Positions 1-64,000 of a DNA stretch of 64,000 nt are shown here, piece by piece. A model generated the notes under the pieces. It was not told where the DNA came from, ran no database searches, and was given only the letters and a program-made list of their open reading frames with translations. The position numbers were made by a program, and so were the translations under genes. Each line of letters opens with the position of its first letter. The stretch's first letter is position 1. This DNA comes from Janthinobacterium sp. PAMC25594 (lineage in GTDB: Bacteria; Pseudomonadota; Gammaproteobacteria; Burkholderiales; Burkholderiaceae_D). Location: NCBI RefSeq assembly GCF_019443505.1, contig NZ_CP080377.1, forward strand, positions 3,906,001-3,970,000, in the 5' to 3' direction.

Positions 1-1
1 G

Positions 2-1126
2 CAAGGCACCTTACCCGTCTTTGGTGAGCTGGCGCCAGGCAAGCGCTATACGATTTGCGGCGAGCCGTACACGGCGGCCGAGATCCGCAATGCCGAATGC
101 ATCGCCGGCCAGGGTGAATTGCCGTTCAAGGTGGGCGCGGGCTGGCGCATCCAGGTGGCGGACTTCCGCAACTACGCGAGCTTTATCACGCTCGATTACA
201 CGGATGGCCCGCAACCGGTCGTCTACCAGGGTGTCGCCGTCACCCTGGACAGTTTGAAGTGCCAGCTGCTGCGCGACGACGATGCGATCGCCAAAAGCGC
301 CGGCAAGTACCGCGGCAAGCTCGATGCGCTCGACTGCCCGTCCTGCGGTAGCGGCATCAAGTACGTCCCTGGCGCGGCGGCGCAGCTGGTGTGCCCCGCC
401 TGCCACGCGCAGCTCGACGCCAGCGGCCCGGAAGCGCAGGTGCTGGCCATCGGCAAGCGGGTGCACGACAATGCCGACATCACGCTGGAGCTGGGCGCCA
501 GCGCGAAGATCAGCAATGCCGACTTTACGGTGATCGGCATGATGCGCCGCGCCGACGACGAAGGCAGCGAGTGGAACGAATACCTGCTGTACAACGCGCG
601 CGCCGGCTTCTTCTGGCTGGTGGAGACGGACGACGGCTGGTCGCGCTCGAACGTGCTGCCGAACTGGCCGAACTGGGCGTCATTGGACGCCGCCAGCTGC
701 ACGCTCGATGGCGCCACCTACCGCAAACTGTATGACTACGGCTCGCAGGTCGTGTATGCGGCGGGTGCCTTCAACTGGAAGGTGGCCGTCGGCGACAGCA
801 CGCGCGTGTTTGAATTCGAGCAGGGACAGACCAAGCTGGCGGCGGAGCTCACCGGCGAGGAAATGACGTGGTCGCGCTCCGTACCCGTCGCCTATGACCA
901 GATGGCCGCCTGGTTCGGCGCCGCCTTCCACGGCGGCGCCAAGGTACAAAATATTAAACTGAGCCACCGTGGCATCGCCAAGGTCTTCATCGTCATCGTG
1001 CTGGTCTTGAATGCGATCCCCATGTTTGTCTCGTTCTCCAGCACCTTGATGTGGAGTTTGCTGGGCTGCCTGGCGCTGTTCCTGCCCGCCGTTTTCCTCG
1101 ACAAGAATGCAAAGAATCCCCCATGA
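2..1126 (+). CDS. DUF4178 domain protein, 5' end outside the window
   Basis: The frame is open from base 2 to the TGA at 1124-1126, so 374 residues are visible and the true start lies upstream. A two-CxxC zinc-ribbon-like element (CPSC and CPAC about 20 residues apart) sits near residues 105-135. It is followed by the WNEYLLYN / GFFWLVETDDGWS stretch typical of DUF4178 proteins. Two hydrophobic segments close the protein (VFIVIVLVLNAIPMFV and LLGCLALFLPAVFL), so it is probably anchored in the inner membrane with a cytoplasmic head. Family knowledge: DUF4178 proteins recur beside SpeD-like and DUF350 proteins in envelope-stress or polyamine-linked clusters; their biochemical role is unknown. 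Its stop overlaps the next start (ATGA), so the two are translationally coupled. Confidence 0.85.
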   Translation, partial: QGTLPVFGELAPGKRYTICGEPYTAAEIRNAECIAGQGELPFKVGAGWRIQVADFRNYASFITLDYTDGPQPVVYQGVAVTLDSLKCQLLRDDDAIAKSAGKYRGKLDALDCPSCGSGIKYVPGAAAQLVCPACHAQLDASGPEAQVLAIGKRVHDNADITLELGASAKISNADFTVIGMMRRADDEGSEWNEYLLYNARAGFFWLVETDDGWSRSNVLPNWPNWASLDAASCTLDGATYRKLYDYGSQVVYAAGAFNWKVAVGDSTRVFEFEQGQTKLAAELTGEEMTWSRSVPVAYDQMAAWFGAAFHGGAKVQNIKLSHRGIAKVFIVIVLVLNAIPMFVSFSSTLMWSLLGCLALFLPAVFLDKNAKNPP

Positions 1127-1293
1127 GTAAATATGTGATCTATGCCCTGATGGTGACGTTTTCCGTCACGGCCGCCAACTGGGTGCGCATGTTCAAGGTA
1201 GCCGGCAGCGGCAGCGGAAGCAGCTGGAGTTCGCGCACGGGCAGCGGCGGCGGCAGCTATGGCGGCGGCTCCAGCGGCGGCAGCCACAAGTAA
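1123..1293 (+). CDS. Small membrane protein with Gly/Ser-rich tail
   Basis: This is a 56-residue protein starting at an ATG that overlaps the stop of the DUF4178 gene by four bases. One N-terminal hydrophobic segment (YVIYALMVTFSVTAANWV) is followed by a low-complexity tail of Gly and Ser ending in HK. The same-strand overlap, and the speD-like gene two bases downstream, indicate a three-gene transcription unit. I do not recognise a family. The short size and tail suggest a membrane-anchored accessory peptide, but no function can be assigned. The coupling makes it likely to be real even though it is small. Confidence 0.7.
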   Translation: MSKYVIYALMVTFSVTAANWVRMFKVAGSGSGSSWSSRTGSGGGSYGGGSSGGSHK

Positions 1294-1295
1294 GC

Positions 1296-1661
1296 ATGAC
1301 AGCCACACCGCATCTGCCCCTGGGCATCCATCTGCTGGCCGACCTGTCGGGCATCGCGCCCGAATGCCTGCGCGACGCCGCCGCGCTCGAACGCCTGCTG
1401 CGCGCAGCGGCCACTACGGCCGGCGCGCAGGTGCTGCACAGCCATTTCCACAGCTTTGGCGCAGGCCAGGGCGTCACGGGCGTGGTACTGCTGGCCGAAT
1501 CGCACATTTCCATCCACACCTGGCCGGAATGCAGCTTTGCCGCCGTCGATATCTTCATGTGCGGCGCGGCGCAGCCGCAGCTGGCGCTCGACGTCATCAA
1601 GGACGCGCTGCAGGCGGCGCACTGCCAGCTGCAGTCCGTGCGGCGCGCCCCGCCCGGGTAG
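1296..1661 (+). CDS. speD: SpeD-like S-adenosylmethionine decarboxylase proenzyme
   Basis: This 121-residue protein has the class-1b AdoMet decarboxylase size. It contains the self-cleavage motif ESHISIHTWPE around residues 68-78: the Glu-Ser bond would be cut and Ser converted to the pyruvoyl cofactor. The downstream catalytic Cys is visible in FMCGAAQP. Family role: decarboxylated AdoMet supplies aminopropyl groups for spermidine. Some SpeD homologues have been shown to decarboxylate ornithine or arginine instead, so the substrate is uncertain here. No spermidine synthase gene is adjacent. Instead it ends a short operon with DUF4178 and a tiny membrane protein, a context associated with envelope-stress gene neighbourhoods rather than classical speED. 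Confidence 0.85.
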   Translation: MTATPHLPLGIHLLADLSGIAPECLRDAAALERLLRAAATTAGAQVLHSHFHSFGAGQGVTGVVLLAESHISIHTWPECSFAAVDIFMCGAAQPQLALDVIKDALQAAHCQLQSVRRAPPG

Positions 1662-1730
1662 GCCTGGCGTCGCTGGTGGATCGCGTGGGGATCGCTTACA
1701 CTGTCGGCTCATATCCCAACCGTGACTCCC

Positions 1731-2285
1731 ATGCGCCGTTCCGCCCTCCTCGCCCTGCCCCTGCTACTGCTGGTTTCCGCCTGTGACGACTACACGGCGC
1801 CGAGCCTGTACCAGGCCACCACGCCCGAGTGCAAGACGTGGACGGAAGGTTCGCGCTTCGAGCTGCCGCGCGGTATCAACGTGTATGCCACGCCACCCGT
1901 CACCCTGAAGGAAGGCGGTACGGAACTGGCGCTGATCTTCACCTTGCCCGTCGGTACGCAAGCCAGTTTTACGCGCCTGTCCTTCCTGCTGGAAGAACCG
2001 CACAAGGAACCGTTCGCCGAGGCGAAGGTGCTGACCATCTACCAGCGCGGCATGAACCGCAAGGCGGAAATCGTCGACGTCATCGAAACGCTGCCCATCA
2101 TGTTTTCCGCCGTGGGCAGCAGCAAAGAAACCCAGTGGCGGCTGCGCCTGCAACTGCCGCGCCAGCTGCCGCAGCGCTTTGATTTATCCATGCCCGACAT
2201 GCTCGTCGCCGGCAAGCGCTACCCGGTGCGCACGTTTACCTACCGTTATTTCCCCGAGCGCAGCGCCTACGGCATGTGCAGCTGA
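1731..2285 (+). CDS. Putative lipoprotein of unknown function
   Basis: This is a 184-residue protein. The ATG at 1731 is preferred over an in-frame GTG at 1722 because it starts directly with a lipoprotein signal: MRRS, a hydrophobic stretch (ALLALPLLLLVSA) and a lipobox ending in Cys18 (SAC). The mature part carries scattered Cys residues and ends in MCS. No domain was recognised. It is 69 bases downstream of the speD-like gene on the same strand, so it may share its transcript, but no Shine-Dalgarno is obvious. Confidence 0.7.
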   Translation: MRRSALLALPLLLLVSACDDYTAPSLYQATTPECKTWTEGSRFELPRGINVYATPPVTLKEGGTELALIFTLPVGTQASFTRLSFLLEEPHKEPFAEAKVLTIYQRGMNRKAEIVDVIETLPIMFSAVGSSKETQWRLRLQLPRQLPQRFDLSMPDMLVAGKRYPVRTFTYRYFPERSAYGMCS

Positions 2286-2336
2286 GGTTGACGGCGGCGC
2301 ACGCCGCGGGCACACTGGCGTTTTTCATCACACAAC

Positions 2337-2548
2337 AGGAGTAGACAACATGCGCCATTCGGATACTGCCGTGCTGTCGGCTGCCTGATCACTGTTTTCC
2401 CCTGCGTAGCCTGTTAGCTCGCAATTGCCCATACGCGTGATCGCGTAGCCGACTTCCCCTTCTTTCGTGCCAGTCATGCCGACTGGCGGTGCCTGCACGC
2501 GCAGGCTACACGTCCGCACGCGGACGACAGAATCTGGAATCACGCTAC
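2337..2548 (+). promoter_or_regulatory. Structured leader with 12-codon upstream ORF before the RsgA gene
   Basis: An AGGAG (2337-2341) precedes an ATG at 2350 by eight bases and opens a 12-codon ORF (MRHSDTAVLSAA) ending at TGA 2386-2388. Downstream are perfect hairpins 2433-2446 (ACGCG/CGCGT), 2469-2487 (GCCAGT/ACTGGC) and 2491-2506 (GCCTGC/GCAGGC). A long-range pairing of GTAGCCTG (2406-2413) with CAGGCTAC (2502-2509) encloses them. The arrangement suggests a cis-acting leader (attenuator or ion-responsive element). I could not match it to a named riboswitch class. Confidence 0.5.
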
Positions 2549-2549
2549 C

Positions 2550-3614
2550 ATGATCGCATTCGATTTTGCGCAACTACGCCTTATCGGGCTGCAGCAGGCC
2601 ATCGCCAGCGCAGCCACCCAACTCGACGTATCGTCCCCCGCCGCGCAACTACTGCGCGTGAGCGCCGTGCACCGCGACAGCCTGCTCGTGCACGACGGCA
2701 GCAAGGAACACCCGGCGCATATCCTGCCGCGCCTGCTGCACGAGTTACTCGCGCAGGACACCATCCTCACGGTCGGCGACTGGGTCACCGCCGAACCCGA
2801 TCTTCACGGCACGCTGTGGATAACGGCGCACTTATCCCCCGTCACGCAAATCGCGCGGCGCGGCAATGACGGCCGCCGCCAACTGCTCGCCAGCAATGTC
2901 GACACGGCCCTGCTGGTGATGGGGCTCGATGGCGACTTCAACCCGCGCCGCCTGGAGCGTTATCTCACCATCGTGCTGGCGGCGCAAGTGACGCCCGTGG
3001 TGGTCCTGAGCAAGGCCGACCTGGCCGACGACGTGCCGGGCAAGCTGGCCCAATTGAGACTGCGCCTGCCGCCCCACGTGCCGCTGTTTGCCATCGATAC
3101 GCGCCACGCGTATGACGTGGCCATTCTGGAACCCTGGCTGGGCGCCGGCCAGACTCTGGTGCTGCTCGGTTCATCGGGCGCCGGCAAGTCCAGCCTGACC
3201 AACACCCTGTGTACGGCCGGGCAGGCAACGAATGGCGTGCGCCACGGCGACGGGCGTGGCCCGCATACGACGACGGCCCGCTCCCTGCACCTGTGCTCCA
3301 GCGGCGCCTGCATCATCGACACGCCGGGCTTGCGCAGCTGGCAGGCCGATGCCGATGCGCAGACCCTGGCGGCCACGTTTGACGATATCGCGGTGCTCGC
3401 AGCGACGTACCAGTTCCGCGATTGCCAGCACGCCAGCGAGCCCGGTTGCGCCGTGCGCGGCGCCGTCGATGGGGACCGCCTGCGCAATTATCACAAGCTG
3501 CTGCGCGACGCCCGCCGTGGCGAGGCAACGCCGCTCGAGCGCATTAGCGCGCGCGCCAAGTGGAAGACGATATTGAAGGCGGAACTGGAAAGGGGAAAAG
3601 ACAAGCGCCGTTAA
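2550..3614 (+). CDS. rsgA: Small ribosomal subunit biogenesis GTPase RsgA (YjeQ/EngC type)
   Basis: This 354-residue circularly permuted GTPase has its G motifs in the order G4 (SKAD, 154-157), G1 P-loop (GSSGAGKSS, 207-215), switch I (GRGPHTTT, about 235-242) and G3 (DTPG, 257-260). After these comes the Cys/His cluster (FRDCQH...GCAVR...NYHK) that binds zinc in this family. The N-terminal part (about 25-105) corresponds to the OB-fold. RsgA binds the immature 30S subunit and uses GTP hydrolysis to release assembly factors such as RbfA. The divergent N-terminus means it could be a second RsgA paralogue rather than the housekeeping copy. It is preceded by a structured leader and followed by a bidirectional terminator. 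Confidence 0.9.
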   Translation: MIAFDFAQLRLIGLQQAIASAATQLDVSSPAAQLLRVSAVHRDSLLVHDGSKEHPAHILPRLLHELLAQDTILTVGDWVTAEPDLHGTLWITAHLSPVTQIARRGNDGRRQLLASNVDTALLVMGLDGDFNPRRLERYLTIVLAAQVTPVVVLSKADLADDVPGKLAQLRLRLPPHVPLFAIDTRHAYDVAILEPWLGAGQTLVLLGSSGAGKSSLTNTLCTAGQATNGVRHGDGRGPHTTTARSLHLCSSGACIIDTPGLRSWQADADAQTLAATFDDIAVLAATYQFRDCQHASEPGCAVRGAVDGDRLRNYHKLLRDARRGEATPLERISARAKWKTILKAELERGKDKRR

Positions 3615-3655
3615 TTTTTACTGAAATTAGTTTTACTGAAGTTAATTTTGCTGAA
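3611..3655 (+). repeat. Three tandem 15-bp repeats at the rsgA stop codon
   Basis: Three consecutive 15-bp units are present: TTAATTTTTACTGAA, ATTAGTTTTACTGAA and GTTAATTTTGCTGAA. The first contains the rsgA stop codon. The array abuts the atp/rsgA shared terminator. Confidence 0.75.
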
Positions 3656-3687
3656 AAAAAAGGCAGCCCGCAGGCTGCCTTTTGTAT
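3653..3687. terminator. Bidirectional terminator between rsgA and atpC
   Basis: A perfect 8-bp stem AGGCAGCC (3661-3668) / GGCTGCCT (3673-3680) is flanked by an A-run on the left (3654-3661) and TTTT on the right. It can therefore end both the plus-strand rsgA transcript and the minus-strand atp operon. Confidence 0.85.
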
Positions 3688-3704
3688 TACTGCCTGCGCG
3701 CAAA

Positions 3705-4124
3705 TTAATGCTTGCGCAGCTTCTGGATCGCTGCCAGCTGCGCAATCGCGCTGGCCAGCTCGGCTTGCGCTTGCGCGTAGTCGATGCCCGAATCCTTGTT
3801 GTGGATATTTTCTTCCGCCAACTTCTTCGCTTCCAGCGCTTTCGCTTCGTCCAGGTCGTGACCGCGGATCGCGGTATCGGCCAGGACGGTCACGGTGTCC
3901 GGTTGCACTTCCAGCAGGCCGCCAGCAACGAAGACGAATTCTTCTTCAGCCTGGCCGACTACCTTGATGCGGACCGCGCCCGGACGGATGCGGGTAATCA
4001 AAGGCGTGTGGCGTGGGTAGATACCCAGCTCGCCCTGCTCACCCGGCAACGCGACGAATTCTGCTTCGCCTGAAAAAATCAGTTCTTCAGCGGAAACCAC
4101 GTCAACGTGAATTGTGTGTGCCAT
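3705..4124 (-). CDS. atpC: F1Fo ATP synthase epsilon subunit
   Basis: This is a 139-residue central-stalk subunit of F1. The N-terminal beta-sandwich ([35 protein letters not shown]..., residues 1-85) and the C-terminal helical hairpin (about 90-139, [14 protein letters not shown]...[10 protein letters not shown]) are both present at normal length. Epsilon couples rotation of the c ring to the catalytic sites and can inhibit ATP hydrolysis through its C-terminal helices. It is the last gene of the atp operon, 62 bases after atpD and followed by a strong terminator. Confidence 0.97.
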
Positions 4125-4186
4125 GTGTGTCCTATCGGGTTGAAGAACCCCGCCTGGTAAGGGGCGGGGTTAGGCCCAGACTTAAC

Positions 4187-6492
<2,306 letters not shown>

Positions 6493-6554
6493 GAGTCCTT
6501 ACTCCTTCTGCGCGTAGGGCGGCGCCTCACTCGAGGTGGGCGCCGCCTGGCCGC

Positions 6555-8096
6555 TTAATATGCGCCGGATTTCTTGAAATCAGCAATGGCCGCCGACAGA
6601 GTTGCTTCGCTGTCTTTGTCGAGTTGCTTGGTTTCTTCGATCTTGGCCAGCAGAGCAGCTTGCTTGGTCTTCATGTAAGCGTGGACACCAGCTTCGAACG
6701 ACAGCACTTGCTTGACTGGCACGTCGTCCATGAATCCTTTGTTCACCGAGAACAGCGATACGGCCATTAGCGAGATCGACAGTGGCGAGTACTGGGCTTG
6801 CTTGAGCAATTCCGTGACGCGGGCACCACGATCCAGCTGCTTGCGGGTCGACTCGTCCAGGTCGGATGCGAACTGCGCAAACGCGGCCAATTCACGGTAC
6901 TGCGCCAAGTCGGTACGGATACCACCGGACAGGTTTTTGATGACCTTGGTCTGGGCGGCGCCACCGACGCGCGATACGGAAATACCGGCGTTAATCGCTG
7001 GACGGATACCGGCGTTGAACAGCGAGGTTTCCAGGAAGATCTGACCGTCGGTAATCGAAATCACGTTGGTTGGAACGAATGCGGACACGTCGCCAGCTTG
7101 CGTTTCAATGATCGGCAGTGCCGTCAGGGAACCGGTCTTGCCTTTGACGGCGCCGTCGGTGAACTTCTCGACGTAGGCGGCATTCACGCGTGCTGCGCGT
7201 TCCAGCAGGCGGCTGTGCAGGTAGAACACGTCGCCTGGGTACGCTTCGCGACCTGGTGGACGGCGCAGCAGCAGCGAGATTTGACGGTATGCAACAGCTT
7301 GTTTGGACAGATCATCGTAGACGATCAGTGCATCTTCACCGCGGTCACGGAAGTATTCGCCCATGGCGCAACCGGAGTACGGCGAGATGTATTGCATGGC
7401 GGCCGATTCCGAAGCGGAAGCGGCGACAACGATGGTGTATTCCATCGCGCCGTGCTGTTCCAGCGAGCGCACGATGTTCTTGATCGACGAGGCTTTTTGG
7501 CCAATCGCGACGTAGATACATTTCATGCCCTGGCCTTTTTGATTGATGATCGCATCAATCGCCACAGCCGACTTGCCGGTTTGACGGTCGCCGATGATCA
7601 GTTCGCGCTGGCCGCGGCCAACTGGAACCATCGCATCGATCGACTTCAGGCCGGTTTGCATTGGTTGCGAAACGGACTCACGGGCGATCACGCCCGGAGC
7701 GATTTTTTCAATCGCGGCCGTCAGTTTCGTGTCGATGGCGCCTTTGCCGTCGATTGGCTGACCCAGCGCGTTGACAACGCGGCCGAGCAGCTCAGGACCA
7801 ATTGGCACTTCCAGAATGCGGCCGGTGCATTTCACCGTGTCGCCTTCGGAGATGTGCTCGTAGGCACCCAGAATCACGGAACCGACGGAGTCGCGTTCCA
7901 GATTCATTGCCAGGCCAAACGTGTTGCCTGGGAATTCCAGCATCTCGCCTTGCATCACGTCCGACAAACCGTGGATGCGGCAGATACCGTCGGCGACGGA
8001 AATAACCGTGCCTTGATTACGCACTTCAGCGCCGCCGTCAAGACCTTGGATCCGGCTCTTGATCAACTCGCTGATTTCAGATGGGTTGAGTTGCAT
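6555..8096 (-). CDS. atpA: F1Fo ATP synthase alpha subunit
   Basis: This is a 513-residue non-catalytic nucleotide-binding subunit, the same length as in E. coli. The Walker A motif GDRQTGKS is at 169-176. The arginine-finger region (SISRVGG-like [13 protein letters not shown]) and the signature [13 protein letters not shown] are present. It alternates with beta in the F1 head and contributes the Arg finger to catalytic sites. The gene lies 78 bases downstream of atpH and 62 bases upstream of atpG. Long antisense open frames over this gene are codon-bias shadows. Confidence 0.98.
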
Positions 8097-8174
8097 ACTA
8101 ACTCCTAAAAGTGTTTCTCTCAGCTTGCGCGAGGGGTAAGGGTCTGTCTTAGCTGGCCTGCCGAAGCGCGTGTC

Positions 8175-8720
8175 TTACGACACCAATGCAGCGTGCAGTT
8201 GCTGCAGCTTGGCGCGCACCGAGGTATCGAGCACTTGGTCGCCAACAACCACGCGCACGCCGCCGAGCAGCGATGGATCCACTGTGACGGCAGGGTTGAG
8301 CTTACGACTGAATTTCTTTTCCAGCGTTGCGACCAGCTCGGCCGTTTGGCCTTCGCTCAGATCGAAAGCGCTCGTGATCTCGGCGTCAGCCGCACCTTCC
8401 AGACCATTTTTCAAGGTATGGAATTGCGCGCCGATTTCCGGCAGCAGGCTGATGCGGCCATTTTCGATCAACAACGTGACGAAGTTTTTCACTTCTTCAT
8501 TGAGCGGCGATTTCAACAACGACAGGATGGTGGCGGCGACGTCGCTTTCCGAAACTTTCGGATTGCGCGCGTACGCCTGTACCTCGGGGTGGCTACCGAT
8601 CTGTGCCAGTTCGGACACCAGTTCGGACCACGCCGCGAGGTTGCTTGACTCCTTACCAGCTTGGGCTACGCGGAACAAAGCTTCCGCGTAGGGACGGGCG
8701 ACGGTTGCGAGTTCTGCCAT
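8175..8720 (-). CDS. atpH: F1Fo ATP synthase delta subunit
   Basis: This is a 181-residue peripheral-stalk subunit (OSCP homologue). The N-terminal six-helix domain begins [20 protein letters not shown]. The C-terminal family signature is visible as [28 protein letters not shown] near the end. Delta ties the b dimer to the top of the alpha3beta3 head. The start codon is two bases after the atpF stop, which indicates tight coupling. Confidence 0.96.
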
Positions 8721-8722
8721 GA

Positions 8723-9193
8723 TTACAGCTCGACAGCAAGACGCTGCAACATTTCGGCGTGAGCCGTAGCGTTGACTTCACGCTTCAAGATCTGCTCGGC
8801 ACCCTTGACAGCCAGGTCAGCCACCTGAGCGCGCAATTGTTCGCGTGCTTTCGACAGTTGCTGTTCGGCGTCCGACTGGGCTTGCGCAATGATACGCGCA
8901 GCTTCAGCTTGTGCATTTTGCTTGATCTCTTCAGCAACCAGCTGCGCGCGCTTTTCAGCGTCCGCAACGCGTTGCGACGCTTCTTCACGTGCACTGTTCA
9001 ATGCCTCTTGCGCACGCTTTTCAGCGACAGCCATCGAAGCTTGACCTTGATCGGCCGCAGCCAATCCATCCGCGATTCGTTTGGCACGCTCATCCAGCGC
9101 ATTGTTCAGCGCTGGAAATACGAACTTCATCGAGAACCAGACCAACACCGCGAAGGTGATCATCTGGCCGATGAGCGACATATTGATGTCCAT
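8723..9193 (-). CDS. atpF: F1Fo ATP synthase b subunit
   Basis: This is a 156-residue stator subunit, standard for proteobacteria. It has one N-terminal transmembrane helix ([21 protein letters not shown] region, residues 5-25) followed by a long charged, alanine-rich coiled coil (about 30-150) with heptad-like Ala/Gln/Glu/Lys composition. As a homodimer it links the membrane a subunit to delta/F1. It is placed between atpE and atpH. Confidence 0.96.
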
Positions 9194-9236
9194 ACCTTTG
9201 CTCCTAACTAAAAGTTTCTCCTAGGGTTGGAGCGAA

Positions 9237-9524
<288 letters not shown>

Positions 9525-9574
9525 CTAAATTTAAAAACGAAAGATACTAAAAAAACAAAATATAAAGTTAATGA

Positions 9575-10405
<831 letters not shown>

Positions 10406-10435
10406 TCAGAGCACAACAGGCCCCAAAACCAATGA

Positions 10436-10804
10436 TTAAACAGCGAGCAATGAAAACCAGTATGCTAAGGTTGCCACCGCGAAACCCAAGATCAGCCATA
10501 ACCAGGCGGCCGACTGAAACAACACCAGTGCCAATATAAACAGCACCGCTGTGATAAATATTTTCATCACTTCTGCGCGCAAATGCGCCCGGAATGCCTT
10601 ATTGGCGTCGCTAGTACCGCGAACCACCAACATGGCATACACCAGGCTACCGATGACTGCGATAGCACCGCCGTATGCGGCGGACCAGCCTCTGACACTG
10701 CCACCGAAAAACAGGGTGACTGTGGCAAAGCTGATAGCGATTGCTAACTGCAATGCAACTACTTTGTAGACGGGTTTGGCAATACTTTGTTGTGAATCAC
10801 TCAA
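10436..10804 (-). CDS. atpI: ATP synthase subunit I (AtpI)
   Basis: This is a 122-residue protein with four hydrophobic segments, encoded first in the atp operon. It has the AtpI-type pattern: a Gly-rich loop (GWSAAYGGAIAVIGSLVYA) and the last two helices (FITAVLFILALVLF, WLWLILGFAVATLAYWFSLLA). AtpI is not part of the finished enzyme; family work links it to assembly or stability of the c ring and to cation uptake. Sequence is poorly conserved, so position is the main support. Confidence 0.88.
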   Translation of the reverse strand: MSDSQQSIAKPVYKVVALQLAIAISFATVTLFFGGSVRGWSAAYGGAIAVIGSLVYAMLVVRGTSDANKAFRAHLRAEVMKIFITAVLFILALVLFQSAAWLWLILGFAVATLAYWFSLLAV

Positions 10805-10846
10805 TTGCCAGGTTCCCAGAAAAATCTACACACGCAAAGACACGGG

Positions 10847-10876
10847 ATTATAGTTGGCTTTGATCTATAGAGTCAA
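10847..10876 (-). promoter_or_regulatory. Sigma-70 promoter of the atp operon
   Basis: Read on the minus strand, TTGACT (10876-10871) is followed after 18 bases by a perfect TATAAT (10852-10847), about 42 bases upstream of the atpI start. Confidence 0.8.
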
Positions 10877-11073
10877 ACGTTGCTGCACCGCAGCAGGGCG
10901 ATTGCTGCGTGAAACTGACGCTTTACCGACTATTCGCCGCCATTTGCACCACTATATGGCAAAGTCGCTTGTCTGGCCGCTTCCAGCCGTGTTATCAAGG
11001 AATCACGTGGTGCATCTGGAAAGCATGGCCGGATTGTCCACACCCACACTCCCATATCTTTGCAGCTTGCTAT

Positions 11074-11958
11074 TTAACCACGCAAGCGGGTCAACAATCC
11101 ATCGAGCACGTCAAGATCGGCAAAATCGATCACCAATTGGCCACGGCCTTTGTTGCCCATTTTGAACACCACGGGCGTGGCCAGCGCATCGGACAACTCT
11201 TCTTCCAGGCGGGCGATGTCGCCGGACTTTTCCTTTTGCCGCGGCTCGACCGGGTTGGCCGCTTCCTCGGCCGTGCGCGTGACCAGCTTTTCCGTTTCGC
11301 GCACCGACAGGCGCTTGGCCACCACCTGGTTGGCCAGGTTGATCTGGCTGGCCGCATCGACTGCCAGCAGCGCGCGCGCATGGCCCATGTCGATATCGCC
11401 GGCCATCAGCATGGTCTGCACGGGGCTGGCCAAGTTCATCAGGCGGAGCAGGTTCGACACCGCGCTGCGCGAGCGTCCCAGCGCAGTGGCCGCTTGCTCA
11501 TGCGTAAAATTGAAGTCGGCGATCAGGCGGTGGATGCCCTGCGCTTCTTCCAGCGGGTTGAGGTCTTCGCGCTGGATGTTCTCGATCAGCGCCATGGCGG
11601 CGGCGGCCAGGTCATCCACATCGCGCACCAGCACCGGCACTTCCGTCAGGCCCGCCAGCTGCGAGGCGCGGAAGCGGCGTTCACCGGCGATGATTTCATA
11701 TTTGATCAAGCCGCTCAGGGTGTCTTGCCCGATCGGGCGCACCAGGATGGGCTGCATCAGTCCTTGCGCCTTGATCGAGGCGGCCAGTTCATTCAGGGCC
11801 CCCTCGTCCATGCGCGTGCGCGGCTGGTACTTGCCAGCTTGCATTTGTGACACGGGCAAGTTGGACGGTTGATGCGTGTCCGGGCTGGCGAAGTCGCTGC
11901 CGCCGCCCAACAGGGCGTCGAGTCCACGACCCAATCCTTTTAATTTTTTCGTAGCCAT
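11074..11958 (-). CDS. parB: Chromosome partitioning protein ParB
   Basis: This is a 294-residue CTP-dependent DNA clamp that loads at parS. The N-terminal domain (about 35-125) contains the ParB/Srx-fold CTPase motifs, including the GERRFRASQLAG arginine patch (C-motif). The central helix-turn-helix TALGRSRSAVSNLLRL is at roughly 160-175. The C-terminal dimerisation domain ends VIDFADLDVLDGLLTRLRG. It partners with ParA encoded upstream with a 64-bp gap. Five strong parS-like sites occur in this window, in agreement with a chromosomal origin-segregation role. Confidence 0.97.
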   Translation of the reverse strand: MATKKLKGLGRGLDALLGGGSDFASPDTHQPSNLPVSQMQAGKYQPRTRMDEGALNELAASIKAQGLMQPILVRPIGQDTLSGLIKYEIIAGERRFRASQLAGLTEVPVLVRDVDDLAAAAMALIENIQREDLNPLEEAQGIHRLIADFNFTHEQAATALGRSRSAVSNLLRLMNLASPVQTMLMAGDIDMGHARALLAVDAASQINLANQVVAKRLSVRETEKLVTRTAEEAANPVEPRQKEKSGDIARLEEELSDALATPVVFKMGNKGRGQLVIDFADLDVLDGLLTRLRG

Positions 11959-12022
11959 GCTGTCCTAATCGTGTTTTCAGAGTAAGCGCTCACATCATAG
12001 TGTGCAGACGCTCGCCCCTTGT

Positions 12023-12793
12023 TTACATATGTTTGATGCGTTCGACCATCTCGGCGCCAAAGGCGATGTACGCCTGGGCACCTTTCGAGCTGGGGTCGAA
12101 GGTCACGCCGGGCAAGCCGTACGATGGCGCTTCGGCCAGGCGGACATTGCGCGGGATGATGGTATTGAAAACCTTGTCGCCGAAGTGCTGCTCCAGCTGG
12201 GCCGACACTTGTTGCGATAATGTCATGCGTGGATCGAACATCACGCGCAGCAAACCGATGATCTTCAAATCCGGGTTCAGGTTGGCGTGCACCTTCTTGA
12301 TGGTGTTGACCAGGTCGGACAAGCCTTCCAGCGCGTAGTACTCGCACTGCATCGGGATGATCACGCCATGCGCGGCGCACAGGCCGTTCAGGGTCAGCAT
12401 CGACAATGCCGGCGGGCAATCAACGAGGATGAAATCGTATTCGCCGTCCACTTCGGCCAGCGCATCCTTCAGGCGGCGTTCGCGGTTGTCCAGTTCGACC
12501 ATCTCCACTTCCGCGCCGGCCAGTTCGCGGTTCGACGGCAGGACATCGAAGCGCCCCGCTTCCGAACGCTGGCGTGCCGTCTTGACATCGGACTCGCCCA
12601 GCATGACTTCATAGGTCGACGCCTTGAGGCCGGCCTTGTTGATGCCGGCGCCCATGGTCGCATTGCCTTGCGGGTCGAGGTCGACCAGCAGCACGCGCTG
12701 GTTCAACTTGGCCAGACCGGCGGAGAGGTTGACGCTTGTTGTGGTTTTACCAACACCACCCTTTTGATTTGCTACACAAAAAATTTTGGCCAT
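12023..12793 (-). CDS. parA: Chromosome partitioning ATPase ParA
   Basis: This is a 256-residue deviant-Walker ATPase. The start at 12793 (MAKIFCVANQKGG) is chosen over an upstream in-frame ATG at 12820 because it gives the canonical N-terminus. The P-loop KGGVGKTT with signature Lys is at 11-18, Walker B-like FILVDCPP follows, and no N-terminal HTH domain is present, as in chromosomal Soj-type proteins. It moves ParB-parS complexes over the nucleoid. The 9-bp AT-rich array lies upstream, beyond the start. Confidence 0.96.
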   Translation of the reverse strand: MAKIFCVANQKGGVGKTTTSVNLSAGLAKLNQRVLLVDLDPQGNATMGAGINKAGLKASTYEVMLGESDVKTARQRSEAGRFDVLPSNRELAGAEVEMVELDNRERRLKDALAEVDGEYDFILVDCPPALSMLTLNGLCAAHGVIIPMQCEYYALEGLSDLVNTIKKVHANLNPDLKIIGLLRVMFDPRMTLSQQVSAQLEQHFGDKVFNTIIPRNVRLAEAPSYGLPGVTFDPSSKGAQAYIAFGAEMVERIKHM

Positions 12794-12855
12794 GTATCTT
12801 CTAGTTGTAAAGAGATGCAAACTTCATCGTGCGCCCCGGCATCCGGCCGAAACGA

Positions 12856-12954
12856 TTTATACTATTTATTTCATTTATACGATATAAATCGTTTATACGG
12901 TTTATATCATTTATACCGTATAAACTGTTTATATGATTTATACCGTTTAATTCT
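12856..12954. repeat. Eleven-unit 9-bp AT-rich array upstream of parA
   Basis: TTTATA-type cores begin at 12856, 12865, 12874, 12883, 12892, 12901, 12910, 12919, 12928, 12937 and 12946, an exact 9-bp period. Units 4 and 8 are inverted (TATAAA), giving a 36-bp higher-order repeat. The array fills the parA-rsmG gap and could be an operator array, an AT-rich unwinding element or a simple expansion. Confidence 0.85.
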
Positions 12955-12961
12955 ACGGCCT

Positions 12962-13606
12962 TTAAATTCTTGCTATAAAGACCAGATGACGCTCTGCATT
13001 TAGCCCTGGCACCTGGATTGCGCGTAATTGCGTCACTTTCCAGTCTGCCGGCAGTCTCTCTCTCTCGTCTGGCGGTGCCACCCCTTTCAAAGCGATGAAT
13101 TGCCCGCCCTCGGCCAGTACGTGGTTCGACCAGTTGACGAAATCGGACAGGTCGGCAAAGGCGCGCGAGGTGATCACGTCGAATTTCTGCGGCACTTCCA
13201 GCTGTTCCACCCGTTTCGTGTACACGGTGACGTTGGCTAGCCCCAGTTCCGCCTTCACTTGCGTCAGGAATGCCGTCTTTTTATGCACGGTGTCGATCAT
13301 CGACACTTTGATATCGGGCCGCGCGATGGCCAGGACCATGCCCGGCAAGCCGCCACCGGCGCCCACGTCGAGCACGTTTTTGGCGTCCGCGAACGCGGGC
13401 ACGGCGGCCAGCGAGTCGAGCACGTGCAGGGTCAGCATCTGCATCGGATCGCGCACCGACGTCAGGTTGTACACGCTATTCCATTTGGCCAGCAAGGCCA
13501 GGTAATCGAGCAGTTTTTCCGTCTGATCCGCGCTCAGGTTCAGCTCCAGCGCGACGATGCCTTCATTCAAAATGGGGGCCAGTGCGGCCCGGTCAAACTG
13601 CTTCAT
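12962..13606 (-). CDS. rsmG: 16S rRNA (guanine-527 N7)-methyltransferase RsmG (GidB)
   Basis: This is a 214-residue SAM-dependent methyltransferase. Motif [11 protein letters not shown] is at 80-89, and [14 protein letters not shown] and [14 protein letters not shown] are characteristic RsmG segments. It makes m7G527 in the 530 loop of 16S rRNA; in several species loss gives low-level streptomycin resistance. Its start overlaps the mnmG stop by four bases (ATGA), the classic gidAB arrangement next to parAB. Confidence 0.96.
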
Positions 13607-15540
13607 TCAACAACCTCGTCCTTTAAAGTGGTGGTCTGTGCGGCACCGAAGCCGCGCTTTTTCAAGTGCACCAAGAGCAGCGAAATCGCCGCCGGCGTCA
13701 CGCCCGAAATGCGCGAGGCCTGGCCCAGGGTTTCCGGGCGCTGCTTGTCGAGTTTTTGCCGCACTTCGACCGACAGCGCGCCGATGTCCAGGTAATTAAA
13801 ACCAGCCGGCAAGGCCAGGTTTTCATAGTGTTCGTGACGCTCGATTTCCTTGCTCTGGCGCTCGATGTAGCCCGCATATTTGAGCTGGATTTCCACCTGC
13901 TCGCGCACGGCGGGATCGTCCACGCCGGGGCCGGCCAGGGCCTGCCCTGCGATGCCCGTCATGCTCATCAGGGTGTCGTAGGCGACGTTCGGGCGGCACA
14001 ACAAGTCCGCCAGCGAATACTCGCGCTCGATGGCCTGGCCGACGATGCGTTCCGATTCGGCGGCCGCCAGGATGCGCGGATTGACCCACGTGGAACGCAG
14101 GCGCTGCAGTTCCAGCGCCACCGCTTCGCGCTTGGTCTCGAACGCTTGCCATTGGGCGTCGCCCACGCAGCCCAGGGTGCGGCCGATTTCCGTCAGGCGC
14201 ATGTCGGCATTGTCTTCGCGCAGGCTCAGGCGATACTCGGCGCGGCTGGTGAACATGCGGTACGGTTCCTGCACGCCCTGGGTGATCAGGTCGTCGACCA
14301 GCACGCCCAGATACGCCTCGGAGCGACCCGGTACCCAGGCTTCCTTGTCCTGCGTCAGCAAAGCCGCATTCAGGCCCGCCAGCATGCCTTGCGCGGCCGC
14401 TTCCTCGTAGCCGGTGGTGCCGTTGATCTGGCCGGCGAAGAACAGGCCGGCCACCGCCTTCGTTTCCAGCGAGGCCTTCAAGCCGCGCGGGTCGAAATAG
14501 TCGTATTCAATGGCATAGCCGGGACGCAGGATGTGTGCGTTTTCCATGCCCTTCATCGATTGCACCAGGGCGATCTGCACGTCGAACGGCAGGCTCGTAG
14601 AGATGCCGTTCGGATAGAACTCGTGCGTCGTCAAGCCTTCCGGCTCGAGGAAGATCTGGTGCGATTCCTTGCCCGCGAAACGGTGGATCTTGTCTTCGAT
14701 GGACGGGCAATAGCGGGGGCCCACGCCCTCGATGACGCCCGTGTACATGGGGCTGCGGTCGAGGCCGGCGCGGATGATGTCGTGCGTCTGGCTATTCGTA
14801 TGCGTGACCCAGCACGGCACCTGGCGCGGGTGCATGGCCGTGTTGCCCATGACCGAAAACACGGGCACGGGATCGAGGTCGCCCGGCTGTTCTTGCATCA
14901 CGGAAAAGTCGATCGTGCGGCCGTCGATGCGCGGCGGCGTGCCCGTTTTCAAGCGGCCCTGCGGCAGTTTCAATTCCTTCAACCGGGCCGACAGCGAAAT
15001 GGCCGGCGGGTCGCCGGCGCGGCCGGCCGAGTAGTTATTCAGGCCCACGTGGATCTTGCCGTCGAGGAAAGTACCGGCCGTGAGCACGACGGCGCGCGCC
15101 AGAAACTTCAGGCCGATCTGCGTCACGGCGCCGACCACGCGGTCGCCTTCGACGATCAGATCATCGACCGCTTGCTGGAACAGCCACAGATTCGGCTGGT
15201 TTTCCAGGCGTGTACGGATGGCGGCCTTGTACAAAATACGGTCGGCCTGGGCGCGCGTGGCGCGGACTGCCGGGCCTTTCGAGGAGTTCAGGATGCGGAA
15301 CTGGATGCCGGACTCGTCGGTGGCAATCGCCATCGCGCCGCCCATGGCATCGACCTCCTTGACCAGGTGGCCCTTGCCGATGCCGCCGATGGAGGGGTTG
15401 CACGACATCTGGCCCAGTGTCTCAATATTATGCGTGAGCAATAGCGTCTTCTGCCCCATGCGGGCGGAAGCGAGGGCCGCCTCGGTACCGGCGTGACCAC
15501 CACCGACAACGATGACGTCGAATTCTGTAGGAAATAACAT
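13603..15540 (-). CDS. mnmG: tRNA uridine-5-carboxymethylaminomethyl modification enzyme MnmG (GidA)
   Basis: This is a 645-residue FAD protein. The start at 15540 ([15 protein letters not shown]) is preferred over a frame open to 15627, because it places the dinucleotide-binding motif [10 protein letters not shown] near residue 12. The family signature [15 protein letters not shown] and the C-terminal helical domain that recruits MnmE and tRNA (ending [20 protein letters not shown]) are present. With MnmE it installs cmnm5 on wobble U34 of several tRNAs. It is translationally coupled to rsmG. Confidence 0.97.
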
Positions 15541-15586
15541 GATAAATAGGTAACAGTGCAAGTAAAAATGCGGGAAGAGAGCTCCG

Positions 15587-15592
15587 ATTATA
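15587..15592 (-). promoter_or_regulatory. Probable -10 element for mnmG
   Basis: Minus-strand TATAAT lies 47 bases upstream of the mnmG start. A TTGCGC is present upstream but only 14 bases away, so the -35 assignment is uncertain. Confidence 0.45.
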
Positions 15593-15673
15593 GAGTCTTT
15601 TTGCGAGCGCAACCTTCCACGGGCCAATTTTTGCTTAATTTTTACTCAGCAGTGGCAAGGAAGCGGTGATTTC

Positions 15674-15689
15674 TGTTTCACGTGGAACA
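15674..15689. other. parS: parS-like ParB binding site 1
   Basis: TGTTTCACGTGGAACA is a near-palindromic 16-mer matching the bacterial parS consensus TGTTnCACGTGnAACA. It is intergenic, between mnmG and gdx, about 2.9 kb from parA. Confidence 0.85.
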
Positions 15690-15734
15690 CGCAGCATGGC
15701 CAGACAGAGGGCTGCGGTACCGTGAAATGTTTGC

Positions 15735-15740
15735 TACAAT
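15735..15740 (+). promoter_or_regulatory. Possible -10 element of the gdx transcript
   Basis: TACAAT lies about 50 bases upstream of the riboswitch hairpins. No convincing -35 is visible. Confidence 0.4.
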
Positions 15741-15789
15741 TGCCGCATCGTCCGCAACCGTGGTCACGCCAGTGGCCATCGCGGCGATC

Positions 15790-15845
15790 ATCCAGGAGGA
15801 CGGCCTCCCCCATCATGGGCACACACCGGGACGGCCCGCTCTGTA
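15790..15845 (+). promoter_or_regulatory. Guanidine-II (mini-ykkC) riboswitch controlling gdx
   Basis: Two short hairpins each present an ACGG tetraloop: GGAGG-ACGG-CCTCC (15795-15808) and CGGG-ACGG-CCCG (15827-15838), 18 bases apart. They lie directly upstream of an AAGGAG ribosome binding site and the Gdx start. This is the defining architecture of the guanidine-II class, in which two ACGR loops dock and each binds guanidinium. The gene downstream encodes a guanidinium exporter, the expected target. Ligand binding should free the ribosome binding site. Confidence 0.92.
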
Positions 15846-15857
15846 TAAGGAGCCGCC

Positions 15858-16178
15858 ATGGCCTGGATACTTTTACTCATTGCCGGCGTGTTGGAAGTCG
15901 TGTGGGCATACTCGATGAAACTCTCCGAGGGTTTCAGCAAACTCACCCCTTCCATCATGACCATCGTCATGATGATCGCCAGCTTCGGCTTGCTGTCGAT
16001 TGCCATGCGCACCCTGCCCCTGGGCACGGCCTACACGATCTGGACGGGCATCGGCGCCGTCGGCGCCTTCATCGTCGGCATCGTCTTTCTGGGCGAGCAA
16101 GTCAACACCATGCGCGTGTGCGCCGCCGTCCTCATCGTGTGCGGCATCGTGCTGATGAAACTGTCGTCCAGCCACTGA
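15858..16178 (+). CDS. gdx: Guanidinium exporter Gdx (SugE, SMR family)
   Basis: This is a 106-residue small multidrug resistance-family protein with four transmembrane helices. Glu13 in the first helix ([14 protein letters not shown]) is the coupling carboxylate. The WAY/W-x-K pattern, GFSKLTPS loop and [19 protein letters not shown] segment match the Gdx subgroup rather than EmrE-like Qac exporters. It exchanges guanidinium for protons in the inner membrane. The guanidine-II riboswitch directly upstream independently supports the substrate. A nuoA copy follows 11 bases later and may be co-transcribed. Confidence 0.94.
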
Positions 16179-16189
16179 GAGGAATCCCC

Positions 16190-16549
16190 ATGCTCCTCGA
16201 AAACTATTTTCCCGTCCTGCTGTTCATTCTGATCGGCATCCTGGTCGGCATCGTGCCCATGCTGCTGGGACGCGTACTCGGTCCGCACAAGCCCGATCCG
16301 CAAAAACTGTCCCCGTACGAATGCGGCTTCGAAGCGTTCGGCGACGCACGCATGAAGTTCGACATCCGCTTCTACCTGGTCGCCATCCTGTTCATCCTGT
16401 TCGATATCGAGGTGATCTTCCTGATGCCGTGGGCGGCCAATGTGAACGAACTGGGCTTGCCTGGCTTCTGGGCCGTCATGGGTTTTCTGGGCGTGCTGGC
16501 CATCGGCCTGGCGTATGAATGGAAACGCGGCGCGCTGGAGTGGGAGTAA
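16190..16549 (+). CDS. nuoA: NADH-quinone oxidoreductase subunit A, isolated copy
   Basis: This is a 119-residue protein with three transmembrane helices and the NuoA hallmark segment [42 protein letters not shown], including the Cys of the moving TM1-2 loop. The start ATG follows GAGGAATCCCC. NuoA belongs to the membrane arm of complex I at the quinone site. No other nuo gene is adjacent; it sits after gdx, between two parS sites. It may be a paralogue of a nuoA in a complete operon elsewhere, or the only copy displaced from it. Confidence 0.92.
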
Positions 16550-16560
16550 GCCCCGCTTCT

Positions 16561-16576
16561 GGTTCCACGTGAAACA
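16561..16576. other. parS: parS-like ParB binding site 2
   Basis: GGTTCCACGTGAAACA (core GTTCCACGTGAAAC at 16562-16575) is the reverse complement of the core of site 1. It lies in the short gap between nuoA and the alcohol dehydrogenase gene. Confidence 0.85.
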
Positions 16577-16633
16577 GGCGCACAGCGGAAAAGCGGAGTA
16601 AGCTTGCTGTCATCGTTCCTGCCAGGAGTACGC

Positions 16634-17791
16634 ATGTCCGCCTTCCAGTTCCGCACCGTGCCGCATCTGATCGTTGAACCAGGCGCCGCCACCCAACTGG
16701 GCGCGCACGTCGCCCATCACTTCCCCACCGTGCGCCGCGCCCTGCTCGTCACCGACGCAGGCTTCCTGCGCACGGGCCTGGCCGATGCTCCCCTGCACAG
16801 CCTGCTGGCGGCGGGAATCGAAGCACACGTCTTTGCCGACGTGCAAGCCGATCCCTCGGAAGCCATCGTGCTGGCCGGTGTGGCCCAGGCCCAGATGTTT
16901 CACGTGGAACTGATTATCGGCCTCGGTGGCGGCAGCTCGCTGGACGTGGCCAAGCTGATCGCCGTGCTGGCGCCGGGCCGCCAGGAACTGGCGCAACTGT
17001 ATGGCATCGGCAATGTCCATGGCCAGCGCCTGCCTCTGGTGCAATTGCCCACCACGGCCGGCACGGGCTCGGAGGTGACGCACATCGCCATCGTCACCAC
17101 GGGTGCCACCAGCAAGATGGGCGTGGTCGCGCCGCAACTGTATGCGGACCTGGCCATCCTCGACGCCAGCCTGACCCTGGGCTTGCCTCCTGCCGTGACG
17201 GCCGCCACCGGCATCGACGCCATGGTGCATGCGATCGAAGCGTACACCAGCCGCCTGCTGAAAAATCCCTTGTCCGATATGCTGGCCACCCAAGCGCTGT
17301 CGCTGCTCTCCAGCAACCTGCTTACCGCCTGCCGCGATGGCAACAACTTGCCGGCGCGCCAGGCCATGCTGCTCGGCGCCATGCTGGCCGGCCAGGCGTT
17401 TGCCAACGCGCCCGTGGCCGCCGTGCATGCGCTTGCCTATCCCATCGGGGGACTGTTTCACGTGCCACACGGCCTGTCGAACGCACTGGTGCTGCCGCAC
17501 GTGCTGCGTTTCAATTTGTCCCACGCGGCGCCGCTGTATGCGCAACTGGCGGCCGTCTTGCAGCCCGGCATCGTGGGCAGCGAGGAAGCGCGGGCCGTAG
17601 CCCTGATCGATGCCATGCAGGCGCTGGCGTGCGCCACCGGTATCGCGCGTACCCTGCGCGAGGTGGGCATCGCGGCCAGCGACCTCGATCGGCTGGCCGA
17701 CGGCGCCATGCTGCAGACGCGATTGCTGGGCAACAATCCGCGCGTCGTGACACGCGAGGATGCCCGCGCCATCTATGTGGCAGCGCTATGA
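16634..17791 (+). CDS. Iron-containing alcohol dehydrogenase family protein
   Basis: This is a 385-residue protein; the ATG at 16634 follows an AGGAG at the right spacing. It has the NAD(P)-binding GGGSSLDVAK (98-107) and the metal-ligand set Asp195, His199 (GIDAMVHAIEAYTS), His265 (VHALAYP) and His279 (FHVPHG), all conserved in the group III Fe-dependent dehydrogenases. Members reduce aldehydes or oxidise alcohols; the substrate cannot be told from sequence. A perfect parS core is embedded in codons near residue 90, and a weaker one near residue 275. The gene converges with the hydrolase downstream, with three bases between the stops. Confidence 0.9.
   Translation: MSAFQFRTVPHLIVEPGAATQLGAHVAHHFPTVRRALLVTDAGFLRTGLADAPLHSLLAAGIEAHVFADVQADPSEAIVLAGVAQAQMFHVELIIGLGGGSSLDVAKLIAVLAPGRQELAQLYGIGNVHGQRLPLVQLPTTAGTGSEVTHIAIVTTGATSKMGVVAPQLYADLAILDASLTLGLPPAVTAATGIDAMVHAIEAYTSRLLKNPLSDMLATQALSLLSSNLLTACRDGNNLPARQAMLLGAMLAGQAFANAPVAAVHALAYPIGGLFHVPHGLSNALVLPHVLRFNLSHAAPLYAQLAAVLQPGIVGSEEARAVALIDAMQALACATGIARTLREVGIAASDLDRLADGAMLQTRLLGNNPRVVTREDARAIYVAAL
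16896..16911. other. parS: parS-like ParB binding site 3, inside the alcohol dehydrogenase gene
   Basis: TGTTTCACGTGGAACT (core 16897-16910) is identical in its 14-bp core to site 1 and lies within coding sequence (codons for MFHVEL). The three sites within 1.25 kb suggest a true ParB loading cluster. Confidence 0.85.
17455..17468. other. Degenerate parS-like sequence
   Basis: GTTTCACGTGCCAC differs at two of 14 positions from the cluster consensus and encodes the conserved FHVPH ligands of the dehydrogenase. It may be a coincidence of the protein motif. Confidence 0.3.
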
Positions 17792-17794
17792 GAC

Positions 17795-19864
17795 TCAGTC
17801 GGGCACATCCACCACCGTCCCCGTCACACTGATCGCATTGCCTGCCGCCGGCGTCGACGCTATTGCCGGCACGTTGACAGTCGTGATCAAGGTCGACGCA
17901 TCGGCGCGCGTCACCGTGCGCACCACCTGCGATGGCGGCAAGGCTTGCTTGACAGACAAATGCGCATACATGGCATCGAGCGCCCGGTTCAGGTATACGT
18001 GCAAGGGCACGATCAGTGTCGGCAAGGCGCTGCTGAAGGAATCGAAGTGGTTGGCATGGGTCACCTCGATATAGCGCAGTTTGCTATTGCTTCCTTCCAC
18101 GGCGGCGTTCAGGCCAAGATAGGCGCGCCCAGCGTGATTGACGGGAATCAGGGTATCGCTGCGGCCGTGCACGATGATGGCCGGCTTGCCGTTCAGTTTG
18201 CCGCTGGCCGCTACCTCGGCCATGCCCGCCCGCACGCGCACGCTCTGTCCTGCCAAAGTGCCTTCCAGGTTGGCGCCGTTGACGGCGTCGCGCCCCGTCG
18301 CCAGGCTGCGCAGGCACAGGAAGCCATCGAGCGACTGATCCGCCAGACTTGTCGACGGTGACACGCCGGCCGTGTAGCCCTTGGCGCCGCCCACGCTGTT
18401 CTCGTACACGACACTGCCGGGGATGCCGTTTTGCGCGGCAAAGCTGGCCGCCTTTTGCGCCGAGGTAAACGCGATGGGATTGCCGCTGCCGTCCGTCTGC
18501 GCAAACGTGAAACCGCACACTTTATCGGTCACGGAAAATTTCCCGTAGGCATACGCATACGTGACGGCCACCAGGATGTTCGTGCCCGCATGCGCCGCCT
18601 GCAGCGGATCGGAATCGATCAGCCAGCCATACGCGCGCAAGCGCTGCTTCGCGTCCGCCTGCTGCGCCGCCAGGTCGGCGCCGTTTAATAGCCCCTTGCT
18701 GACGAGCACCGTGCAGCGTCCCGCATTGCCGGCCACGGACGCGATGCACGGCTGGTACAGCGCCGCATAGGTGGCGTAGTCAAACAGCGCGCGCCCCGGT
18801 GCGTTCACTACCACCCCGCCCTGGCGCACGCTGTAGGCCGTGGACGGCTGCGGTTGCACCTGCGGCTCGCTGGCCGCCACGCCGCTGATCAAGCCTTGCG
18901 TATCCTGCTCCGCCGCCAGCAGGGCCGAGCCGGCACCGTTGGAAATGCTCGAGGCGATCGTGATGGTGTTCTTCGGCGTCAGCCGCACGATGCGCGAACT
19001 GCCGTCGCGGGCCAGCACGCCGTAGCGTTCGTTCAAGACGTAATACGCCATCTCGACCGCCTGCAAGGTGACCTTGCCCCAATCCTTCTCCGGGTTCTGC
19101 TGCGAGTGCGCATGCTTGAAGGCGATGCGGTTCGGGTTGGCCCCGACCCAGGCGAGGCGATCCGCATCGCTCAAGTCGGGCGCGAAGAGCGCGCTCTTGC
19201 CGGCGGCCACCCGGCCCGCGCGCACGCCGTTCTGCAGGTTGACGCTGTCGTCCTCGAACACATACAGGCCCGTGCCGGAACCCTTGTCCGCATACGCCAC
19301 GGCGCAGCCCTTCTTCAAGCCCCATTCACCGGAGCTGCCGATGGCGCCGTAGATGCCGCGCGAGCCGCTCGACGTGCCCGTGACGATGCAGGCACGGTCC
19401 GGGTCGAAGCTGGCCGGCACCTGCACCATCAAGGTGACATTCTTCTTGCCCGTGCCATCATCGGCATAGGCGATGTATTCGCTGCCAGGAATCAAGCCTT
19501 CACCGCTACCCACATTGCCGGACGCATCCACGTTCGGTCCGTACAGGGTGCCGTAGCCGCTGTTGGCGGCGATGTCGAGCACGGCGCGGTAGTTGGCGTG
19601 GATCGCATTGCGGCGCAGTTCGAGCGGCGTCGGCTGTTCGGCATTCGCATACAAGGGCGTGGCGCCCGCCAGCCCCGTCTTGCCCAGGCCGGCAGTCAGC
19701 AGATCGTTCGTCTTGCCGTCGTAGTCGGCGCGCGTGATGGTGCCCAGGTAGCCGGGCATCTGGTTCAGTTCTTCCGGCGCATGGTTGCTGCCGCAGGCTG
19801 CCAAGGCCAGCAAGGTGCACAGGCGCATGCCAGTCGTGCCCGCGCGCGTGATCGTCATTTGCAT
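17795..19864 (-). CDS. D-(-)-3-hydroxybutyrate oligomer hydrolase, lipoprotein-like
   Basis: This is a 689-residue protein. The start at 19864 follows GGAGAG and gives a lipoprotein-type signal ending LALAAC (Cys24). The family-specific segment with nucleophile motif GTSSGSRG is at 163-170, and the surrounding text (VPASFDPDRACIVTG, SSGEWGLKKGCAVAYADKG) matches 3HB-oligomer hydrolases. These cut oligomers released from polyhydroxybutyrate into monomers. The lipobox suggests it is envelope-bound or exported, so it may act on external PHB breakdown products. It converges with the upstream dehydrogenase and is separated from livM by a terminator. Confidence 0.88.
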   Translation of the reverse strand: MQMTITRAGTTGMRLCTLLALAACGSNHAPEELNQMPGYLGTITRADYDGKTNDLLTAGLGKTGLAGATPLYANAEQPTPLELRRNAIHANYRAVLDIAANSGYGTLYGPNVDASGNVGSGEGLIPGSEYIAYADDGTGKKNVTLMVQVPASFDPDRACIVTGTSSGSRGIYGAIGSSGEWGLKKGCAVAYADKGSGTGLYVFEDDSVNLQNGVRAGRVAAGKSALFAPDLSDADRLAWVGANPNRIAFKHAHSQQNPEKDWGKVTLQAVEMAYYVLNERYGVLARDGSSRIVRLTPKNTITIASSISNGAGSALLAAEQDTQGLISGVAASEPQVQPQPSTAYSVRQGGVVVNAPGRALFDYATYAALYQPCIASVAGNAGRCTVLVSKGLLNGADLAAQQADAKQRLRAYGWLIDSDPLQAAHAGTNILVAVTYAYAYGKFSVTDKVCGFTFAQTDGSGNPIAFTSAQKAASFAAQNGIPGSVVYENSVGGAKGYTAGVSPSTSLADQSLDGFLCLRSLATGRDAVNGANLEGTLAGQSVRVRAGMAEVAASGKLNGKPAIIVHGRSDTLIPVNHAGRAYLGLNAAVEGSNSKLRYIEVTHANHFDSFSSALPTLIVPLHVYLNRALDAMYAHLSVKQALPPSQVVRTVTRADASTLITTVNVPAIASTPAAGNAISVTGTVVDVPD

Positions 19865-19903
19865 GGTGGTTCTCTCCGTTGAGGTAACAGTGGACGCACA
19901 ATG

Positions 19904-19931
19904 AAAAACGCCGGACGATTTGTCCGGCGTT
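19904..19931 (-). terminator. Terminator of the liv operon
   Basis: The stem AACGCCGGAC (19907-19916) / GTCCGGCGTT (19922-19931) is followed on the minus strand by a T-run (A-run at 19904-19908). It lies just after the livM stop. Confidence 0.8.
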
Positions 19932-19940
19932 GCTTGAAAA

Positions 19941-20921
19941 TCAGACAGCGGCTTTGGCTGGCCTGCCACCGAAGCGCGCGATGGCTTCGCCGACGATGCC
20001 GCGCCGGAACAGCAGCACGCAGATGACGAAGATCACGCCGGTGACCATGCCCACCGATTCGCCCAGGGTGCCGAACCACTCGATGCCCGTGTGCGTGGCC
20101 AGATAGGTGCCGACATCGCCCAGCTTGTTTTCCAGCGCGATGATCAGCACGGCGCCGAGGATGGGACCGGCCATGGTACCCATGCCGCCCACCAGGGTCA
20201 TCAGCACGACCAGGCCGGACATGCCCCAGTACACATCGGTGAGGGTTTCAAAGCCCAGCACCAGGGTCTTGGTGGCGCCGGCCAGGGCAGCGAGCGAAGC
20301 GGACAGCACGATGGCCATCAGCTTGTACTTGTTGACGTCGTAGCCGAGCGAGATGGCGCGCGGTTCGTTTTCCTTGATGGCCTTGAGCACTTGCCCGAAC
20401 GGCGAGTGGATGGTGCGCACGATCAGGGCGAAGCCGGCGACAAAAATGGCCAGCACGACGTAGTACAGCACCGTGTCATTGCCCAGGTCTATCATGCCCA
20501 GCAAGGTTCCACGTGGAACACCCTGCAAGCCATCCTCGCCGCCCGTGAACGGCAGCCGCAAGGCGAGGAAGTACACCATCTGCGCCAGCGCCAGGGTGAT
20601 CATCGTAAAGTAGATGCCCTGGCGGCGGATCGCCAGGCCGCCGATCACCAGGCCCAGCAAGGCGCCCGTGGCGACGCCGGCCAGCAAGCCCAGTTCCGTT
20701 GGCCAGCCCCAGGTGCGCAGCGCGTAGCCGGTGACATAGCCAGCGCCGCCGAAAAAGGCCGCATGGCCGAACGACAGCAAGCCCGTGTAGCCGATCAGCA
20801 AATTGAACGCGCAGGCAAACAGGGCAAAGCACAGCAACTTCATCAGGAAGACGGGATAGCCGTAAAACGGGGCCGCCAACGCCAGCAGCAGGGCAATGGC
20901 GTAGCCTACATTCTTATTCAT
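19941..20921 (-). CDS. livM: Branched-chain amino-acid ABC transporter permease LivM
   Basis: This is a 326-residue inner-membrane permease with about eight to ten hydrophobic segments. It carries the LivM-type N-terminal motif IGYTGLLSFGHAAFFGGAGY and the EAA-like loop near ENEPRAISLGYDVNKYKLMA that contacts the ATPases. It is last in the order livG-livF-binding protein-livH-livM. A perfectly palindromic parS-like site is embedded at 20506-20519. A GGAG precedes the start. Confidence 0.94.
   Translation of the reverse strand: MNKNVGYAIALLLALAAPFYGYPVFLMKLLCFALFACAFNLLIGYTGLLSFGHAAFFGGAGYVTGYALRTWGWPTELGLLAGVATGALLGLVIGGLAIRRQGIYFTMITLALAQMVYFLALRLPFTGGEDGLQGVPRGTLLGMIDLGNDTVLYYVVLAIFVAGFALIVRTIHSPFGQVLKAIKENEPRAISLGYDVNKYKLMAIVLSASLAALAGATKTLVLGFETLTDVYWGMSGLVVLMTLVGGMGTMAGPILGAVLIIALENKLGDVGTYLATHTGIEWFGTLGESVGMVTGVIFVICVLLFRRGIVGEAIARFGGRPAKAAV
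20505..20520. other. parS: parS-like ParB binding site 4, inside livM
   Basis: GGTTCCACGTGGAACA holds a perfectly palindromic 14-mer GTTCCACGTGGAAC (20506-20519), within coding sequence and about 7.7 kb from parA. Confidence 0.75.
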
Positions 20922-20952
20922 CGTGGTAGCTCCAATACATGACTGATGAGGA

Positions 20953-21837
20953 TTACTTTTCTTTGCCGAACAGGCCGGCGGGACGCAGCAGCAGCACGAT
21001 GACCATCACCACGAACACCACGGTGGCCGAGCCTTCCGGGTAGAACACGCGGGTCAGGCCCTCGATCACGCCCAGGCCCAGGCCCGTCAGGATGGAACCC
21101 ATGATGGAACCCATGCCGCCGATCACCACCACGGCAAACACGACGATGATCAGGTTCGAGCCCATCAGCGGCGAGACCTGGATGATCGGTGCCGCCAGCA
21201 CGCCGGCGAAACCGGCCAGGGCCACGCCGAAGCCAAACGTCAAGGTCACCATCAGCGGCACGTTGATGCCGAACGCTTCCACCAGTTTCGGGTTTTCCGT
21301 GCCGGCCCGCAGGTAGGCGCCCAGTTTGGTTTTTTCGATGACGAACCAGGTGGCCAGGCAGACGGAGAGCGAGGCGATCACCACCCAGGCGCGGTAGTTC
21401 GGCAGGGTCATGAAGCCCAGGTCCGTCGCGCCGGCCAGCGCTTCAGGCACGGCATACGGCTGGCCCGAGACGCCATAGAACGAGCGGAACACGCCTTCCA
21501 TGATCAGGGTGATGCCAAAGGTCAGCAGCAAGCCATACAGGTGGTCGAGTTTATATAGCCAGCGCAACATGGTCTTTTCGATCAGGATGCCGACCAGGCC
21601 GACGAGGATCGGGGCGATGACCAGCATGGCCCAGTAATTGATGTCGAAATAGCTGAGGCCCATCCAGGCCAGGAAGGCGCCCATCATGTACATGGCGCCA
21701 TGCGAGAAATTAATAACGTTGAGCAAGCCGAAAATGACGGCCAGACCGAGGGACAACATGGCATAGAACGAGCCGTTGACAAGACCCAGCAGCAGCTGGC
21801 TCATCATCGCTTGTATTGGAACGCCGAAAATTTCCAT
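20953..21837 (-). CDS. livH: Branched-chain amino-acid ABC transporter permease LivH
   Basis: This is a 294-residue permease with about eight transmembrane helices. The LivH-type segment GLLNVINFSHGAMYMMGAF is near residues 35-55, and the coupling loop KTKLGAYLRAGTENPKLVEAFGINV lies mid-protein. With LivM it forms the membrane channel of a HAAT-family importer. It is 31 bases upstream of livM and separated from the binding-protein gene by about 160 bases. Confidence 0.94.
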   Translation of the reverse strand: MEIFGVPIQAMMSQLLLGLVNGSFYAMLSLGLAVIFGLLNVINFSHGAMYMMGAFLAWMGLSYFDINYWAMLVIAPILVGLVGILIEKTMLRWLYKLDHLYGLLLTFGITLIMEGVFRSFYGVSGQPYAVPEALAGATDLGFMTLPNYRAWVVIASLSVCLATWFVIEKTKLGAYLRAGTENPKLVEAFGINVPLMVTLTFGFGVALAGFAGVLAAPIIQVSPLMGSNLIIVVFAVVVIGGMGSIMGSILTGLGLGVIEGLTRVFYPEGSATVVFVVMVIVLLLRPAGLFGKEK

Positions 21838-21994
21838 GGCATCACAGTATAAAAAGCACCGCCGGGTAGCGGTGTGGTATCAAGGGAAACGCGCCACCGC
21901 AAACGGCTGCGGCGGCGCAAGGCGAACCCTGCGGGCGAAGTGCAGGACAGAGCGCCCGCGCAGCGGCGGGCACTCCGTGGAGGTTGCTACAGCC

Positions 21995-23203
21995 TTACTT
22001 CCACAACGAACACTTCGATTCAGCCTTGGTCACATACGCTTGCGCACCGGGCACGGTGGCGACCACCTTGTAGTAATCCCATGGGTATTTCGACTCGGAC
22101 GGTTTCTTGACTTCCATCAGGTACATATCGTGCACCATGCGGCCATCGGGACGCACTTCGCCATTCTGGGTAAACATGTCGTTGATCTTGGTCTTCTTCA
22201 GATACGCCATGACTTTTTCGGTGTCATCCGTCCCCAGCGCCTTGACGGCTTTCAGGTAGGTCGCCGCGGCCGAATAGTCGGCCGCCTGCAGCATCGACGG
22301 CTCCTTCTTCATCTTGGCGAAATAGCGTTTCGACCAGGCGCGCGTGTCCGCATTCAAGTCCCAGTACCAGCCATCGGTCAGGTACATGCCTTGCGTCAGG
22401 TTCAGGCCCAGCGAATGGATGTCGTTGATGAAGATCAGCAAACCGGCCAGTTTCATCGACTTCGTCAGGCCGAACTCGTTGGCCGCCTTGATGCTGTTGA
22501 TGGCGTCGCCGCCCGCATTGGCCAGGCCCAGGATCTGCGGCTTGGCCGCTTGTGCCTGCAGCAGGAAGGACGAGAAATCCGAGGCGCCCAGCGGATGCTT
22601 GACGCTGCCCAGCACCTTGCCGCCGGCCGCCTTGACGACCTCGGCCGTGTCTTTTTCCAGCGAATGGCCAAATGCATAGTCGGCCGTCATGAAATACCAG
22701 CTCTTGCCGCCCTGTTTGACGATGGTGCCGCCCGTGCCGCGCGCCAGCGCCACCGTATCGTAGGCGTAATGCACGGTGTAAGGCGTGCATTCTTCATTCG
22801 TCAGGCGCGAGGAACCGGCACCGATGGCAATGAAGATTTTTTTCTTTTCCGCCGCCACCTTGGCCATGGCCAGGCTGGCGCCGGAATTGGTGCCGCCGAT
22901 CAGCATGTCGACACCTTGCTGGTCGAACCATTCGCGCGCCTTCGAGGCGGCGATGTCGGCCTTGTTTTGATGGTCGGCGGAAATAAACTCCACCTTCTTG
23001 CCGGCCAATACCACGCCGGCATCGGCGATCGCCATCTTGATGGCTTCCGCGCCACCGAGGCCGTCGACGTCGGAATACACGCCCGACATGTCGGAAATAA
23101 AACCGATCTTGATGGTGTCGCCCGATACCTGGGCGTGCGCGGCGGCGGAAAAGCCCAGGGCGCAAAGAGTGGCGGTGGCAATGGCGATAGCGTTACGTTT
23201 CAT
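21995..23203 (-). CDS. Periplasmic branched-chain amino-acid type binding protein
   Basis: This is a 402-residue type I periplasmic binding protein with a Sec signal peptide (MKRNAIAIATATLCALGFSAAAHAQ, cleavage near 25). The mature part begins DTIKIGFISDMSGVYSDVDG, as in Leu/Ile/Val receptors. In betaproteobacteria such receptors bind various ligands (amino acids, amides, aromatic acids), so leucine/isoleucine/valine specificity is not certain. It lies between the ATPase genes and the permease genes, as expected for the receptor of this transporter. Confidence 0.9.
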   Translation of the reverse strand: MKRNAIAIATATLCALGFSAAAHAQVSGDTIKIGFISDMSGVYSDVDGLGGAEAIKMAIADAGVVLAGKKVEFISADHQNKADIAASKAREWFDQQGVDMLIGGTNSGASLAMAKVAAEKKKIFIAIGAGSSRLTNEECTPYTVHYAYDTVALARGTGGTIVKQGGKSWYFMTADYAFGHSLEKDTAEVVKAAGGKVLGSVKHPLGASDFSSFLLQAQAAKPQILGLANAGGDAINSIKAANEFGLTKSMKLAGLLIFINDIHSLGLNLTQGMYLTDGWYWDLNADTRAWSKRYFAKMKKEPSMLQAADYSAAATYLKAVKALGTDDTEKVMAYLKKTKINDMFTQNGEVRPDGRMVHDMYLMEVKKPSESKYPWDYYKVVATVPGAQAYVTKAESKCSLWK

Positions 23204-23273
23204 AGTGTCTCCGTTGGGATTATTGTTTGCTATTTAAACGATTGCTCGACGACGATACGGAACTACATGGGCA

Positions 23274-23999
23274 TTACACGCCAAGCAGCTCGGTCAATAC
23301 CGGCATCTTGGCTTCCAGTTCGGATGCAGCAAAAGTCTCGACGATCTGACCGTGCTCCATCACATAAAACCGGTCCGCCAGCGGTGCGGCAAACCGGAAA
23401 TTCTGTTCCACCATGACGATGGTGTACCCCTTCGCTTTCAGGGTGGTAATCATGCGTGCCAGGCCCTGCACGATGACAGGCGCCAGGCCTTCGGAAATTT
23501 CATCGAGCAGCAGCAGGCGCGCGCCCGTGCGCAGGATGCGCGCCACGGCCAGCATCTGCTGTTCCCCGCCCGACAATCGCGTGCCCTGGCTGTGGCGGCG
23601 TTCCTGCAAATTCGGGAACATGGCGTAGATTTCCTCGACCGACATACCCTTCTCTCCGCTGGCCAGTGTCGGCGGCAGCATCAGGTTTTCCTCCGTCGAC
23701 AACGAGGAAAAAATGCCGCGCTCTTCAGGACAATAGCCGATGCCCAGGTGGGCGATTTTGTGCGTGGGCAAACCTATCGCTTCGACGCCATTGACTTTGA
23801 TGGAACCCGTGCGTGCGCCCGTCAGCCCCATGATGGCGCGCAAGGTGGTCGTGCGGCCGGCGCCATTACGGCCCAGCAAAGTCACCACTTCGCCCTGCTC
23901 CACTTTCAAGTTCACATCGTGCAGGATGTGCGATTCGCCATACCAGGTGTGCAGTTGTGCAATTTCCAGCGCGGGTGCCTTGTTGCTAGCGGTCATCAA
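23274..23999 (-). CDS. livF: Branched-chain amino-acid ABC transporter ATPase LivF
   Basis: This is a 241-residue ATP-binding subunit. The Walker A motif reads GRNGAGRT (43-50), with Arg49 where Lys is canonical; the codon is CGC. The ABC signature LSGGEQQ and Walker B LLLLDEISEGLAP are intact. The gene overlaps livG by four bases (ATGA). The Arg substitution may be tolerated in this subgroup, with LivG providing a standard site. Together they power uptake. Confidence 0.92.
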   Translation of the reverse strand: MMTASNKAPALEIAQLHTWYGESHILHDVNLKVEQGEVVTLLGRNGAGRTTTLRAIMGLTGARTGSIKVNGVEAIGLPTHKIAHLGIGYCPEERGIFSSLSTEENLMLPPTLASGEKGMSVEEIYAMFPNLQERRHSQGTRLSGGEQQMLAVARILRTGARLLLLDEISEGLAPVIVQGLARMITTLKAKGYTIVMVEQNFRFAAPLADRFYVMEHGQIVETFAASELEAKMPVLTELLGV

Positions 24000-24766
24000 T
24001 GTGCCCCTTCCAGTTCGGCGTGGGTGGTGCCCATGTACGCTTCCATCACTTGCGGATTGCGCGACACTTCCGCGTAACTGCCTTCGGCCAGCATGGCGCC
24101 GCGCTGCAGGACGGAAATCTTGTCGCAGATGCCAGAGACCACGCTCATATTGTGTTCCACCATCAAAATGGTGCGGCCGACCGATACTTTCTTGATCAGT
24201 TCGGTGACGCGGTGCACGTCTTCATGCCCCATGCCCTGGGTCGGCTCGTCGAGCAGCATCATTTCCGGCTCCATCGCCAGGGTGGTGGCAATTTCCAGGG
24301 CCCGCTTGCGTCCATACGGCATGTCAACCGTGATGGTGTCGGCAAACTCCGTCAGGTCGACTTCGGCCAGCAAGGCCATGGCGCGGTCATTGAGCTGGTT
24401 CAAGGCACGTTCGCTTTGCCAGAAGTGGAACGAGGTGCCCAGCTGGCGCTGCAAGCCGATGCGCACATTTTGCAGCACGGAGAGATGCGGGAAGACGGCG
24501 GAAATCTGGAAGGAACGGATCACGCCCATGCGGGCGATCTGCGCCGGTTTGGCTGCCGTAATATCTTTCCCATTGAACAGGATCTGTCCACCGGTGGGGA
24601 CCAGGAATTTGGTGAGCAAGTTGAAACACGTGGTCTTGCCGGCGCCGTTAGGACCGATCAAGGCGTGGATATGGCCCCGCTCTACCTTCAGGTTCACCTC
24701 GCTCACTGCGGTGAAACCCTTGAATTCCTTGGTCAAATTTCTTGTTTCCAAGATTACGTTTGACAT
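23996..24766 (-). CDS. livG: Branched-chain amino-acid ABC transporter ATPase LivG
   Basis: This is a 256-residue ATPase. It has canonical Walker A GPNGAGKT (38-45), the LivG-type degenerate signature MPYGRKRALEIATTLA, Walker B MMLLDEPTQGM, and the C-terminal HNMSVVSGICDKISVLQRGAMLAEG. It is the first gene of the transporter operon, with an AGGAG seven bases before the start and a good promoter upstream. Confidence 0.95.
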   Translation of the reverse strand: MSNVILETRNLTKEFKGFTAVSEVNLKVERGHIHALIGPNGAGKTTCFNLLTKFLVPTGGQILFNGKDITAAKPAQIARMGVIRSFQISAVFPHLSVLQNVRIGLQRQLGTSFHFWQSERALNQLNDRAMALLAEVDLTEFADTITVDMPYGRKRALEIATTLAMEPEMMLLDEPTQGMGHEDVHRVTELIKKVSVGRTILMVEHNMSVVSGICDKISVLQRGAMLAEGSYAEVSRNPQVMEAYMGTTHAELEGAH

Positions 24767-24808
24767 CGTGTCTCCTAGTTGTACTTTTTGTACTACTTAG
24801 TCATTTTT

Positions 24809-24837
24809 ATAATACACAACTTAAATTTAACGCACAA
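24809..24837 (-). promoter_or_regulatory. Probable promoter of the liv operon
   Basis: Minus-strand TTGTGC (24837-24832), 17-base spacer, TATTAT (24814-24809), about 43 bases upstream of livG in an AT-rich gap. Confidence 0.6.
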
Positions 24838-24899
24838 TACAGTATAACTACGGGGATTTTTCGCCAGCCCGAATAGCGCAAACCCGCGCTTTGCCGCGG

Positions 24900-26525
24900 T
24901 CATTTCCAGGCCGCATGTATCATTTGCGCCGCTTTTTCCGCAATCATCACGGTGGGCGAGTTCGTATTACCAGAAGTAATGTACGGCATGATGGAGGCAT
25001 CGACGACGCGCAAACCGGCCACGCCGAGCACGCGTAGCTGGCTGTCGACGACGCTCGATGCATCGCCTGTCACGCCCATGCGGCAAGTACCCACCGGGTG
25101 AAAGATGGTGGTGCCGATCTGGCTGGCCGCCTGCGCCAGCTCTTCCTCGCTCTGGAATTGCACGCCAGGCTTGTATTCCTGCGGCGCAAATTTTTTCAGG
25201 GCCGGCGCGGCGGCGATGGCGCGCGTCAGGCGCAAGGCGTCGGCAGCGACCTTGCGGTCCGGCTCGGTACTCAGGTAATTGGGCACAATCTTCGGCGCCA
25301 CATAGCTGTCGGCCGACCCGATGTGCACATGACCACGCGAGGTGGGGCGCAAATTGCAGACACTGGCCGTAAACGCGGGAAACGCATGCAGCGGTTCGCC
25401 GAATTTATCCAGGGAGAGCGGCTGCACGTGATATTGCAGGTTCGGCGTGGCTTGCTGCGGATCGGACTTGGCGAACGCGCCCAGCTGCGACGGCGCCATC
25501 GACATGGGCCCGCTCTGAAATAGCGCATATTGCAAGCCGATCTGCATCTTGCCGACAATATTGCTGGCCATCACGTTCAAAGTCTTGACGCCCTGCACTT
25601 TAAAGACCATGCGCAGCTGCAAGTGATCCTGCAAATTGCCGCCTACGCCAGGAGAGTCCAGCACGGGCGTGATGCCGTGTTCGCGCAGCAAGGCGGCCGG
25701 GCCGATACCGGACAGTTGCAGCAATTGGGGCGATCCGATGGCCCCCGCCGTCAGCAAGGTTTCCCGTTTGGCCGTCGCCTGCCACTGCGTGCCGCCGCCC
25801 GTAAACACGATGCCCGTGCAGCGCGGCCCCGATTCGGTGGTCTCCAGCAGCAGACGTTCCACGTGGCAACCCGTCATGATGGTCAGATTCGACCGGCGCG
25901 ACGCCGGTTTCAGGAACGCTTTCGAGGTATTCCAGCGGATGCCGCGGCGCTGGTTGACGTCGAAATAGGCGCTGCCGCTATTATCTCCGCCATTGAAATC
26001 GCTGGTTTTCGGAATGCCGACTTGCTGCGCCGCATCGCGGAAAGCATTCAAAATATCCCACGACAGCCGCTGTTTTTCCACGCGCCATTCGCCGCCCGCA
26101 CCATGGTTTTCCGACGCGCCGCCGTAATAATCCTCGCTTTGTTTAAATAGCGGCAAGACTTTGTCCCAGCGCCAGGAGGCGTCGTCCGTCAGGTCGGCCC
26201 AGTGGTCGTAATCGCCGGCCTGGCCGCGCATATAGATCATGCCGTTGATGGAAGAGCTGCCCCCGAGCACTTTTCCGCGCGGATACATCAGGCTGCGCCC
26301 GCCCAGGCCCGCGTCCGCCTGCGTGGAATACAGCCAGTCCGTGCGGGGATTACCGATGCAATGCAGATAGCCGACGGGGATGTGGATCCACACGTAATCG
26401 TCCTTGCCGCCCGCTTCCACGAGTAAAACGTTGGCATCCTTGTCGCGTGTGAGCCGATTGGCCAGCACGCAACCTGCCGTACCGCCGCCCACGATGATGT
26501 AGTCGTATTCGCCTGCCGATTCCAA
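24900..26525 (-). CDS. GMC-family FAD oxidoreductase (choline dehydrogenase-like)
   Basis: This is a 541-residue flavoprotein. The start is taken as TTG at 26525 because AAAGGAG lies six bases upstream and the N-terminus then begins MESAGEYDYIIVGGGTAG, with the dinucleotide-binding motif at the usual place; an in-frame ATG at 26576 would add 17 residues. GMC signatures are visible (MYPRGKVLGGSSSINGMIYMRG; AGAIGSPQLLQLSGIG), as is the C-terminal catalytic His in HPVGTCRMG. Family members oxidise alcohols such as choline or other primary alcohols; the substrate here is unknown. It borders the candidate origin. Confidence 0.9.
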   Translation of the reverse strand: MESAGEYDYIIVGGGTAGCVLANRLTRDKDANVLLVEAGGKDDYVWIHIPVGYLHCIGNPRTDWLYSTQADAGLGGRSLMYPRGKVLGGSSSINGMIYMRGQAGDYDHWADLTDDASWRWDKVLPLFKQSEDYYGGASENHGAGGEWRVEKQRLSWDILNAFRDAAQQVGIPKTSDFNGGDNSGSAYFDVNQRRGIRWNTSKAFLKPASRRSNLTIMTGCHVERLLLETTESGPRCTGIVFTGGGTQWQATAKRETLLTAGAIGSPQLLQLSGIGPAALLREHGITPVLDSPGVGGNLQDHLQLRMVFKVQGVKTLNVMASNIVGKMQIGLQYALFQSGPMSMAPSQLGAFAKSDPQQATPNLQYHVQPLSLDKFGEPLHAFPAFTASVCNLRPTSRGHVHIGSADSYVAPKIVPNYLSTEPDRKVAADALRLTRAIAAAPALKKFAPQEYKPGVQFQSEEELAQAASQIGTTIFHPVGTCRMGVTGDASSVVDSQLRVLGVAGLRVVDASIMPYITSGNTNSPTVMIAEKAAQMIHAAWK

Positions 26526-26724
26526 TGAAGCTCCTTTCGGTATGCCATCAAGCTGTCGCGCGGCGTGTCTCCCCACCGCGTCCCGTTACCAGAGTCTGTC
26601 TTTCTTCATGCATGCATGGCTGTTGAGCCAGATTGAGATTACCACCAGTGCCGGGCCAGGGCGACATTAATCGTGGCGAGCCTCGCGACAAGCTAAAAAG
26701 CCGGGCAAAACAGGGGTCGCAAGC

Positions 26725-26955
26725 TGTGGATAACCGTATGGATATCCACAGGGACGATATGTGCGTAAACGAAAAATTTTTTCGGCGGCGTTTTTTTGTC
26801 CAGAAACCGTCCCACGCAGATACAACCCTTACTCAGCGCTTATCCGCACGCCAAGCGATTGTTTACAAGGATAAATCGGGACTTATCCACAGAAGATGCC
26901 GCCGTTAACTACTATTACTATTCTTGTATACGATCTTATTAAGGTAAACCCGACA
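26725..26955 (+). repeat. oriC module 1
   Basis: TGTGGATAA (26725-26733), ATATCCACA (26742-26750), TTATCCGCA (26840-26848) and TTATCCACA (26883-26891) come first. After a 17-base spacer follows CTACTATTACTA (26909-26920) and an AT-rich tract (26921-26945), then GTAAACCCGACAA. Confidence 0.8.
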
Positions 26956-27198
26956 ACGCGCGCTTTGCCTGTGCTTGACCTTCGGAAAGGTTCGCAAGCC
27001 TGTCCTCAAAAAAAGCCGACGAGCTGCTTTGGCTGACAAAAAAAATCGTGCCAACAACTGAGCGACGAAAACCGGCACGCCGGCATCACGCGCACTGCAC
27101 TGCCAAACCGTTTTGCAAAATGGAAACGTCAACCGGCTTGAGCAGGCACAGGGCCAGCAAGCGGTTCGATGTCGAAAAGAGGGGGGATTTGAAGCGAT

Positions 27199-27430
27199 TG
27201 TGGATAAGTCACTTGATATCCACAGGATGACTTGTGAGTAAACACGAACATTTGCGCAGGCCCGCATTTTATACAATTTTGCTCCTCGCGTGATACAGCG
27301 ATTATGCACGCTTTATTTTGCGCGTAAACGCTTGATCCTGTTGAAAAAAAGTGACTTATCCACAGAAAAAACCGCGTTTACTATTACTACTATTTTTATA
27401 TATAGATCTATTGTAAACCGACAAAAAAAG
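27199..27430 (+). repeat. oriC module 2
   Basis: TGTGGATAA (27199-27207), ATATCCACA (27216-27224) and TTATCCACA (27356-27364) come first. After a 13-base spacer follow five consecutive triplets TTA CTA TTA CTA CTA (27378-27392), then TATTTTTATATATAGATC and GTAAACCGACAA. It is the most canonical of the three modules. Confidence 0.85.
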
Positions 27431-27662
27431 CGGAAGTCCGGGGATATTTCCAAAAAGCATGCAAAAAACGTCAAAGAAAAAAGCCAACGGCAACAGCGCG
27501 ACCCACTGCCAAACCGTCTTCCAGGAATCACCTCGATGCCAAGGTCCGTGAAAGAACAACGTTCGTGAACGCTTAAGGTTGATTGCCAAACAGGGATCTG
27601 AACGTATGAAGCACATTAAACATGCCACTACAGCAAGAAAACCCGTGATTTTTGCTTGCCAC

Positions 27663-27900
27663 TGTGGATAAGTGTCTGCATATCCACAGGATGAGATGTG
27701 GGAAAAGTCGTTCTTTGTCCACAGCTCAATTTTTATCCCAAACAAGTCCTCGCTGGATACAATGCTTGTGCGCCTACTTTTTTGTGCGCTAAGTCGATGA
27801 TTTTTAGACGGTATACCGACTTATCCACAAAAAAATGGCCGTTTACTATCACTACTATTTTTATGTATACATCTTTATTTAAAACACAGAGACAAACGCG
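27663..27900 (+). repeat. oriC module 3
   Basis: TGTGGATAA (27663-27671), ATATCCACA (27680-27688), TTGTCCACA (27715-27723) and TTATCCACA (27821-27829) come first. After a 13-base spacer follow triplets TTA CTA TCA CTA CTA (27843-27857), then an AT-rich tract to 27884. It sits directly upstream of the nucleosidase gene. Confidence 0.8.
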
Positions 27901-27977
27901 AACGGTGGAAAAGTCGCCCAAACGGCTGTTTTCACCCTGTAAACCGTCTTGCAATGCAAAAAACCTGTAAAAACAGC

Positions 27978-28754
27978 ATGAATTCACACAAAAAAATGCG
28001 TTTAGGCATCATCAGTGCCTTGCACGAAGAACAGCAGGGGCTGGTAGAGGCCATGCAAGGCCCCCAGAGGCGTTCGCACGGCATGCGCGACTACACCCTT
28101 GGGACCTTGTGGAATATCGACGCTGTGTGCGTCCTGTCGCGTCTGGGCAAGGTTGCCGCTGCCATGACAGCTTCTATCCTTGTGGAAAAGTACGAAGTTA
28201 CCCACATCGTCTTCACCGGCGTGGCCGGCAGTGGCGATAAACACGTGAAAGTCGGCGACATCGTGGTGGCGGAATCGCTGCTGCAGCACGATATGGACGC
28301 CCGACCTTTATTTCCCCGCTTCGAAGTACCGCTGACGGGACTGCAGCGCTTCGCTACGGATCTGGAACTGAGCACGCAACTGGCCGCCGCCGCGGAAGAT
28401 TTTTTGCGTGACGATGTTTCCAGCGTGCTCAAGGCGGCCGATATCGTGGCATTTGGCTTGCAGCACGCGCAAGTCCACCGGGGCCTGATCGCCAGCGGCG
28501 ACCAGTTCATCAGCAGCGCCGCGCATCTGCACCAGCTCAAAGTGGATATCCCCGACCTGCTGGCCGTCGAAATGGAAGGCGCCGCCGTGGCGCAAGTCTG
28601 TTTTGAACTCGGTGTGCCGTTTACCGTCATGCGCACCATTTCCGACAACGCGAACGAAGAGGCGGCCGTCGACTTCATGCGTTTCGTGCAAACGGTTGCT
28701 TCGCCGTACGCGTTCACGGTGATTCAGCAGCTATGCCAGCGCCTGGCCGGGTGA
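27978..28754 (+). CDS. 5'-methylthioadenosine/S-adenosylhomocysteine nucleosidase-like protein
   Basis: This protein of 258 residues from the ATG at 27978 could also start at 27996 (MRLGIISALHEE); neither start has a clear ribosome binding site. The purine-nucleoside phosphorylase fold is indicated by IVFTGVAGS, the base/ribose-binding VEMEGAAVAQVC and the catalytic Asp in MRTISDNANEE. MTA/SAH nucleosidases hydrolyse the glycosidic bond of methylthioadenosine and S-adenosylhomocysteine. The protein is somewhat longer than E. coli Pfs (232), and substrate choice within the nucleosidase group is uncertain. It is the first gene right of the candidate origin and is followed by a terminator. Confidence 0.85.
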   Translation: MNSHKKMRLGIISALHEEQQGLVEAMQGPQRRSHGMRDYTLGTLWNIDAVCVLSRLGKVAAAMTASILVEKYEVTHIVFTGVAGSGDKHVKVGDIVVAESLLQHDMDARPLFPRFEVPLTGLQRFATDLELSTQLAAAAEDFLRDDVSSVLKAADIVAFGLQHAQVHRGLIASGDQFISSAAHLHQLKVDIPDLLAVEMEGAAVAQVCFELGVPFTVMRTISDNANEEAAVDFMRFVQTVASPYAFTVIQQLCQRLAG

Positions 28755-28773
28755 TTTTTCAGCTAGCGTGCAT

Positions 28774-28808
28774 AAAAAAAGGGCAGAACCACTGGTTCTG
28801 CCCTTTTT
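28774..28808. terminator. Bidirectional terminator between the nucleosidase gene and putA
   Basis: The perfect 10-bp stem GGGCAGAACC (28781-28790) / GGTTCTGCCC (28794-28803) has an A-run before and a T-run after, and serves both converging genes. Confidence 0.9.
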
Positions 28809-28830
28809 GCGTTGATGACCTGCTTAAATA

Positions 28831-31800
28831 TTAGACGCTGAGCATCATTAAACTCGCATTACCGCCCGCCGCTGTCGTATTCACGCACAGCGCCCGCTCA
28901 GCGACCAGGCGCCACAGGGGGATGACACCCTCCTGCGTGGTGGCGATGGTGCCCACCAGGGCCCCTTCCCGTGCCGCCAGCAGCGGTTTGAGCTGGTCAT
29001 CGAGACTCGGCTCGATCATGGCGATCTGGAAATCATGCTTGACCGACTCCAGGTTGCTGACGACCTGGATGCGGTCCTTCAGCGCCGCCGGCAAGTCGCC
29101 CGGGATCAACTCCGGCGCCTGCGCCAGCACCAGGGCCTGGTTTCCGGTGGCCAGCACGGCCGCCAGCTGGTTCATCAAGGTGCCGGAGGTGGCTGCCGCG
29201 CACAGAATCGTGCCCCGCGCGGCAAAGCTCAGGGTATTGCGCTCGCCCGTCGGGCCTGGCAAGACGGTGGTGCTGCCCAGCAAGGTCGTGCGCGCGTATT
29301 CCTGCGCCAATTGCTCGACCTTGTCGTGGCCATGCATCTTGGCCCAGACGGTCAGCGCGTCGAGCGCGGGCGGTGCCTGGCGCTGGTGCTGCACACCGGC
29401 CGGCGCATTGCGCTGCAGGCGTTTCAGGTACAGGGGGCCGCCCGCCTTCGGACCGGTGCCCGATTTGCCTTCGCCGCCGAACGGCTGCACGCCGACGACG
29501 GCACCGACGATGTTGCGGTTCACATAAATATTGCCCACGTGCGCGCGTTTGGTGATGAAATCGATGGTTTCATCGATGCGCGTATGGATGCCCAGGGTCA
29601 AACCGTAACCGCTGTCGTTGATCGATTGCACCAGTTGCGGCAGTTCAGCCCGCTTGTAGCGGATCACGTGCAGTACGGGGCCGAAGACTTCCTGCGTCAA
29701 TTGCGCCAGCGACTTGATTTCCAGCACGGTCGGGGCGACGAACGTGCCTTTGACGGTCGGTAAATCGAGCGAATAATGGTCGATGGCCATGGTTTTCATC
29801 TTGTTGATGTGCGCCAGCAGATTGCTTTGCGCTTCCGCATCGATGACGGGACCGATATCGGTGGCCAGACGGTCAGGATTGCCAACGCGCAATTCCTGCA
29901 TGGCGCCTTTCAGCATGTGGATGGTCTTGTCGGCGATTTCCGTTTGCAGGAACAGCACGCGCAAGGCCGAGCAGCGCTGGCCGGCGCTGTCGAAAGCGGA
30001 CGACATCACGTCTTGCACCACTTGCTCCGGCAAGGCGGACGAATCGACGATCAGGGCATTCTGGCCACCCGTTTCGGCGATCAGGGGAATGTCGATGCCT
30101 TCGGCCACGGCACGCGCGGCCAGATTGCGGTTGATCAATTGCGCCACTTCCGTCGAGCCCGTGAAAATCACGCCTTTGACGCGCGCGTCATTGCACAGGC
30201 CGGCACCGACGATCTCGCCGCTGCCGGGCAAAAATTGCAGCGCACCGCGCGGCACGCCGGCCGCATGCAGCAATTGCACGGCGCGGTGGGCGATCAGCGG
30301 CGTTTGCTCGGCCGGCTTGGCCAGCACCACGTTGCCGGCGGCCAGGGCGGCGGCCAGTTGACCCGTGAAGATGGCCAATGGAAAATTCCACGGGCTGATA
30401 CAGGTGACGGGACCGAGCGCCAGGGTCGCCGGCGCGTGTTCCACCTGCGCCGCGTAATAGCGCAGGAAGTCGACGGCTTCGCGGATTTCCGCGATCGCGT
30501 TCGGCAGCGACTTGCCCGCTTCGCGCACGGCCAGGGCCATCAGCTCGATATGGTGCTCTTCGAACAGGTCGGCCGCGCGTTGTAACGCTTGTGCGCGCAG
30601 CGACGGTTCTGTTGTTTGCCACTCGATGGCATACGCGCTGGCGCTGGCCAGCGCCGTTTCCACGTCGGCCGGACCGGCTTCCATGACCTTGCCCACGACA
30701 TCGTCGTGCTGGGCCGGGTTGTGCAGCATGTGCGTGGGGCCATTCAGGCTGACGGCGCCATCAATCAGCGGCGCTGCCTGCCATGTTTGCTGCTGCGCCA
30801 GGCCGGTGGCCAAGGTGCGCAAGGTGTCTTCATTCGACAGGTCCAGGCCGGCCGAGTTCCTGCGTTCGCTGCCAAACATGTCCAGCGGCAACGGGATCGA
30901 CGGGTGCGGCAAGCCGCCCTGCAGGCGCGCCTGTTCCAGCGGATCGCGGATCAGGCTATCGATGGCCACGCTTTCGTCGACGATCTGATTGACGAACGAC
31001 GAGTTGGCGCCGTTTTCCAGCAGGCGGCGCACCAGGTAGGCCAGCAGGGTTTCATGCGAGCCGACGGGCGCGTAGATGCGGCACGGCTTGTCGAGATTGT
31101 CGGGGCCGACGACCTGGTCGTACAGCGTCTCGCCCATGCCGTGCAGGCACTGGAATTCGTAGTCGGTGATGCCGTCGCGCTTTGCCCAGGTATAGATGGT
31201 CGCCAGGGTTTGCGCGTTGTGCGTGGCAAATTGTGGATAGATCAGGCTGCTGGCGGCCAGCAGTTTTTGCGCGCACACGAGGTAAGAGACGTCCGTGTAG
31301 ACCTTGCGCGTGTAGACGGGATAGCCTTCCTGGCCATCGACTTGCGCGCGTTTGACTTCCGCATCCCAATACGCGCCCTTGACCAGGCGCACCATGAACT
31401 TGCGGCCGCTGCGGTGCGCCAGGTCGACCAGGAAATCGATGGCGTAGGGGCAGCGTTTTTGATACGCCTGCACCACATAGCCGATGCCGTCGAAACCGGC
31501 CAGGTCCGCATCGAAAGCCAGTGCTTCCATCAGGTCGAGCGACAGTTCCAGGCGATCCGTTTCTTCCGCATCGATGTTGAAGCCGATGTTGTACTGTTTG
31601 GCCAGCAACAGCAGCGCTTTGACCTTCGGCAGCAATTCTTCCATGACGCGGGCGCGCTGGGCGCGGCTATAGCGCGCGTGCAGGGCCGACAGTTTCACGG
31701 AAATGCCGGGGCCGTTGCGGATGCCGCGGCCGTTCGACGCCTTGCCGATGGCGTGGATCGCCGTTTCGTACGAAGCGTAGTAGTTGGCCGCGTCGGCTTG

Positions 31801-32484
31801 CGTCAGGGCCGCTTCGCCCAGCATGTCGTACGAGTAACGGTAGCCGCGCGTTTCATTCTCGCGGCTGTTCTTCAACGCTTCCTCGATGGTTTGCCCTGTC
31901 ACGAACTGGTTGCCCAGCATGCGCATGGCCAGGTCGACGCCCTTGCGGATCAGCGGTTCGCCGCCTTTGGCGATGAGCTTGGTCATGGCCGAGCCGAGAC
32001 CCGATTCGCTGCTGGTACTGACCAGTTTGCCCGTAATCAGCAAGCCCCAGGTGGCGGCATTGACGAACAGCGACGGCGATTCGCCCAGATGCTTCTTCCA
32101 GTCGCCCTTGCTGATTTTGTCGGCGATCAGGCGATCGGCCGTTTGACTGTCGGGTATACGCAACAGCGCTTCAGCCAGACACATCAATGCAACACCCTCT
32201 TCCGACGACAGCGAGAACTCGTGCATCAGCGCATCGACGCCGGAGGCGCGTGTGCGTTTGTGGCGCACGTTCGAGACGAGGCGGTGTGCCAGCGCTTGTC
32301 CCTCGGCCGTCGTTTCGGTACTGCTGGGGCGCACCTGTTGCAACAGCCACTGCACGGCGGAAACCTCATCGCGCCTATAGGCGGTGGTGATGGCGGCGCG
32401 TTGTGGTGTCGCTTCGGGCAGGATTTCTGCCTGGAACGCAGCAAAAGGAATCGGGGTAAAAGCCGAGGGGCCTGCAGGGTGCAT
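28831..32484 (-). CDS. putA: Bifunctional proline dehydrogenase / P5C dehydrogenase PutA
   Basis: This 1217-residue enzyme converts proline to glutamate. The FAD-dependent proline dehydrogenase barrel (about 110-470) contains RGYRYSYDMLGEAA, DAEETDRLELSLDLME and FMVRLVKGAYWDAE. The aldehyde dehydrogenase part (about 540-1010) contains the general-base Glu in AETGGQNALIVD and the catalytic Cys in SAFDSAGQRCSALRVL. A C-terminal extra domain ends with the conserved ALCVNTTAAGGNASLM motif of long PutAs. The N-terminal ribbon-helix-helix DNA-binding domain of E. coli PutA is absent, so the enzyme should not repress its own gene. A divergent Lrp-type regulator is the likely controller. Confidence 0.96.
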   Translation of the reverse strand: MHPAGPSAFTPIPFAAFQAEILPEATPQRAAITTAYRRDEVSAVQWLLQQVRPSSTETTAEGQALAHRLVSNVRHKRTRASGVDALMHEFSLSSEEGVALMCLAEALLRIPDSQTADRLIADKISKGDWKKHLGESPSLFVNAATWGLLITGKLVSTSSESGLGSAMTKLIAKGGEPLIRKGVDLAMRMLGNQFVTGQTIEEALKNSRENETRGYRYSYDMLGEAALTQADAANYYASYETAIHAIGKASNGRGIRNGPGISVKLSALHARYSRAQRARVMEELLPKVKALLLLAKQYNIGFNIDAEETDRLELSLDLMEALAFDADLAGFDGIGYVVQAYQKRCPYAIDFLVDLAHRSGRKFMVRLVKGAYWDAEVKRAQVDGQEGYPVYTRKVYTDVSYLVCAQKLLAASSLIYPQFATHNAQTLATIYTWAKRDGITDYEFQCLHGMGETLYDQVVGPDNLDKPCRIYAPVGSHETLLAYLVRRLLENGANSSFVNQIVDESVAIDSLIRDPLEQARLQGGLPHPSIPLPLDMFGSERRNSAGLDLSNEDTLRTLATGLAQQQTWQAAPLIDGAVSLNGPTHMLHNPAQHDDVVGKVMEAGPADVETALASASAYAIEWQTTEPSLRAQALQRAADLFEEHHIELMALAVREAGKSLPNAIAEIREAVDFLRYYAAQVEHAPATLALGPVTCISPWNFPLAIFTGQLAAALAAGNVVLAKPAEQTPLIAHRAVQLLHAAGVPRGALQFLPGSGEIVGAGLCNDARVKGVIFTGSTEVAQLINRNLAARAVAEGIDIPLIAETGGQNALIVDSSALPEQVVQDVMSSAFDSAGQRCSALRVLFLQTEIADKTIHMLKGAMQELRVGNPDRLATDIGPVIDAEAQSNLLAHINKMKTMAIDHYSLDLPTVKGTFVAPTVLEIKSLAQLTQEVFGPVLHVIRYKRAELPQLVQSINDSGYGLTLGIHTRIDETIDFITKRAHVGNIYVNRNIVGAVVGVQPFGGEGKSGTGPKAGGPLYLKRLQRNAPAGVQHQRQAPPALDALTVWAKMHGHDKVEQLAQEYARTTLLGSTTVLPGPTGERNTLSFAARGTILCAAATSGTLMNQLAAVLATGNQALVLAQAPELIPGDLPAALKDRIQVVSNLESVKHDFQIAMIEPSLDDQLKPLLAAREGALVGTIATTQEGVIPLWRLVAERALCVNTTAAGGNASLMMLSV

Positions 32485-32690
32485 AAGTGCTCTTTACAAG
32501 GAAAAGGGGACGAAAACGGACGTAATTCTTGCTCTTTTTTGGTGCAAAAAAATACAGAAAGTCGGACGTTAAGATGATTCGATTGTAAAGGGGATTCTTA
32601 TGGATTAATTCTGGTAATACAGGGGACTAGCAATAGATAGTTTTTGATGCGACAATTTAACCAAATAATATTAATTTGGGGGTGATAGGA

Positions 32691-33146
32691 ATGCTGGACA
32701 AGATCAGTAAGAAAATCTTGATGGAATTGCAGAGCGATGGACGCATCAGCAATGTGGAGCTGGCCGCGCGCGTGAACCTGTCGCCGGCCGCCTGCCTGGA
32801 GCGCGTGCGCAAATTGCACGAATCCGGTTACATCATGGGCTATACGGCCCAGTTGAACCCGCAGTTGCTCGACGTGTCGCTGCTGGTGTTCATCGAAGTG
32901 GTGCTCGATCGCACGACACCGGAAGTGTTCGACGCCTTCAAGCATAGCGTACAAATCATCCCAGAGGTATTGGAATGTCATATGGTCGCTGGCGGTTTCG
33001 ATTACCTGGTCAAGGCGCGCGTCAAGGACATGGCCGCCTACCGCGAATTCCTGGGCAAGACGCTGTTGCAGAAAGGTGTGCGGGAAACCCACACTTATGC
33101 CGTCATGGAAGAGGTCAAAAACACCACCAAATTGCCAATTAAGTGA
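32691..33146 (+). CDS. Lrp/AsnC-family regulator, probable activator of putA
   Basis: This is a 151-residue protein. The start ATG at 32691 follows a GGGGGTGATAGG purine tract. The N-terminal winged HTH (LDKISKKILMELQSDGRISNVELAARVNLSPAACLERVRKL) and the C-terminal RAM ligand-binding domain (about 65-145, with LECHMVAGGFDYLVKARVKDM) are complete. It is divergent from putA across about 200 bases, the usual position of a PutR/BkdR-type proline-responsive regulator. Ligand assignment to proline is inferred from this context. Confidence 0.9.
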   Translation: MLDKISKKILMELQSDGRISNVELAARVNLSPAACLERVRKLHESGYIMGYTAQLNPQLLDVSLLVFIEVVLDRTTPEVFDAFKHSVQIIPEVLECHMVAGGFDYLVKARVKDMAAYREFLGKTLLQKGVRETHTYAVMEEVKNTTKLPIK

Positions 33147-33269
33147 CCTCGGTGTAGCCGCCCCACTTTTCTGATTGAGCTATCGGAACAAATGTTGTAG
33201 GGTAGAACTACAATTCTGCTATCCGGTAGCCGCCTGAAACGCCGCGCAGACGTGACGTTCAGGGTGCAA

Positions 33270-33326
33270 GGTGGGCAATCGTGCCCACCCGCATACGGTT
33301 ACAGCACGTCCCCTCAACGGGACGTG
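33270..33326 (+). repeat. Two perfect hairpins upstream of the chemoreceptor gene
   Basis: The hairpins are GGTGGGCA-atcg-TGCCCACC (33270-33289) and CACGTCCC/GGGACGTG (33305-33326), 25 bases before the start codon. They could be a dispersed intergenic repeat or a structured 5' UTR. There is no recognised riboswitch signature. Confidence 0.6.
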
Positions 33327-33350
33327 ACGGGTTCGCGCAGCGGGGGACAA

Positions 33351-34910
33351 ATGAAGCAGTTGCAGCATCAGCTGGTGCGTTTCTTTGTATTCACGATCCT
33401 GGCCATGGCCGTCGCCTGTTGCCTGGCCTATATGCTGCTGCTGTCGGGCGGCGACCATCCGTATCTGATTGCCTGCGTGGCTGCCGCCATCGGCGCTGCG
33501 CTGCTGGCGTTCGCCGGCCGTGCGCGCGGCGAGCCGGGCTTGCACCAGTTCGCCGACACGGTGGGCAACGCCATCGACGCCATCATGATCGGCGCGGCGG
33601 AAACCTCGTATTTTGTCGATTCCGTCAAACAGAAGGTGGAACTCGATGTCCGCACGGCCAGCGACATCGCCGACAGTTCCGCACAAAATGCCGTGATGAC
33701 GGAAAAGATCGCCGCCAATGCGGAACGGGCCGCCAAGGTGGCCGCCGGCGTGCGCGTGGAAAGCGTGGCGGCGCGCGCCGAAGTGGATCAGGGCTTGCGC
33801 CGCATCAATAAGGCCCGCGAGGAAGCGCAAGGCGCCTCCAGCACCATGCTGAGCTTGCAGGACAAATCCAAACGCATCACGGGCTTTACGGAAGCCATTT
33901 CCGATATTTCCGCGCGCACCAACTTGCTGGCGCTGAACGCCGCCATCGAAGCGGCGCGCGCCGGCGAACATGGGCGCGGTTTTGCCGTGGTGGCCGGCGA
34001 AGTGCGGCAATTGGCGCAGCGCACCAAGGAAGCCTCCGATGAAATCAGCGTGATGGTGCGCGAAATCAATGAACAAGCGGAAAAAGCCGCGCGTGGCATG
34101 AGTTCGCTCGCGGCCGGCGTGACGGAAGCGGCGCGCAATGTGGAAAGCGTGCATGCCTCATTGAGCCATATCGAGGAATCGTCGGGCGAATCCGAGGAAG
34201 AGATCGGGCAAATCGCCCGCGCCTCGCGCGAACACGTCGAGACGACGCAGCTGATCGCCGACGCCATCCTGCAAATCCGCGACAGCATGCTGTCGACGAA
34301 TGTCGAATTGCCGCGTGCCACGCAGTCGGCCATGGCGCTGGCAGAGCGGGCCGAGGCGATCGCCGGCGCTTTGGGCGAATCGAGTGTGGCCACGCCGCAC
34401 GACGAGATCCGTGAGACGGCCCAGCACGCGGCGCGCGAGGTGGGCAAACTGTTCGAGCAGGCGATCGCTTCGGGGCGCATCACGCGCGAAGCCCTGTTCG
34501 ACCGCCACTACCGGCCCATCCCGAACACCAATCCGCCCAAGCACAACACGAAGTTCGATGCGTTTACGGACAAGGTGCTGCCGGAGCTGCAGGAAGGCGT
34601 GCTGGCGGCATTGCCCCATCTGGCGTATGCGGGCGCCGTCGACAACAATGGATACTTTCCAACGCACAACAAGAAGTTTTCCCAGCCGCTGACGGGCGAT
34701 TACGCCACCGACATCGTGAATAACCGCACCAAGCGCATCTTCAGCGACCGTACGGGCAAGCGCTGCGGCAGTAACACCAAGGCCTTCCTGTTGCAGACCT
34801 ATAAGCGCGACACGGGCGAGGTCATGCACGATTTATCCGTGCCCATCCACGTCGATGGCAAGCACTGGGGCGGTTTCAGAATTGGGTACAGGTCCAGCAA
34901 TCACGCATAG
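33351..34910 (+). CDS. Methyl-accepting chemotaxis protein with C-terminal sensor-like domain
   Basis: This is a 519-residue protein from the ATG at 33351 (GGGGG upstream). A transmembrane hairpin (about 10-31 and 38-56) has only a few residues outside, so there is no periplasmic ligand domain. The signalling domain follows, with the conserved hairpin tip [20 protein letters not shown] at about 187-206. The C-terminal 140 residues ([13 protein letters not shown]...[12 protein letters not shown]...[16 protein letters not shown]...[17 protein letters not shown]) resemble a Cache/PAS-type sensor. The order is thus signal domain then cytoplasmic sensor. It is followed by a terminator shared with the LysR gene. 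Confidence 0.88.
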
Positions 34911-34911
34911 C

Positions 34912-34946
34912 AAAACGCCTGATGAGAGATCATCAGGCGTTTTTTC
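34912..34946. terminator. Terminator between the chemoreceptor and LysR genes
   Basis: The stem CGCCTGATGA (34916-34925) / TCATCAGGCG (34930-34939) has an A-run before and seven T after, and can serve both converging genes. Confidence 0.88.
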
Positions 34947-34961
34947 TTGGGCCGGTTACGG

Positions 34962-35942
34962 TTACTCAATATGCGGCTTGGGTGCCACGCCGCCGCCGGC
35001 CGCCGTCGCCGTCCGTAAAGTGGGCGTGTTCATGCTTTCCAGGTGGTTGCGCAGCCACTTGTGGGCGGGGCTGCGGGCGTCGCGCTCGTGCCACAGCATG
35101 TCCAGGTGGACGGCCGGCAGGGTCAATGGCAAATCCTTGTACAGCAAGGACTCCGTCATGCCCGTCGAGGCGATCAGATGACGTGGCAAGACGGTGATCA
35201 GGTCGGAATTGGCCACCACGCGCCCTGCCGTGAAGAACTGGTTGACCGTCAGCAAGATGCGCCGTTCGCGGTGGATCTGCGACAGCGCTTCGTCGATCAA
35301 GCCATGTGCGCGGCCGGAAAAGCTCACCAATAAATGGTTGGCCGCGCAATAGTTATCCAGGGTCAATTCCTTGTCGGCCAGCGGATGGCCACGCCGCATC
35401 ACGCACACATACTTGCCGGAATATAGGCGCTCGTGACGGATGGGCGAACCCGTTTCGCTCGACAATTGCGCCGCCACGCCGGGAAAGAAGCCCACGGCCA
35501 GGTCGATATCGCCGCGCAGCAACATGGGACGCGGTTCGCGCGTGGTCAGCGGCATCATGCGCACGTTGACGCCCGGCGCTTCGCGTTCGATCGAGCGCAT
35601 CAGCGAGGGCAGCCAGAAGGCGGCCGTCGCATCGGCCATGGCCATGCGGAACGTGGCGTGGGTCTTCGACACGTCGAAGGTTTCCGGCGTGACGGCCGCT
35701 TCCAGGCTGGCCAGGGCCGAGCGCACGGACGGCCACAGCGCTTCGGCGCGGGGCGTGGGTTTGACGCCATATGCCGTGCGGATCAGCAATTCGTCACCGA
35801 GGCTCTCGCGCAGGCGTTTGATGGCGTTCGATACCGCCGGCTGCGTCATCGCCAGGTGGCCGGCTGCGCGCGTCAGGTTTTGTTCCGTCATGACGGCGTC
35901 GAAAACACGCAGCAAGTTCAGATCCAGCGTCAGAAAACTCAT
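34962..35942 (-). CDS. LysR-family transcriptional regulator
   Basis: This is a 326-residue protein. The N-terminal winged HTH (LDLNLLRVFDAVMTEQNLTRAAGHLAMTQPAVSNAIKRLR, about 6-45) is followed by a two-lobed effector domain (about 90-305) with ATFRMAMADATAAFWLPSLM and a Pro/Ala-rich tail. This HTH style is close to the NodD/LinR-type branch. No divergent target gene with an obvious role lies next to its start, so the regulon is unknown. Confidence 0.88.
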   Translation of the reverse strand: MSFLTLDLNLLRVFDAVMTEQNLTRAAGHLAMTQPAVSNAIKRLRESLGDELLIRTAYGVKPTPRAEALWPSVRSALASLEAAVTPETFDVSKTHATFRMAMADATAAFWLPSLMRSIEREAPGVNVRMMPLTTREPRPMLLRGDIDLAVGFFPGVAAQLSSETGSPIRHERLYSGKYVCVMRRGHPLADKELTLDNYCAANHLLVSFSGRAHGLIDEALSQIHRERRILLTVNQFFTAGRVVANSDLITVLPRHLIASTGMTESLLYKDLPLTLPAVHLDMLWHERDARSPAHKWLRNHLESMNTPTLRTATAAGGGVAPKPHIE

Positions 35943-36134
35943 GGAAAGCCCAAGATAAAAGTTGAATTGATTACTTGAGAGTGTAAACCGCGCCGGGCGC
36001 GAATATTTTCACTCGTCAAAAAATATTACCGTTTTCCATTCACGATTCATATAATTGGTATCAAGAAATGGAATTAGATTTATATGTTGCACTGCACTAT
36101 AGTACTGGCAAATTCTATAATGCACTGGAACAGT

Positions 36135-36440
36135 ATGTCTACCTTCGCCTCCGCCCTGTACGCAGTATCCGCACCCGTGCTGGAAATTTCCCTGCTGAAC
36201 GCCCTGCAACTCGTGCTGGTGATCGTCGCCGTCGGCGCCTTCGCCCTGCTGTTCAAGCCTTTGCTGGTGGGCATTGCCCGTGCCATGGTGCTGGTGGTGC
36301 GTCCCAAGCTGAGCCGCGAGGAGCGCCTGGCGCGCCAGCAGATGCGCGAAGCGCAAGCCTTGCAACGTACCTTGGGCAAGATGGATGGCGTGTCGCCAAG
36401 CAATGCCGCCGAATTGCGCGCCCTGTCGACGCGCGCCTGA
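36135..36440 (+). CDS. Small membrane protein of unknown function
   Basis: This 101-residue protein starts at 36135 (MSTFASALYAVSAPVLEISLLN); in-frame ATGs at 36084 and 36120 would extend it. One strong hydrophobic stretch (ALQLVLVIVAVGAFALLF) is followed by a basic cytoplasmic tail (RPKLSREERLARQQMREAQALQRTL). I do not recognise the family. A TATAAT at 36116-36121 lies only 13 bases before the chosen start, so a leaderless or extremely short-leader transcript is possible. A clean terminator follows, which supports a real single-gene unit. Confidence 0.6.
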   Translation: MSTFASALYAVSAPVLEISLLNALQLVLVIVAVGAFALLFKPLLVGIARAMVLVVRPKLSREERLARQQMREAQALQRTLGKMDGVSPSNAAELRALSTRA

Positions 36441-36461
36441 GCGATCAACTGTTGCAATGAC

Positions 36462-36486
36462 AAGCCGGCCTGCGCCGGCTTTTTTT
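36462..36486 (+). terminator. Terminator after the small membrane protein gene
   Basis: AAGCCGGC (36462-36469) pairs with GCCGGCTT (36474-36481), followed by a seven-T run. Confidence 0.85.
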
Positions 36487-36504
36487 ACGCCAGTCGCCAG
36501 CCGA

Positions 36505-37101
36505 TTACGCCACGTCGCCCAGCAAATGTGCGCGCAACACCGTGTCGGCCGGATGGGCGCCGATCCAGATTTTCAGCAGCGCATTGTAAAAGGCCAGGTC
36601 CGGCACCGTGTCGCCCACCTGTTTGCCGTTCAGCTTGCACAACGTCCCCTCTTCCGGCAGCCAGTCCACGGTGAGAATGTCGCCCTTTTTCAGGCCGGGC
36701 ACCATGGCGAACATGGCGCCGAACTGCATCGTCTGGCTCAGCAGGCGCGTGCGGTCGGCCTGCTCGGAACTGCGCTTCAAGCCCTGCATGAAGGCGTGAC
36801 CCAGCTCGTCGGAAGTGATGTCGCGCAGCATGACGATTTCCAGACGGCGCGGCCCGGGCAGCGCCAGGATGTCGGCCAGCTGGGTTTTCTTTTCCGGCAG
36901 GTACAGCGCAATCGTGTAGACCTTGAAGATGACCTTGTAGCGCACGCCGGCGCCGTTGAGTTTCAATTCGCGGCTGGCCAGTTGCACGGTCTCGTCCAGT
37001 TTGACGCCGCCTACCTCGACGGCCAGCGCTGCTTGCGCCAGGGCGGCGCACAGGCAGGCACAAGCCAGGGAGCGGCCCAAACGGGATGTGCTTATTTGCA
37101 T
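36505..37101 (-). CDS. Chalcone isomerase-like domain protein, secreted
   Basis: This is a 198-residue protein with a Sec signal peptide (hydrophobic LACACLCAALAQAALA, cleavage near residue 27). The mature part shows the bacterial chalcone-isomerase-like pattern: VGGVKLDETVQL...LNGAGVRYKVIFKVYTIALYLPEK...RRLEIVMLRDITSDELGHAFMQGL. Bacterial members are periplasmic, and most are not known to isomerise chalcones; the function is open. It stands alone, 102 bases from the ferredoxin gene. Confidence 0.85.
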   Translation of the reverse strand: MQISTSRLGRSLACACLCAALAQAALAVEVGGVKLDETVQLASRELKLNGAGVRYKVIFKVYTIALYLPEKKTQLADILALPGPRRLEIVMLRDITSDELGHAFMQGLKRSSEQADRTRLLSQTMQFGAMFAMVPGLKKGDILTVDWLPEEGTLCKLNGKQVGDTVPDLAFYNALLKIWIGAHPADTVLRAHLLGDVA

Positions 37102-37127
37102 CTTCTACCTCCGTGGAAACCATGGGC

Positions 37128-37136
37128 TGTGGATAA
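37128..37136 (+). other. Isolated perfect DnaA box
   Basis: TGTGGATAA lies in the gap upstream of the chalcone-isomerase-like gene, about 10 kb from the candidate origin. Confidence 0.5.
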
Positions 37137-37202
37137 GTCAGCACACAGTGTAGAACAGTTGGCAGAAGCTGGCGCCACGCAGAAGTGGCGCGGGAGAAAG
37201 GC

Positions 37203-37469
37203 TTAGGTTTTGGCGGCGGGCAGCTCGGCCTGCAGGCGTTCGTACTTGGCCATCAATTGCTCCGGGCTTTCGCGCCAGGCGGGATTGAAGGGGATGCAAC
37301 TGACGGGGCACACTTGCTGGCATTGCGGCTCGTCAAAGTGACCCACGCATTCGGTGCACTTGTTGGGATCGATTTCATAGATTTCCGCGCCCATGTAGAT
37401 CGCGTCATTCGGGCATTCGGGCTCGCAAATGTCGCAATTGATGCATTCGTCGGTGATCAGTAATGCCAT
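37203..37469 (-). CDS. YfhL-type 2[4Fe-4S] ferredoxin
   Basis: This 88-residue ferredoxin ligates two 4Fe-4S clusters through C9-x2-C12-x2-C15-x3-C19 and C38-x2-C41-x8-C50-x3-C54, with an additional C58. The longer loop between the second-cluster cysteines and the C-terminal helix (WRESPEQLMAKYERLQAEL) are marks of the Allochromatium-type/YfhL group. Pairing directly downstream of coaD (14 bases) is a conserved arrangement in proteobacteria. Its redox partner is not evident here. Confidence 0.93.
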   Translation of the reverse strand: MALLITDECINCDICEPECPNDAIYMGAEIYEIDPNKCTECVGHFDEPQCQQVCPVSCIPFNPAWRESPEQLMAKYERLQAELPAAKT

Positions 37470-37483
37470 GATTTCACTCTTAC

Positions 37484-38017
<534 letters not shown>

Positions 38018-38093
38018 TTATGCCTGAAATTGGTGACCACCTTGGTGCTGCGCCTCGGGCCAGGGAGCTTTTTTGCCTCATTTATAGGCAGAT

Positions 38094-38753
38094 TCAGGCA
38101 GTTGGCGTCACTTTGTTGTAAGTTAGCAAATGATAATAAACGGTGCCCGCCTTGTCGGCACGGATGACTTCCCACGGCGCCATCCACTCGGGTTTGTCCA
38201 GTTCGCTGCTCTCGTCGAAGACCAGCGGCAAGCCCGATTCCGCGTAGACCATGCCGCCTTCCTTGAGCAGGTTGGCGCACAGGGGCAGCACTTTCGCCAG
38301 GAAATCCTGCTGGTACGGCGGGTCGAGGAAGATCAGGTCGAAACGCTGGCCGCGCGCTGCCAGGCCTTGCGCCGTCAGCAGGGCGTCGCCGCGCAGCAGT
38401 TGCACATTCTCGGCGCGCAATTTCGCCTTGTTTTCTTCCAGCTGGCGGATCACGGGCGTGTGCGTATCGACCATGGTGACGGATGCCGCGCCGCGGCTGG
38501 CCGCTTCAAAACCCAGTGCGCCGCTGCCGGCGAACAGGTCCAGCACCTGGGCGTTGGACCAGTCGCCGTCGCGCAAGTGGTTGATCCAGTTGAACACGGT
38601 TTCGCGCACGCGGTCCGGTGTCGGGCGCAGGCCCAGTGCCTGCAAGACAGGCAGCACGGAACGCTTCCACTGGCCGCCGATGATGCGCACCTGGTTCGGT
38701 GGCGGCGCGTGGTGGACGGGGACTTTGGCGGGTTTTTTAATTTTCTTTTGCAT
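38094..38753 (-). CDS. rsmD: 16S rRNA (guanine-966 N2)-methyltransferase RsmD
   Basis: This is a 219-residue SAM methyltransferase. A basic N-terminal tail (MQKKIKKPAK) precedes VRIIGGQWKRSVLPV, the RsmD start pattern. Motif I is VLDLFAGSGALGFEAASRG, and the catalytic motif IV is LDPPYQQDF. It methylates G966 in helix 31 of 16S rRNA on the assembled 30S subunit. Position next to coaD is widely conserved. Confidence 0.94.
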   Translation of the reverse strand: MQKKIKKPAKVPVHHAPPPNQVRIIGGQWKRSVLPVLQALGLRPTPDRVRETVFNWINHLRDGDWSNAQVLDLFAGSGALGFEAASRGAASVTMVDTHTPVIRQLEENKAKLRAENVQLLRGDALLTAQGLAARGQRFDLIFLDPPYQQDFLAKVLPLCANLLKEGGMVYAESGLPLVFDESSELDKPEWMAPWEVIRADKAGTVYYHLLTYNKVTPTA

Positions 38754-38822
38754 GGGTATTTCTTCAATTCGGTGGCGGCCACTATAGCATATGGCCCCCT
38801 CCCCCCTGCTGGCGCTGCCTGT

Positions 38823-39728
38823 CTATTTGGCTTGCGTGACCAGGGAATTGAAATCGTCGATCCAGCCCTGCATGCGCTTGACGGCGTGGGCTTTTTGCGC
38901 CAGCGTGGCGATCTTGATGACCGTCAAGACCATCTGCGCCGTGCTGCTTTCGTAAGCGTCAAAAAAGGCCTTGCGCTCGGAATGTTCCAGGCGCTCGAAA
39001 CTGTCCTTGATCAACGTCGTGATCAAGGTAGCGGCCGCTTCCTTGCCGAGTTTTTCCTGGTTGACTTTCTTGACCAGGTTCAAGACGTTCTGTTGGCGCC
39101 GCATGCGTTCGTCGAGCCAGATCTCATTGTTCAGCGGACGCGCGTCCGAGGCCTTGCGGATGATCGCTTCCTGCTCGCTGCTGAAGCTGCCGAACCACAG
39201 TTCGAATTGCTCCATGGCTTTCTTGTAGCGCAGTTTCTGGCGCTTCTCCTGGTCGCCGCTCAGGTATTTCTTGCGGTAATCATCATTGTTCGACTTGAAC
39301 TTCTTTTCCATCTGCGCGATTTGCTCGGGCTTGAGCGAGCGCGCCAGGTCGGCCAGTTCGGGCGCCGCCTTCAGCAGCAGCGCCTGGGTGCGCTGCTTGA
39401 TCTCGCTGTAGTCGCTCATCAGGTCAGCCTGCGTGATATTGCCTTGCAGCTGCTTCTGGCCCGTGCGCAGGATGTCCACGTAATCCTTCAATTGCGTCTT
39501 GCGGTGCCAGTCGAACAGCTTGTCGATGTCGTCGCGCACCCAGCCCTTCTGGTCGCGGTCCAGGTCGACATATGCGTTCAGCCACCAGTACAGCACGGTA
39601 TCGCCATTGTTGTAGGCCAGGCGCAAGCCGCTGCAGCCGGCCATGACGACGAGCATGAGGGCCAGCACGGCATAAGTAAAACGCCCAAAGGGCGTGGAAG
39701 ACGGGACCTGCGTGTTAAACTTTTTCAT
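38823..39728 (-). CDS. DUF6279 family lipoprotein
   Basis: This is a 301-residue protein with an N-terminal hydrophobic segment and lipobox (LMLVVMAGC, Cys32). The family-typical SGLRLAYNNGDTVLYWWLNAYVDLDRDQKGWVRDDIDKLFDWHR follows. The rest is highly charged and helical (KKFKSNNDDYRKKYLSGDQEKRQKLRYKKAMEQ). Function is unknown; it is probably an envelope lipoprotein. It is divergent from glmU with a 26-base gap between starts, so their promoters must overlap. Confidence 0.85.
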   Translation of the reverse strand: MKKFNTQVPSSTPFGRFTYAVLALMLVVMAGCSGLRLAYNNGDTVLYWWLNAYVDLDRDQKGWVRDDIDKLFDWHRKTQLKDYVDILRTGQKQLQGNITQADLMSDYSEIKQRTQALLLKAAPELADLARSLKPEQIAQMEKKFKSNNDDYRKKYLSGDQEKRQKLRYKKAMEQFELWFGSFSSEQEAIIRKASDARPLNNEIWLDERMRRQQNVLNLVKKVNQEKLGKEAAATLITTLIKDSFERLEHSERKAFFDAYESSTAQMVLTVIKIATLAQKAHAVKRMQGWIDDFNSLVTQAK

Positions 39729-39754
39729 ATTCTTAACTTATAAAATTACGGTCT

Positions 39755-41131
39755 ATGAACGTTGTCATTCTCGCTGCCGGTATGGGCAAACGCATGCAGT
39801 CGGCACTGCCCAAGGTATTGCACCCGTTGGCCGGCAAGCCGCTGTTGTCGCACGTCATCGACACGGCGCGCGGCCTGGCGCCGTCCCGATTATGCGTGAT
39901 TTACGGGCATGGGGGCGCAGCGGTGCTGAAGTTGCTCGACGGCTACAAGACCAGCCATGCTCTGACGATCGACGCCGCCGAGCAAACGCAGCAGTTGGGC
40001 ACCGGCCATGCGGTGCAGCAAGCCGTGTCCTTGCTCGATGACAGCGTGCCGACCCTGATCCTGTACGGCGACGTGCCGCTGACCAGCGCCGCCTCCCTGC
40101 AGCAACTGGTGCAGGCGGCCGGCAAGGACAAGCTGGCCATCCTGACCGTGGAACAGGACGATCCGTTTGGCCTGGGCCGCATCGTGCGCGAGCACGGCGC
40201 CATCGTGCGCATCGTCGAGGAAAAGGATGCCACGCCAGCAGAGCGCGCCATCCGCGAAATCAACAGCGGCATCATGGTCGCGCCCACCGTGCAGCTCAAG
40301 CAATGGCTGTCGGCCTTGTCGAATGACAATGCCCAGGGGGAATACTATCTGACCGATATCGTCGCGCAAGCCGTCGCCGATGGCGTGGCCGTCACCTCGG
40401 CCCACCCGGCTGCCGTGTGGGAAGTGGCGGGCGTCAACAGCAAGGTGCAACTGGCGCAGCTGGAACGCATTCACCAGAACAATATCGCGCAAGCCTTGCT
40501 GGAACGGGGCGTGACCCTGCTGGACCCGGCCCGCATCGACGTGCGCGGCGAACTCATTTGCGGCCGCGATGTCACCATCGACGTCGGCTGCGTGTTTGAA
40601 GGCCGCGTGGAACTGGGCGACGGCGTGCGCGTGGGCGCCAACAACGTCATCATCAACGCCACGGTGGCCGCTGGCGCGCACATCAAGCCGTTCTGCCATA
40701 TCGAGGACGCCGTCGTCGGCGCCGCTTCCATCATCGGCCCCTACGCGCGCCTGCGCCCCGGCACGGTCTTGGCGGAAGACGTGCATATCGGTAACTTCGT
40801 TGAAGTGAAAAACAGCCAGATCGCCGCGCACAGCAAGGCCAATCACCTGGCCTACATCGGCGACGCCACCATCGGCTCGAAGGTCAACATCGGCGCCGGC
40901 ACGATCACTTGCAACTACGATGGTGTAAACAAGTTCCGCACGGTGATTGAAGACGACGTGTTTATCGGCAGCGACAGCCAGCTGATCGCACCCGTCACCG
41001 TCGGCAAGGGCGCCACCTTGGGCGCCGGTACGACCTTGTCGAAAGATGCGCCGGCCGGCAAGCTGACGGTCTCGCGCGCGCGGCAAGTGACCATCGACGG
41101 CTGGACGCGTCCCGTAAAAATCCCCAAGTAA
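39755..41131 (+). CDS. glmU: Bifunctional GlmU (GlcNAc-1-P uridyltransferase / GlcN-1-P acetyltransferase)
   Basis: This is a 458-residue enzyme that makes UDP-GlcNAc for peptidoglycan and LPS. The N-terminal uridyltransferase (about 1-230) begins [29 protein letters not shown]. The C-terminal left-handed beta-helix acetyltransferase (about 250-458) includes [28 protein letters not shown] and [19 protein letters not shown]. Length matches the family. glmS follows 1.3 kb downstream, but a terminator and a regulator gene intervene. Confidence 0.97.
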
Positions 41132-41156
41132 GCGATACCGCCCTCATCCGGCATGA

Positions 41157-41191
41157 CGCCGCCAGCCTGTCCGGGCTGGCGGCGTTTTTTT
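41157..41191 (+). terminator. Terminator of glmU
   Basis: An 11-bp perfect stem CGCCGCCAGCC (41157-41167) / GGCTGGCGGCG (41174-41184) is followed by seven T. Confidence 0.92.
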
Positions 41192-41196
41192 ATGCC

Positions 41197-41767
41197 TGTG
41201 GATAATCCTGTGGAAAGTTGGCTGGCAACCTGGGATAAGTCACCACCTTATTTCCATCAGGTATTTCCACTATATTTTGGAGTGTGGATAAACATGTGAA
41301 CAAGCATGCGGACAAGTGATGGATAAGCCCGGTATAAGCTGCGTATAAACTGTAAAAAACCTGTGGAAAAGACGGGATAAGTTATCCGGCCCAGCTTGGC
41401 GCTCCAGGAGGCAAGCCAGTCTCGCAGACTATGAAAGTATCGTCATATTTTTGTCTGTCCGGATTGTGGATAAGCTTGTGCATAGTTTGCGGATAAGCCA
41501 TGAATAACTTATAAGTCCCTGTATTAAAAGGATATTTAAGGAATTTTTGTAAAGCCTGGCTGTGGGTAAAGCTGTGCAAAAGCCTGTGATTAAAAGGTGG
41601 GCAAGCGATGGATAAGCCGGGATAAGTTTTATCCGGGAAGCGATGCACAATTATTGAGAAGGCTCGCACGAGGCTGGATGTGGCGGCCGTGGAAATCCGT
41701 GATTTTCATACTGTGGATAAACTTGTGCATAAGCGGGAAGAAAGGCCGGGATAAGCGGGGATAACTT
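41197..41767 (+). other. Field of same-orientation DnaA-box-like sequences
   Basis: This 570-bp non-coding stretch between glmU and the Lrp gene has four perfect TGTGGATAA boxes (41197, 41283, 41465, 41712). Counting looser GGATAA cores, there are twelve on the plus strand against two on the minus. Many are followed by AG or AC. No DnaA-trio row like that at 27 kb is seen. A DnaA-titrating or reactivating locus (functionally like datA/DARS) or an accessory origin element is possible. Short ORFs here look like chance. Confidence 0.65.
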
Positions 41768-41782
41768 CTCTGCCAGCAGGGT

Positions 41783-42256
41783 TTACACAGCGATGCGCGT
41801 CTCGAACTTGCTGCGAAACGTGGAAAAATAGCTTTTCACGTTGCGTACATTCGCATGCACGGCAAACAGGCGATGCGCCAGCGCGTGATACGCGGGCATG
41901 TCGGCCACCTGCACCATCAGCACGAAGTCGGGCCCGGGCGAGACGCGGTAGCATTGCAGTACGGCGGGCTCGTCCGCCACGAGCTGCTCGAATTCCGCCA
42001 TGCGTTCAAACGCCTGCACGTCGAGCGTGATTTCCACGATGGCCGTCAGGCGCGCGCCCACCAGCTGCGGCGCGACGATGGCCACTTGCCGCTCGATGAC
42101 GCCGCTTTCCCGTAAATGCTTGACCCTGCGCAAACATGTGGGCGCCGAGACGTGCACCGCTTGCGCCAGCTCGCTGTTGGTTTGCGACGCATCAATTTGC
42201 AAGGCATTCAGGATGCGACGATCGATTTCGTCGAGGGTAATATTGTGCTCGCTCAT
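41783..42256 (-). CDS. Lrp/AsnC-family transcriptional regulator
   Basis: This 157-residue protein starts at 42256 (MSEHNITLDEIDRRILNALQID); an in-frame ATG at 42370 would add an untypical hydrophobic leader. The HTH (NSELAQAVHVSAPTCLRRVKHLRESGVI) and RAM domain (about 75-150, LQCYRVSPGPDFVLMVQVADM) are complete. It is divergent from glmS. Effector and targets are unknown. Confidence 0.9.
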   Translation of the reverse strand: MSEHNITLDEIDRRILNALQIDASQTNSELAQAVHVSAPTCLRRVKHLRESGVIERQVAIVAPQLVGARLTAIVEITLDVQAFERMAEFEQLVADEPAVLQCYRVSPGPDFVLMVQVADMPAYHALAHRLFAVHANVRNVKSYFSTFRSKFETRIAV

Positions 42257-42417
42257 GATTTTGATGAATTGGAAAATATATTGAGTATAAATGAAATAAT
42301 ATTTCATCGTTAAATAGTCATGAAATATTCTGTCAAAAATATAAGGATTTAGAAAGCATATTTCACGCACTCTGCATTAGCATGCGTGCATTGATTAAAT
42401 TTTAGACAGAGGTTTCC

Positions 42418-44247
42418 ATGTGCGGCATCGTCGGCGCGGTAGCGCAACGTAATATCACTCCCATCCTGCTCGAAGGCTTGAAGCGCCTGGAATACCGTGG
42501 CTACGATTCCTGCGGCATCGCCCTGCACGCCGATGGCCGTTTGCAGCGTTCGCGCTCCACCTCGCGCGTGGCCGAGCTGGAAAAGCAGATCGCCGAAGAG
42601 GGCTTGAGCGGTTTTACGGGCATCGCCCACACGCGCTGGGCCACGCATGGCGCCCCTGTCTCGTTCAATGCCCACCCGCACTTTTCCCCAACGGAAGAGA
42701 ACGCCCGCGTGGCGCTGGTGCATAACGGCATCATCGAAAACCACGACGAGCTGCGGGCCGAACTGACGGCCTTGGGTTACGTCTTCCAGAGCCAGACGGA
42801 CACGGAAGTGATCGCCCACCTGGTCGAGCACATGTATAACGGCGACCTGTTCGAAACCGTGCAGCAGGCCGTCAAACGCCTCGACGGCGCGTATGCGATC
42901 GCCGTCTTCTGCCGCGACGAGCCGCACCGCGTGGTGGCCGCGCGCCAGGGCTCGCCCCTGATCGTCGGCCTGGGCAATGGTGAAAACTTTGTCGCGTCCG
43001 ACGCCATGGCGCTGGCCGGCACGACGGACCAGATCATCTACCTGGAAGAAGGCGACGTGGTTGACCTGCAACTGTCGCGCTGCTGGATCGTCGATGTCGA
43101 TGGCAAGCCTGTCGAACGCGAAGTGAAAACCGTGCATGCGCACACGGGCGCGGCCGAGCTGGGCCCATACCGCCACTACATGCAGAAGGAAATTTTTGAA
43201 CAGCCGCGCGCCATCGGCGACACGCTCGAAGGCGTGACGGGCATCATGCCGGAATTGTTCGGCGACAAGGCCTATGCCATCTTCAAGCAGATCGACCGCG
43301 TGCTGATCCTCGCCTGCGGCACCAGCTCGTATGCGGGCATGACGGCGAAATACTGGATCGAAGCGATTGCGAAAGTGCCCGTCAGCGTGGAAGTGGCCAG
43401 CGAATACCGCTACCGCGACAGCGTGCCGCATCCGAACACGCTGGTGGTGACGATTTCGCAAAGCGGCGAAACGGCCGACACCCTGGCCGCCCTGAAACAT
43501 GCGCGCAGCCTGGGCATGTTGCACACCTTGACCATCTGCAACGTGGCCACCAGCGCCATGGTGCGCGAATGCGCGCTGGCCTACATCACGCGTGCCGGCG
43601 TGGAAGTGGGCGTGGCGTCCACCAAGGCGTTTACCACGCAGCTGGCGGGACTGTTCCTGCTGACCCTGTGCCTGGCGCAAGTCAATGGCCGTCTGTCCGA
43701 AGAGCAGGAAGCGGCGCACCTGAAAGCCATGCGTCACCTGCCCGTCGCCATCGCTTCCGTGCTGGCGCTGGAGCCGCAAATCATCGCCTGGTCCGAGGAA
43801 TTCGCACGCAAGGAAAACGCCCTCTTCCTGGGCCGCGGCATGCACTATCCGATCGCCCTGGAAGGCGCGTTAAAACTGAAGGAAATCTCGTACATCCACG
43901 CCGAAGCGTATCCGGCCGGCGAACTGAAACACGGCCCGTTGGCCCTGGTGACGAATGAAATGCCGGTCGTCACCATCGCGCCGAACGACGCCCTGATCGA
44001 AAAGCTCAAATCGAACATGCAGGAAGTGCGCGCCCGCGGCGGCCAGCTGTACGTCTTCGCCGACGTCGACTCGCGCATCAGCTCCGGCGAAGGCTTGCAC
44101 GTGATCCGCCTGCCGGAACACTACGGCGTCCTGTCGCCGATCCTGCACGTGGTCGCCCTGCAATTGCTGGCGTACCACACGGCACTGGCGCGCGGCACGG
44201 ATGTGGACAAGCCGCGCAATCTGGCGAAGTCTGTGACGGTGGAGTAA
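42418..44247 (+). CDS. glmS: Glutamine-fructose-6-phosphate aminotransferase GlmS
   Basis: This is a 609-residue enzyme. The N-terminal glutaminase has the catalytic Cys2 exposed after Met removal ([12 protein letters not shown]). Two SIS isomerase domains follow, with [12 protein letters not shown] and [16 protein letters not shown]. The C-terminus [15 protein letters not shown] is the strictly conserved end whose DNA serves as the TnsD recognition site in attTn7. The enzyme makes glucosamine-6-phosphate, feeding GlmM and GlmU. A decayed IS begins within about 60 bases of the stop. Confidence 0.97.
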
Positions 44248-44306
44248 ACAGGCTGGGGGCTGCTTACTAGAGCTAATAAAGTTGGTCGGGAGCTCGGTGC
44301 CGCGTC

Positions 44307-45139
44307 CTGTCCGTCAGCCGTTCCGCCTATTACGAGGCGCGGCGTCGTTCTGCCAAACTGATTCTGTGCAAAAAAAGCGTTCACCTGAAGGCCGCATTTG
44401 CGGCCAGCCATCAAAGCTATGGAAGCCGTCCCTTGGTCACGGTGATGGCCAACCAGGGAATCAAGATCGGACGCCACAAGATTTGCAGTTTGATGCGCAA
44501 AGCGGCCTTAAGCCCGTCTGGAGGTGCAAATTCATCCATACCACCGACAGCGAGCACGACCTACCAATCGCCGCCAATGTGCTCAATCGGCAGTTCGATC
44601 CGCCAGCGCCGAATATGGCGTATGTGACCGACATCACGTACATCTGCACAGGCGCCGGCTGGGTGTATCTGGCCATCGTGCTCGACCTGTTCGCGCGCAA
44701 GGTCGTGGGGTGGCCCATGGCGCCGAGTATGCCTGCCGAACTGGTCTGCAACGCCTTACATGGCCATCCGCGCCAGCCGTGCCTGGGCCTAGTCGTCCAT
44801 TCCGACCGCGGCAGCCAGTACGCCAGTGCGCTGTATCAGGAACTGCTGGACGAGCACGGCTTTGTTTGCAGTATGAGCCGTAAAGGCAATTGCTGTGACA
44901 CTCAGTCTATTATGGTAGGGAGCGCCATCGCCGAACGCTTCTTCTTGAACCTCAAGACGGAGCGCGTCTGGTAGCGCCAATATGTCAACCATGCCGAGGC
45001 CAAGGCCGACATCACCGATTACATCGTCGGCTTATACAACTGCAAGCGATTGAATTCAGTACTGGACAATCTGCCGCTCGCCGCCTACGAGCGGAAAATG
45101 GCACAAAACGCCCCTATTGTTGTGTCCGAAATTACTTGA
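44307..45139 (+). pseudogene. Decayed IS3-family transposase (OrfB, DDE integrase core)
   Basis: IS3 OrfB sequence is readable but broken. LSVSRSAYYEARRRSAK...GIKIGRHKICSLMRKAAL lies in one frame (44307 to about 44510), and KPVWRCKFIHTTDSEHDLPIAANVLNRQF onward in another. The catalytic-core motifs YVTDITYI and VVHSDRGSQY remain. The NCWDN-type segment before the ERFF Glu is replaced by an inserted CDTQSIMVGSAIAERFF stretch. A stop (TAG 44972-44974) interrupts before RQYVNHAEAKADITDYIVGLYNCKRLN, which runs to the TGA at 45137. OrfA and the left end are missing. It lies directly behind glmS. Confidence 0.88.
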
Positions 45140-45228
45140 CCACAGCACTCGCGATAATCTTGTAGGCGTTTGGTTTTGCAGTCGATCCTGAGAGTTAAGT
45201 AGCTGGCGCGATCTAACCATCTTAAATT

Positions 45229-45786
45229 ATGAAAAATTCAAGCCCTGGGTTAGTTGGAATACCCGCACCACACCGGCACGGCACTTTCGACCAAGAGCCG
45301 TTCGCCGACTATATGCGCCGCTGGCCTGTGCACTTCGCGCACGTACCAGAGGCCGTCATAGAGACGTGGATATACCGGCATTGGAATGACTTTCAGGCAT
45401 GGCTTCCTATGGAGCCCCTGTCTTGGGAATATGCGGTTGTATCTATGTCCAACGAGGAAATCTTGAGTATCGGACACGTCAGCGACTGGCCTAAGACATT
45501 GAGGGGCTGGGGCGACGATCTATTCGATGGCAAGCACCGCCTGAACACCTGGCTTGGTCGGTATATGCTGGCTTCAGGAACCATGCCCGCTCCGATAATA
45601 GTTGCAGTGAATGCGGGCTCGCATGTGCATCCTCGAGAGCACGAGAAGATGCGCGCCCCCTACCAACTCATCGAAGGGCACTTACGGCTCGCGTACCTCC
45701 AAGCAATGATCCGCAGGAAGCATGAAAGCTTGCAACTGTCGCATACCGTAGTTATCGCAACATTTCCGGCCATGCAAGCACGGTAA
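45229..45786 (+). CDS. Unrecognised accessory protein with possible ParB/Srx-like C-terminal motif
   Basis: This 185-residue protein starts with ATG after an AT-rich gap with no strong ribosome binding site. It is rich in Trp in the N-terminal half (MRRWPVHFAHVPEAVIETWIYRHWNDFQAWLP). The C-terminal half, APIIVAVNAG followed by LIEGHLRLAYLQAMIRR, recalls the ParB/sulfiredoxin-type pattern of a strand then (E)GHxRL. This resemblance is suggestive only. GC is lower than in the flanking core genes, and it sits behind a decayed IS in the glmS-downstream island. Confidence 0.6.
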   Translation: MKNSSPGLVGIPAPHRHGTFDQEPFADYMRRWPVHFAHVPEAVIETWIYRHWNDFQAWLPMEPLSWEYAVVSMSNEEILSIGHVSDWPKTLRGWGDDLFDGKHRLNTWLGRYMLASGTMPAPIIVAVNAGSHVHPREHEKMRAPYQLIEGHLRLAYLQAMIRRKHESLQLSHTVVIATFPAMQAR

Positions 45787-45872
45787 GCCCAGCGTAAGAT
45801 GCACGCGCCTTTCCTTCTCTTCAACTGGCAAGGCGTGGTAGCGAGCCAGTCCATCCTAAGTTGAAATCGTAT

Positions 45873-46523
45873 ATGCCGACATCACTTGCCTATCTTTTAG
45901 ATAAATTAAACGATCCTTTTTCATATTTTCCAATTCAGAGTGTGTCCCGATCACTACAGGCTTTGGTTGAAAACACAGACGAAGATTTATTAAATCGGAT
46001 GGGCTCATATGGGGTATCCAGAAAGTATTGGGACGCTCCCAGTGAGATTCTTCACGAAGAAATCGGGCTGCTCATCGGCGCGAACTTCGTGTTGGGCCAG
46101 GCAATGATTACACAAACCGTATCAATTCTTAACAAGATTCGAGAACTGGCTCCACAAACTTGCGAGTTGCCAAACGGTAAAGGACAAATTCTTTCTTTTC
46201 AAGCATCGAAACATATGGGAAGTGGGCTTAGCCATCCGTGCATAGTTGATCTTGGGGCAAACTACTTTAAGCATCACAGTGAATGGCCTGAGCAGTGGAC
46301 ACAATCCGGCGGGAGCGGGCTGCAAGGTAAAACAATTCAAGGATGTGTAGCAATAGGCATGTCGCCTCGGGAAGTAACCGATAATATGTTTGCTGCCTTG
46401 CAAGCTCTCAGCGCAGACGGTAAGAATGTTGAAGCAATTCAAGGGAGTATCGAATTTTGGAGAAACGGCTTAGCAAAACACCTTTACGAAAAACTTGAGA
46501 TAACCGACCCATCTACACTTTGA
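45873..46523 (+). CDS. Hypothetical protein in the glmS-downstream island
   Basis: This 216-residue protein starts at the ATG at 45873 (MPTSLAYLLDKLNDPFSYFPIQSVSRSL); an in-frame TTG lies 12 bases upstream. It is soluble, mixed alpha/beta in composition, with no signal peptide, transmembrane segment or recognised domain. Its base composition is clearly lower in GC than the core genes around it and codon use is relaxed, both signs of recent acquisition. It is on the same strand as the preceding island gene, 86 bases apart. Confidence 0.6.
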   Translation: MPTSLAYLLDKLNDPFSYFPIQSVSRSLQALVENTDEDLLNRMGSYGVSRKYWDAPSEILHEEIGLLIGANFVLGQAMITQTVSILNKIRELAPQTCELPNGKGQILSFQASKHMGSGLSHPCIVDLGANYFKHHSEWPEQWTQSGGSGLQGKTIQGCVAIGMSPREVTDNMFAALQALSADGKNVEAIQGSIEFWRNGLAKHLYEKLEITDPSTL

Positions 46524-46578
46524 AATTGAATCTGCTCCTACGTGTATACCGGGGAAATAACGAAAGGTTTTACAGCGG

Positions 46579-47760
46579 TCATTCGAATGGTCTCGCGAAG
46601 TATGTCAACGCCCAAAGGGCGAGCAGATATACGCTAATTACTGATTGGATTCCAGAAATACTTCTTACCCAGCCGGTAGCGCGTAAAGCAGATTCGGTGG
46701 GTTGAATCCTCGATATCCAATTCCCGAAGCTGAGATCTTTCCAGCCTATACTAGCGGCCGAGAGTAGGCTAAAGTAGAAGGCGGTTAGAATGGCACGGAT
46801 TCCAGTCTTGTGAAGTCGGGCAGGAGTGTTGTTACCAACGCCTTGTTCCAGGCGTTCTTTTGGCCAGACAATCCAAATCCCGGCACCGTTGGTCCTCGAC
46901 AAGGCGAACAGGTACGGAAAAGCGAACGCTATCATTAAGTACGCAAGAATCTTAAGCGGCCGACCCGGTGAGGCGCCAAATTCCGTCGTCAAATCAAACG
47001 CTACAAAGTAGAACCACCTTTCCAGCCTCGACGCGTGTCGCGCCTCCATACGCTTAAGCGCCGCAGTGAGCGCGCGCTCCTGATCGCGCTTACCAGTTTT
47101 CTTAAATTCTTCACGCAACAGTACAAACTGTGACGTTGTGCTTAACGAAGGATCGAGCCGGATCTCAGCCATGTTATGAACCCGAGAAAAGGCTTCTTTA
47201 TCGGGGAGGTTATCCGCGTGGCCAGCGAGCTTTATGTCATAGAGGGCAAAGCGGGTCCTGGCAACATTGGCTTTATCCATATTCGCCCCGGCGATGATAG
47301 CGTAGGACAAGTCGGCGTAAGTTAAGTCAGCACCGCTGAAGTTGGCGTCAACCAGCGCGGCATTCGACATAGATGCACCGCGCGCGACCACGCCAGACAG
47401 ATCTGCGCCCACCAGCTGTGCACCACCCAGGTCCGCGCCACTTAGATTTGCTCCTCGCAAACTCGCACCGTTGAGCCGAGCGTACTTCAGTTGTGCATTT
47501 ACAAGATTCGCATTACAGAGATTCGCCTTTTTTGTATCGTCTCGATTATTAATTTCGATCTGCAAGGCGTTTTCTTCAAGCTTCGTGTAAATTTCCAGCC
47601 ACTGTGTATGTTCATCAAGCAATTTCGCGAGTTCTTCAGGACTCGGATGGCTTCCATCACGGTATTTTCCTATACAAACATTCGCCCCCCATGCTTGCGA
47701 ACATGGGGAGCACAACAAGAGCGCTATTATTGTTACCACTGCCGCCGAATTCCTCCGCAT
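46579..47760 (-). CDS. Pentapeptide-repeat membrane protein
   Basis: This is a 393-residue protein. A Sec signal peptide (VVTIIALLLCSPCSQAWG, about 8-25) is followed by a run of A(N/D)LxxA-type pentapeptides from about residue 78 to 170 (ANLCN ANLVN AQLKY ARLNG ASLRG ANLSG ADLGG). These are predicted to form a right-handed quadrilateral helix. A C-terminal region has three hydrophobic segments (ILAYLMIAFAFPYLFAL, ILTAFYFSLLSAASIGW, VISVYLLALWALTYF). The pairing of a pentapeptide domain with this ending recurs in bacterial membrane proteins of unknown function. Lower GC and location mark it as island cargo. Confidence 0.8.
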   Translation of the reverse strand: MRRNSAAVVTIIALLLCSPCSQAWGANVCIGKYRDGSHPSPEELAKLLDEHTQWLEIYTKLEENALQIEINNRDDTKKANLCNANLVNAQLKYARLNGASLRGANLSGADLGGAQLVGADLSGVVARGASMSNAALVDANFSGADLTYADLSYAIIAGANMDKANVARTRFALYDIKLAGHADNLPDKEAFSRVHNMAEIRLDPSLSTTSQFVLLREEFKKTGKRDQERALTAALKRMEARHASRLERWFYFVAFDLTTEFGASPGRPLKILAYLMIAFAFPYLFALSRTNGAGIWIVWPKERLEQGVGNNTPARLHKTGIRAILTAFYFSLLSAASIGWKDLSFGNWISRIQPTESALRATGWVRSISGIQSVISVYLLALWALTYFARPFE

Positions 47761-47902
47761 ATTTTCTCCTCACTATATTTCGAGTTTAAAGCCGCCTCTG
47801 TCTTCAGCCAGTCTGACAGCCGGAAGGCGGAATGGCGCCAGCCGATTGCGCTTCGCATAGGTGGGTTCAGTAGTTTCCGAGCGGAGATAGCGCCGTCTGG
47901 GC

Positions 47903-48835
47903 TTATCGGGATGCGTCAAGGGTTTTAGCATCGCCTCCTTGCGCCATGACGCTGGCCGGCTGGCGCGCCAGTGCGATGAAGGCGCGCACGTAGTCGATGG
48001 CGGTGTCCGTCTCGCGTGCGCCCAGGAAGATCTGCTTGGCGATACCGCGCGCGCCCAGCCGCACCGGCACCACGTCCATCTTGGCTGCGTATTCTTCGAC
48101 CAGCCAGCGCGGCAGGGCGGCCACACCGCGGCCGCTGGCCACCATCTGCAGCATGATGTCGGTCGTTTCAATGGCTTTGTGGCGCTTGGGCGTGACACCG
48201 GCCGGCAAGAGGAATTGATTGTAAATATCCAGGCGCTCGATGTCCACGGGGTAGCTGATGAGCACTTCCTGAGTCAGTTGCTGCGGCTTCACATACGCCG
48301 CCGACGCCAGGGCATGGCCCTTGGCCACGACCAGCACCTGCTCATAGTCGAACACGGGTTCGAATGTCAGCCCCGGCTTGTACAGCGGGTCGGGCGTGAC
48401 CAGCAGGTCGATCTCGTAGCCGAACAGCGCGCCGATGCCGCCGAACTGGAACTTCTGCTTGACGTCCACATCCACATCGGGCCATGCGGCCAGATACGGA
48501 GAAACGATCTTGAGCAGCCACTGGTAGCAAGGGTGGCATTCCATGCCGATGCGCAACGCACCGCGCTCGCCCTGCGCGAATTGCCCCAGGCGCTCTTCGG
48601 CCAGGTCCAATTGCGGCAGCACCCGGTTCGCCACCGCCAGCAAGTACTGGCCGGCCTGCGTCAGGCGCAGGTTGCGCCCTTCGCGCAGCCAGACGTCGGT
48701 GCCCAGTTGCTGCTCCAGCTTCTTCATGCTGTGGCTCAGGGCCGACTGGGTCAGGTGCAGCACGCCTGCGGCGGCCGTCAACGAGCCTTGTTTTTCGACC
48801 TGCTGGACGATGCTGAGGTGGATGCGTTCAAGCAT
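47903..48835 (-). CDS. metR: LysR-family regulator, MetR-like
   Basis: This is a 310-residue protein. The N-terminal HTH (MLERIHLSIVQQVEKQGSLTAAAGVLHLTQSALSHSMKKLEQQLG) and effector domain resemble MetR, the homocysteine-responsive activator of methionine genes: ALRIGMECHPCYQWLLKIVSPYLAAWPDVDVDV is a MetR-type segment. It is divergent from the flavin reductase / MesX / MesD cluster, which makes a methionine-related role likely. The exact orthology to MetR is inferred. Confidence 0.82.
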   Translation of the reverse strand: MLERIHLSIVQQVEKQGSLTAAAGVLHLTQSALSHSMKKLEQQLGTDVWLREGRNLRLTQAGQYLLAVANRVLPQLDLAEERLGQFAQGERGALRIGMECHPCYQWLLKIVSPYLAAWPDVDVDVKQKFQFGGIGALFGYEIDLLVTPDPLYKPGLTFEPVFDYEQVLVVAKGHALASAAYVKPQQLTQEVLISYPVDIERLDIYNQFLLPAGVTPKRHKAIETTDIMLQMVASGRGVAALPRWLVEEYAAKMDVVPVRLGARGIAKQIFLGARETDTAIDYVRAFIALARQPASVMAQGGDAKTLDASR

Positions 48836-48845
48836 TGAAATGAGC

Positions 48846-48870
48846 CATATTCATGGATGTATGAAATATG
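48846..48870. promoter_or_regulatory. Candidate operator between the LysR gene and the mes cluster
   Basis: An imperfect inverted repeat, CATATTCAT (48846-48854) and ATGAAATATG (48861-48870), contains TGAA/TTCA half-sites as used by MetR proteins, though not at the enterobacterial spacing. It lies just upstream of the regulator start. Confidence 0.45.
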
Positions 48871-48950
48871 ACCATTATACTTCATCGATTCTCCCCGCTA
48901 TCATCCACTTCCTTGTTGCCGGCATTCTTCGCCCTCGCGCATCACTCCCT

Positions 48951-49541
48951 ATGAAAGCAAACATGACACGTCCACTGCGTCTAGTCGCCGTTTCCGGCGG
49001 CCTGCAACGCCCTTCCAAGGCGGCAGCCCTGGCAGAGCACCTGATGGACCTGATCGCCGACGAAGTGCTGTGCGAACAACGCCTGGTCGAACTGGGCCGG
49101 TTCGCACCGCATGCCGGCGCGACCTGGCGCTCGCAGCTGCCCGAGGCGGTGGAGCGGGAACTTGCGGCGGTCGAGCAAGCCGACATCCTGGTGGTGACCA
49201 CACCGGTCTATCGCGGTTCGTACACGGGACTGTTCAAGCACTTCTTCGACTTCATTCATCAGGACGCCCTGATCGACAAGCCGGTCTTGCTGGCTGCCAC
49301 CGGCGGCAGCGAGCGCCATGCCCTGATGATCGACCACCAGTTGCGGCCGCTGTTCAGCTTCTTCCAGGCGCGCACATTGCCGCTGGGCGTCTACGCGACC
49401 GACCAGGATTTCCTCGACTACCGTCTGCACAACGAGGCCCTGATCCAGCGGGCGACGCTGGCGGTGCAACGGGCATTGCCCTTGATCGGCTTGACGCGCC
49501 ATGCGCAATCTGCCACCGCTGAAGAGCTGGTCGCAGCCTGA
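48951..49541 (+). CDS. NAD(P)H-dependent FMN reductase (MsuE/SsuE family)
   Basis: This is a 196-residue flavodoxin-fold reductase; a second ATG lies at 48963. Family segments are LVAVSGGLQRPSKAAALAEHL (FMN phosphate site), ADILVVTTPVYRGSYTGLFKHFFDF and PVLLAATGGSERHALM. It would supply reduced flavin. Position directly before mesX and mesD matches reports that MesD-type methionine synthases occur with flavin reductases and need oxygen. MsuE-type reductases otherwise serve sulfonate monooxygenases, but no such enzyme is encoded here. Confidence 0.88.
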   Translation: MKANMTRPLRLVAVSGGLQRPSKAAALAEHLMDLIADEVLCEQRLVELGRFAPHAGATWRSQLPEAVERELAAVEQADILVVTTPVYRGSYTGLFKHFFDFIHQDALIDKPVLLAATGGSERHALMIDHQLRPLFSFFQARTLPLGVYATDQDFLDYRLHNEALIQRATLAVQRALPLIGLTRHAQSATAEELVAA

Positions 49542-49608
49542 TACGCATCAGCACGGTCACGATAAAGAACACATTCATATTTCGCAGAAATCAGGACAGC
49601 AGATCATC

Positions 49609-50589
49609 ATGAGCCAAGATTTTGTATTCAGCATCAAGAGCATTGTTTTCGATGAAAACTATCATCCATCGGACAATACGCGCCTGACCACCAACTTTGC
49701 CAATCTGGCCAGGGGAAAGAGCCGCCAGGAGAACTTGCGCAACACCCTGAAAATGATCGCCAATCGCTTCAACAACCTGGCGCATTGGGACAACCCGAAG
49801 GCAGACCGTTATTCTGTCGAACTCGAAATCATTTCCGTCGAATTGAATATTGATGTCGCAGGCGGCAACATCCCATTGATCGAGATATTGAAGCCGAATA
49901 TTCTGGATAAAAAAACGGGAGAGCGCATCGACGGCATTGCCGGTAATAACTTCTCCTCTTACGTGCGCGATTACGACTTCAGCGTGCTGCTGGCAGAGCA
50001 CAACAATAATACATCCGCATTCAGTGCACCCGATGATTTTGGCGACTTTCATGGCAAGCTGTTCAAACACTTTGTCAATTCAACTACTTACAAAGAACGC
50101 TACAGCAAGCCGCCGGTGATCTGCATCAGTGTATCGAGCAGCAAGACCTATCAGCGCACGGAAAATCAGCACCCCATCCTGGGCGTCGAGTATCAACAAA
50201 ATGAATTTTCCCCGACGGATGCCTATTTCGAAAAAATGGGCATGCAAGTGCGCTATTTCATGCCGCCAAACAGCGCCGCACCGCTGGCGTTTTATTTTAT
50301 CGGCGACCTGCTGGGTGACTACAGCAATCTTGAGCTGATCGGCACCATCAGCACGATGGAGACATTCCAAAAGATCTACCGGCCCGAAATTTACAACGCC
50401 AATTCTGCGGCGGGAAGACTTTATCAGCCCAGCCTGAAGAACCAGGATTATTCGTTGACGCAAATTGTCTATGACCGGGAAGAGCGCAGCCAGCTGGCAG
50501 TCAAGCAGGGCAAATATACGGAAGAGCACTTCATCAAGCCATACAAGCATATTCTTGAACAATGGGCTGCGACCACGCTCTCTGCTTAA
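49609..50589 (+). CDS. mesX: MesX (DUF1852), partner of the folate-independent methionine synthase
   Basis: This 326-residue protein starts at the ATG at 49609, after AGGAC. It is a full-length DUF1852 protein without signal peptide or membrane segments (MSQDFVFSIKSIVFDENYHPSDNTRLTTNFANLARG...). Family knowledge: DUF1852/MesX is required together with the core-MetE protein MesD for methionine synthesis in Acinetobacter-type systems. Its chemical role is not settled. It sits between a flavin reductase and mesD on the same strand, 24 bases before mesD. Confidence 0.9.
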   Translation: MSQDFVFSIKSIVFDENYHPSDNTRLTTNFANLARGKSRQENLRNTLKMIANRFNNLAHWDNPKADRYSVELEIISVELNIDVAGGNIPLIEILKPNILDKKTGERIDGIAGNNFSSYVRDYDFSVLLAEHNNNTSAFSAPDDFGDFHGKLFKHFVNSTTYKERYSKPPVICISVSSSKTYQRTENQHPILGVEYQQNEFSPTDAYFEKMGMQVRYFMPPNSAAPLAFYFIGDLLGDYSNLELIGTISTMETFQKIYRPEIYNANSAAGRLYQPSLKNQDYSLTQIVYDREERSQLAVKQGKYTEEHFIKPYKHILEQWAATTLSA

Positions 50590-50613
50590 TCAACATACAC
50601 GACATTACTGATC

Positions 50614-51639
50614 ATGAAAAAATTATTGCCTACATCCACTGCCGGCAGCTTGCCCAAACCTTCCTGGCTGGCGCAGCCTGAAAAACTCTGGTCGCCCTGG
50701 AAATTGCAGGACGAGGAATTGATTGAGGGCAAACAAGATGCTTTACGTTTGTCACTGCAGGAACAGCAGCAGGCAGGCATCGATATCGTCAGTGACGGCG
50801 AGCAAACCCGCCAGCATTTCGTCACCACGTTTATCGAGCATCTGAGCGGAGTCGATTTTGACAAGCGCGAGACCGTCAGAATTCGTGACCGCTACGATGC
50901 GAGTGTGCCGACCGTCGTGGGCGCCGTGAGCCGCACCAAGCCGGTGTTTGTGGAAGACGCCAAATTCTTACGCCAGCAAACCACGCAGCCGATCAAATGG
51001 GCCCTGCCGGGTCCCATGACGATGATCGATACGCTGTACGACAGCCATTATAAAAGCCGCGAAAAACTGGCCTGGGAATTCGCCAAGATCCTCAATCAGG
51101 AAGCCAGGGAACTGGAGGCGGCCGGCGTCGACATCATCCAGTTTGACGAACCCGCATTCAATGTGTTCTTTGATGAAGTCAATGATTGGGGGATTGCCAC
51201 GCTGGAAAGGGCGATCGAGGGGCTCAAATGCGAAACGGCCGTGCATATTTGCTATGGCTACGGCATCAAGGCCAATACGGACTGGAAAAATACGCTGGGC
51301 TCCGAGTGGCGCCAATATGAGGAATCGTTCCCCAAGCTGCAGCAATCGAATATCGACATCATCTCGCTGGAATGCCACAACTCGCGCGTGCCCATCGACC
51401 TGATTGAACTCATACGCGGCAAAAAAGTGATGGTCGGCGCCATCGACGTGGCAAGCAATACCATAGAAACACCGGAGGAAGTGGCCGACACCCTGCGCAA
51501 AGCGCTGCGCTTTGTCGATGCCGACAAGCTCTATCCGAGCACCAACTGCGGCATGGCGCCCTTGTCTCGTCGGGTGGCAAGAGGGAAATTGCATGCGCTC
51601 AGTGCCGGCGCGGAAATCATCCGACGAGAAATCTCCTAG
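50614..51639 (+). CDS. mesD: MesD, core-MetE folate-independent methionine synthase
   Basis: This is a 341-residue protein equal to the C-terminal catalytic half of MetE, without the N-terminal folate-interacting half. The zinc site is complete: His211 and Cys213 (VHICYG), Glu253 (SLECHN) and Cys312 (TNCGMAPLS); the homocysteine-binding FDEP is at 177-180. The enzyme should methylate homocysteine using a non-folate methyl donor. With mesX and a flavin reductase upstream it fits the oxygen-dependent MesD family. A terminator follows. Confidence 0.93.
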   Translation: MKKLLPTSTAGSLPKPSWLAQPEKLWSPWKLQDEELIEGKQDALRLSLQEQQQAGIDIVSDGEQTRQHFVTTFIEHLSGVDFDKRETVRIRDRYDASVPTVVGAVSRTKPVFVEDAKFLRQQTTQPIKWALPGPMTMIDTLYDSHYKSREKLAWEFAKILNQEARELEAAGVDIIQFDEPAFNVFFDEVNDWGIATLERAIEGLKCETAVHICYGYGIKANTDWKNTLGSEWRQYEESFPKLQQSNIDIISLECHNSRVPIDLIELIRGKKVMVGAIDVASNTIETPEEVADTLRKALRFVDADKLYPSTNCGMAPLSRRVARGKLHALSAGAEIIRREIS

Positions 51640-51706
51640 CAGGCTGGGGACATACCGAATAGGTGAGTTTTACCTTGCCGTAACAGGAAGCAGACTATGC
51701 TGCATG

Positions 51707-51743
51707 ACGCCACAGGCACCGGCAGGTGTCCGTGGCGTTTTTA
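51707..51743 (+). terminator. Terminator of the mes cluster
   Basis: ACGCCAC (51707-51713) pairs with GTGGCGT (51732-51738), with further GGCACC/GGTGTC pairing inside, then a T-run. Confidence 0.8.
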
Positions 51744-51751
51744 TTGCGGTC

Positions 51752-53431
51752 TTAGAATTCTTCCCAGTCGGATGACGCCGTTGCTGCCGGTGCAGCTTTT
51801 TTGGCGGCCGGCACGCGCAGGGCGACGGCTTGCTGGCGCGGTACGGTTGTCGCGGCGATTGCCGGCTTGCTTGCCGACGCGCCGGCTTCCAGTTTGAACG
51901 CGCTCACCACCTGCGCCAGGGTGGCCGCCTGCTCCTGCATGGCGGCGGCGGCGGCCGCCGATTCCTCCACCAGGGCCGCGTTTTGCTGGGTGACGTTGTC
52001 CATCTCGCTGATGGCCTGGTTGATTTGCTCGATGCCTGCCGTCTGTTCCGCGCTGGCCGAGGTGATTTCTTGCATGATGTCGGTAACGCGGCGCACGCTG
52101 TCGACCAGGTCGTGCATGGTGCTGCCGGCCTGGTGCACGAGCTCGCTGCCGGCCGCCACGCTCCGGGTCGAGTCGTCGATCAGGGTCTTGATTTCCTTGG
52201 CTGCGGCAGCCGAGCGGTGCGCCAGGCTGCGCACCTCCGTGGCCACGACGGCGAAGCCGCGGCCCTGTTCCCCTGCGCGCGCCGCTTCCACGGCCGCGTT
52301 CAAGGCCAGAATGTTGGTCTGGAAGGCGATGCCATCGATGACGCCGATGATGTCGGCAATTTTATTTGACGAGGCGTCGATTTGCCGCATCGTCGCCACC
52401 ACTTGCGCGATGACGGCGCCGCCGCGCTGCGCCACGCCGGAGGCCGTGTCGGCCAGCACGTGCGCCTGGCGCGCATTGTCGGCATTCTGCTTGACGGTCG
52501 AGGTCAGCTCTTCCATGGATGAAGCCGTCTCTTCCAGCGAACTGGCTTGCTGCTCCGTGCGCGCAGACAGGTCCAGGCTGCCCGCCGCCACTTCGGAGGA
52601 GGCCGCAGCGATCGTTTCCGTGCCGGCGCGCACCGTGCCCACCGTGTGCGCCAGGTTGTCGTTCATGCGCTTGAGCGCCTGCAATAGTTGCCCCATTTCA
52701 TCGCGCGACTGCACGGTGATCTGGCTGCGCAAATCGCCTGCTGCCACCGTGTTGGCCACCTGCAGCGCCGTGGCGACGGGACCGGTGATCGAGCGCGTGA
52801 TGCCATACGCCAAGGCCGCCGCGATGGCCAAGGCCGCCAGCGACATGCCGATCAGCAAGGTGCGCGTGTTGGCGTAGGTGGTGTTGGCGTTGTCGCCCGC
52901 CGTGTTGGCCAGGGTGTTTTGTAAACTGATTTGTTCAGCAATCAACTGCTTGTAGACGAGTAAGACGGGGCGCAGCTGGCCGTACAGATAGGCGCTGCTG
53001 TCGTCCGGCGTACCGCTTTTGATCAGTTCCAGCAGCACCTCCTGCCCCTGTGCGTAGCGCGTGTTGGCGTCGTTCATCTTGGCCAGCAAGGCGCGCTCGC
53101 GCTCGGAATCGAGCATGCTGGCGAGCTTGACGAGATTGCCGGCCGCCGCCTGGCGCGCGGCCAGGATGGCGTCGGTCTGCTTGCGCTGGTCGGCGGGATC
53201 GGCGCTGAGCATCATGTTGCGCAGGGCAATGGCGATGTCGTTGATGTTGGCTGACACGCTGTTGGCGAGCTCGATCTTGGGCATGCTGTCATGCACGATA
53301 TGGCCGGTGCCCTGGTTGATCTTGCCCAGCATGGCAATGCCCAGGCAGGAAATGATAAGCAGCATGGCGCCGATGGCGGCAAAGCCCACGGCAAGGCGTG
53401 TGCCGATGGTCAGGTGGGATAAAAACTTCAT
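51752..53431 (-). CDS. Methyl-accepting chemotaxis protein (4HB-MCP type)
   Basis: This 559-residue chemoreceptor starts at 53431 (MKFLSHLTIGTRLAVGFAAIGAMLLIISCLG); the open frame extends further upstream without typical sequence. TM1 is about 10-32, a periplasmic four-helix bundle about 33-190, and TM2 about 192-212, followed by HAMP (TRSITGPVATALQVANTVAAGDL) and the signalling hairpin ([35 protein letters not shown]). The last residues DWEEF form the C-terminal pentapeptide that tethers CheR/CheB. The ligand is unknown. Confidence 0.94.
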   Translation of the reverse strand: MKFLSHLTIGTRLAVGFAAIGAMLLIISCLGIAMLGKINQGTGHIVHDSMPKIELANSVSANINDIAIALRNMMLSADPADQRKQTDAILAARQAAAGNLVKLASMLDSERERALLAKMNDANTRYAQGQEVLLELIKSGTPDDSSAYLYGQLRPVLLVYKQLIAEQISLQNTLANTAGDNANTTYANTRTLLIGMSLAALAIAAALAYGITRSITGPVATALQVANTVAAGDLRSQITVQSRDEMGQLLQALKRMNDNLAHTVGTVRAGTETIAAASSEVAAGSLDLSARTEQQASSLEETASSMEELTSTVKQNADNARQAHVLADTASGVAQRGGAVIAQVVATMRQIDASSNKIADIIGVIDGIAFQTNILALNAAVEAARAGEQGRGFAVVATEVRSLAHRSAAAAKEIKTLIDDSTRSVAAGSELVHQAGSTMHDLVDSVRRVTDIMQEITSASAEQTAGIEQINQAISEMDNVTQQNAALVEESAAAAAAMQEQAATLAQVVSAFKLEAGASASKPAIAATTVPRQQAVALRVPAAKKAAPAATASSDWEEF

Positions 53432-53699
53432 GGCTGTCTCGATACGGAGGGAATGGTGAAAAGGTCGGCGGCGTGCAGAGGGCTGCCGCGCCGCCAAGCG
53501 GACGACGATCCTAGACCTTTTTGAATGATATTTCCATAGGGCAATATGCCTAGTCGCGCCTGGGGGCACACGCCAGTTCCGCTTATCCTGCGGCTTGCCG
53601 GTGTTTTCAGCTATATTGACAGGCACCCGCCGGGTGGCGCGCCATGAGCGGCGCCGCTGCCAATCCGGCCGTTTTTCTCATTTTCAGCCATAGGTCCGC

Positions 53700-56141
53700 A
53701 TGACTTCTTTCCGTCTCCGTTTTCCCCCCTTCCTGCTGCCGCTGCTATTGACCCTGCTGCTGGCGTGCTCGCTGGCCGCGCCACCGGCCTGGTCGCAGCC
53801 CGTCGACGATGCCGCCACGGCCGACCAGCGCCTCGACGGCTTGCGCAAGCAAATTACGACCATCCAGAAGGCGCTCGATGGCGAGGCTGATCTCGATGAC
53901 GCGACCCTGTCGCAGATGCGCGCCGATGCGCTGGCGGCCAGCGCCGAGGCGGACAAGGTGGCCGATGCGCTCGCGCCCACGCTCGCCAGCGTGCAGGCGC
54001 GGCTGGCCGAGCTGGGCAAGCCGGCGGCGGGTACGAAAGATGCCCCTGACGTGGCGGCGCAGCGCAGCCAGCTGGACCGCACCAGCAGCGCGCTCGATGC
54101 GCAGGTAAAACTGGCGCGCTTGCTGGCCGTGGAAGCGACGCAGGCGTCGGAACAGGTGTCGACGGCGCGCCGCGCGCAGCTGCAGGCGCGCCTGGGCGAG
54201 CGCACGGCATCGATTTTGGCCGGTTCGTTCTGGAAACAGCTGCATGCCGAATTGCCGCAGAATCTGCAGCGCCTGCGGGCGCTGGAGCTGGAATTGGCCG
54301 ACGCGGCACGCGCCACGCCGTGGTCGGCCTGGGGCGGCTTGCTGGCCGGCATCGTGGCCGTGATCGGCGCCAGCGTCTGGGCTTCGCGTTATCTGCTGGT
54401 GCTCACGGCCACGCGCGTGCCGCATGGCCGCTTGCGCCGTTCGCTGCATGCGCTGGCCGTGCTGGTGCTGGCGGCGGCCACGCCGGGGCTGGTGGCCGAA
54501 TTGCTGGCCATGGGCTTGCGCTGGGATGGCGGCCTGTCCGAAAAAACCTCGACTTTCCTCAGCAGCTTGATCGGCATCATCTGTTTTGCCGGTTTTACGG
54601 CGGGCCTGGGCCACGCGCTGCTGTCGCCCTGGCGCGTATCGTGGCGTTTGCTGCCGCTGCCCGACGCGCTGGCGCACCGCTTGCGCCATTTTCCCTGGAT
54701 GTTTTCCTTCATCGTGGTGCTGGTGTGGGCCACGGAACGCGTCACCATCGTCATCAATGCGGGCCTGTCCACGGCCGTGGCCGTCAATTGCATCGTCGCC
54801 CTGGTGATGAGCACGACCATCGCCTATGGCTTGATGCGCGCCGAGCGCTGCTGGCGCCTGTTGCGCGAGGCCGATCCCGCCACCCTGGTCACGCCGCTGT
54901 GGCTGCGTTGCGTCACGGTGCTGCTGTGGCTGGCGCTGGCGTCCAGCGTCATCAGTTTGCTGGTCGGCTATGTGGCCTTCGGCAGTTTTATCGCCAAGCA
55001 AATCGCCTGGGTCATCGTGGTGGTGGGCAGCACGTACCTGCTGACGGTGCTGGTCGATGATATCTGCATGTTGCTGGCGTCCACGCCGCCGCCGCCGGAT
55101 GCCGCCCATCCTGTGCTGGCCACGCCCAAGGCGCGCGACCAGGCGGCCGTGCTGCTGTCGGGCATCGGCCGCGCCATCGTCGTGCTGCTGGCGCTGATGC
55201 TGCTGCTGGCGCCGTTCGGCGAGGGGCCGGGCGAGCTGTTCCAGCGGGTCGGCAAGCTGCAGGATGGCCTGGCCATCGGCGAGGTGGCGATCCGCCCGTC
55301 CGCCCTGATCCAGGCCCTGCTGGTGCTGGTCGTCGGCTTTGTGGCGCTGGGTCTGTTCAAGCGCTGGCTGCAAAACAGTTATTTGCCGACCACCAATCTC
55401 GATACGGGCATGCAAGTGTCGTTCATCACGCTGTTCGGCTATATCGGCGGCGTGCTGGCCGTGGCGCTGGCCCTGTCGGCGGCCGGCATCGGCCTGGAAC
55501 GCATCGCATGGGTGGCGTCGGCCTTATCGGTGGGTATCGGTTTCGGCTTGCAGGCGGTGGTGCAGAATTTCGTCTCCGGCCTGATTCTATTGGCCGAGCG
55601 CCCTGTAAAAGTGGGCGACTGGGTGTCATTGGGCGGCGTGGAGGGCGACATTCGCCGCATCAATGTGCGCGCCACGGAAATTCAGCTGAGCGACCGTTCG
55701 ACGGTGATCGTGCCGAACTCGGAATTCATCACCAAGACGGTGCGCAACGTGACCTTGGCCAATCCGCTGGGCCTGGTGCAAGTCAAGCTGCCGCTGCCGC
55801 TGGGCACGGATGCGCAGGCGGCGCGCGCGCTGATCCTGTCCGTTTTTGTCGACAATTCCGACGTGCTCGACACGCCGGCGCCCAGCGTGCAGCTCGACGG
55901 CATCGACAATGGCCTGTTGCTGTTCAACGCCACCGGCTATGCCTCGTCGCCGCGCCTGACGTCGGGCATCCGCAGCGCCCTGCTGTTCGAGCTGCTCAAG
56001 CGCCTGGACGAGGCGCATATCGCGATTGCCAAGCCCAGCACGATGGTGCTGAGCACCGTGCCGGCGCAGCCCGAGGCGCCGCTGATCCCGGCGGTGGCGC
56101 CGACGGCGTCCCCCGCCCCCGTGCCGCCGCTGACGAGCTAG
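53700..56141 (+). CDS. MscS-family mechanosensitive channel with DUF3772 domain
   Basis: This is an 813-residue inner-membrane protein. A signal peptide (LPLLLTLLLACSLAAPPAWS) precedes a periplasmic coiled-coil DUF3772 domain (about 40-200). Around ten transmembrane helices follow, then the MscS pore and beta domain: GIGFGLQAVVQNFVSGLILLAERPVKVGDWVSLGG and RSTVIVPNSEFITKTVRNVT. Large MscS-like proteins of this layout release solutes under hypo-osmotic stress. It ends with a Pro/Ala-rich tail. Confidence 0.92.
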   Translation: MTSFRLRFPPFLLPLLLTLLLACSLAAPPAWSQPVDDAATADQRLDGLRKQITTIQKALDGEADLDDATLSQMRADALAASAEADKVADALAPTLASVQARLAELGKPAAGTKDAPDVAAQRSQLDRTSSALDAQVKLARLLAVEATQASEQVSTARRAQLQARLGERTASILAGSFWKQLHAELPQNLQRLRALELELADAARATPWSAWGGLLAGIVAVIGASVWASRYLLVLTATRVPHGRLRRSLHALAVLVLAAATPGLVAELLAMGLRWDGGLSEKTSTFLSSLIGIICFAGFTAGLGHALLSPWRVSWRLLPLPDALAHRLRHFPWMFSFIVVLVWATERVTIVINAGLSTAVAVNCIVALVMSTTIAYGLMRAERCWRLLREADPATLVTPLWLRCVTVLLWLALASSVISLLVGYVAFGSFIAKQIAWVIVVVGSTYLLTVLVDDICMLLASTPPPPDAAHPVLATPKARDQAAVLLSGIGRAIVVLLALMLLLAPFGEGPGELFQRVGKLQDGLAIGEVAIRPSALIQALLVLVVGFVALGLFKRWLQNSYLPTTNLDTGMQVSFITLFGYIGGVLAVALALSAAGIGLERIAWVASALSVGIGFGLQAVVQNFVSGLILLAERPVKVGDWVSLGGVEGDIRRINVRATEIQLSDRSTVIVPNSEFITKTVRNVTLANPLGLVQVKLPLPLGTDAQAARALILSVFVDNSDVLDTPAPSVQLDGIDNGLLLFNATGYASSPRLTSGIRSALLFELLKRLDEAHIAIAKPSTMVLSTVPAQPEAPLIPAVAPTASPAPVPPLTS

Positions 56142-56151
56142 TCGGCACAAG

Positions 56152-56640
56152 TCAGCGCACGGTCGACCACAGCAGCGCCGCCAGGTACAGGCCGATGCCG
56201 AACGCCGTGTGGGCCATCAGGCTGCGCCGGCGGGCGGCGGTCGGATGCGGCGTCTTGCGGGCGGCCAGGCCGGCGCCTATGCCCGGCTGCAAGATGCAAA
56301 ACGGCGCGGCCACGCTCACCAGGCCCGCCAGCAGCGCCGGCGCGAACGTCGGCTGGCGCACCCACTCCTGTCCCACCAGCGCCAGCAGCACGGCCGCAAA
56401 CAGCACGCCGATCACGTAATGGGCGGTCCAGCCCAGGATCGCTTCATCGCGCACGGGCGCCGCCTGGGCGATGTTGACGTGGCTCAAGGTGCCGCGTGGC
56501 AGATGGCCCAGCCAGCGTCCTACCATCGCCATGTTCAGCGAGGGGATGCACCAGAAGCGTTTCAAGGCCACCGCCCACACATCCATCACCGCCGTCGCGC
56601 CCACGCCGATCGCCAGGGCATCGAGCCAGAGTATTTGCAT
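56152..56640 (-). CDS. DUF2938 family membrane protein
   Basis: This 162-residue protein starts at 56640 (MQILWLDALAIGVGATAVMDVWAVALKRF), preceded by TAGGAG. It has four hydrophobic segments and the DUF2938 pattern NMAMVGRWLGHLPRGTLSHVNIAQA...AILGWTAHYVIGVLFAAVLLALVG. Function is unknown; members often sit beside sulfur-related ArsR/rhodanese genes. It is divergent from the ArsR-rhodanese gene across a perfect inverted repeat, so it is the likely target. Confidence 0.88.
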   Translation of the reverse strand: MQILWLDALAIGVGATAVMDVWAVALKRFWCIPSLNMAMVGRWLGHLPRGTLSHVNIAQAAPVRDEAILGWTAHYVIGVLFAAVLLALVGQEWVRQPTFAPALLAGLVSVAAPFCILQPGIGAGLAARKTPHPTAARRRSLMAHTAFGIGLYLAALLWSTVR

Positions 56641-56650
56641 TACCGCTCCT

Positions 56651-56676
56651 AACATTCAATTAATTGCTTGAATGTT
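56651..56676. promoter_or_regulatory. Operator between DUF2938 and ArsR-rhodanese genes
   Basis: The perfect inverted repeat AACATTCAA (56651-56659) / TTGAATGTT (56668-56676), separated by eight bases, is centred in the 59-bp divergent gap. It has the size and symmetry of ArsR-family operators. Confidence 0.8.
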
Positions 56677-56699
56677 ATAAGGGTGCTAGCATCGTGTCA

Positions 56700-57344
56700 A
56701 TGAAAAATGCTGATATTGAATTGCTTGCCGGTTCCGCCGCGTTTGCCCATATTTTAGGCAGTGCGCCGCGTCTGCACCTGCTCGGGCAGATCGCGCACGG
56801 TGAATTTGCGGTGGAGCAGCTGGTGGAGTTGACGGGCCTGTCCGTGGCAAATACCTCGCAGCATTTGCAGCAGTTGCGGCGCGCTGGCTTCGTGCAGGCG
56901 CGCCGCGACGGCAAGCGCGTGCTGTACCGGCTCGGCAGTGGCCCCATCGTGCAACTGCTGGCTGCGCTGGAGCTGTATGCGCAGCATCAGCGCAGCGAAT
57001 TGCAGGCGCTGAGCCGGGGCGACCACGTGGAAGCGATCACGGGCGACGAGTTGCTGGCGCGCTTGCAGGAAGCCAGCATCACCGTGCTCGACGTGCGTCC
57101 CGCGCAGGAATTTGCCGCCGGGCACTTGCCCGGTGCGATCAATATTCCCTTTGAAGACTTGCAGCGCCGCTTGGGCGAGTTGCCCGCGAACGCAGAAATT
57201 GCCGCCTACTGCCGCGGCCCGTATTGCGTGCTGTCCGTGCAAGCCGTGGCGGCCCTGCGCCAGCACGGCTTGCCTGCGCGCCGTCTCGGCAGCGGCTACG
57301 ACGCCTGGCAGGCGGCCGGCTTGCCTGTCGTGAAGGCGGCGTGA
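56700..57344 (+). CDS. ArsR-family regulator fused to a rhodanese domain
   Basis: This 214-residue protein starts at the ATG at 56700. The N-terminal winged HTH (about 20-80, ELTGLSVANTSQHLQQLRRAGFVQARRDGKRVLYRL) is followed by a rhodanese domain (about 108-210). The rhodanese active Cys171 lies in YCRGPYC, with a second Cys176. The fusion suggests that sulfane sulfur (persulfide) on the rhodanese is sensed and relayed to DNA binding. Its stop overlaps the next start (TGATG), so it is coupled to the DfsB-like gene. Confidence 0.92.
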   Translation: MKNADIELLAGSAAFAHILGSAPRLHLLGQIAHGEFAVEQLVELTGLSVANTSQHLQQLRRAGFVQARRDGKRVLYRLGSGPIVQLLAALELYAQHQRSELQALSRGDHVEAITGDELLARLQEASITVLDVRPAQEFAAGHLPGAINIPFEDLQRRLGELPANAEIAAYCRGPYCVLSVQAVAALRQHGLPARRLGSGYDAWQAAGLPVVKAA

Positions 57345-57856
57345 TGGCCATTCCGAACAGCAAGCAGGAACTGGTCGAGGCGATTAGCACCACGTACGCC
57401 AAGCTGGCGCAGGAGCTGGCGCGCGTGCCACCGGCCTTGGCGCGCGATCCCGTGCTGGAGGGACAAGTGAAGGGCACGCGCATGAGCGTGTGCGATCTGC
57501 TCGCCTATCTGGTGGGATGGAACGAGCTGGTCCTGCACTGGCACGCGCAGCTGCGCGACGGTAAACGCATCGAGGACATCGCCTTTCCCGCCGAAGGTTT
57601 CACGTGGAACGCTCTGGGTCCATTGGCGCAGCGTTTCTATGCGGACTATGCTGACCTCAGCATGGACGACTTGCTGCAGCGCCTGGAACAGGCGAAAGAC
57701 CAGCTGCTGGCGCTGATCGACGCGCATGACGACGCGCAATTGTATGGCTAGCCCTGGTACACGCATTACACGATGGGACGCATGATCCAATTCAATACGG
57801 CGTCGCCATATGCGAATGCGCGCACGCGCTTGCGGGCCTGGCTGAAGACTTTGTAG
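57344..57856 (+). pseudogene. ClbS/DfsB-family four-helix protein with an in-frame amber stop
   Basis: The first 135 codons (MAIPNSKQELVEAISTTYAKLAQEL...LLALIDAHDDAQLYG) match the ClbS/DfsB four-helix family and end at TAG 57749-57751. The same frame continues directly with PWYTHYTMGRMIQFNTASPYANARTRLRAWLKTL to TAG 57854-57856, giving the normal family length of about 170. A single-base change to the amber codon, or read-through, explains it. The conserved C-terminal WY...GR...TASPY part would be lost in the short product (57344-57751). A parS core is embedded at 57597. Confidence 0.85.
57597..57610. other. parS: parS-like ParB binding site 5, distant
   Basis: GTTTCACGTGGAAC is identical in its 14-bp core to sites 1 and 3, inside the DfsB-like gene about 30 kb to the other side of the candidate origin. 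Confidence 0.7.
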
Positions 57857-57952
57857 GGACTGGAGCGGCAGGCTTGCACGATTGCATCAGTACGCTCAGA
57901 AAATTTTTCAGGCAGGATAGTGGTTTCAAGCGGAACCAATTGAAGGATCACC

Positions 57953-59668
57953 ATGCTGACCATCGCCCTCGCCCAGATGAATCCCACCGTGGGCGACTTC
58001 GACGCCAATGTCGCCGCCATCACCGCGCGCATGGCCCGCGCCAGCAGCGATGGCGCCGACCTGCTGGTGTGCCCCGAACTGTCGCTGTGCGCGTACTACC
58101 CGGGCGACCTGTTCGAGGACGCCGCCTTCCTGCGCGCCATGCAGCGGGCGCTGAATAAGCTGCTGGAGGCGTCCACGCGCTGGCCCGGACTGGTCACCGT
58201 CATCGGCACGGCGCGCCCGAATCCCGGCGTCGGCAAGCCCCTGTACAACGCCTTGCTGGCGATGCGCGACGGGCACATCGTCGCCGAATACTACAAGCAG
58301 CTGCTGCCGACGTATGGCATCTTCGACGAGGGCCGCCATTTCGAGCCCGGTCCGCCCGGCGCCTGCACCCTCGATATCGCCGGTTGCAAGGTGGGCTTCA
58401 TGATTTGCGAGGATGGCTGGAACGACGATGGCCGCGCCTACGCCGTCAATCCGTTTGAGGCCCTGCACGCGGCGCGGCCAGATCTCATCGTCAGCATCAA
58501 CGCCAGCCCGTCCGACATCGGCAAGCGCGCGCAGCGCCACGCCGTGTTTGGCGCCGCCTGCGCACGCGTCAACTTGCCCCTGCTGTTCGTCAACCAGGTG
58601 GGCGGCCAGGATCAACTTGTGTTCGACGGCGCCTCGTTCGCCATCTCGCCCGGCGACGGCCTGCAATTCGAGGCGGCCCGCTTCGTCGAGGATTTTCAGC
58701 TGCTGCGTTTTGCCGATGGCCGTTTCGCGCGGTCCGATGGTCAGCCCTTCCCCGTGCCCGACCCGGACGGCATTCCCGCCGTCGAATTTGCGCGGCGCCA
58801 GATCGTGCTCGGTTTGCGCGACTACGCGCGCCGCTGCCGTTTTACGCAAGTCGTCGTCGGTTGCTCGGGCGGCATCGATTCGGCGCTGACCCTGGCCCTG
58901 GCCGTCGAGGCGCTGGGCGCCGACAACGTGGCGGCCATCACCATGCCGTCCGTCTTTTCCAGCGCCGGCTCCGTCACCGATTCCGTCGCCCTGTGCGCCA
59001 ACCTGGGCATCGCCCTGACCACGCATCCGATACGCGACATCGTGGCGCAGTACGAGGCCGGCTACGCGGAGGCCTTCGACGGCAAGCTGCAGGGGCTGCC
59101 GCTGGAAAATTTGCAGGCGCGCGTGCGCGGCACCATCCTGATGGAGTACTCGAATGCGTTCGGCGCCCTGCTGCTCACCACCGGCAACAAGAGTGAAATC
59201 TCGGTCGGCTACTGCACCCTGTACGGCGACACGAATGGAGGCCTGGGCCTGATCGGCGACCTGTATAAAACCGAGGTGTTCGCCCTGTCGCGCCACATCA
59301 ACGCCAGCGCCGGGCGCGAGCTGATCCCCGCCGCCGTGCTCGATAAACCCCCGTCGGCGGAGCTGGCGCCGGGCCAGCGCGACACGGACAGCCTGCCGCC
59401 GTACCCGGTGCTCGATGAAATCCTGAAGTGGCATATCGAGGGACGGCGTTTGCCGGCGGCCGAAAGCGCGCAAGCACTGACCCTGGTCGACCAGCTGCGC
59501 GAGACGGACGACGGGAGGGCACTGGTGCGGCGCATCCTCGGCATGGTCGCCCGCAACGAATATAAACGGCGCCAGGCGGCGCCCATCATCCGCGTGCGTT
59601 CGCGCGCCTTTGGCAGCGGGCGTCAATTGCCGATCGCCGCCCACTACCCTACCGGAGACGACGCATGA
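57953..59668 (+). CDS. nadE: Glutamine-dependent NAD+ synthetase
   Basis: This is a 571-residue enzyme. The N-terminal nitrilase-type amidotransferase has the catalytic triad Glu42 (CPELSL), Lys115 (YYKQLLP) and Cys152 (MICEDGW). The C-terminal ATP-pyrophosphatase carries the P-loop SGGIDSA near residue 305 and KSEISVGYCTLYGD. It amidates deamido-NAD with glutamine-derived ammonia. GGATCACC precedes the start. It overlaps the next gene by four bases (ATGA). Confidence 0.96.
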   Translation: MLTIALAQMNPTVGDFDANVAAITARMARASSDGADLLVCPELSLCAYYPGDLFEDAAFLRAMQRALNKLLEASTRWPGLVTVIGTARPNPGVGKPLYNALLAMRDGHIVAEYYKQLLPTYGIFDEGRHFEPGPPGACTLDIAGCKVGFMICEDGWNDDGRAYAVNPFEALHAARPDLIVSINASPSDIGKRAQRHAVFGAACARVNLPLLFVNQVGGQDQLVFDGASFAISPGDGLQFEAARFVEDFQLLRFADGRFARSDGQPFPVPDPDGIPAVEFARRQIVLGLRDYARRCRFTQVVVGCSGGIDSALTLALAVEALGADNVAAITMPSVFSSAGSVTDSVALCANLGIALTTHPIRDIVAQYEAGYAEAFDGKLQGLPLENLQARVRGTILMEYSNAFGALLLTTGNKSEISVGYCTLYGDTNGGLGLIGDLYKTEVFALSRHINASAGRELIPAAVLDKPPSAELAPGQRDTDSLPPYPVLDEILKWHIEGRRLPAAESAQALTLVDQLRETDDGRALVRRILGMVARNEYKRRQAAPIIRVRSRAFGSGRQLPIAAHYPTGDDA

Positions 59669-60720
59669 CCTTATCCTATTGCGCCGACGCGGCCATCCTG
59701 ATCGGCCGCTTCCAGCCTTTTCACAATGGCCATGCGGGCTTGCTGCGGAAGGCGCTGGCCACCGCCACCCAGGTGGTGGTGGTGCTCGGTTCCGCCTTCC
59801 ATGCGCGCAGCCCGAAGAACCCGTTTACGTGGCAGGAACGGGCCGCCATGATCGCCGCAACGTTACCCGAGGCGCAGCGCGCGCGCGTGCATTACGTGGC
59901 CGTGCGCGATTACTACGACGATGGCTTGTGGGCCGACGCCGTGCGGCGCGCCGTGGCGGGCGCCGTGCCCGCGGCGCAGCGCATCGCCCTGGTGGCCTGC
60001 TTCAAGGACGCCACCAGTTATTACCTGCACCACTTCCCGCACTGGCAGTTGCTCAACCTGGAGATCGACCCTGGCGCACCGATCGGCGCGACGGCCATCC
60101 GCAACGTGCTGTTCGAGGCCGAGGACGTGGACGTGTCGCTGAGCGCCGTGGCGCAGCTGCTGCCGGCGGCCATCGGACAGTATGTCAAAGCGTGGACCTT
60201 GCTGCCGTGGTACGCGCCGCTGGTGCAGGAACACCGCGCCATCGAGGCGTACAAGGCGCGCTGGCGCACGGCGCCGTATGCGCCCATCTTTTGCACCGTC
60301 GATGCGCTGGTGCAGACGGGCGGCCACGTTTTACTGGTGCGCCGCGGCGGCTATCCGGGCAAGGGTTTGTGGGCGCTGCCCGGCGGCTTCCTGGAGCCGC
60401 GCGAGCGTCTGCTGCAGGGAGCCCTGCGCGAGCTGGCGGAAGAAACCCAGCTGGGCGTGCTGGCGCCCACCCTCGTCGAGGCGCTGGTCGGCGTGGCCGT
60501 GTTTGACCACCCGGACCGCAGCCAGCGCGGGCGCACCATCACGCATGCGCATTATTTTGACCTGAAGACGCGCCAGCTGCCGGCCGTGACGGCGGCCGAC
60601 GACGCGGCGCTGGCGCAGTGGGTGCCCGTGGCCTCGCTGCCGGCCATGGAAGAGCAATTCTTCGAAGACCACTTCCACATCCTGAACCACTTCCTCAAGC
60701 TCACGCACGAGGGGCGCTGA
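59665..60720 (+). CDS. nadM: Bifunctional NMN adenylyltransferase / Nudix hydrolase
   Basis: This is a 351-residue protein. The N-terminal NadM-type adenylyltransferase (about 1-180) has GRFQPFHNGH (14-23) and the C-terminal ISGT-like GATAIRNVLFE. The Nudix domain (about 210-345) holds GGFLEPRERLLQGALREL followed by AEET. The Nudix box agrees with the consensus except Gln at the usual Gly before the last hydrophobic residue. Known homologues make NAD from NMN and hydrolyse ADP-ribose. Coupling to nadE places both in NAD synthesis and recycling. Confidence 0.93.
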   Translation: MTLSYCADAAILIGRFQPFHNGHAGLLRKALATATQVVVVLGSAFHARSPKNPFTWQERAAMIAATLPEAQRARVHYVAVRDYYDDGLWADAVRRAVAGAVPAAQRIALVACFKDATSYYLHHFPHWQLLNLEIDPGAPIGATAIRNVLFEAEDVDVSLSAVAQLLPAAIGQYVKAWTLLPWYAPLVQEHRAIEAYKARWRTAPYAPIFCTVDALVQTGGHVLLVRRGGYPGKGLWALPGGFLEPRERLLQGALRELAEETQLGVLAPTLVEALVGVAVFDHPDRSQRGRTITHAHYFDLKTRQLPAVTAADDAALAQWVPVASLPAMEEQFFEDHFHILNHFLKLTHEGR

Positions 60721-60741
60721 GGGGAGCAACCCCCTCAGCGC
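60714..60741. terminator. Hairpin between nadM and the YflT-like gene
   Basis: GCGCTGAGGGG (60714-60724) pairs with CCCCTCAGCGC (60731-60741). There is no T-run on either side, so intrinsic termination is uncertain. It overlaps the nadM stop. Confidence 0.5.
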
Positions 60742-60744
60742 GCG

Positions 60745-61575
60745 TCAGGAGGTCACGCGCTCCCAGCCATGCTTGATGGCCGCCTTGAAGTTGTCCCACG
60801 CGGACTGGGGATACGTGTGCTCCCACGTGGAACGCAGGTCCGCTTCCACCTCGTCCCATGGGCGGCCCCGGTAGCTGTCGCTGTTGGCCATGGAATGGCC
60901 ATAGCGGTAGGCGGGATCGTAGTCCTCGAAGCGCGCGCCGGTGGCGACATAGGTGGCGCTCCAGTGGCTGCGGTAATACTGCTCGTCGTCGTAGCTGGTG
61001 CCGGGCAGGTTCTCGGCGCCCGGATAGCGGCGCACGTTGGCGCCCGTGCCGGAAGGCGGCGGCGACGCCATGTCGCGGGCAAACTGCTGCGACCCTGGCG
61101 CCTCGTTCATATTGCTGGCGGACGTGCCCTGCTGCGATGGCGCGCCGGACTGCATGCTGGCGCCCTGGCGCATCGCGCTGTCGTGTTGCGGCGCGCCTTG
61201 CCAGCCGCCGGCACGCCAGTGGCCGGCGTGCGCATCGATGTCGAGCGGCGCATAGCGCTCGACGAGGTCGGTGGCGCGCTGGATATCGGCGTCACTCGCC
61301 CCTTCCAGGGTCAGCACGACATGCCCGCGCCGCACGGCTTCCGCATAGATGTGGCGGTCGGCGTGGCTGCCGAACAGGTCCGTAAAGAAATGCTTGATGT
61401 TGTCGAGCAGATTATCGCTGTCGTCGCGGCGGATGTTTTCCGTGGTGGAAAAGTCGTCGCTGCCCGCATCGCGCAGGCGGATGCTGGCGCCGGGGATGCC
61501 CGCCGTGATCAGGTCGTGCCGGGCGCGCTCGGCCATGTCGCGCACGGCGAAAACTGCTGCCAATGTATGTGCCAT
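60745..61575 (-). CDS. YflT-like (general stress 17M) domain protein
   Basis: This 276-residue protein starts at 61575 (MAHTLAAVFAVRDMAERARHDLITAGIPGASIRL), preceded by GGAGA. The N-terminal part (to about 90) has the general-stress 17M/YflT pattern: a regulator-like fold with VVLTLEGASDADIQRATDLVERYAP. The middle is Gln/Ser/Gly-rich and disordered (MRQGASMQSGAPSQQGTSASNMNEAPGSQ). The C-terminus is rich in Tyr/Trp (YYRSHWSATYVATGARFEDYDPAYRYGHSMA). It is probably a stress-induced protein; function unknown. It converges with nadM. Confidence 0.78.
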   Translation of the reverse strand: MAHTLAAVFAVRDMAERARHDLITAGIPGASIRLRDAGSDDFSTTENIRRDDSDNLLDNIKHFFTDLFGSHADRHIYAEAVRRGHVVLTLEGASDADIQRATDLVERYAPLDIDAHAGHWRAGGWQGAPQHDSAMRQGASMQSGAPSQQGTSASNMNEAPGSQQFARDMASPPPSGTGANVRRYPGAENLPGTSYDDEQYYRSHWSATYVATGARFEDYDPAYRYGHSMANSDSYRGRPWDEVEADLRSTWEHTYPQSAWDNFKAAIKHGWERVTS

Positions 61576-61690
61576 GATGGTCTCCAATCGGTGAACAACG
61601 TCCTTTCAGTGTAGGCCGTGTCAAGCGAAAGGGGCGCCCGTTTGCCTCTTGGAAATCGTTGTGTTTATCAAGTATTGACGAAGTGAAATC

Positions 61691-62593
61691 TCAGTCCGGC
61701 GTGCCCACAAAAGCGCGCAAAAAGTCGATAAAGGCGCGCACCTTTTCCGCAATATGCTGGGTGTTCGGATACACGGCATACACGCCCTGCTGCGGGAACA
61801 CGACGTCGGGCAGCAGGCGGCGCAGGCGTCCCGCGCGCACGTCCGCCTCCACCAGCCACTGCGGCAGCAGGGCCACGCCGCAGCCGCCCAGGGCAAAGCC
61901 CAGCAGGGCCGAGGCGGAGTCGGAATGGATGGCGGCGTCGTCCTGCGCGGCGAAGGTGGCGGCGCCGTCCGGTGTCTGCACCTCCCAGCGCAGCGGCGAA
62001 GCCAGGCGGCTGTGCGCCAGCCAGCGCGCGCGCTGCAAGTCGGGCAAGCTGGCGATGTCCCTGGCGGGCAGGCTGGCCAGGTAGGCGGGCGAGGCGACGG
62101 GCCAGATCGCATACGGTTCGATCAGCGCGGCGCGGTAGCTCGAATCGTTGAGGGAACCCATGCGGATGGCCAGGTCGTAGCGGCCCGAGATCAGGTCTTC
62201 ATGCGACGATGAAGACGAATGCTGGATCTGCAGCTGCGGGTGGGCGGCGGCAAACGCGATCAGCGCGGGGATCACCGTGCGGCCGCCGTATTCGACGGTG
62301 GTGGTCAGGCGCAGGGTGCCGCGCAAGCCCTGCTGGCCCTGGCGCGCCGTCTCGATGGCGCCGTGCGCTTCGCTCAGCACGCGCTGGCAATCTTCGTAAA
62401 AACGCCGTCCCACGTCGGTCAGCGCCAGGCTGCGCGTGCTGCGCGTGAGCAGCGACACGCCCAGCTCCGCCTCCAGCTGTTTCAAGTTAAAACTGACGAC
62501 GGCCTTGCTCTGGCCCAGCACGGCGGCGGCCGCCGTCAGCGAGCCGGCGTCGACGATGGCGATGAAAATACCCAAGCGGTCAAGACTGATCAT
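61691..62593 (-). CDS. LysR-family regulator, divergent from an MFS exporter
   Basis: This 300-residue protein starts at 62593 (MISLDRLGIFIAIVDAGSLTAAAAVLGQSKAVVSFNLKQLEAELG); an upstream ATG at 62635 is possible and no clear ribosome binding site decides. HTH and effector domain of the AaeR/DsdC-like type are present (RRFYEDCQRVLSEAHGAIE linker; LRGTLRLTTTVEYGGRTVIPALIAFAAAHPQLQI). It is divergent from the MFS transporter with a 127-base gap and is the likely regulator of it. Confidence 0.9.
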   Translation of the reverse strand: MISLDRLGIFIAIVDAGSLTAAAAVLGQSKAVVSFNLKQLEAELGVSLLTRSTRSLALTDVGRRFYEDCQRVLSEAHGAIETARQGQQGLRGTLRLTTTVEYGGRTVIPALIAFAAAHPQLQIQHSSSSSHEDLISGRYDLAIRMGSLNDSSYRAALIEPYAIWPVASPAYLASLPARDIASLPDLQRARWLAHSRLASPLRWEVQTPDGAATFAAQDDAAIHSDSASALLGFALGGCGVALLPQWLVEADVRAGRLRRLLPDVVFPQQGVYAVYPNTQHIAEKVRAFIDFLRAFVGTPD

Positions 62594-62720
62594 AAATAAG
62601 AATGAGGAGGCATGCGGGTTGTAGAGGTTTGTCAAAATTTATTTGACAGTGTAATCGGGGCTGGCCCGTTACGCAAATGGCCTGTGGCGCTTAAGCTGGC
62701 CGTTTGCCATTCGGAGCACC

Positions 62721-64000
62721 ATGGACTATCGCAAAAAAGTGGCGGCCATCTATCTGCTGGGTTTTTTCGTCGACCTGATCAACATGTTCATCACCAGCGT
62801 CGCCTACCCCGACATCGGCCATGCCCTGCACGCTTCGGTGGCGCAGCTGGCCTGGATCAGCACCGGCTACATTCTCGGCCTGACCATCGTCATCCCCGCC
62901 AGCGCCTGGCTGGCTGCCTATTATGGCAGCAAAACCGTGTTTATGGCATCGTTGCTAACTTTTTTATGCGCCAGCATCGGCGCCGGCCTGGCGCCCTCGA
63001 TCGAGGCGCTGATCGTCTGGCGCTGCGTGCAGGGTTTGGGTGGCGGCTTGCTCATTCCGCTGGGCCAAAGCATGACTTACCATCTGTACCAGCCTGCCGA
63101 GCGCCCTGGCCTGTCCTCCGTCATCATGCTGGTGGGCTTGCTGGCGCCCGCGCTGTCGCCCGCGCTGGGCGGCGTGATCGTCGACAGCCTGTCGTGGCGC
63201 GCGATTTTCTATCTGAACGTGCCCTTCGCCGCGCTGGCGCTGCTGCTGGCCGCCTGCTGGCTGCGTCCCGACCCGCCGCGCGCGCAAGTGCCCCGCCTCG
63301 ACGTGGGCGGCCTGCTGGCGGGCAGCACGGCGATCTTGCTGCTGTTGCTGGGCCTGACGATGCTGGGCACACCGGGCGAGCTGGCGGCCGGCGCCGGCGT
63401 GCTGGCGCTGGGTGCCCTCTGCGCCTGGGCCTACGTGCGCGGCGCCTTGCGCAAAGCCACGCCGCTGCTGAACCTGCGCCTGGCCGCCGAACCGCTGCTG
63501 CGCATTGCCATGCTGATGTATTTGCTGGTGCCCGGTGTCTTCATGGGCGTGAGCCTGCTGGCCATGCTGTACCTGCAGGGCGTGCTGGGCATGTCGGCAT
63601 CGACGGCGGGCGCGCTGATGCTGCCGTGGGCGCTGGCCTCGTTTGCGGCCATTTCACTGACCGGCAAAAGCTATCGCCGCGTGGGTCCGCAACCGCTGTT
63701 CATTGCCGGTGCGCTGCTGCAGGCGGCGGGCATGCTGATGCTGCTGCGCGTGGATGCGGCGGGCCAGTTATTCTGGCTGGCGGGCGCGTATGCCGTGATG
63801 GGTTTTGGCGGCGGCTTGTGCAGCAGCACGGCGCAAAGCACGGCGTTTTTGCGCACGCCGGACGGGCAATTGAGCCAGGCCAGCGCCGTGTGGAATATCA
63901 ACCGCCAGCTGGGCTTTTGCCTGGGCGTGGCGCTGCTCAGCGTACTGCTGAATGGCTTGCTGGCGGCGCATGGGATTGCGTCGCTGGACGACCCCGCCCA
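62721..64000 (+). CDS. DHA2-type MFS drug exporter, 3' end outside the window
   Basis: The frame is open from the ATG at 62721 (MDYRKKVAAIYLLGFFVDLINMFITSVAYPDIGHALHAS) to the window end: 426 residues without a stop. Family features include the first helix with a membrane-embedded acidic residue (FFVDLINMFITSVAYPDI), motif A-like AYYGSKTVFM and motif C-like LAPALSPALGG. The helix count of about 13-14 fits the DHA2 (14-TM) class of proton-coupled drug exporters. Substrate is unknown. Confidence 0.9.
   Translation, partial: MDYRKKVAAIYLLGFFVDLINMFITSVAYPDIGHALHASVAQLAWISTGYILGLTIVIPASAWLAAYYGSKTVFMASLLTFLCASIGAGLAPSIEALIVWRCVQGLGGGLLIPLGQSMTYHLYQPAERPGLSSVIMLVGLLAPALSPALGGVIVDSLSWRAIFYLNVPFAALALLLAACWLRPDPPRAQVPRLDVGGLLAGSTAILLLLLGLTMLGTPGELAAGAGVLALGALCAWAYVRGALRKATPLLNLRLAAEPLLRIAMLMYLLVPGVFMGVSLLAMLYLQGVLGMSASTAGALMLPWALASFAAISLTGKSYRRVGPQPLFIAGALLQAAGMLMLLRVDAAGQLFWLAGAYAVMGFGGGLCSSTAQSTAFLRTPDGQLSQASAVWNINRQLGFCLGVALLSVLLNGLLAAHGIASLDDPA

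Follow-up and report, generated by a model that had tools for sequence, protein, structure and literature searches.

The origin of replication of the Janthinobacterium sp. PAMC25594 chromosome is, as read from its sequence, probably composed of three tandem paralogous modules for DnaA-dependent unwinding (estimated probability about 0.78). The stretch of DNA analysed, referred to here as the window, comprises 64,000 nucleotides corresponding to positions 3906001-3970000 of a single contig of 6,549,160 bp, and its segment 26720-27891 is most likely the place where copying of the chromosome starts. The anatomy of the modules, their position at the origin, the conservation of three copies and the age of these copies were shown computationally.

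The three modules (M1, M2 and M3) are direct repeats spanning window positions 26720-27891, with starts separated by 474 and 464 bp, in agreement with the repeat of 464-474 bp proposed earlier from the letters alone (the sequence-only reading). The elements follow the same order in each module: (i) an exact DnaA box pointing leftward; (ii) after 8 bp, a ATATCCACA box pointing rightward, with its start 17 bp to the right of that of the first box; (iii) a weak leftward box; (iv) a central ATACAnnnnTTR element; (v) an exact rightward box; (vi) a spacer of 17, 13 and 13 bp in M1, M2 and M3, respectively; (vii) a row of DnaA-trios and an AT tract. The start-to-start distances from TGTGGATAA to TTATCCACA are 158, 157 and 158 bp (26725-26883, 27199-27356 and 27663-27821). 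The distance of 157-158 bp given by the sequence-only reading is thus correct, whereas its description of the last box as inward is not, as the two boxes are divergent, the first facing away from the last. The remeasured spacer lengths equal those of the sequence-only reading. The module class is set by the base preceding the trios (class A, GTTAAC; class B, GTTTAC). The features are as follows.

24900-26576, minus strand: GMC oxidoreductase gene, left flank.
26720..26953, plus strand: module 1 (class A), GTTAAC before the trios; the least conserved module in distant congeners (0.756).
26725..26733, minus strand: M1 DnaA box 1, exact.
26742..26750, plus strand: M1 DnaA box 2, ATATCCACA.
26760..26768, minus strand: M1 weak DnaA-box-like TTACGCACA, read from the sequence; its TGTG core is invariant in the module alignment.
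26820..26831, plus strand: M1 central element ATACAnnnnTTR, weakly similar to the IHF site consensus.
26883..26891, plus strand: M1 DnaA box 4, exact, adjoining the trio row.
26909..26926, plus strand: M1 trio row, 4 strict and 6 NAN trios, spacer 17 bp.
26904..26953, no strand: M1 AT-rich tract, the least stable 50 bp of the module (99.5 percentile of duplex instability).
27194..27426, plus strand: module 2 (class B, GTTTAC).
27199..27207, minus strand: M2 DnaA box 1, exact.
27216..27224, plus strand: M2 DnaA box 2, ATATCCACA.
27233..27241, minus strand: M2 weak DnaA-box-like TTACTCACA, read from the sequence.
27293..27304, plus strand: M2 central element ATACAnnnnTTR.
27356..27364, plus strand: M2 DnaA box 4, exact.
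27378..27398, plus strand: M2 trio row, 7 of 7 strict, spacer 13 bp.
27377..27426, no strand: M2 AT-rich tract (99.97 percentile of duplex instability).
27658..27891, plus strand: module 3 (class B).
27663..27671, minus strand: M3 DnaA box 1, exact.
27680..27688, plus strand: M3 DnaA box 2, ATATCCACA.
27715..27723, plus strand: M3 extra DnaA box TTGTCCACA, present in most congeners compared, with variant letters in loci L113 and L114.
27757..27768, plus strand: M3 central element ATACAnnnnTTR.
27821..27829, plus strand: M3 DnaA box 4, exact.
27843..27863, plus strand: M3 trio row, spacer 13 bp, with a deviant third trio (TCA) retained in congeners.
27842..27891, no strand: M3 AT-rich tract (99.87 percentile of duplex instability).
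27954..28754, plus strand: MTA/SAH nucleosidase gene, right flank, with no part in the mechanism.

Sequences within one mismatch of TTATCCACA number 30 in the window, against 6.3 expected and a maximum of 12 in 100 shuffles; these matches also cover a cluster at 41.2-41.7 kb and isolated boxes. Rfam models at gathering thresholds gave no match within the window.

Trios were scored on the complementary strand, a strict trio being defined as 5'-[TA]A[GA]-3', while the NAN rule requires the middle A alone. M2 possesses seven consecutive strict trios and is the sole module with an unbroken strict row. M1 has four strict trios, or six under the NAN rule, and M3 has seven positions, the third of which (3'-AGT-5') lacks the middle A, with a longest run of four. 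The trio row and AT tract that the sequence-only reading assigned to every module are confirmed, with strict longest runs of 4, 7 and 4. Three features of the basal unwinding system (BUS) are found in all three modules: at least three consecutive NAN trios (runs of 6, 7 and 4 in M1, M2 and M3), an exact TTATCCACA box beside the unwinding site, and an easily melted tract (99.5, 99.97 and 99.87 percentiles of duplex instability within the window). The combination of an exact box and, 5-20 bp beyond it, five or more strict trios occurs once in the window, in M2 alone, and in 0 of 400 Markov-simulated windows. The rule for BUS searches, as worded in the accessible part of the survey (PMC8287927), sets the spacer between the box and the first trio at 16 bp or less; the corresponding values are 13 bp for M2, 17 bp for M1, and for M3 13 bp to the row and 22 bp to its longest unbroken run.

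Exact TTATCCACA is present in 164 of the 172 modules examined across the family, and the trio-row pattern likewise in 164. The central ATACAnnnnTTR is found in 99 of the 172, or in 119 if a gap of 3-5 is accepted, and has two mismatches to the IHF core. Because of this frequency and these two mismatches, the element, considered as a candidate IHF site, has been downgraded to IHF-like.

The location of the origin was determined from several independent signals. The sampled genome-wide skew (80 samples) is lowest along a plateau at 3.6-3.94 Mb and highest near 0.58 Mb. As such a profile does not suffice to locate the origin, an uninterrupted 400 kb was analysed. Within it, the cumulative GC-skew minimum is located at window position 29131, 1.2 kb from the modules, the keto minimum at 28098, 0.2 kb from them, and the TA-skew minimum 26 kb to their left. 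The GC and keto minima agree with the origin placed here by the sequence-only reading. Sites related to partitioning and termination point to the same region:

15674..17469, no strand: four parS-like sites (15674, 16561, 16896 and 17454), the only ones in the genome at two mismatches or fewer, 9-11 kb from the modules.

An AT-rich tandem repeat with periods of 9, 18, 27 and 36 is present near these sites (window 12856-12950). The genome contains a single dif-like site (three mismatches or fewer) at 649075. The point opposite to it, 3,923,655, is separated from M1 by 9 kb and from dnaA by 352 kb, and in two congeners the dif-opposite point is 8 kb (G004) and 28 kb (G016) from the modules. Both the parS-like and the dif-like sites were defined by consensus patterns.

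The dnaA gene lies 342 kb from the modules, and the dnaA/dnaN neighbourhood usual for oriC, which is common but not required, is absent here. In all five genus genomes tested (the present one and four congeners), the 5S rRNA genes switch from the minus to the plus strand across the modules, while dnaA is located inside a one-strand 5S block. An origin at dnaA, the finding that would have spoken against the sequence-only reading, is thereby ruled out in the genus. Among all 18 genomes subjected to the 5S test, 12 switch at the modules, five are uninformative and one (G292) contradicts. The 13 genomes beyond the genus comprise seven with the switch at the modules and dnaA in the same gap, the five uninformative ones and G292; 5S polarity separates the modules from dnaA in none of these 13. 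The distance between dnaA and the modules in complete genomes of the family ranges from 6 kb (G066) and 19 kb (G073) up to 789 kb (G292). G292 carries three modules (G292:C1:4389682-4390589) with parS-like sites on either side. They are off the sampled skew minimum (20 samples, 3.40-4.75 Mb), with a local minimum 0.7 kb away in a 20-kb stretch; they are not opposite dif, and they lie on the wrong side of the 5S switch, a place where dnaA would fit. The chromosome of G292 may be unbalanced or recently rearranged, and a recent rearrangement would explain the discord.

The modules are conserved across the genus. By BLAST, the region is matched in 24 of 25 genomes of the genus (the present one among them), and the genome without a match is 82% complete; none of 16 genomes from other families gave a match. 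Two module profiles, R1 and R2, give three matches in the own genome and no others there. At least three profile matches are present in all 27 genus genomes of the family search, with a fourth in eight of them; one of these eight, G012 (L107), has a weak antisense match inside a module. The strict module pattern gives three modules in 21 of 23 relatives and two each in G018 and G021. The middle module of G018 is still marked by its boxes, and two modules only are found by this pattern in G021 (L115), and likewise in the named locus L211. The alignment proposed with the sequence-only reading thus shows conservation throughout the genus, with three modules in nearly all members seen.

The comparison of identities to the window used 20 of the 23 matching loci, namely 14 near and six far congeners. 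The modules are 0.935-0.954 identical in the near and 0.756-0.815 in the far congeners, whereas the stretches before M1 and between the modules reach 0.825-0.832 and 0.394-0.438, respectively. The corresponding values are 0.914 and 0.492 for the stretch after M3, and 1.00 and 0.96 for the M3 trio block. The starts of adjacent modules are 392 to 660 bp apart across the three-module loci. The distance from box 1 to box 4 is 156-159 bp, equal to 15 turns of B-DNA, in all 146 modules measured out of 172; the pattern used accepted 141-174 bp. Because the skew, dnaA-exclusion and conservation checks were passed, the proposal that a BUS-type architecture is present in triplicate, in one direction and away from dnaA, is supported as a prediction from sequence.

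The modules are widespread in the family. Profile R1 matches 267 of 294 family genomes, 246 of the 261 of good quality, and 39 of 44 genera. Among 40 representatives outside the genus (37 genera), sense matches indicate three modules in four genomes, two in 21, one in 14 and none in one, counts that may be low, as drafts can hide copies. In the 25 genomes with two or three modules, 18 have them in the same direction (some kilobases apart), six as inverted pairs with the trio ends facing, and one as a divergent pair. Among named genomes, a pattern-based scan matched at least 119 stretches. The matches listed belong to Oxalobacteraceae genera (Janthinobacterium, Massilia, Telluria, Duganella, Rugamonas, Herbaspirillum, Undibacterium, Collimonas, Glaciimonas, Herminiimonas, Paucimonas, Sapientia, Oxalicibacterium and Keguizhuia) or to bins labelled no further than Oxalobacteraceae, Burkholderiales, Burkholderiaceae or, once, Pseudomonadota. 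The layouts were read in 77 named loci among the matches listed, and the following counts refer to these. The order ABB is found in four of 15 Massilia loci and in 13 of the 16 from Janthinobacterium; the remaining three Janthinobacterium loci are BB, two of them truncated at the end of the locus and the third, L211, genuinely having two modules. All five Duganella loci are AB, and AA prevails in Herbaspirillum (7/8) and Undibacterium (7/9).

The copies are old. Positional orthologues across Janthinobacterium loci have a mean identity of 0.834 (minimum 0.629, 273 pairs), as against 0.607 (maximum 0.686, 42 pairs) for modules within one locus. Between Janthinobacterium and Duganella/Rugamonas, identity is 0.685 for positions 1-1 and 0.725 for 2-2, versus 0.600 for 1-2. 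In a tree of 172 modules, Janthinobacterium position 1 groups with Duganella/Rugamonas position 1 and position 2 with their position 2, at modest support (0.73 and 0.62), while position 3 groups with the third module of two Rugamonas (0.998). The tree and the identities indicate that module positions are orthologous across these three genera, and the copies therefore predate them. A recent tandem duplication without selected function would account for direct repeats of similar lengths; its probability is close to nil, as the copies are older than the genera, and the conservation profile contradicts it (in far congeners 0.39-0.43 for the inter-module stretches versus 0.76-0.82 for the modules). 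Profile R2 matches 243 of 399 genomes of the order, where matches in other families are mostly single and weak (the profile was trained on one family). In two other-family genomes checked (L333 and L341), the match occupies the whole spacer between dnaA and dnaN. Most simply, the ancestral state would have been one module beside dnaA, and in Oxalobacteraceae the origin would have departed from dnaA and multiplied.

Two further groups of DnaA boxes were noted in the genome. The glmU-glmS spacer (window 41190-41735) contains four exact DnaA boxes together with several near matches, every one of them on the minus strand, and in the 12 loci inspected the exact boxes lie on one strand with mostly similar spacing. 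BLAST finds this cluster in 14 of 21 genus members and 0 of 7 genomes of other genera. It is possibly a DnaA reservoir near the origin. Seven 42-bp repeats spaced by 136-170 bp are located 1.47 Mb from the origin (L043:2626-3590, about 2458546-2459510 of the own genome), with lpxK and other minus-strand genes on one side and xseA on the other, each repeat bearing a TGTGGATAA or TGTGGACAA box. This array resembles a DnaA titration array of the datA type.

The proposed origin shares with the BUS of Bacillus subtilis oriC (incC) a strong DnaA box, a short spacer, a DnaA-trio row, an AT tract and their polarity, and the letters of the trio rows presumably resemble those of B. subtilis. The first DnaA-trio paper is reportedly that of Richardson in 2016. 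The differences relate to the number of copies, three per origin, each with an upstream divergent box pair at a fixed distance, and to the location 342 kb from dnaA. The bipartite oriC of B. subtilis and Helicobacter pylori is likewise formed by several DnaA-box groups, of which, in the available text of two sources (PMC6669920; PMC13220808), only one region of the two is required for unwinding. Here, by contrast, each group has its own predicted trio row and AT tract and no dnaA lies in between; the organization of two box groups with one unwinding element is thus not the one found, since there are three groups, each with these elements by sequence. The accessible part of the 2026 review describes a single opening site in B. 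subtilis (PMC13220808). In E. coli, oriC is also located apart from dnaA, but it has a single unwinding element; the available passages mention an IHF bend site between the DnaA box proximal to this element and another box (PMC10797057), and a relatively weak BUS score (PMC8287927). Putative double oriCs in DoriC (Gao 2015) also represent more than one origin-like region per bacterial chromosome. In the available part of that work, they are separate DnaA-box loci selected from the number of boxes, the neighbouring genes and Z-curves, and they lie far apart in three of the four cases tabulated (PMC4403523), in contrast to the clustered repeats of one module described here. Among the matches listed in a literature search, no title or abstract dealt with a multi-BUS origin or an Oxalobacteraceae origin.

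The following course of initiation is proposed. In each module, DnaA would occupy the divergent box pair and, at a distance of 15 helical turns, the strong box. The conserved centre would be bent, perhaps by IHF or HU, so that the upstream DnaA comes to lie at the strong box, from which a DnaA filament would grow onto the adjacent DnaA-trios and open the AT tract, as at the BUS. The last step, the extension of DnaA along the trio strand, is likely by analogy with the systems treated in the accessible parts of PMC8287927, PMC6669920 and PMC10721633. The fixed 15-turn distance to the divergent pair, together with the conserved centre, suggests a looped complex. We infer that DnaA binds the modules, that they are bent and that more than one of them opens; with three sites in a span of 1.2 kb, opening would be more probable or more co-operative. 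As the rows differ (M2 perfect, M1 with a longer spacer, M3 with a deviant trio), graded strengths would be expected rather than three equal copies. Since the modules keep their own conserved identity and their own trio quality, specialised or graded copies appear likelier than simple redundancy.

The most serious competitor to an origin of three unwinding modules holds that there is a single opening site, most likely M2, and that M1 and M3 load, hold or titrate DnaA, in the manner of the upstream part of a bipartite origin. Of the three modules, only M2 satisfies the strict trio rule (the M1 spacer is 17 bp and the M3 row is interrupted), and it is marginally the best conserved one, and the bipartite oriC of B. 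subtilis separates its strands first at one site, according to the available text of PMC13220808. Against this, M1 and M3 retain their trio rows and AT tracts at roughly the level of conservation of their boxes, and a titration site needs neither; the trio-row pattern in 164 of 172 family modules means that second and third copies elsewhere retain it too. A single opening site is regarded as possible but rather unlikely. It is improbable that the glmU-glmS cluster is the true origin, with the modules as auxiliaries. Its several same-strand boxes, with strand and similar spacing retained in the relatives having a BLAST match, lie 13 kb from the modules, and because of this short distance parS, dif and rRNA cannot tell the two apart. 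The whole-window scan, however, found no box there followed by five or more strict trios, the GC and keto minima are at 28-29 kb rather than at 41 kb, and BLAST finds the cluster in 14 of 28 genomes, as against 267 of 294 family genomes for the module profile (a profile being more sensitive than BLAST).

The view that the modules are a DnaA-titration or reactivation locus of the datA/DARS type, and no origin, is still less credible. It would fit clustered DnaA boxes remote from dnaA, and an array of such boxes does exist elsewhere in the genome, at 2.458 Mb. The modules, however, have trio rows, AT tracts, a skew minimum, parS-like sites and the dif antipode, and the same profile matches the dnaA-dnaN spacer in the two other-family genomes checked. 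The three-module origin remains the preferred reading.

A broader reading, put forward tentatively and at less than even odds, is that the Oxalobacteraceae have a modular origin built from 225-bp, 15-turn replicator units that have been duplicated, inverted or lost, each able to open alone, with up to three start sites and with specialised classes A and B. If so, the start sites within one origin would be alternative or simultaneous, and the two classes would differ in trio strength, for differing initiation conditions or helicases loaded.

In Janthinobacterium, dnaA is the wrong marker of the origin. In the accessible part of the published BUS survey (PMC8287927), each genome is reduced to one candidate in over 99% of genomes, and a survey ending at one BUS per genome would overlook multi-module origins. 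Bacterial origins are described with one opening site, whereas the Oxalobacteraceae carry one to three complete modules, separately conserved. The occurrence of one to three modules across the family is a natural test of the role of each copy, and these natural variants allow one to ask what determines the strength of an origin, whether opening takes place at several sites, and how direct and inverted pairs differ in the placement of the two helicases.
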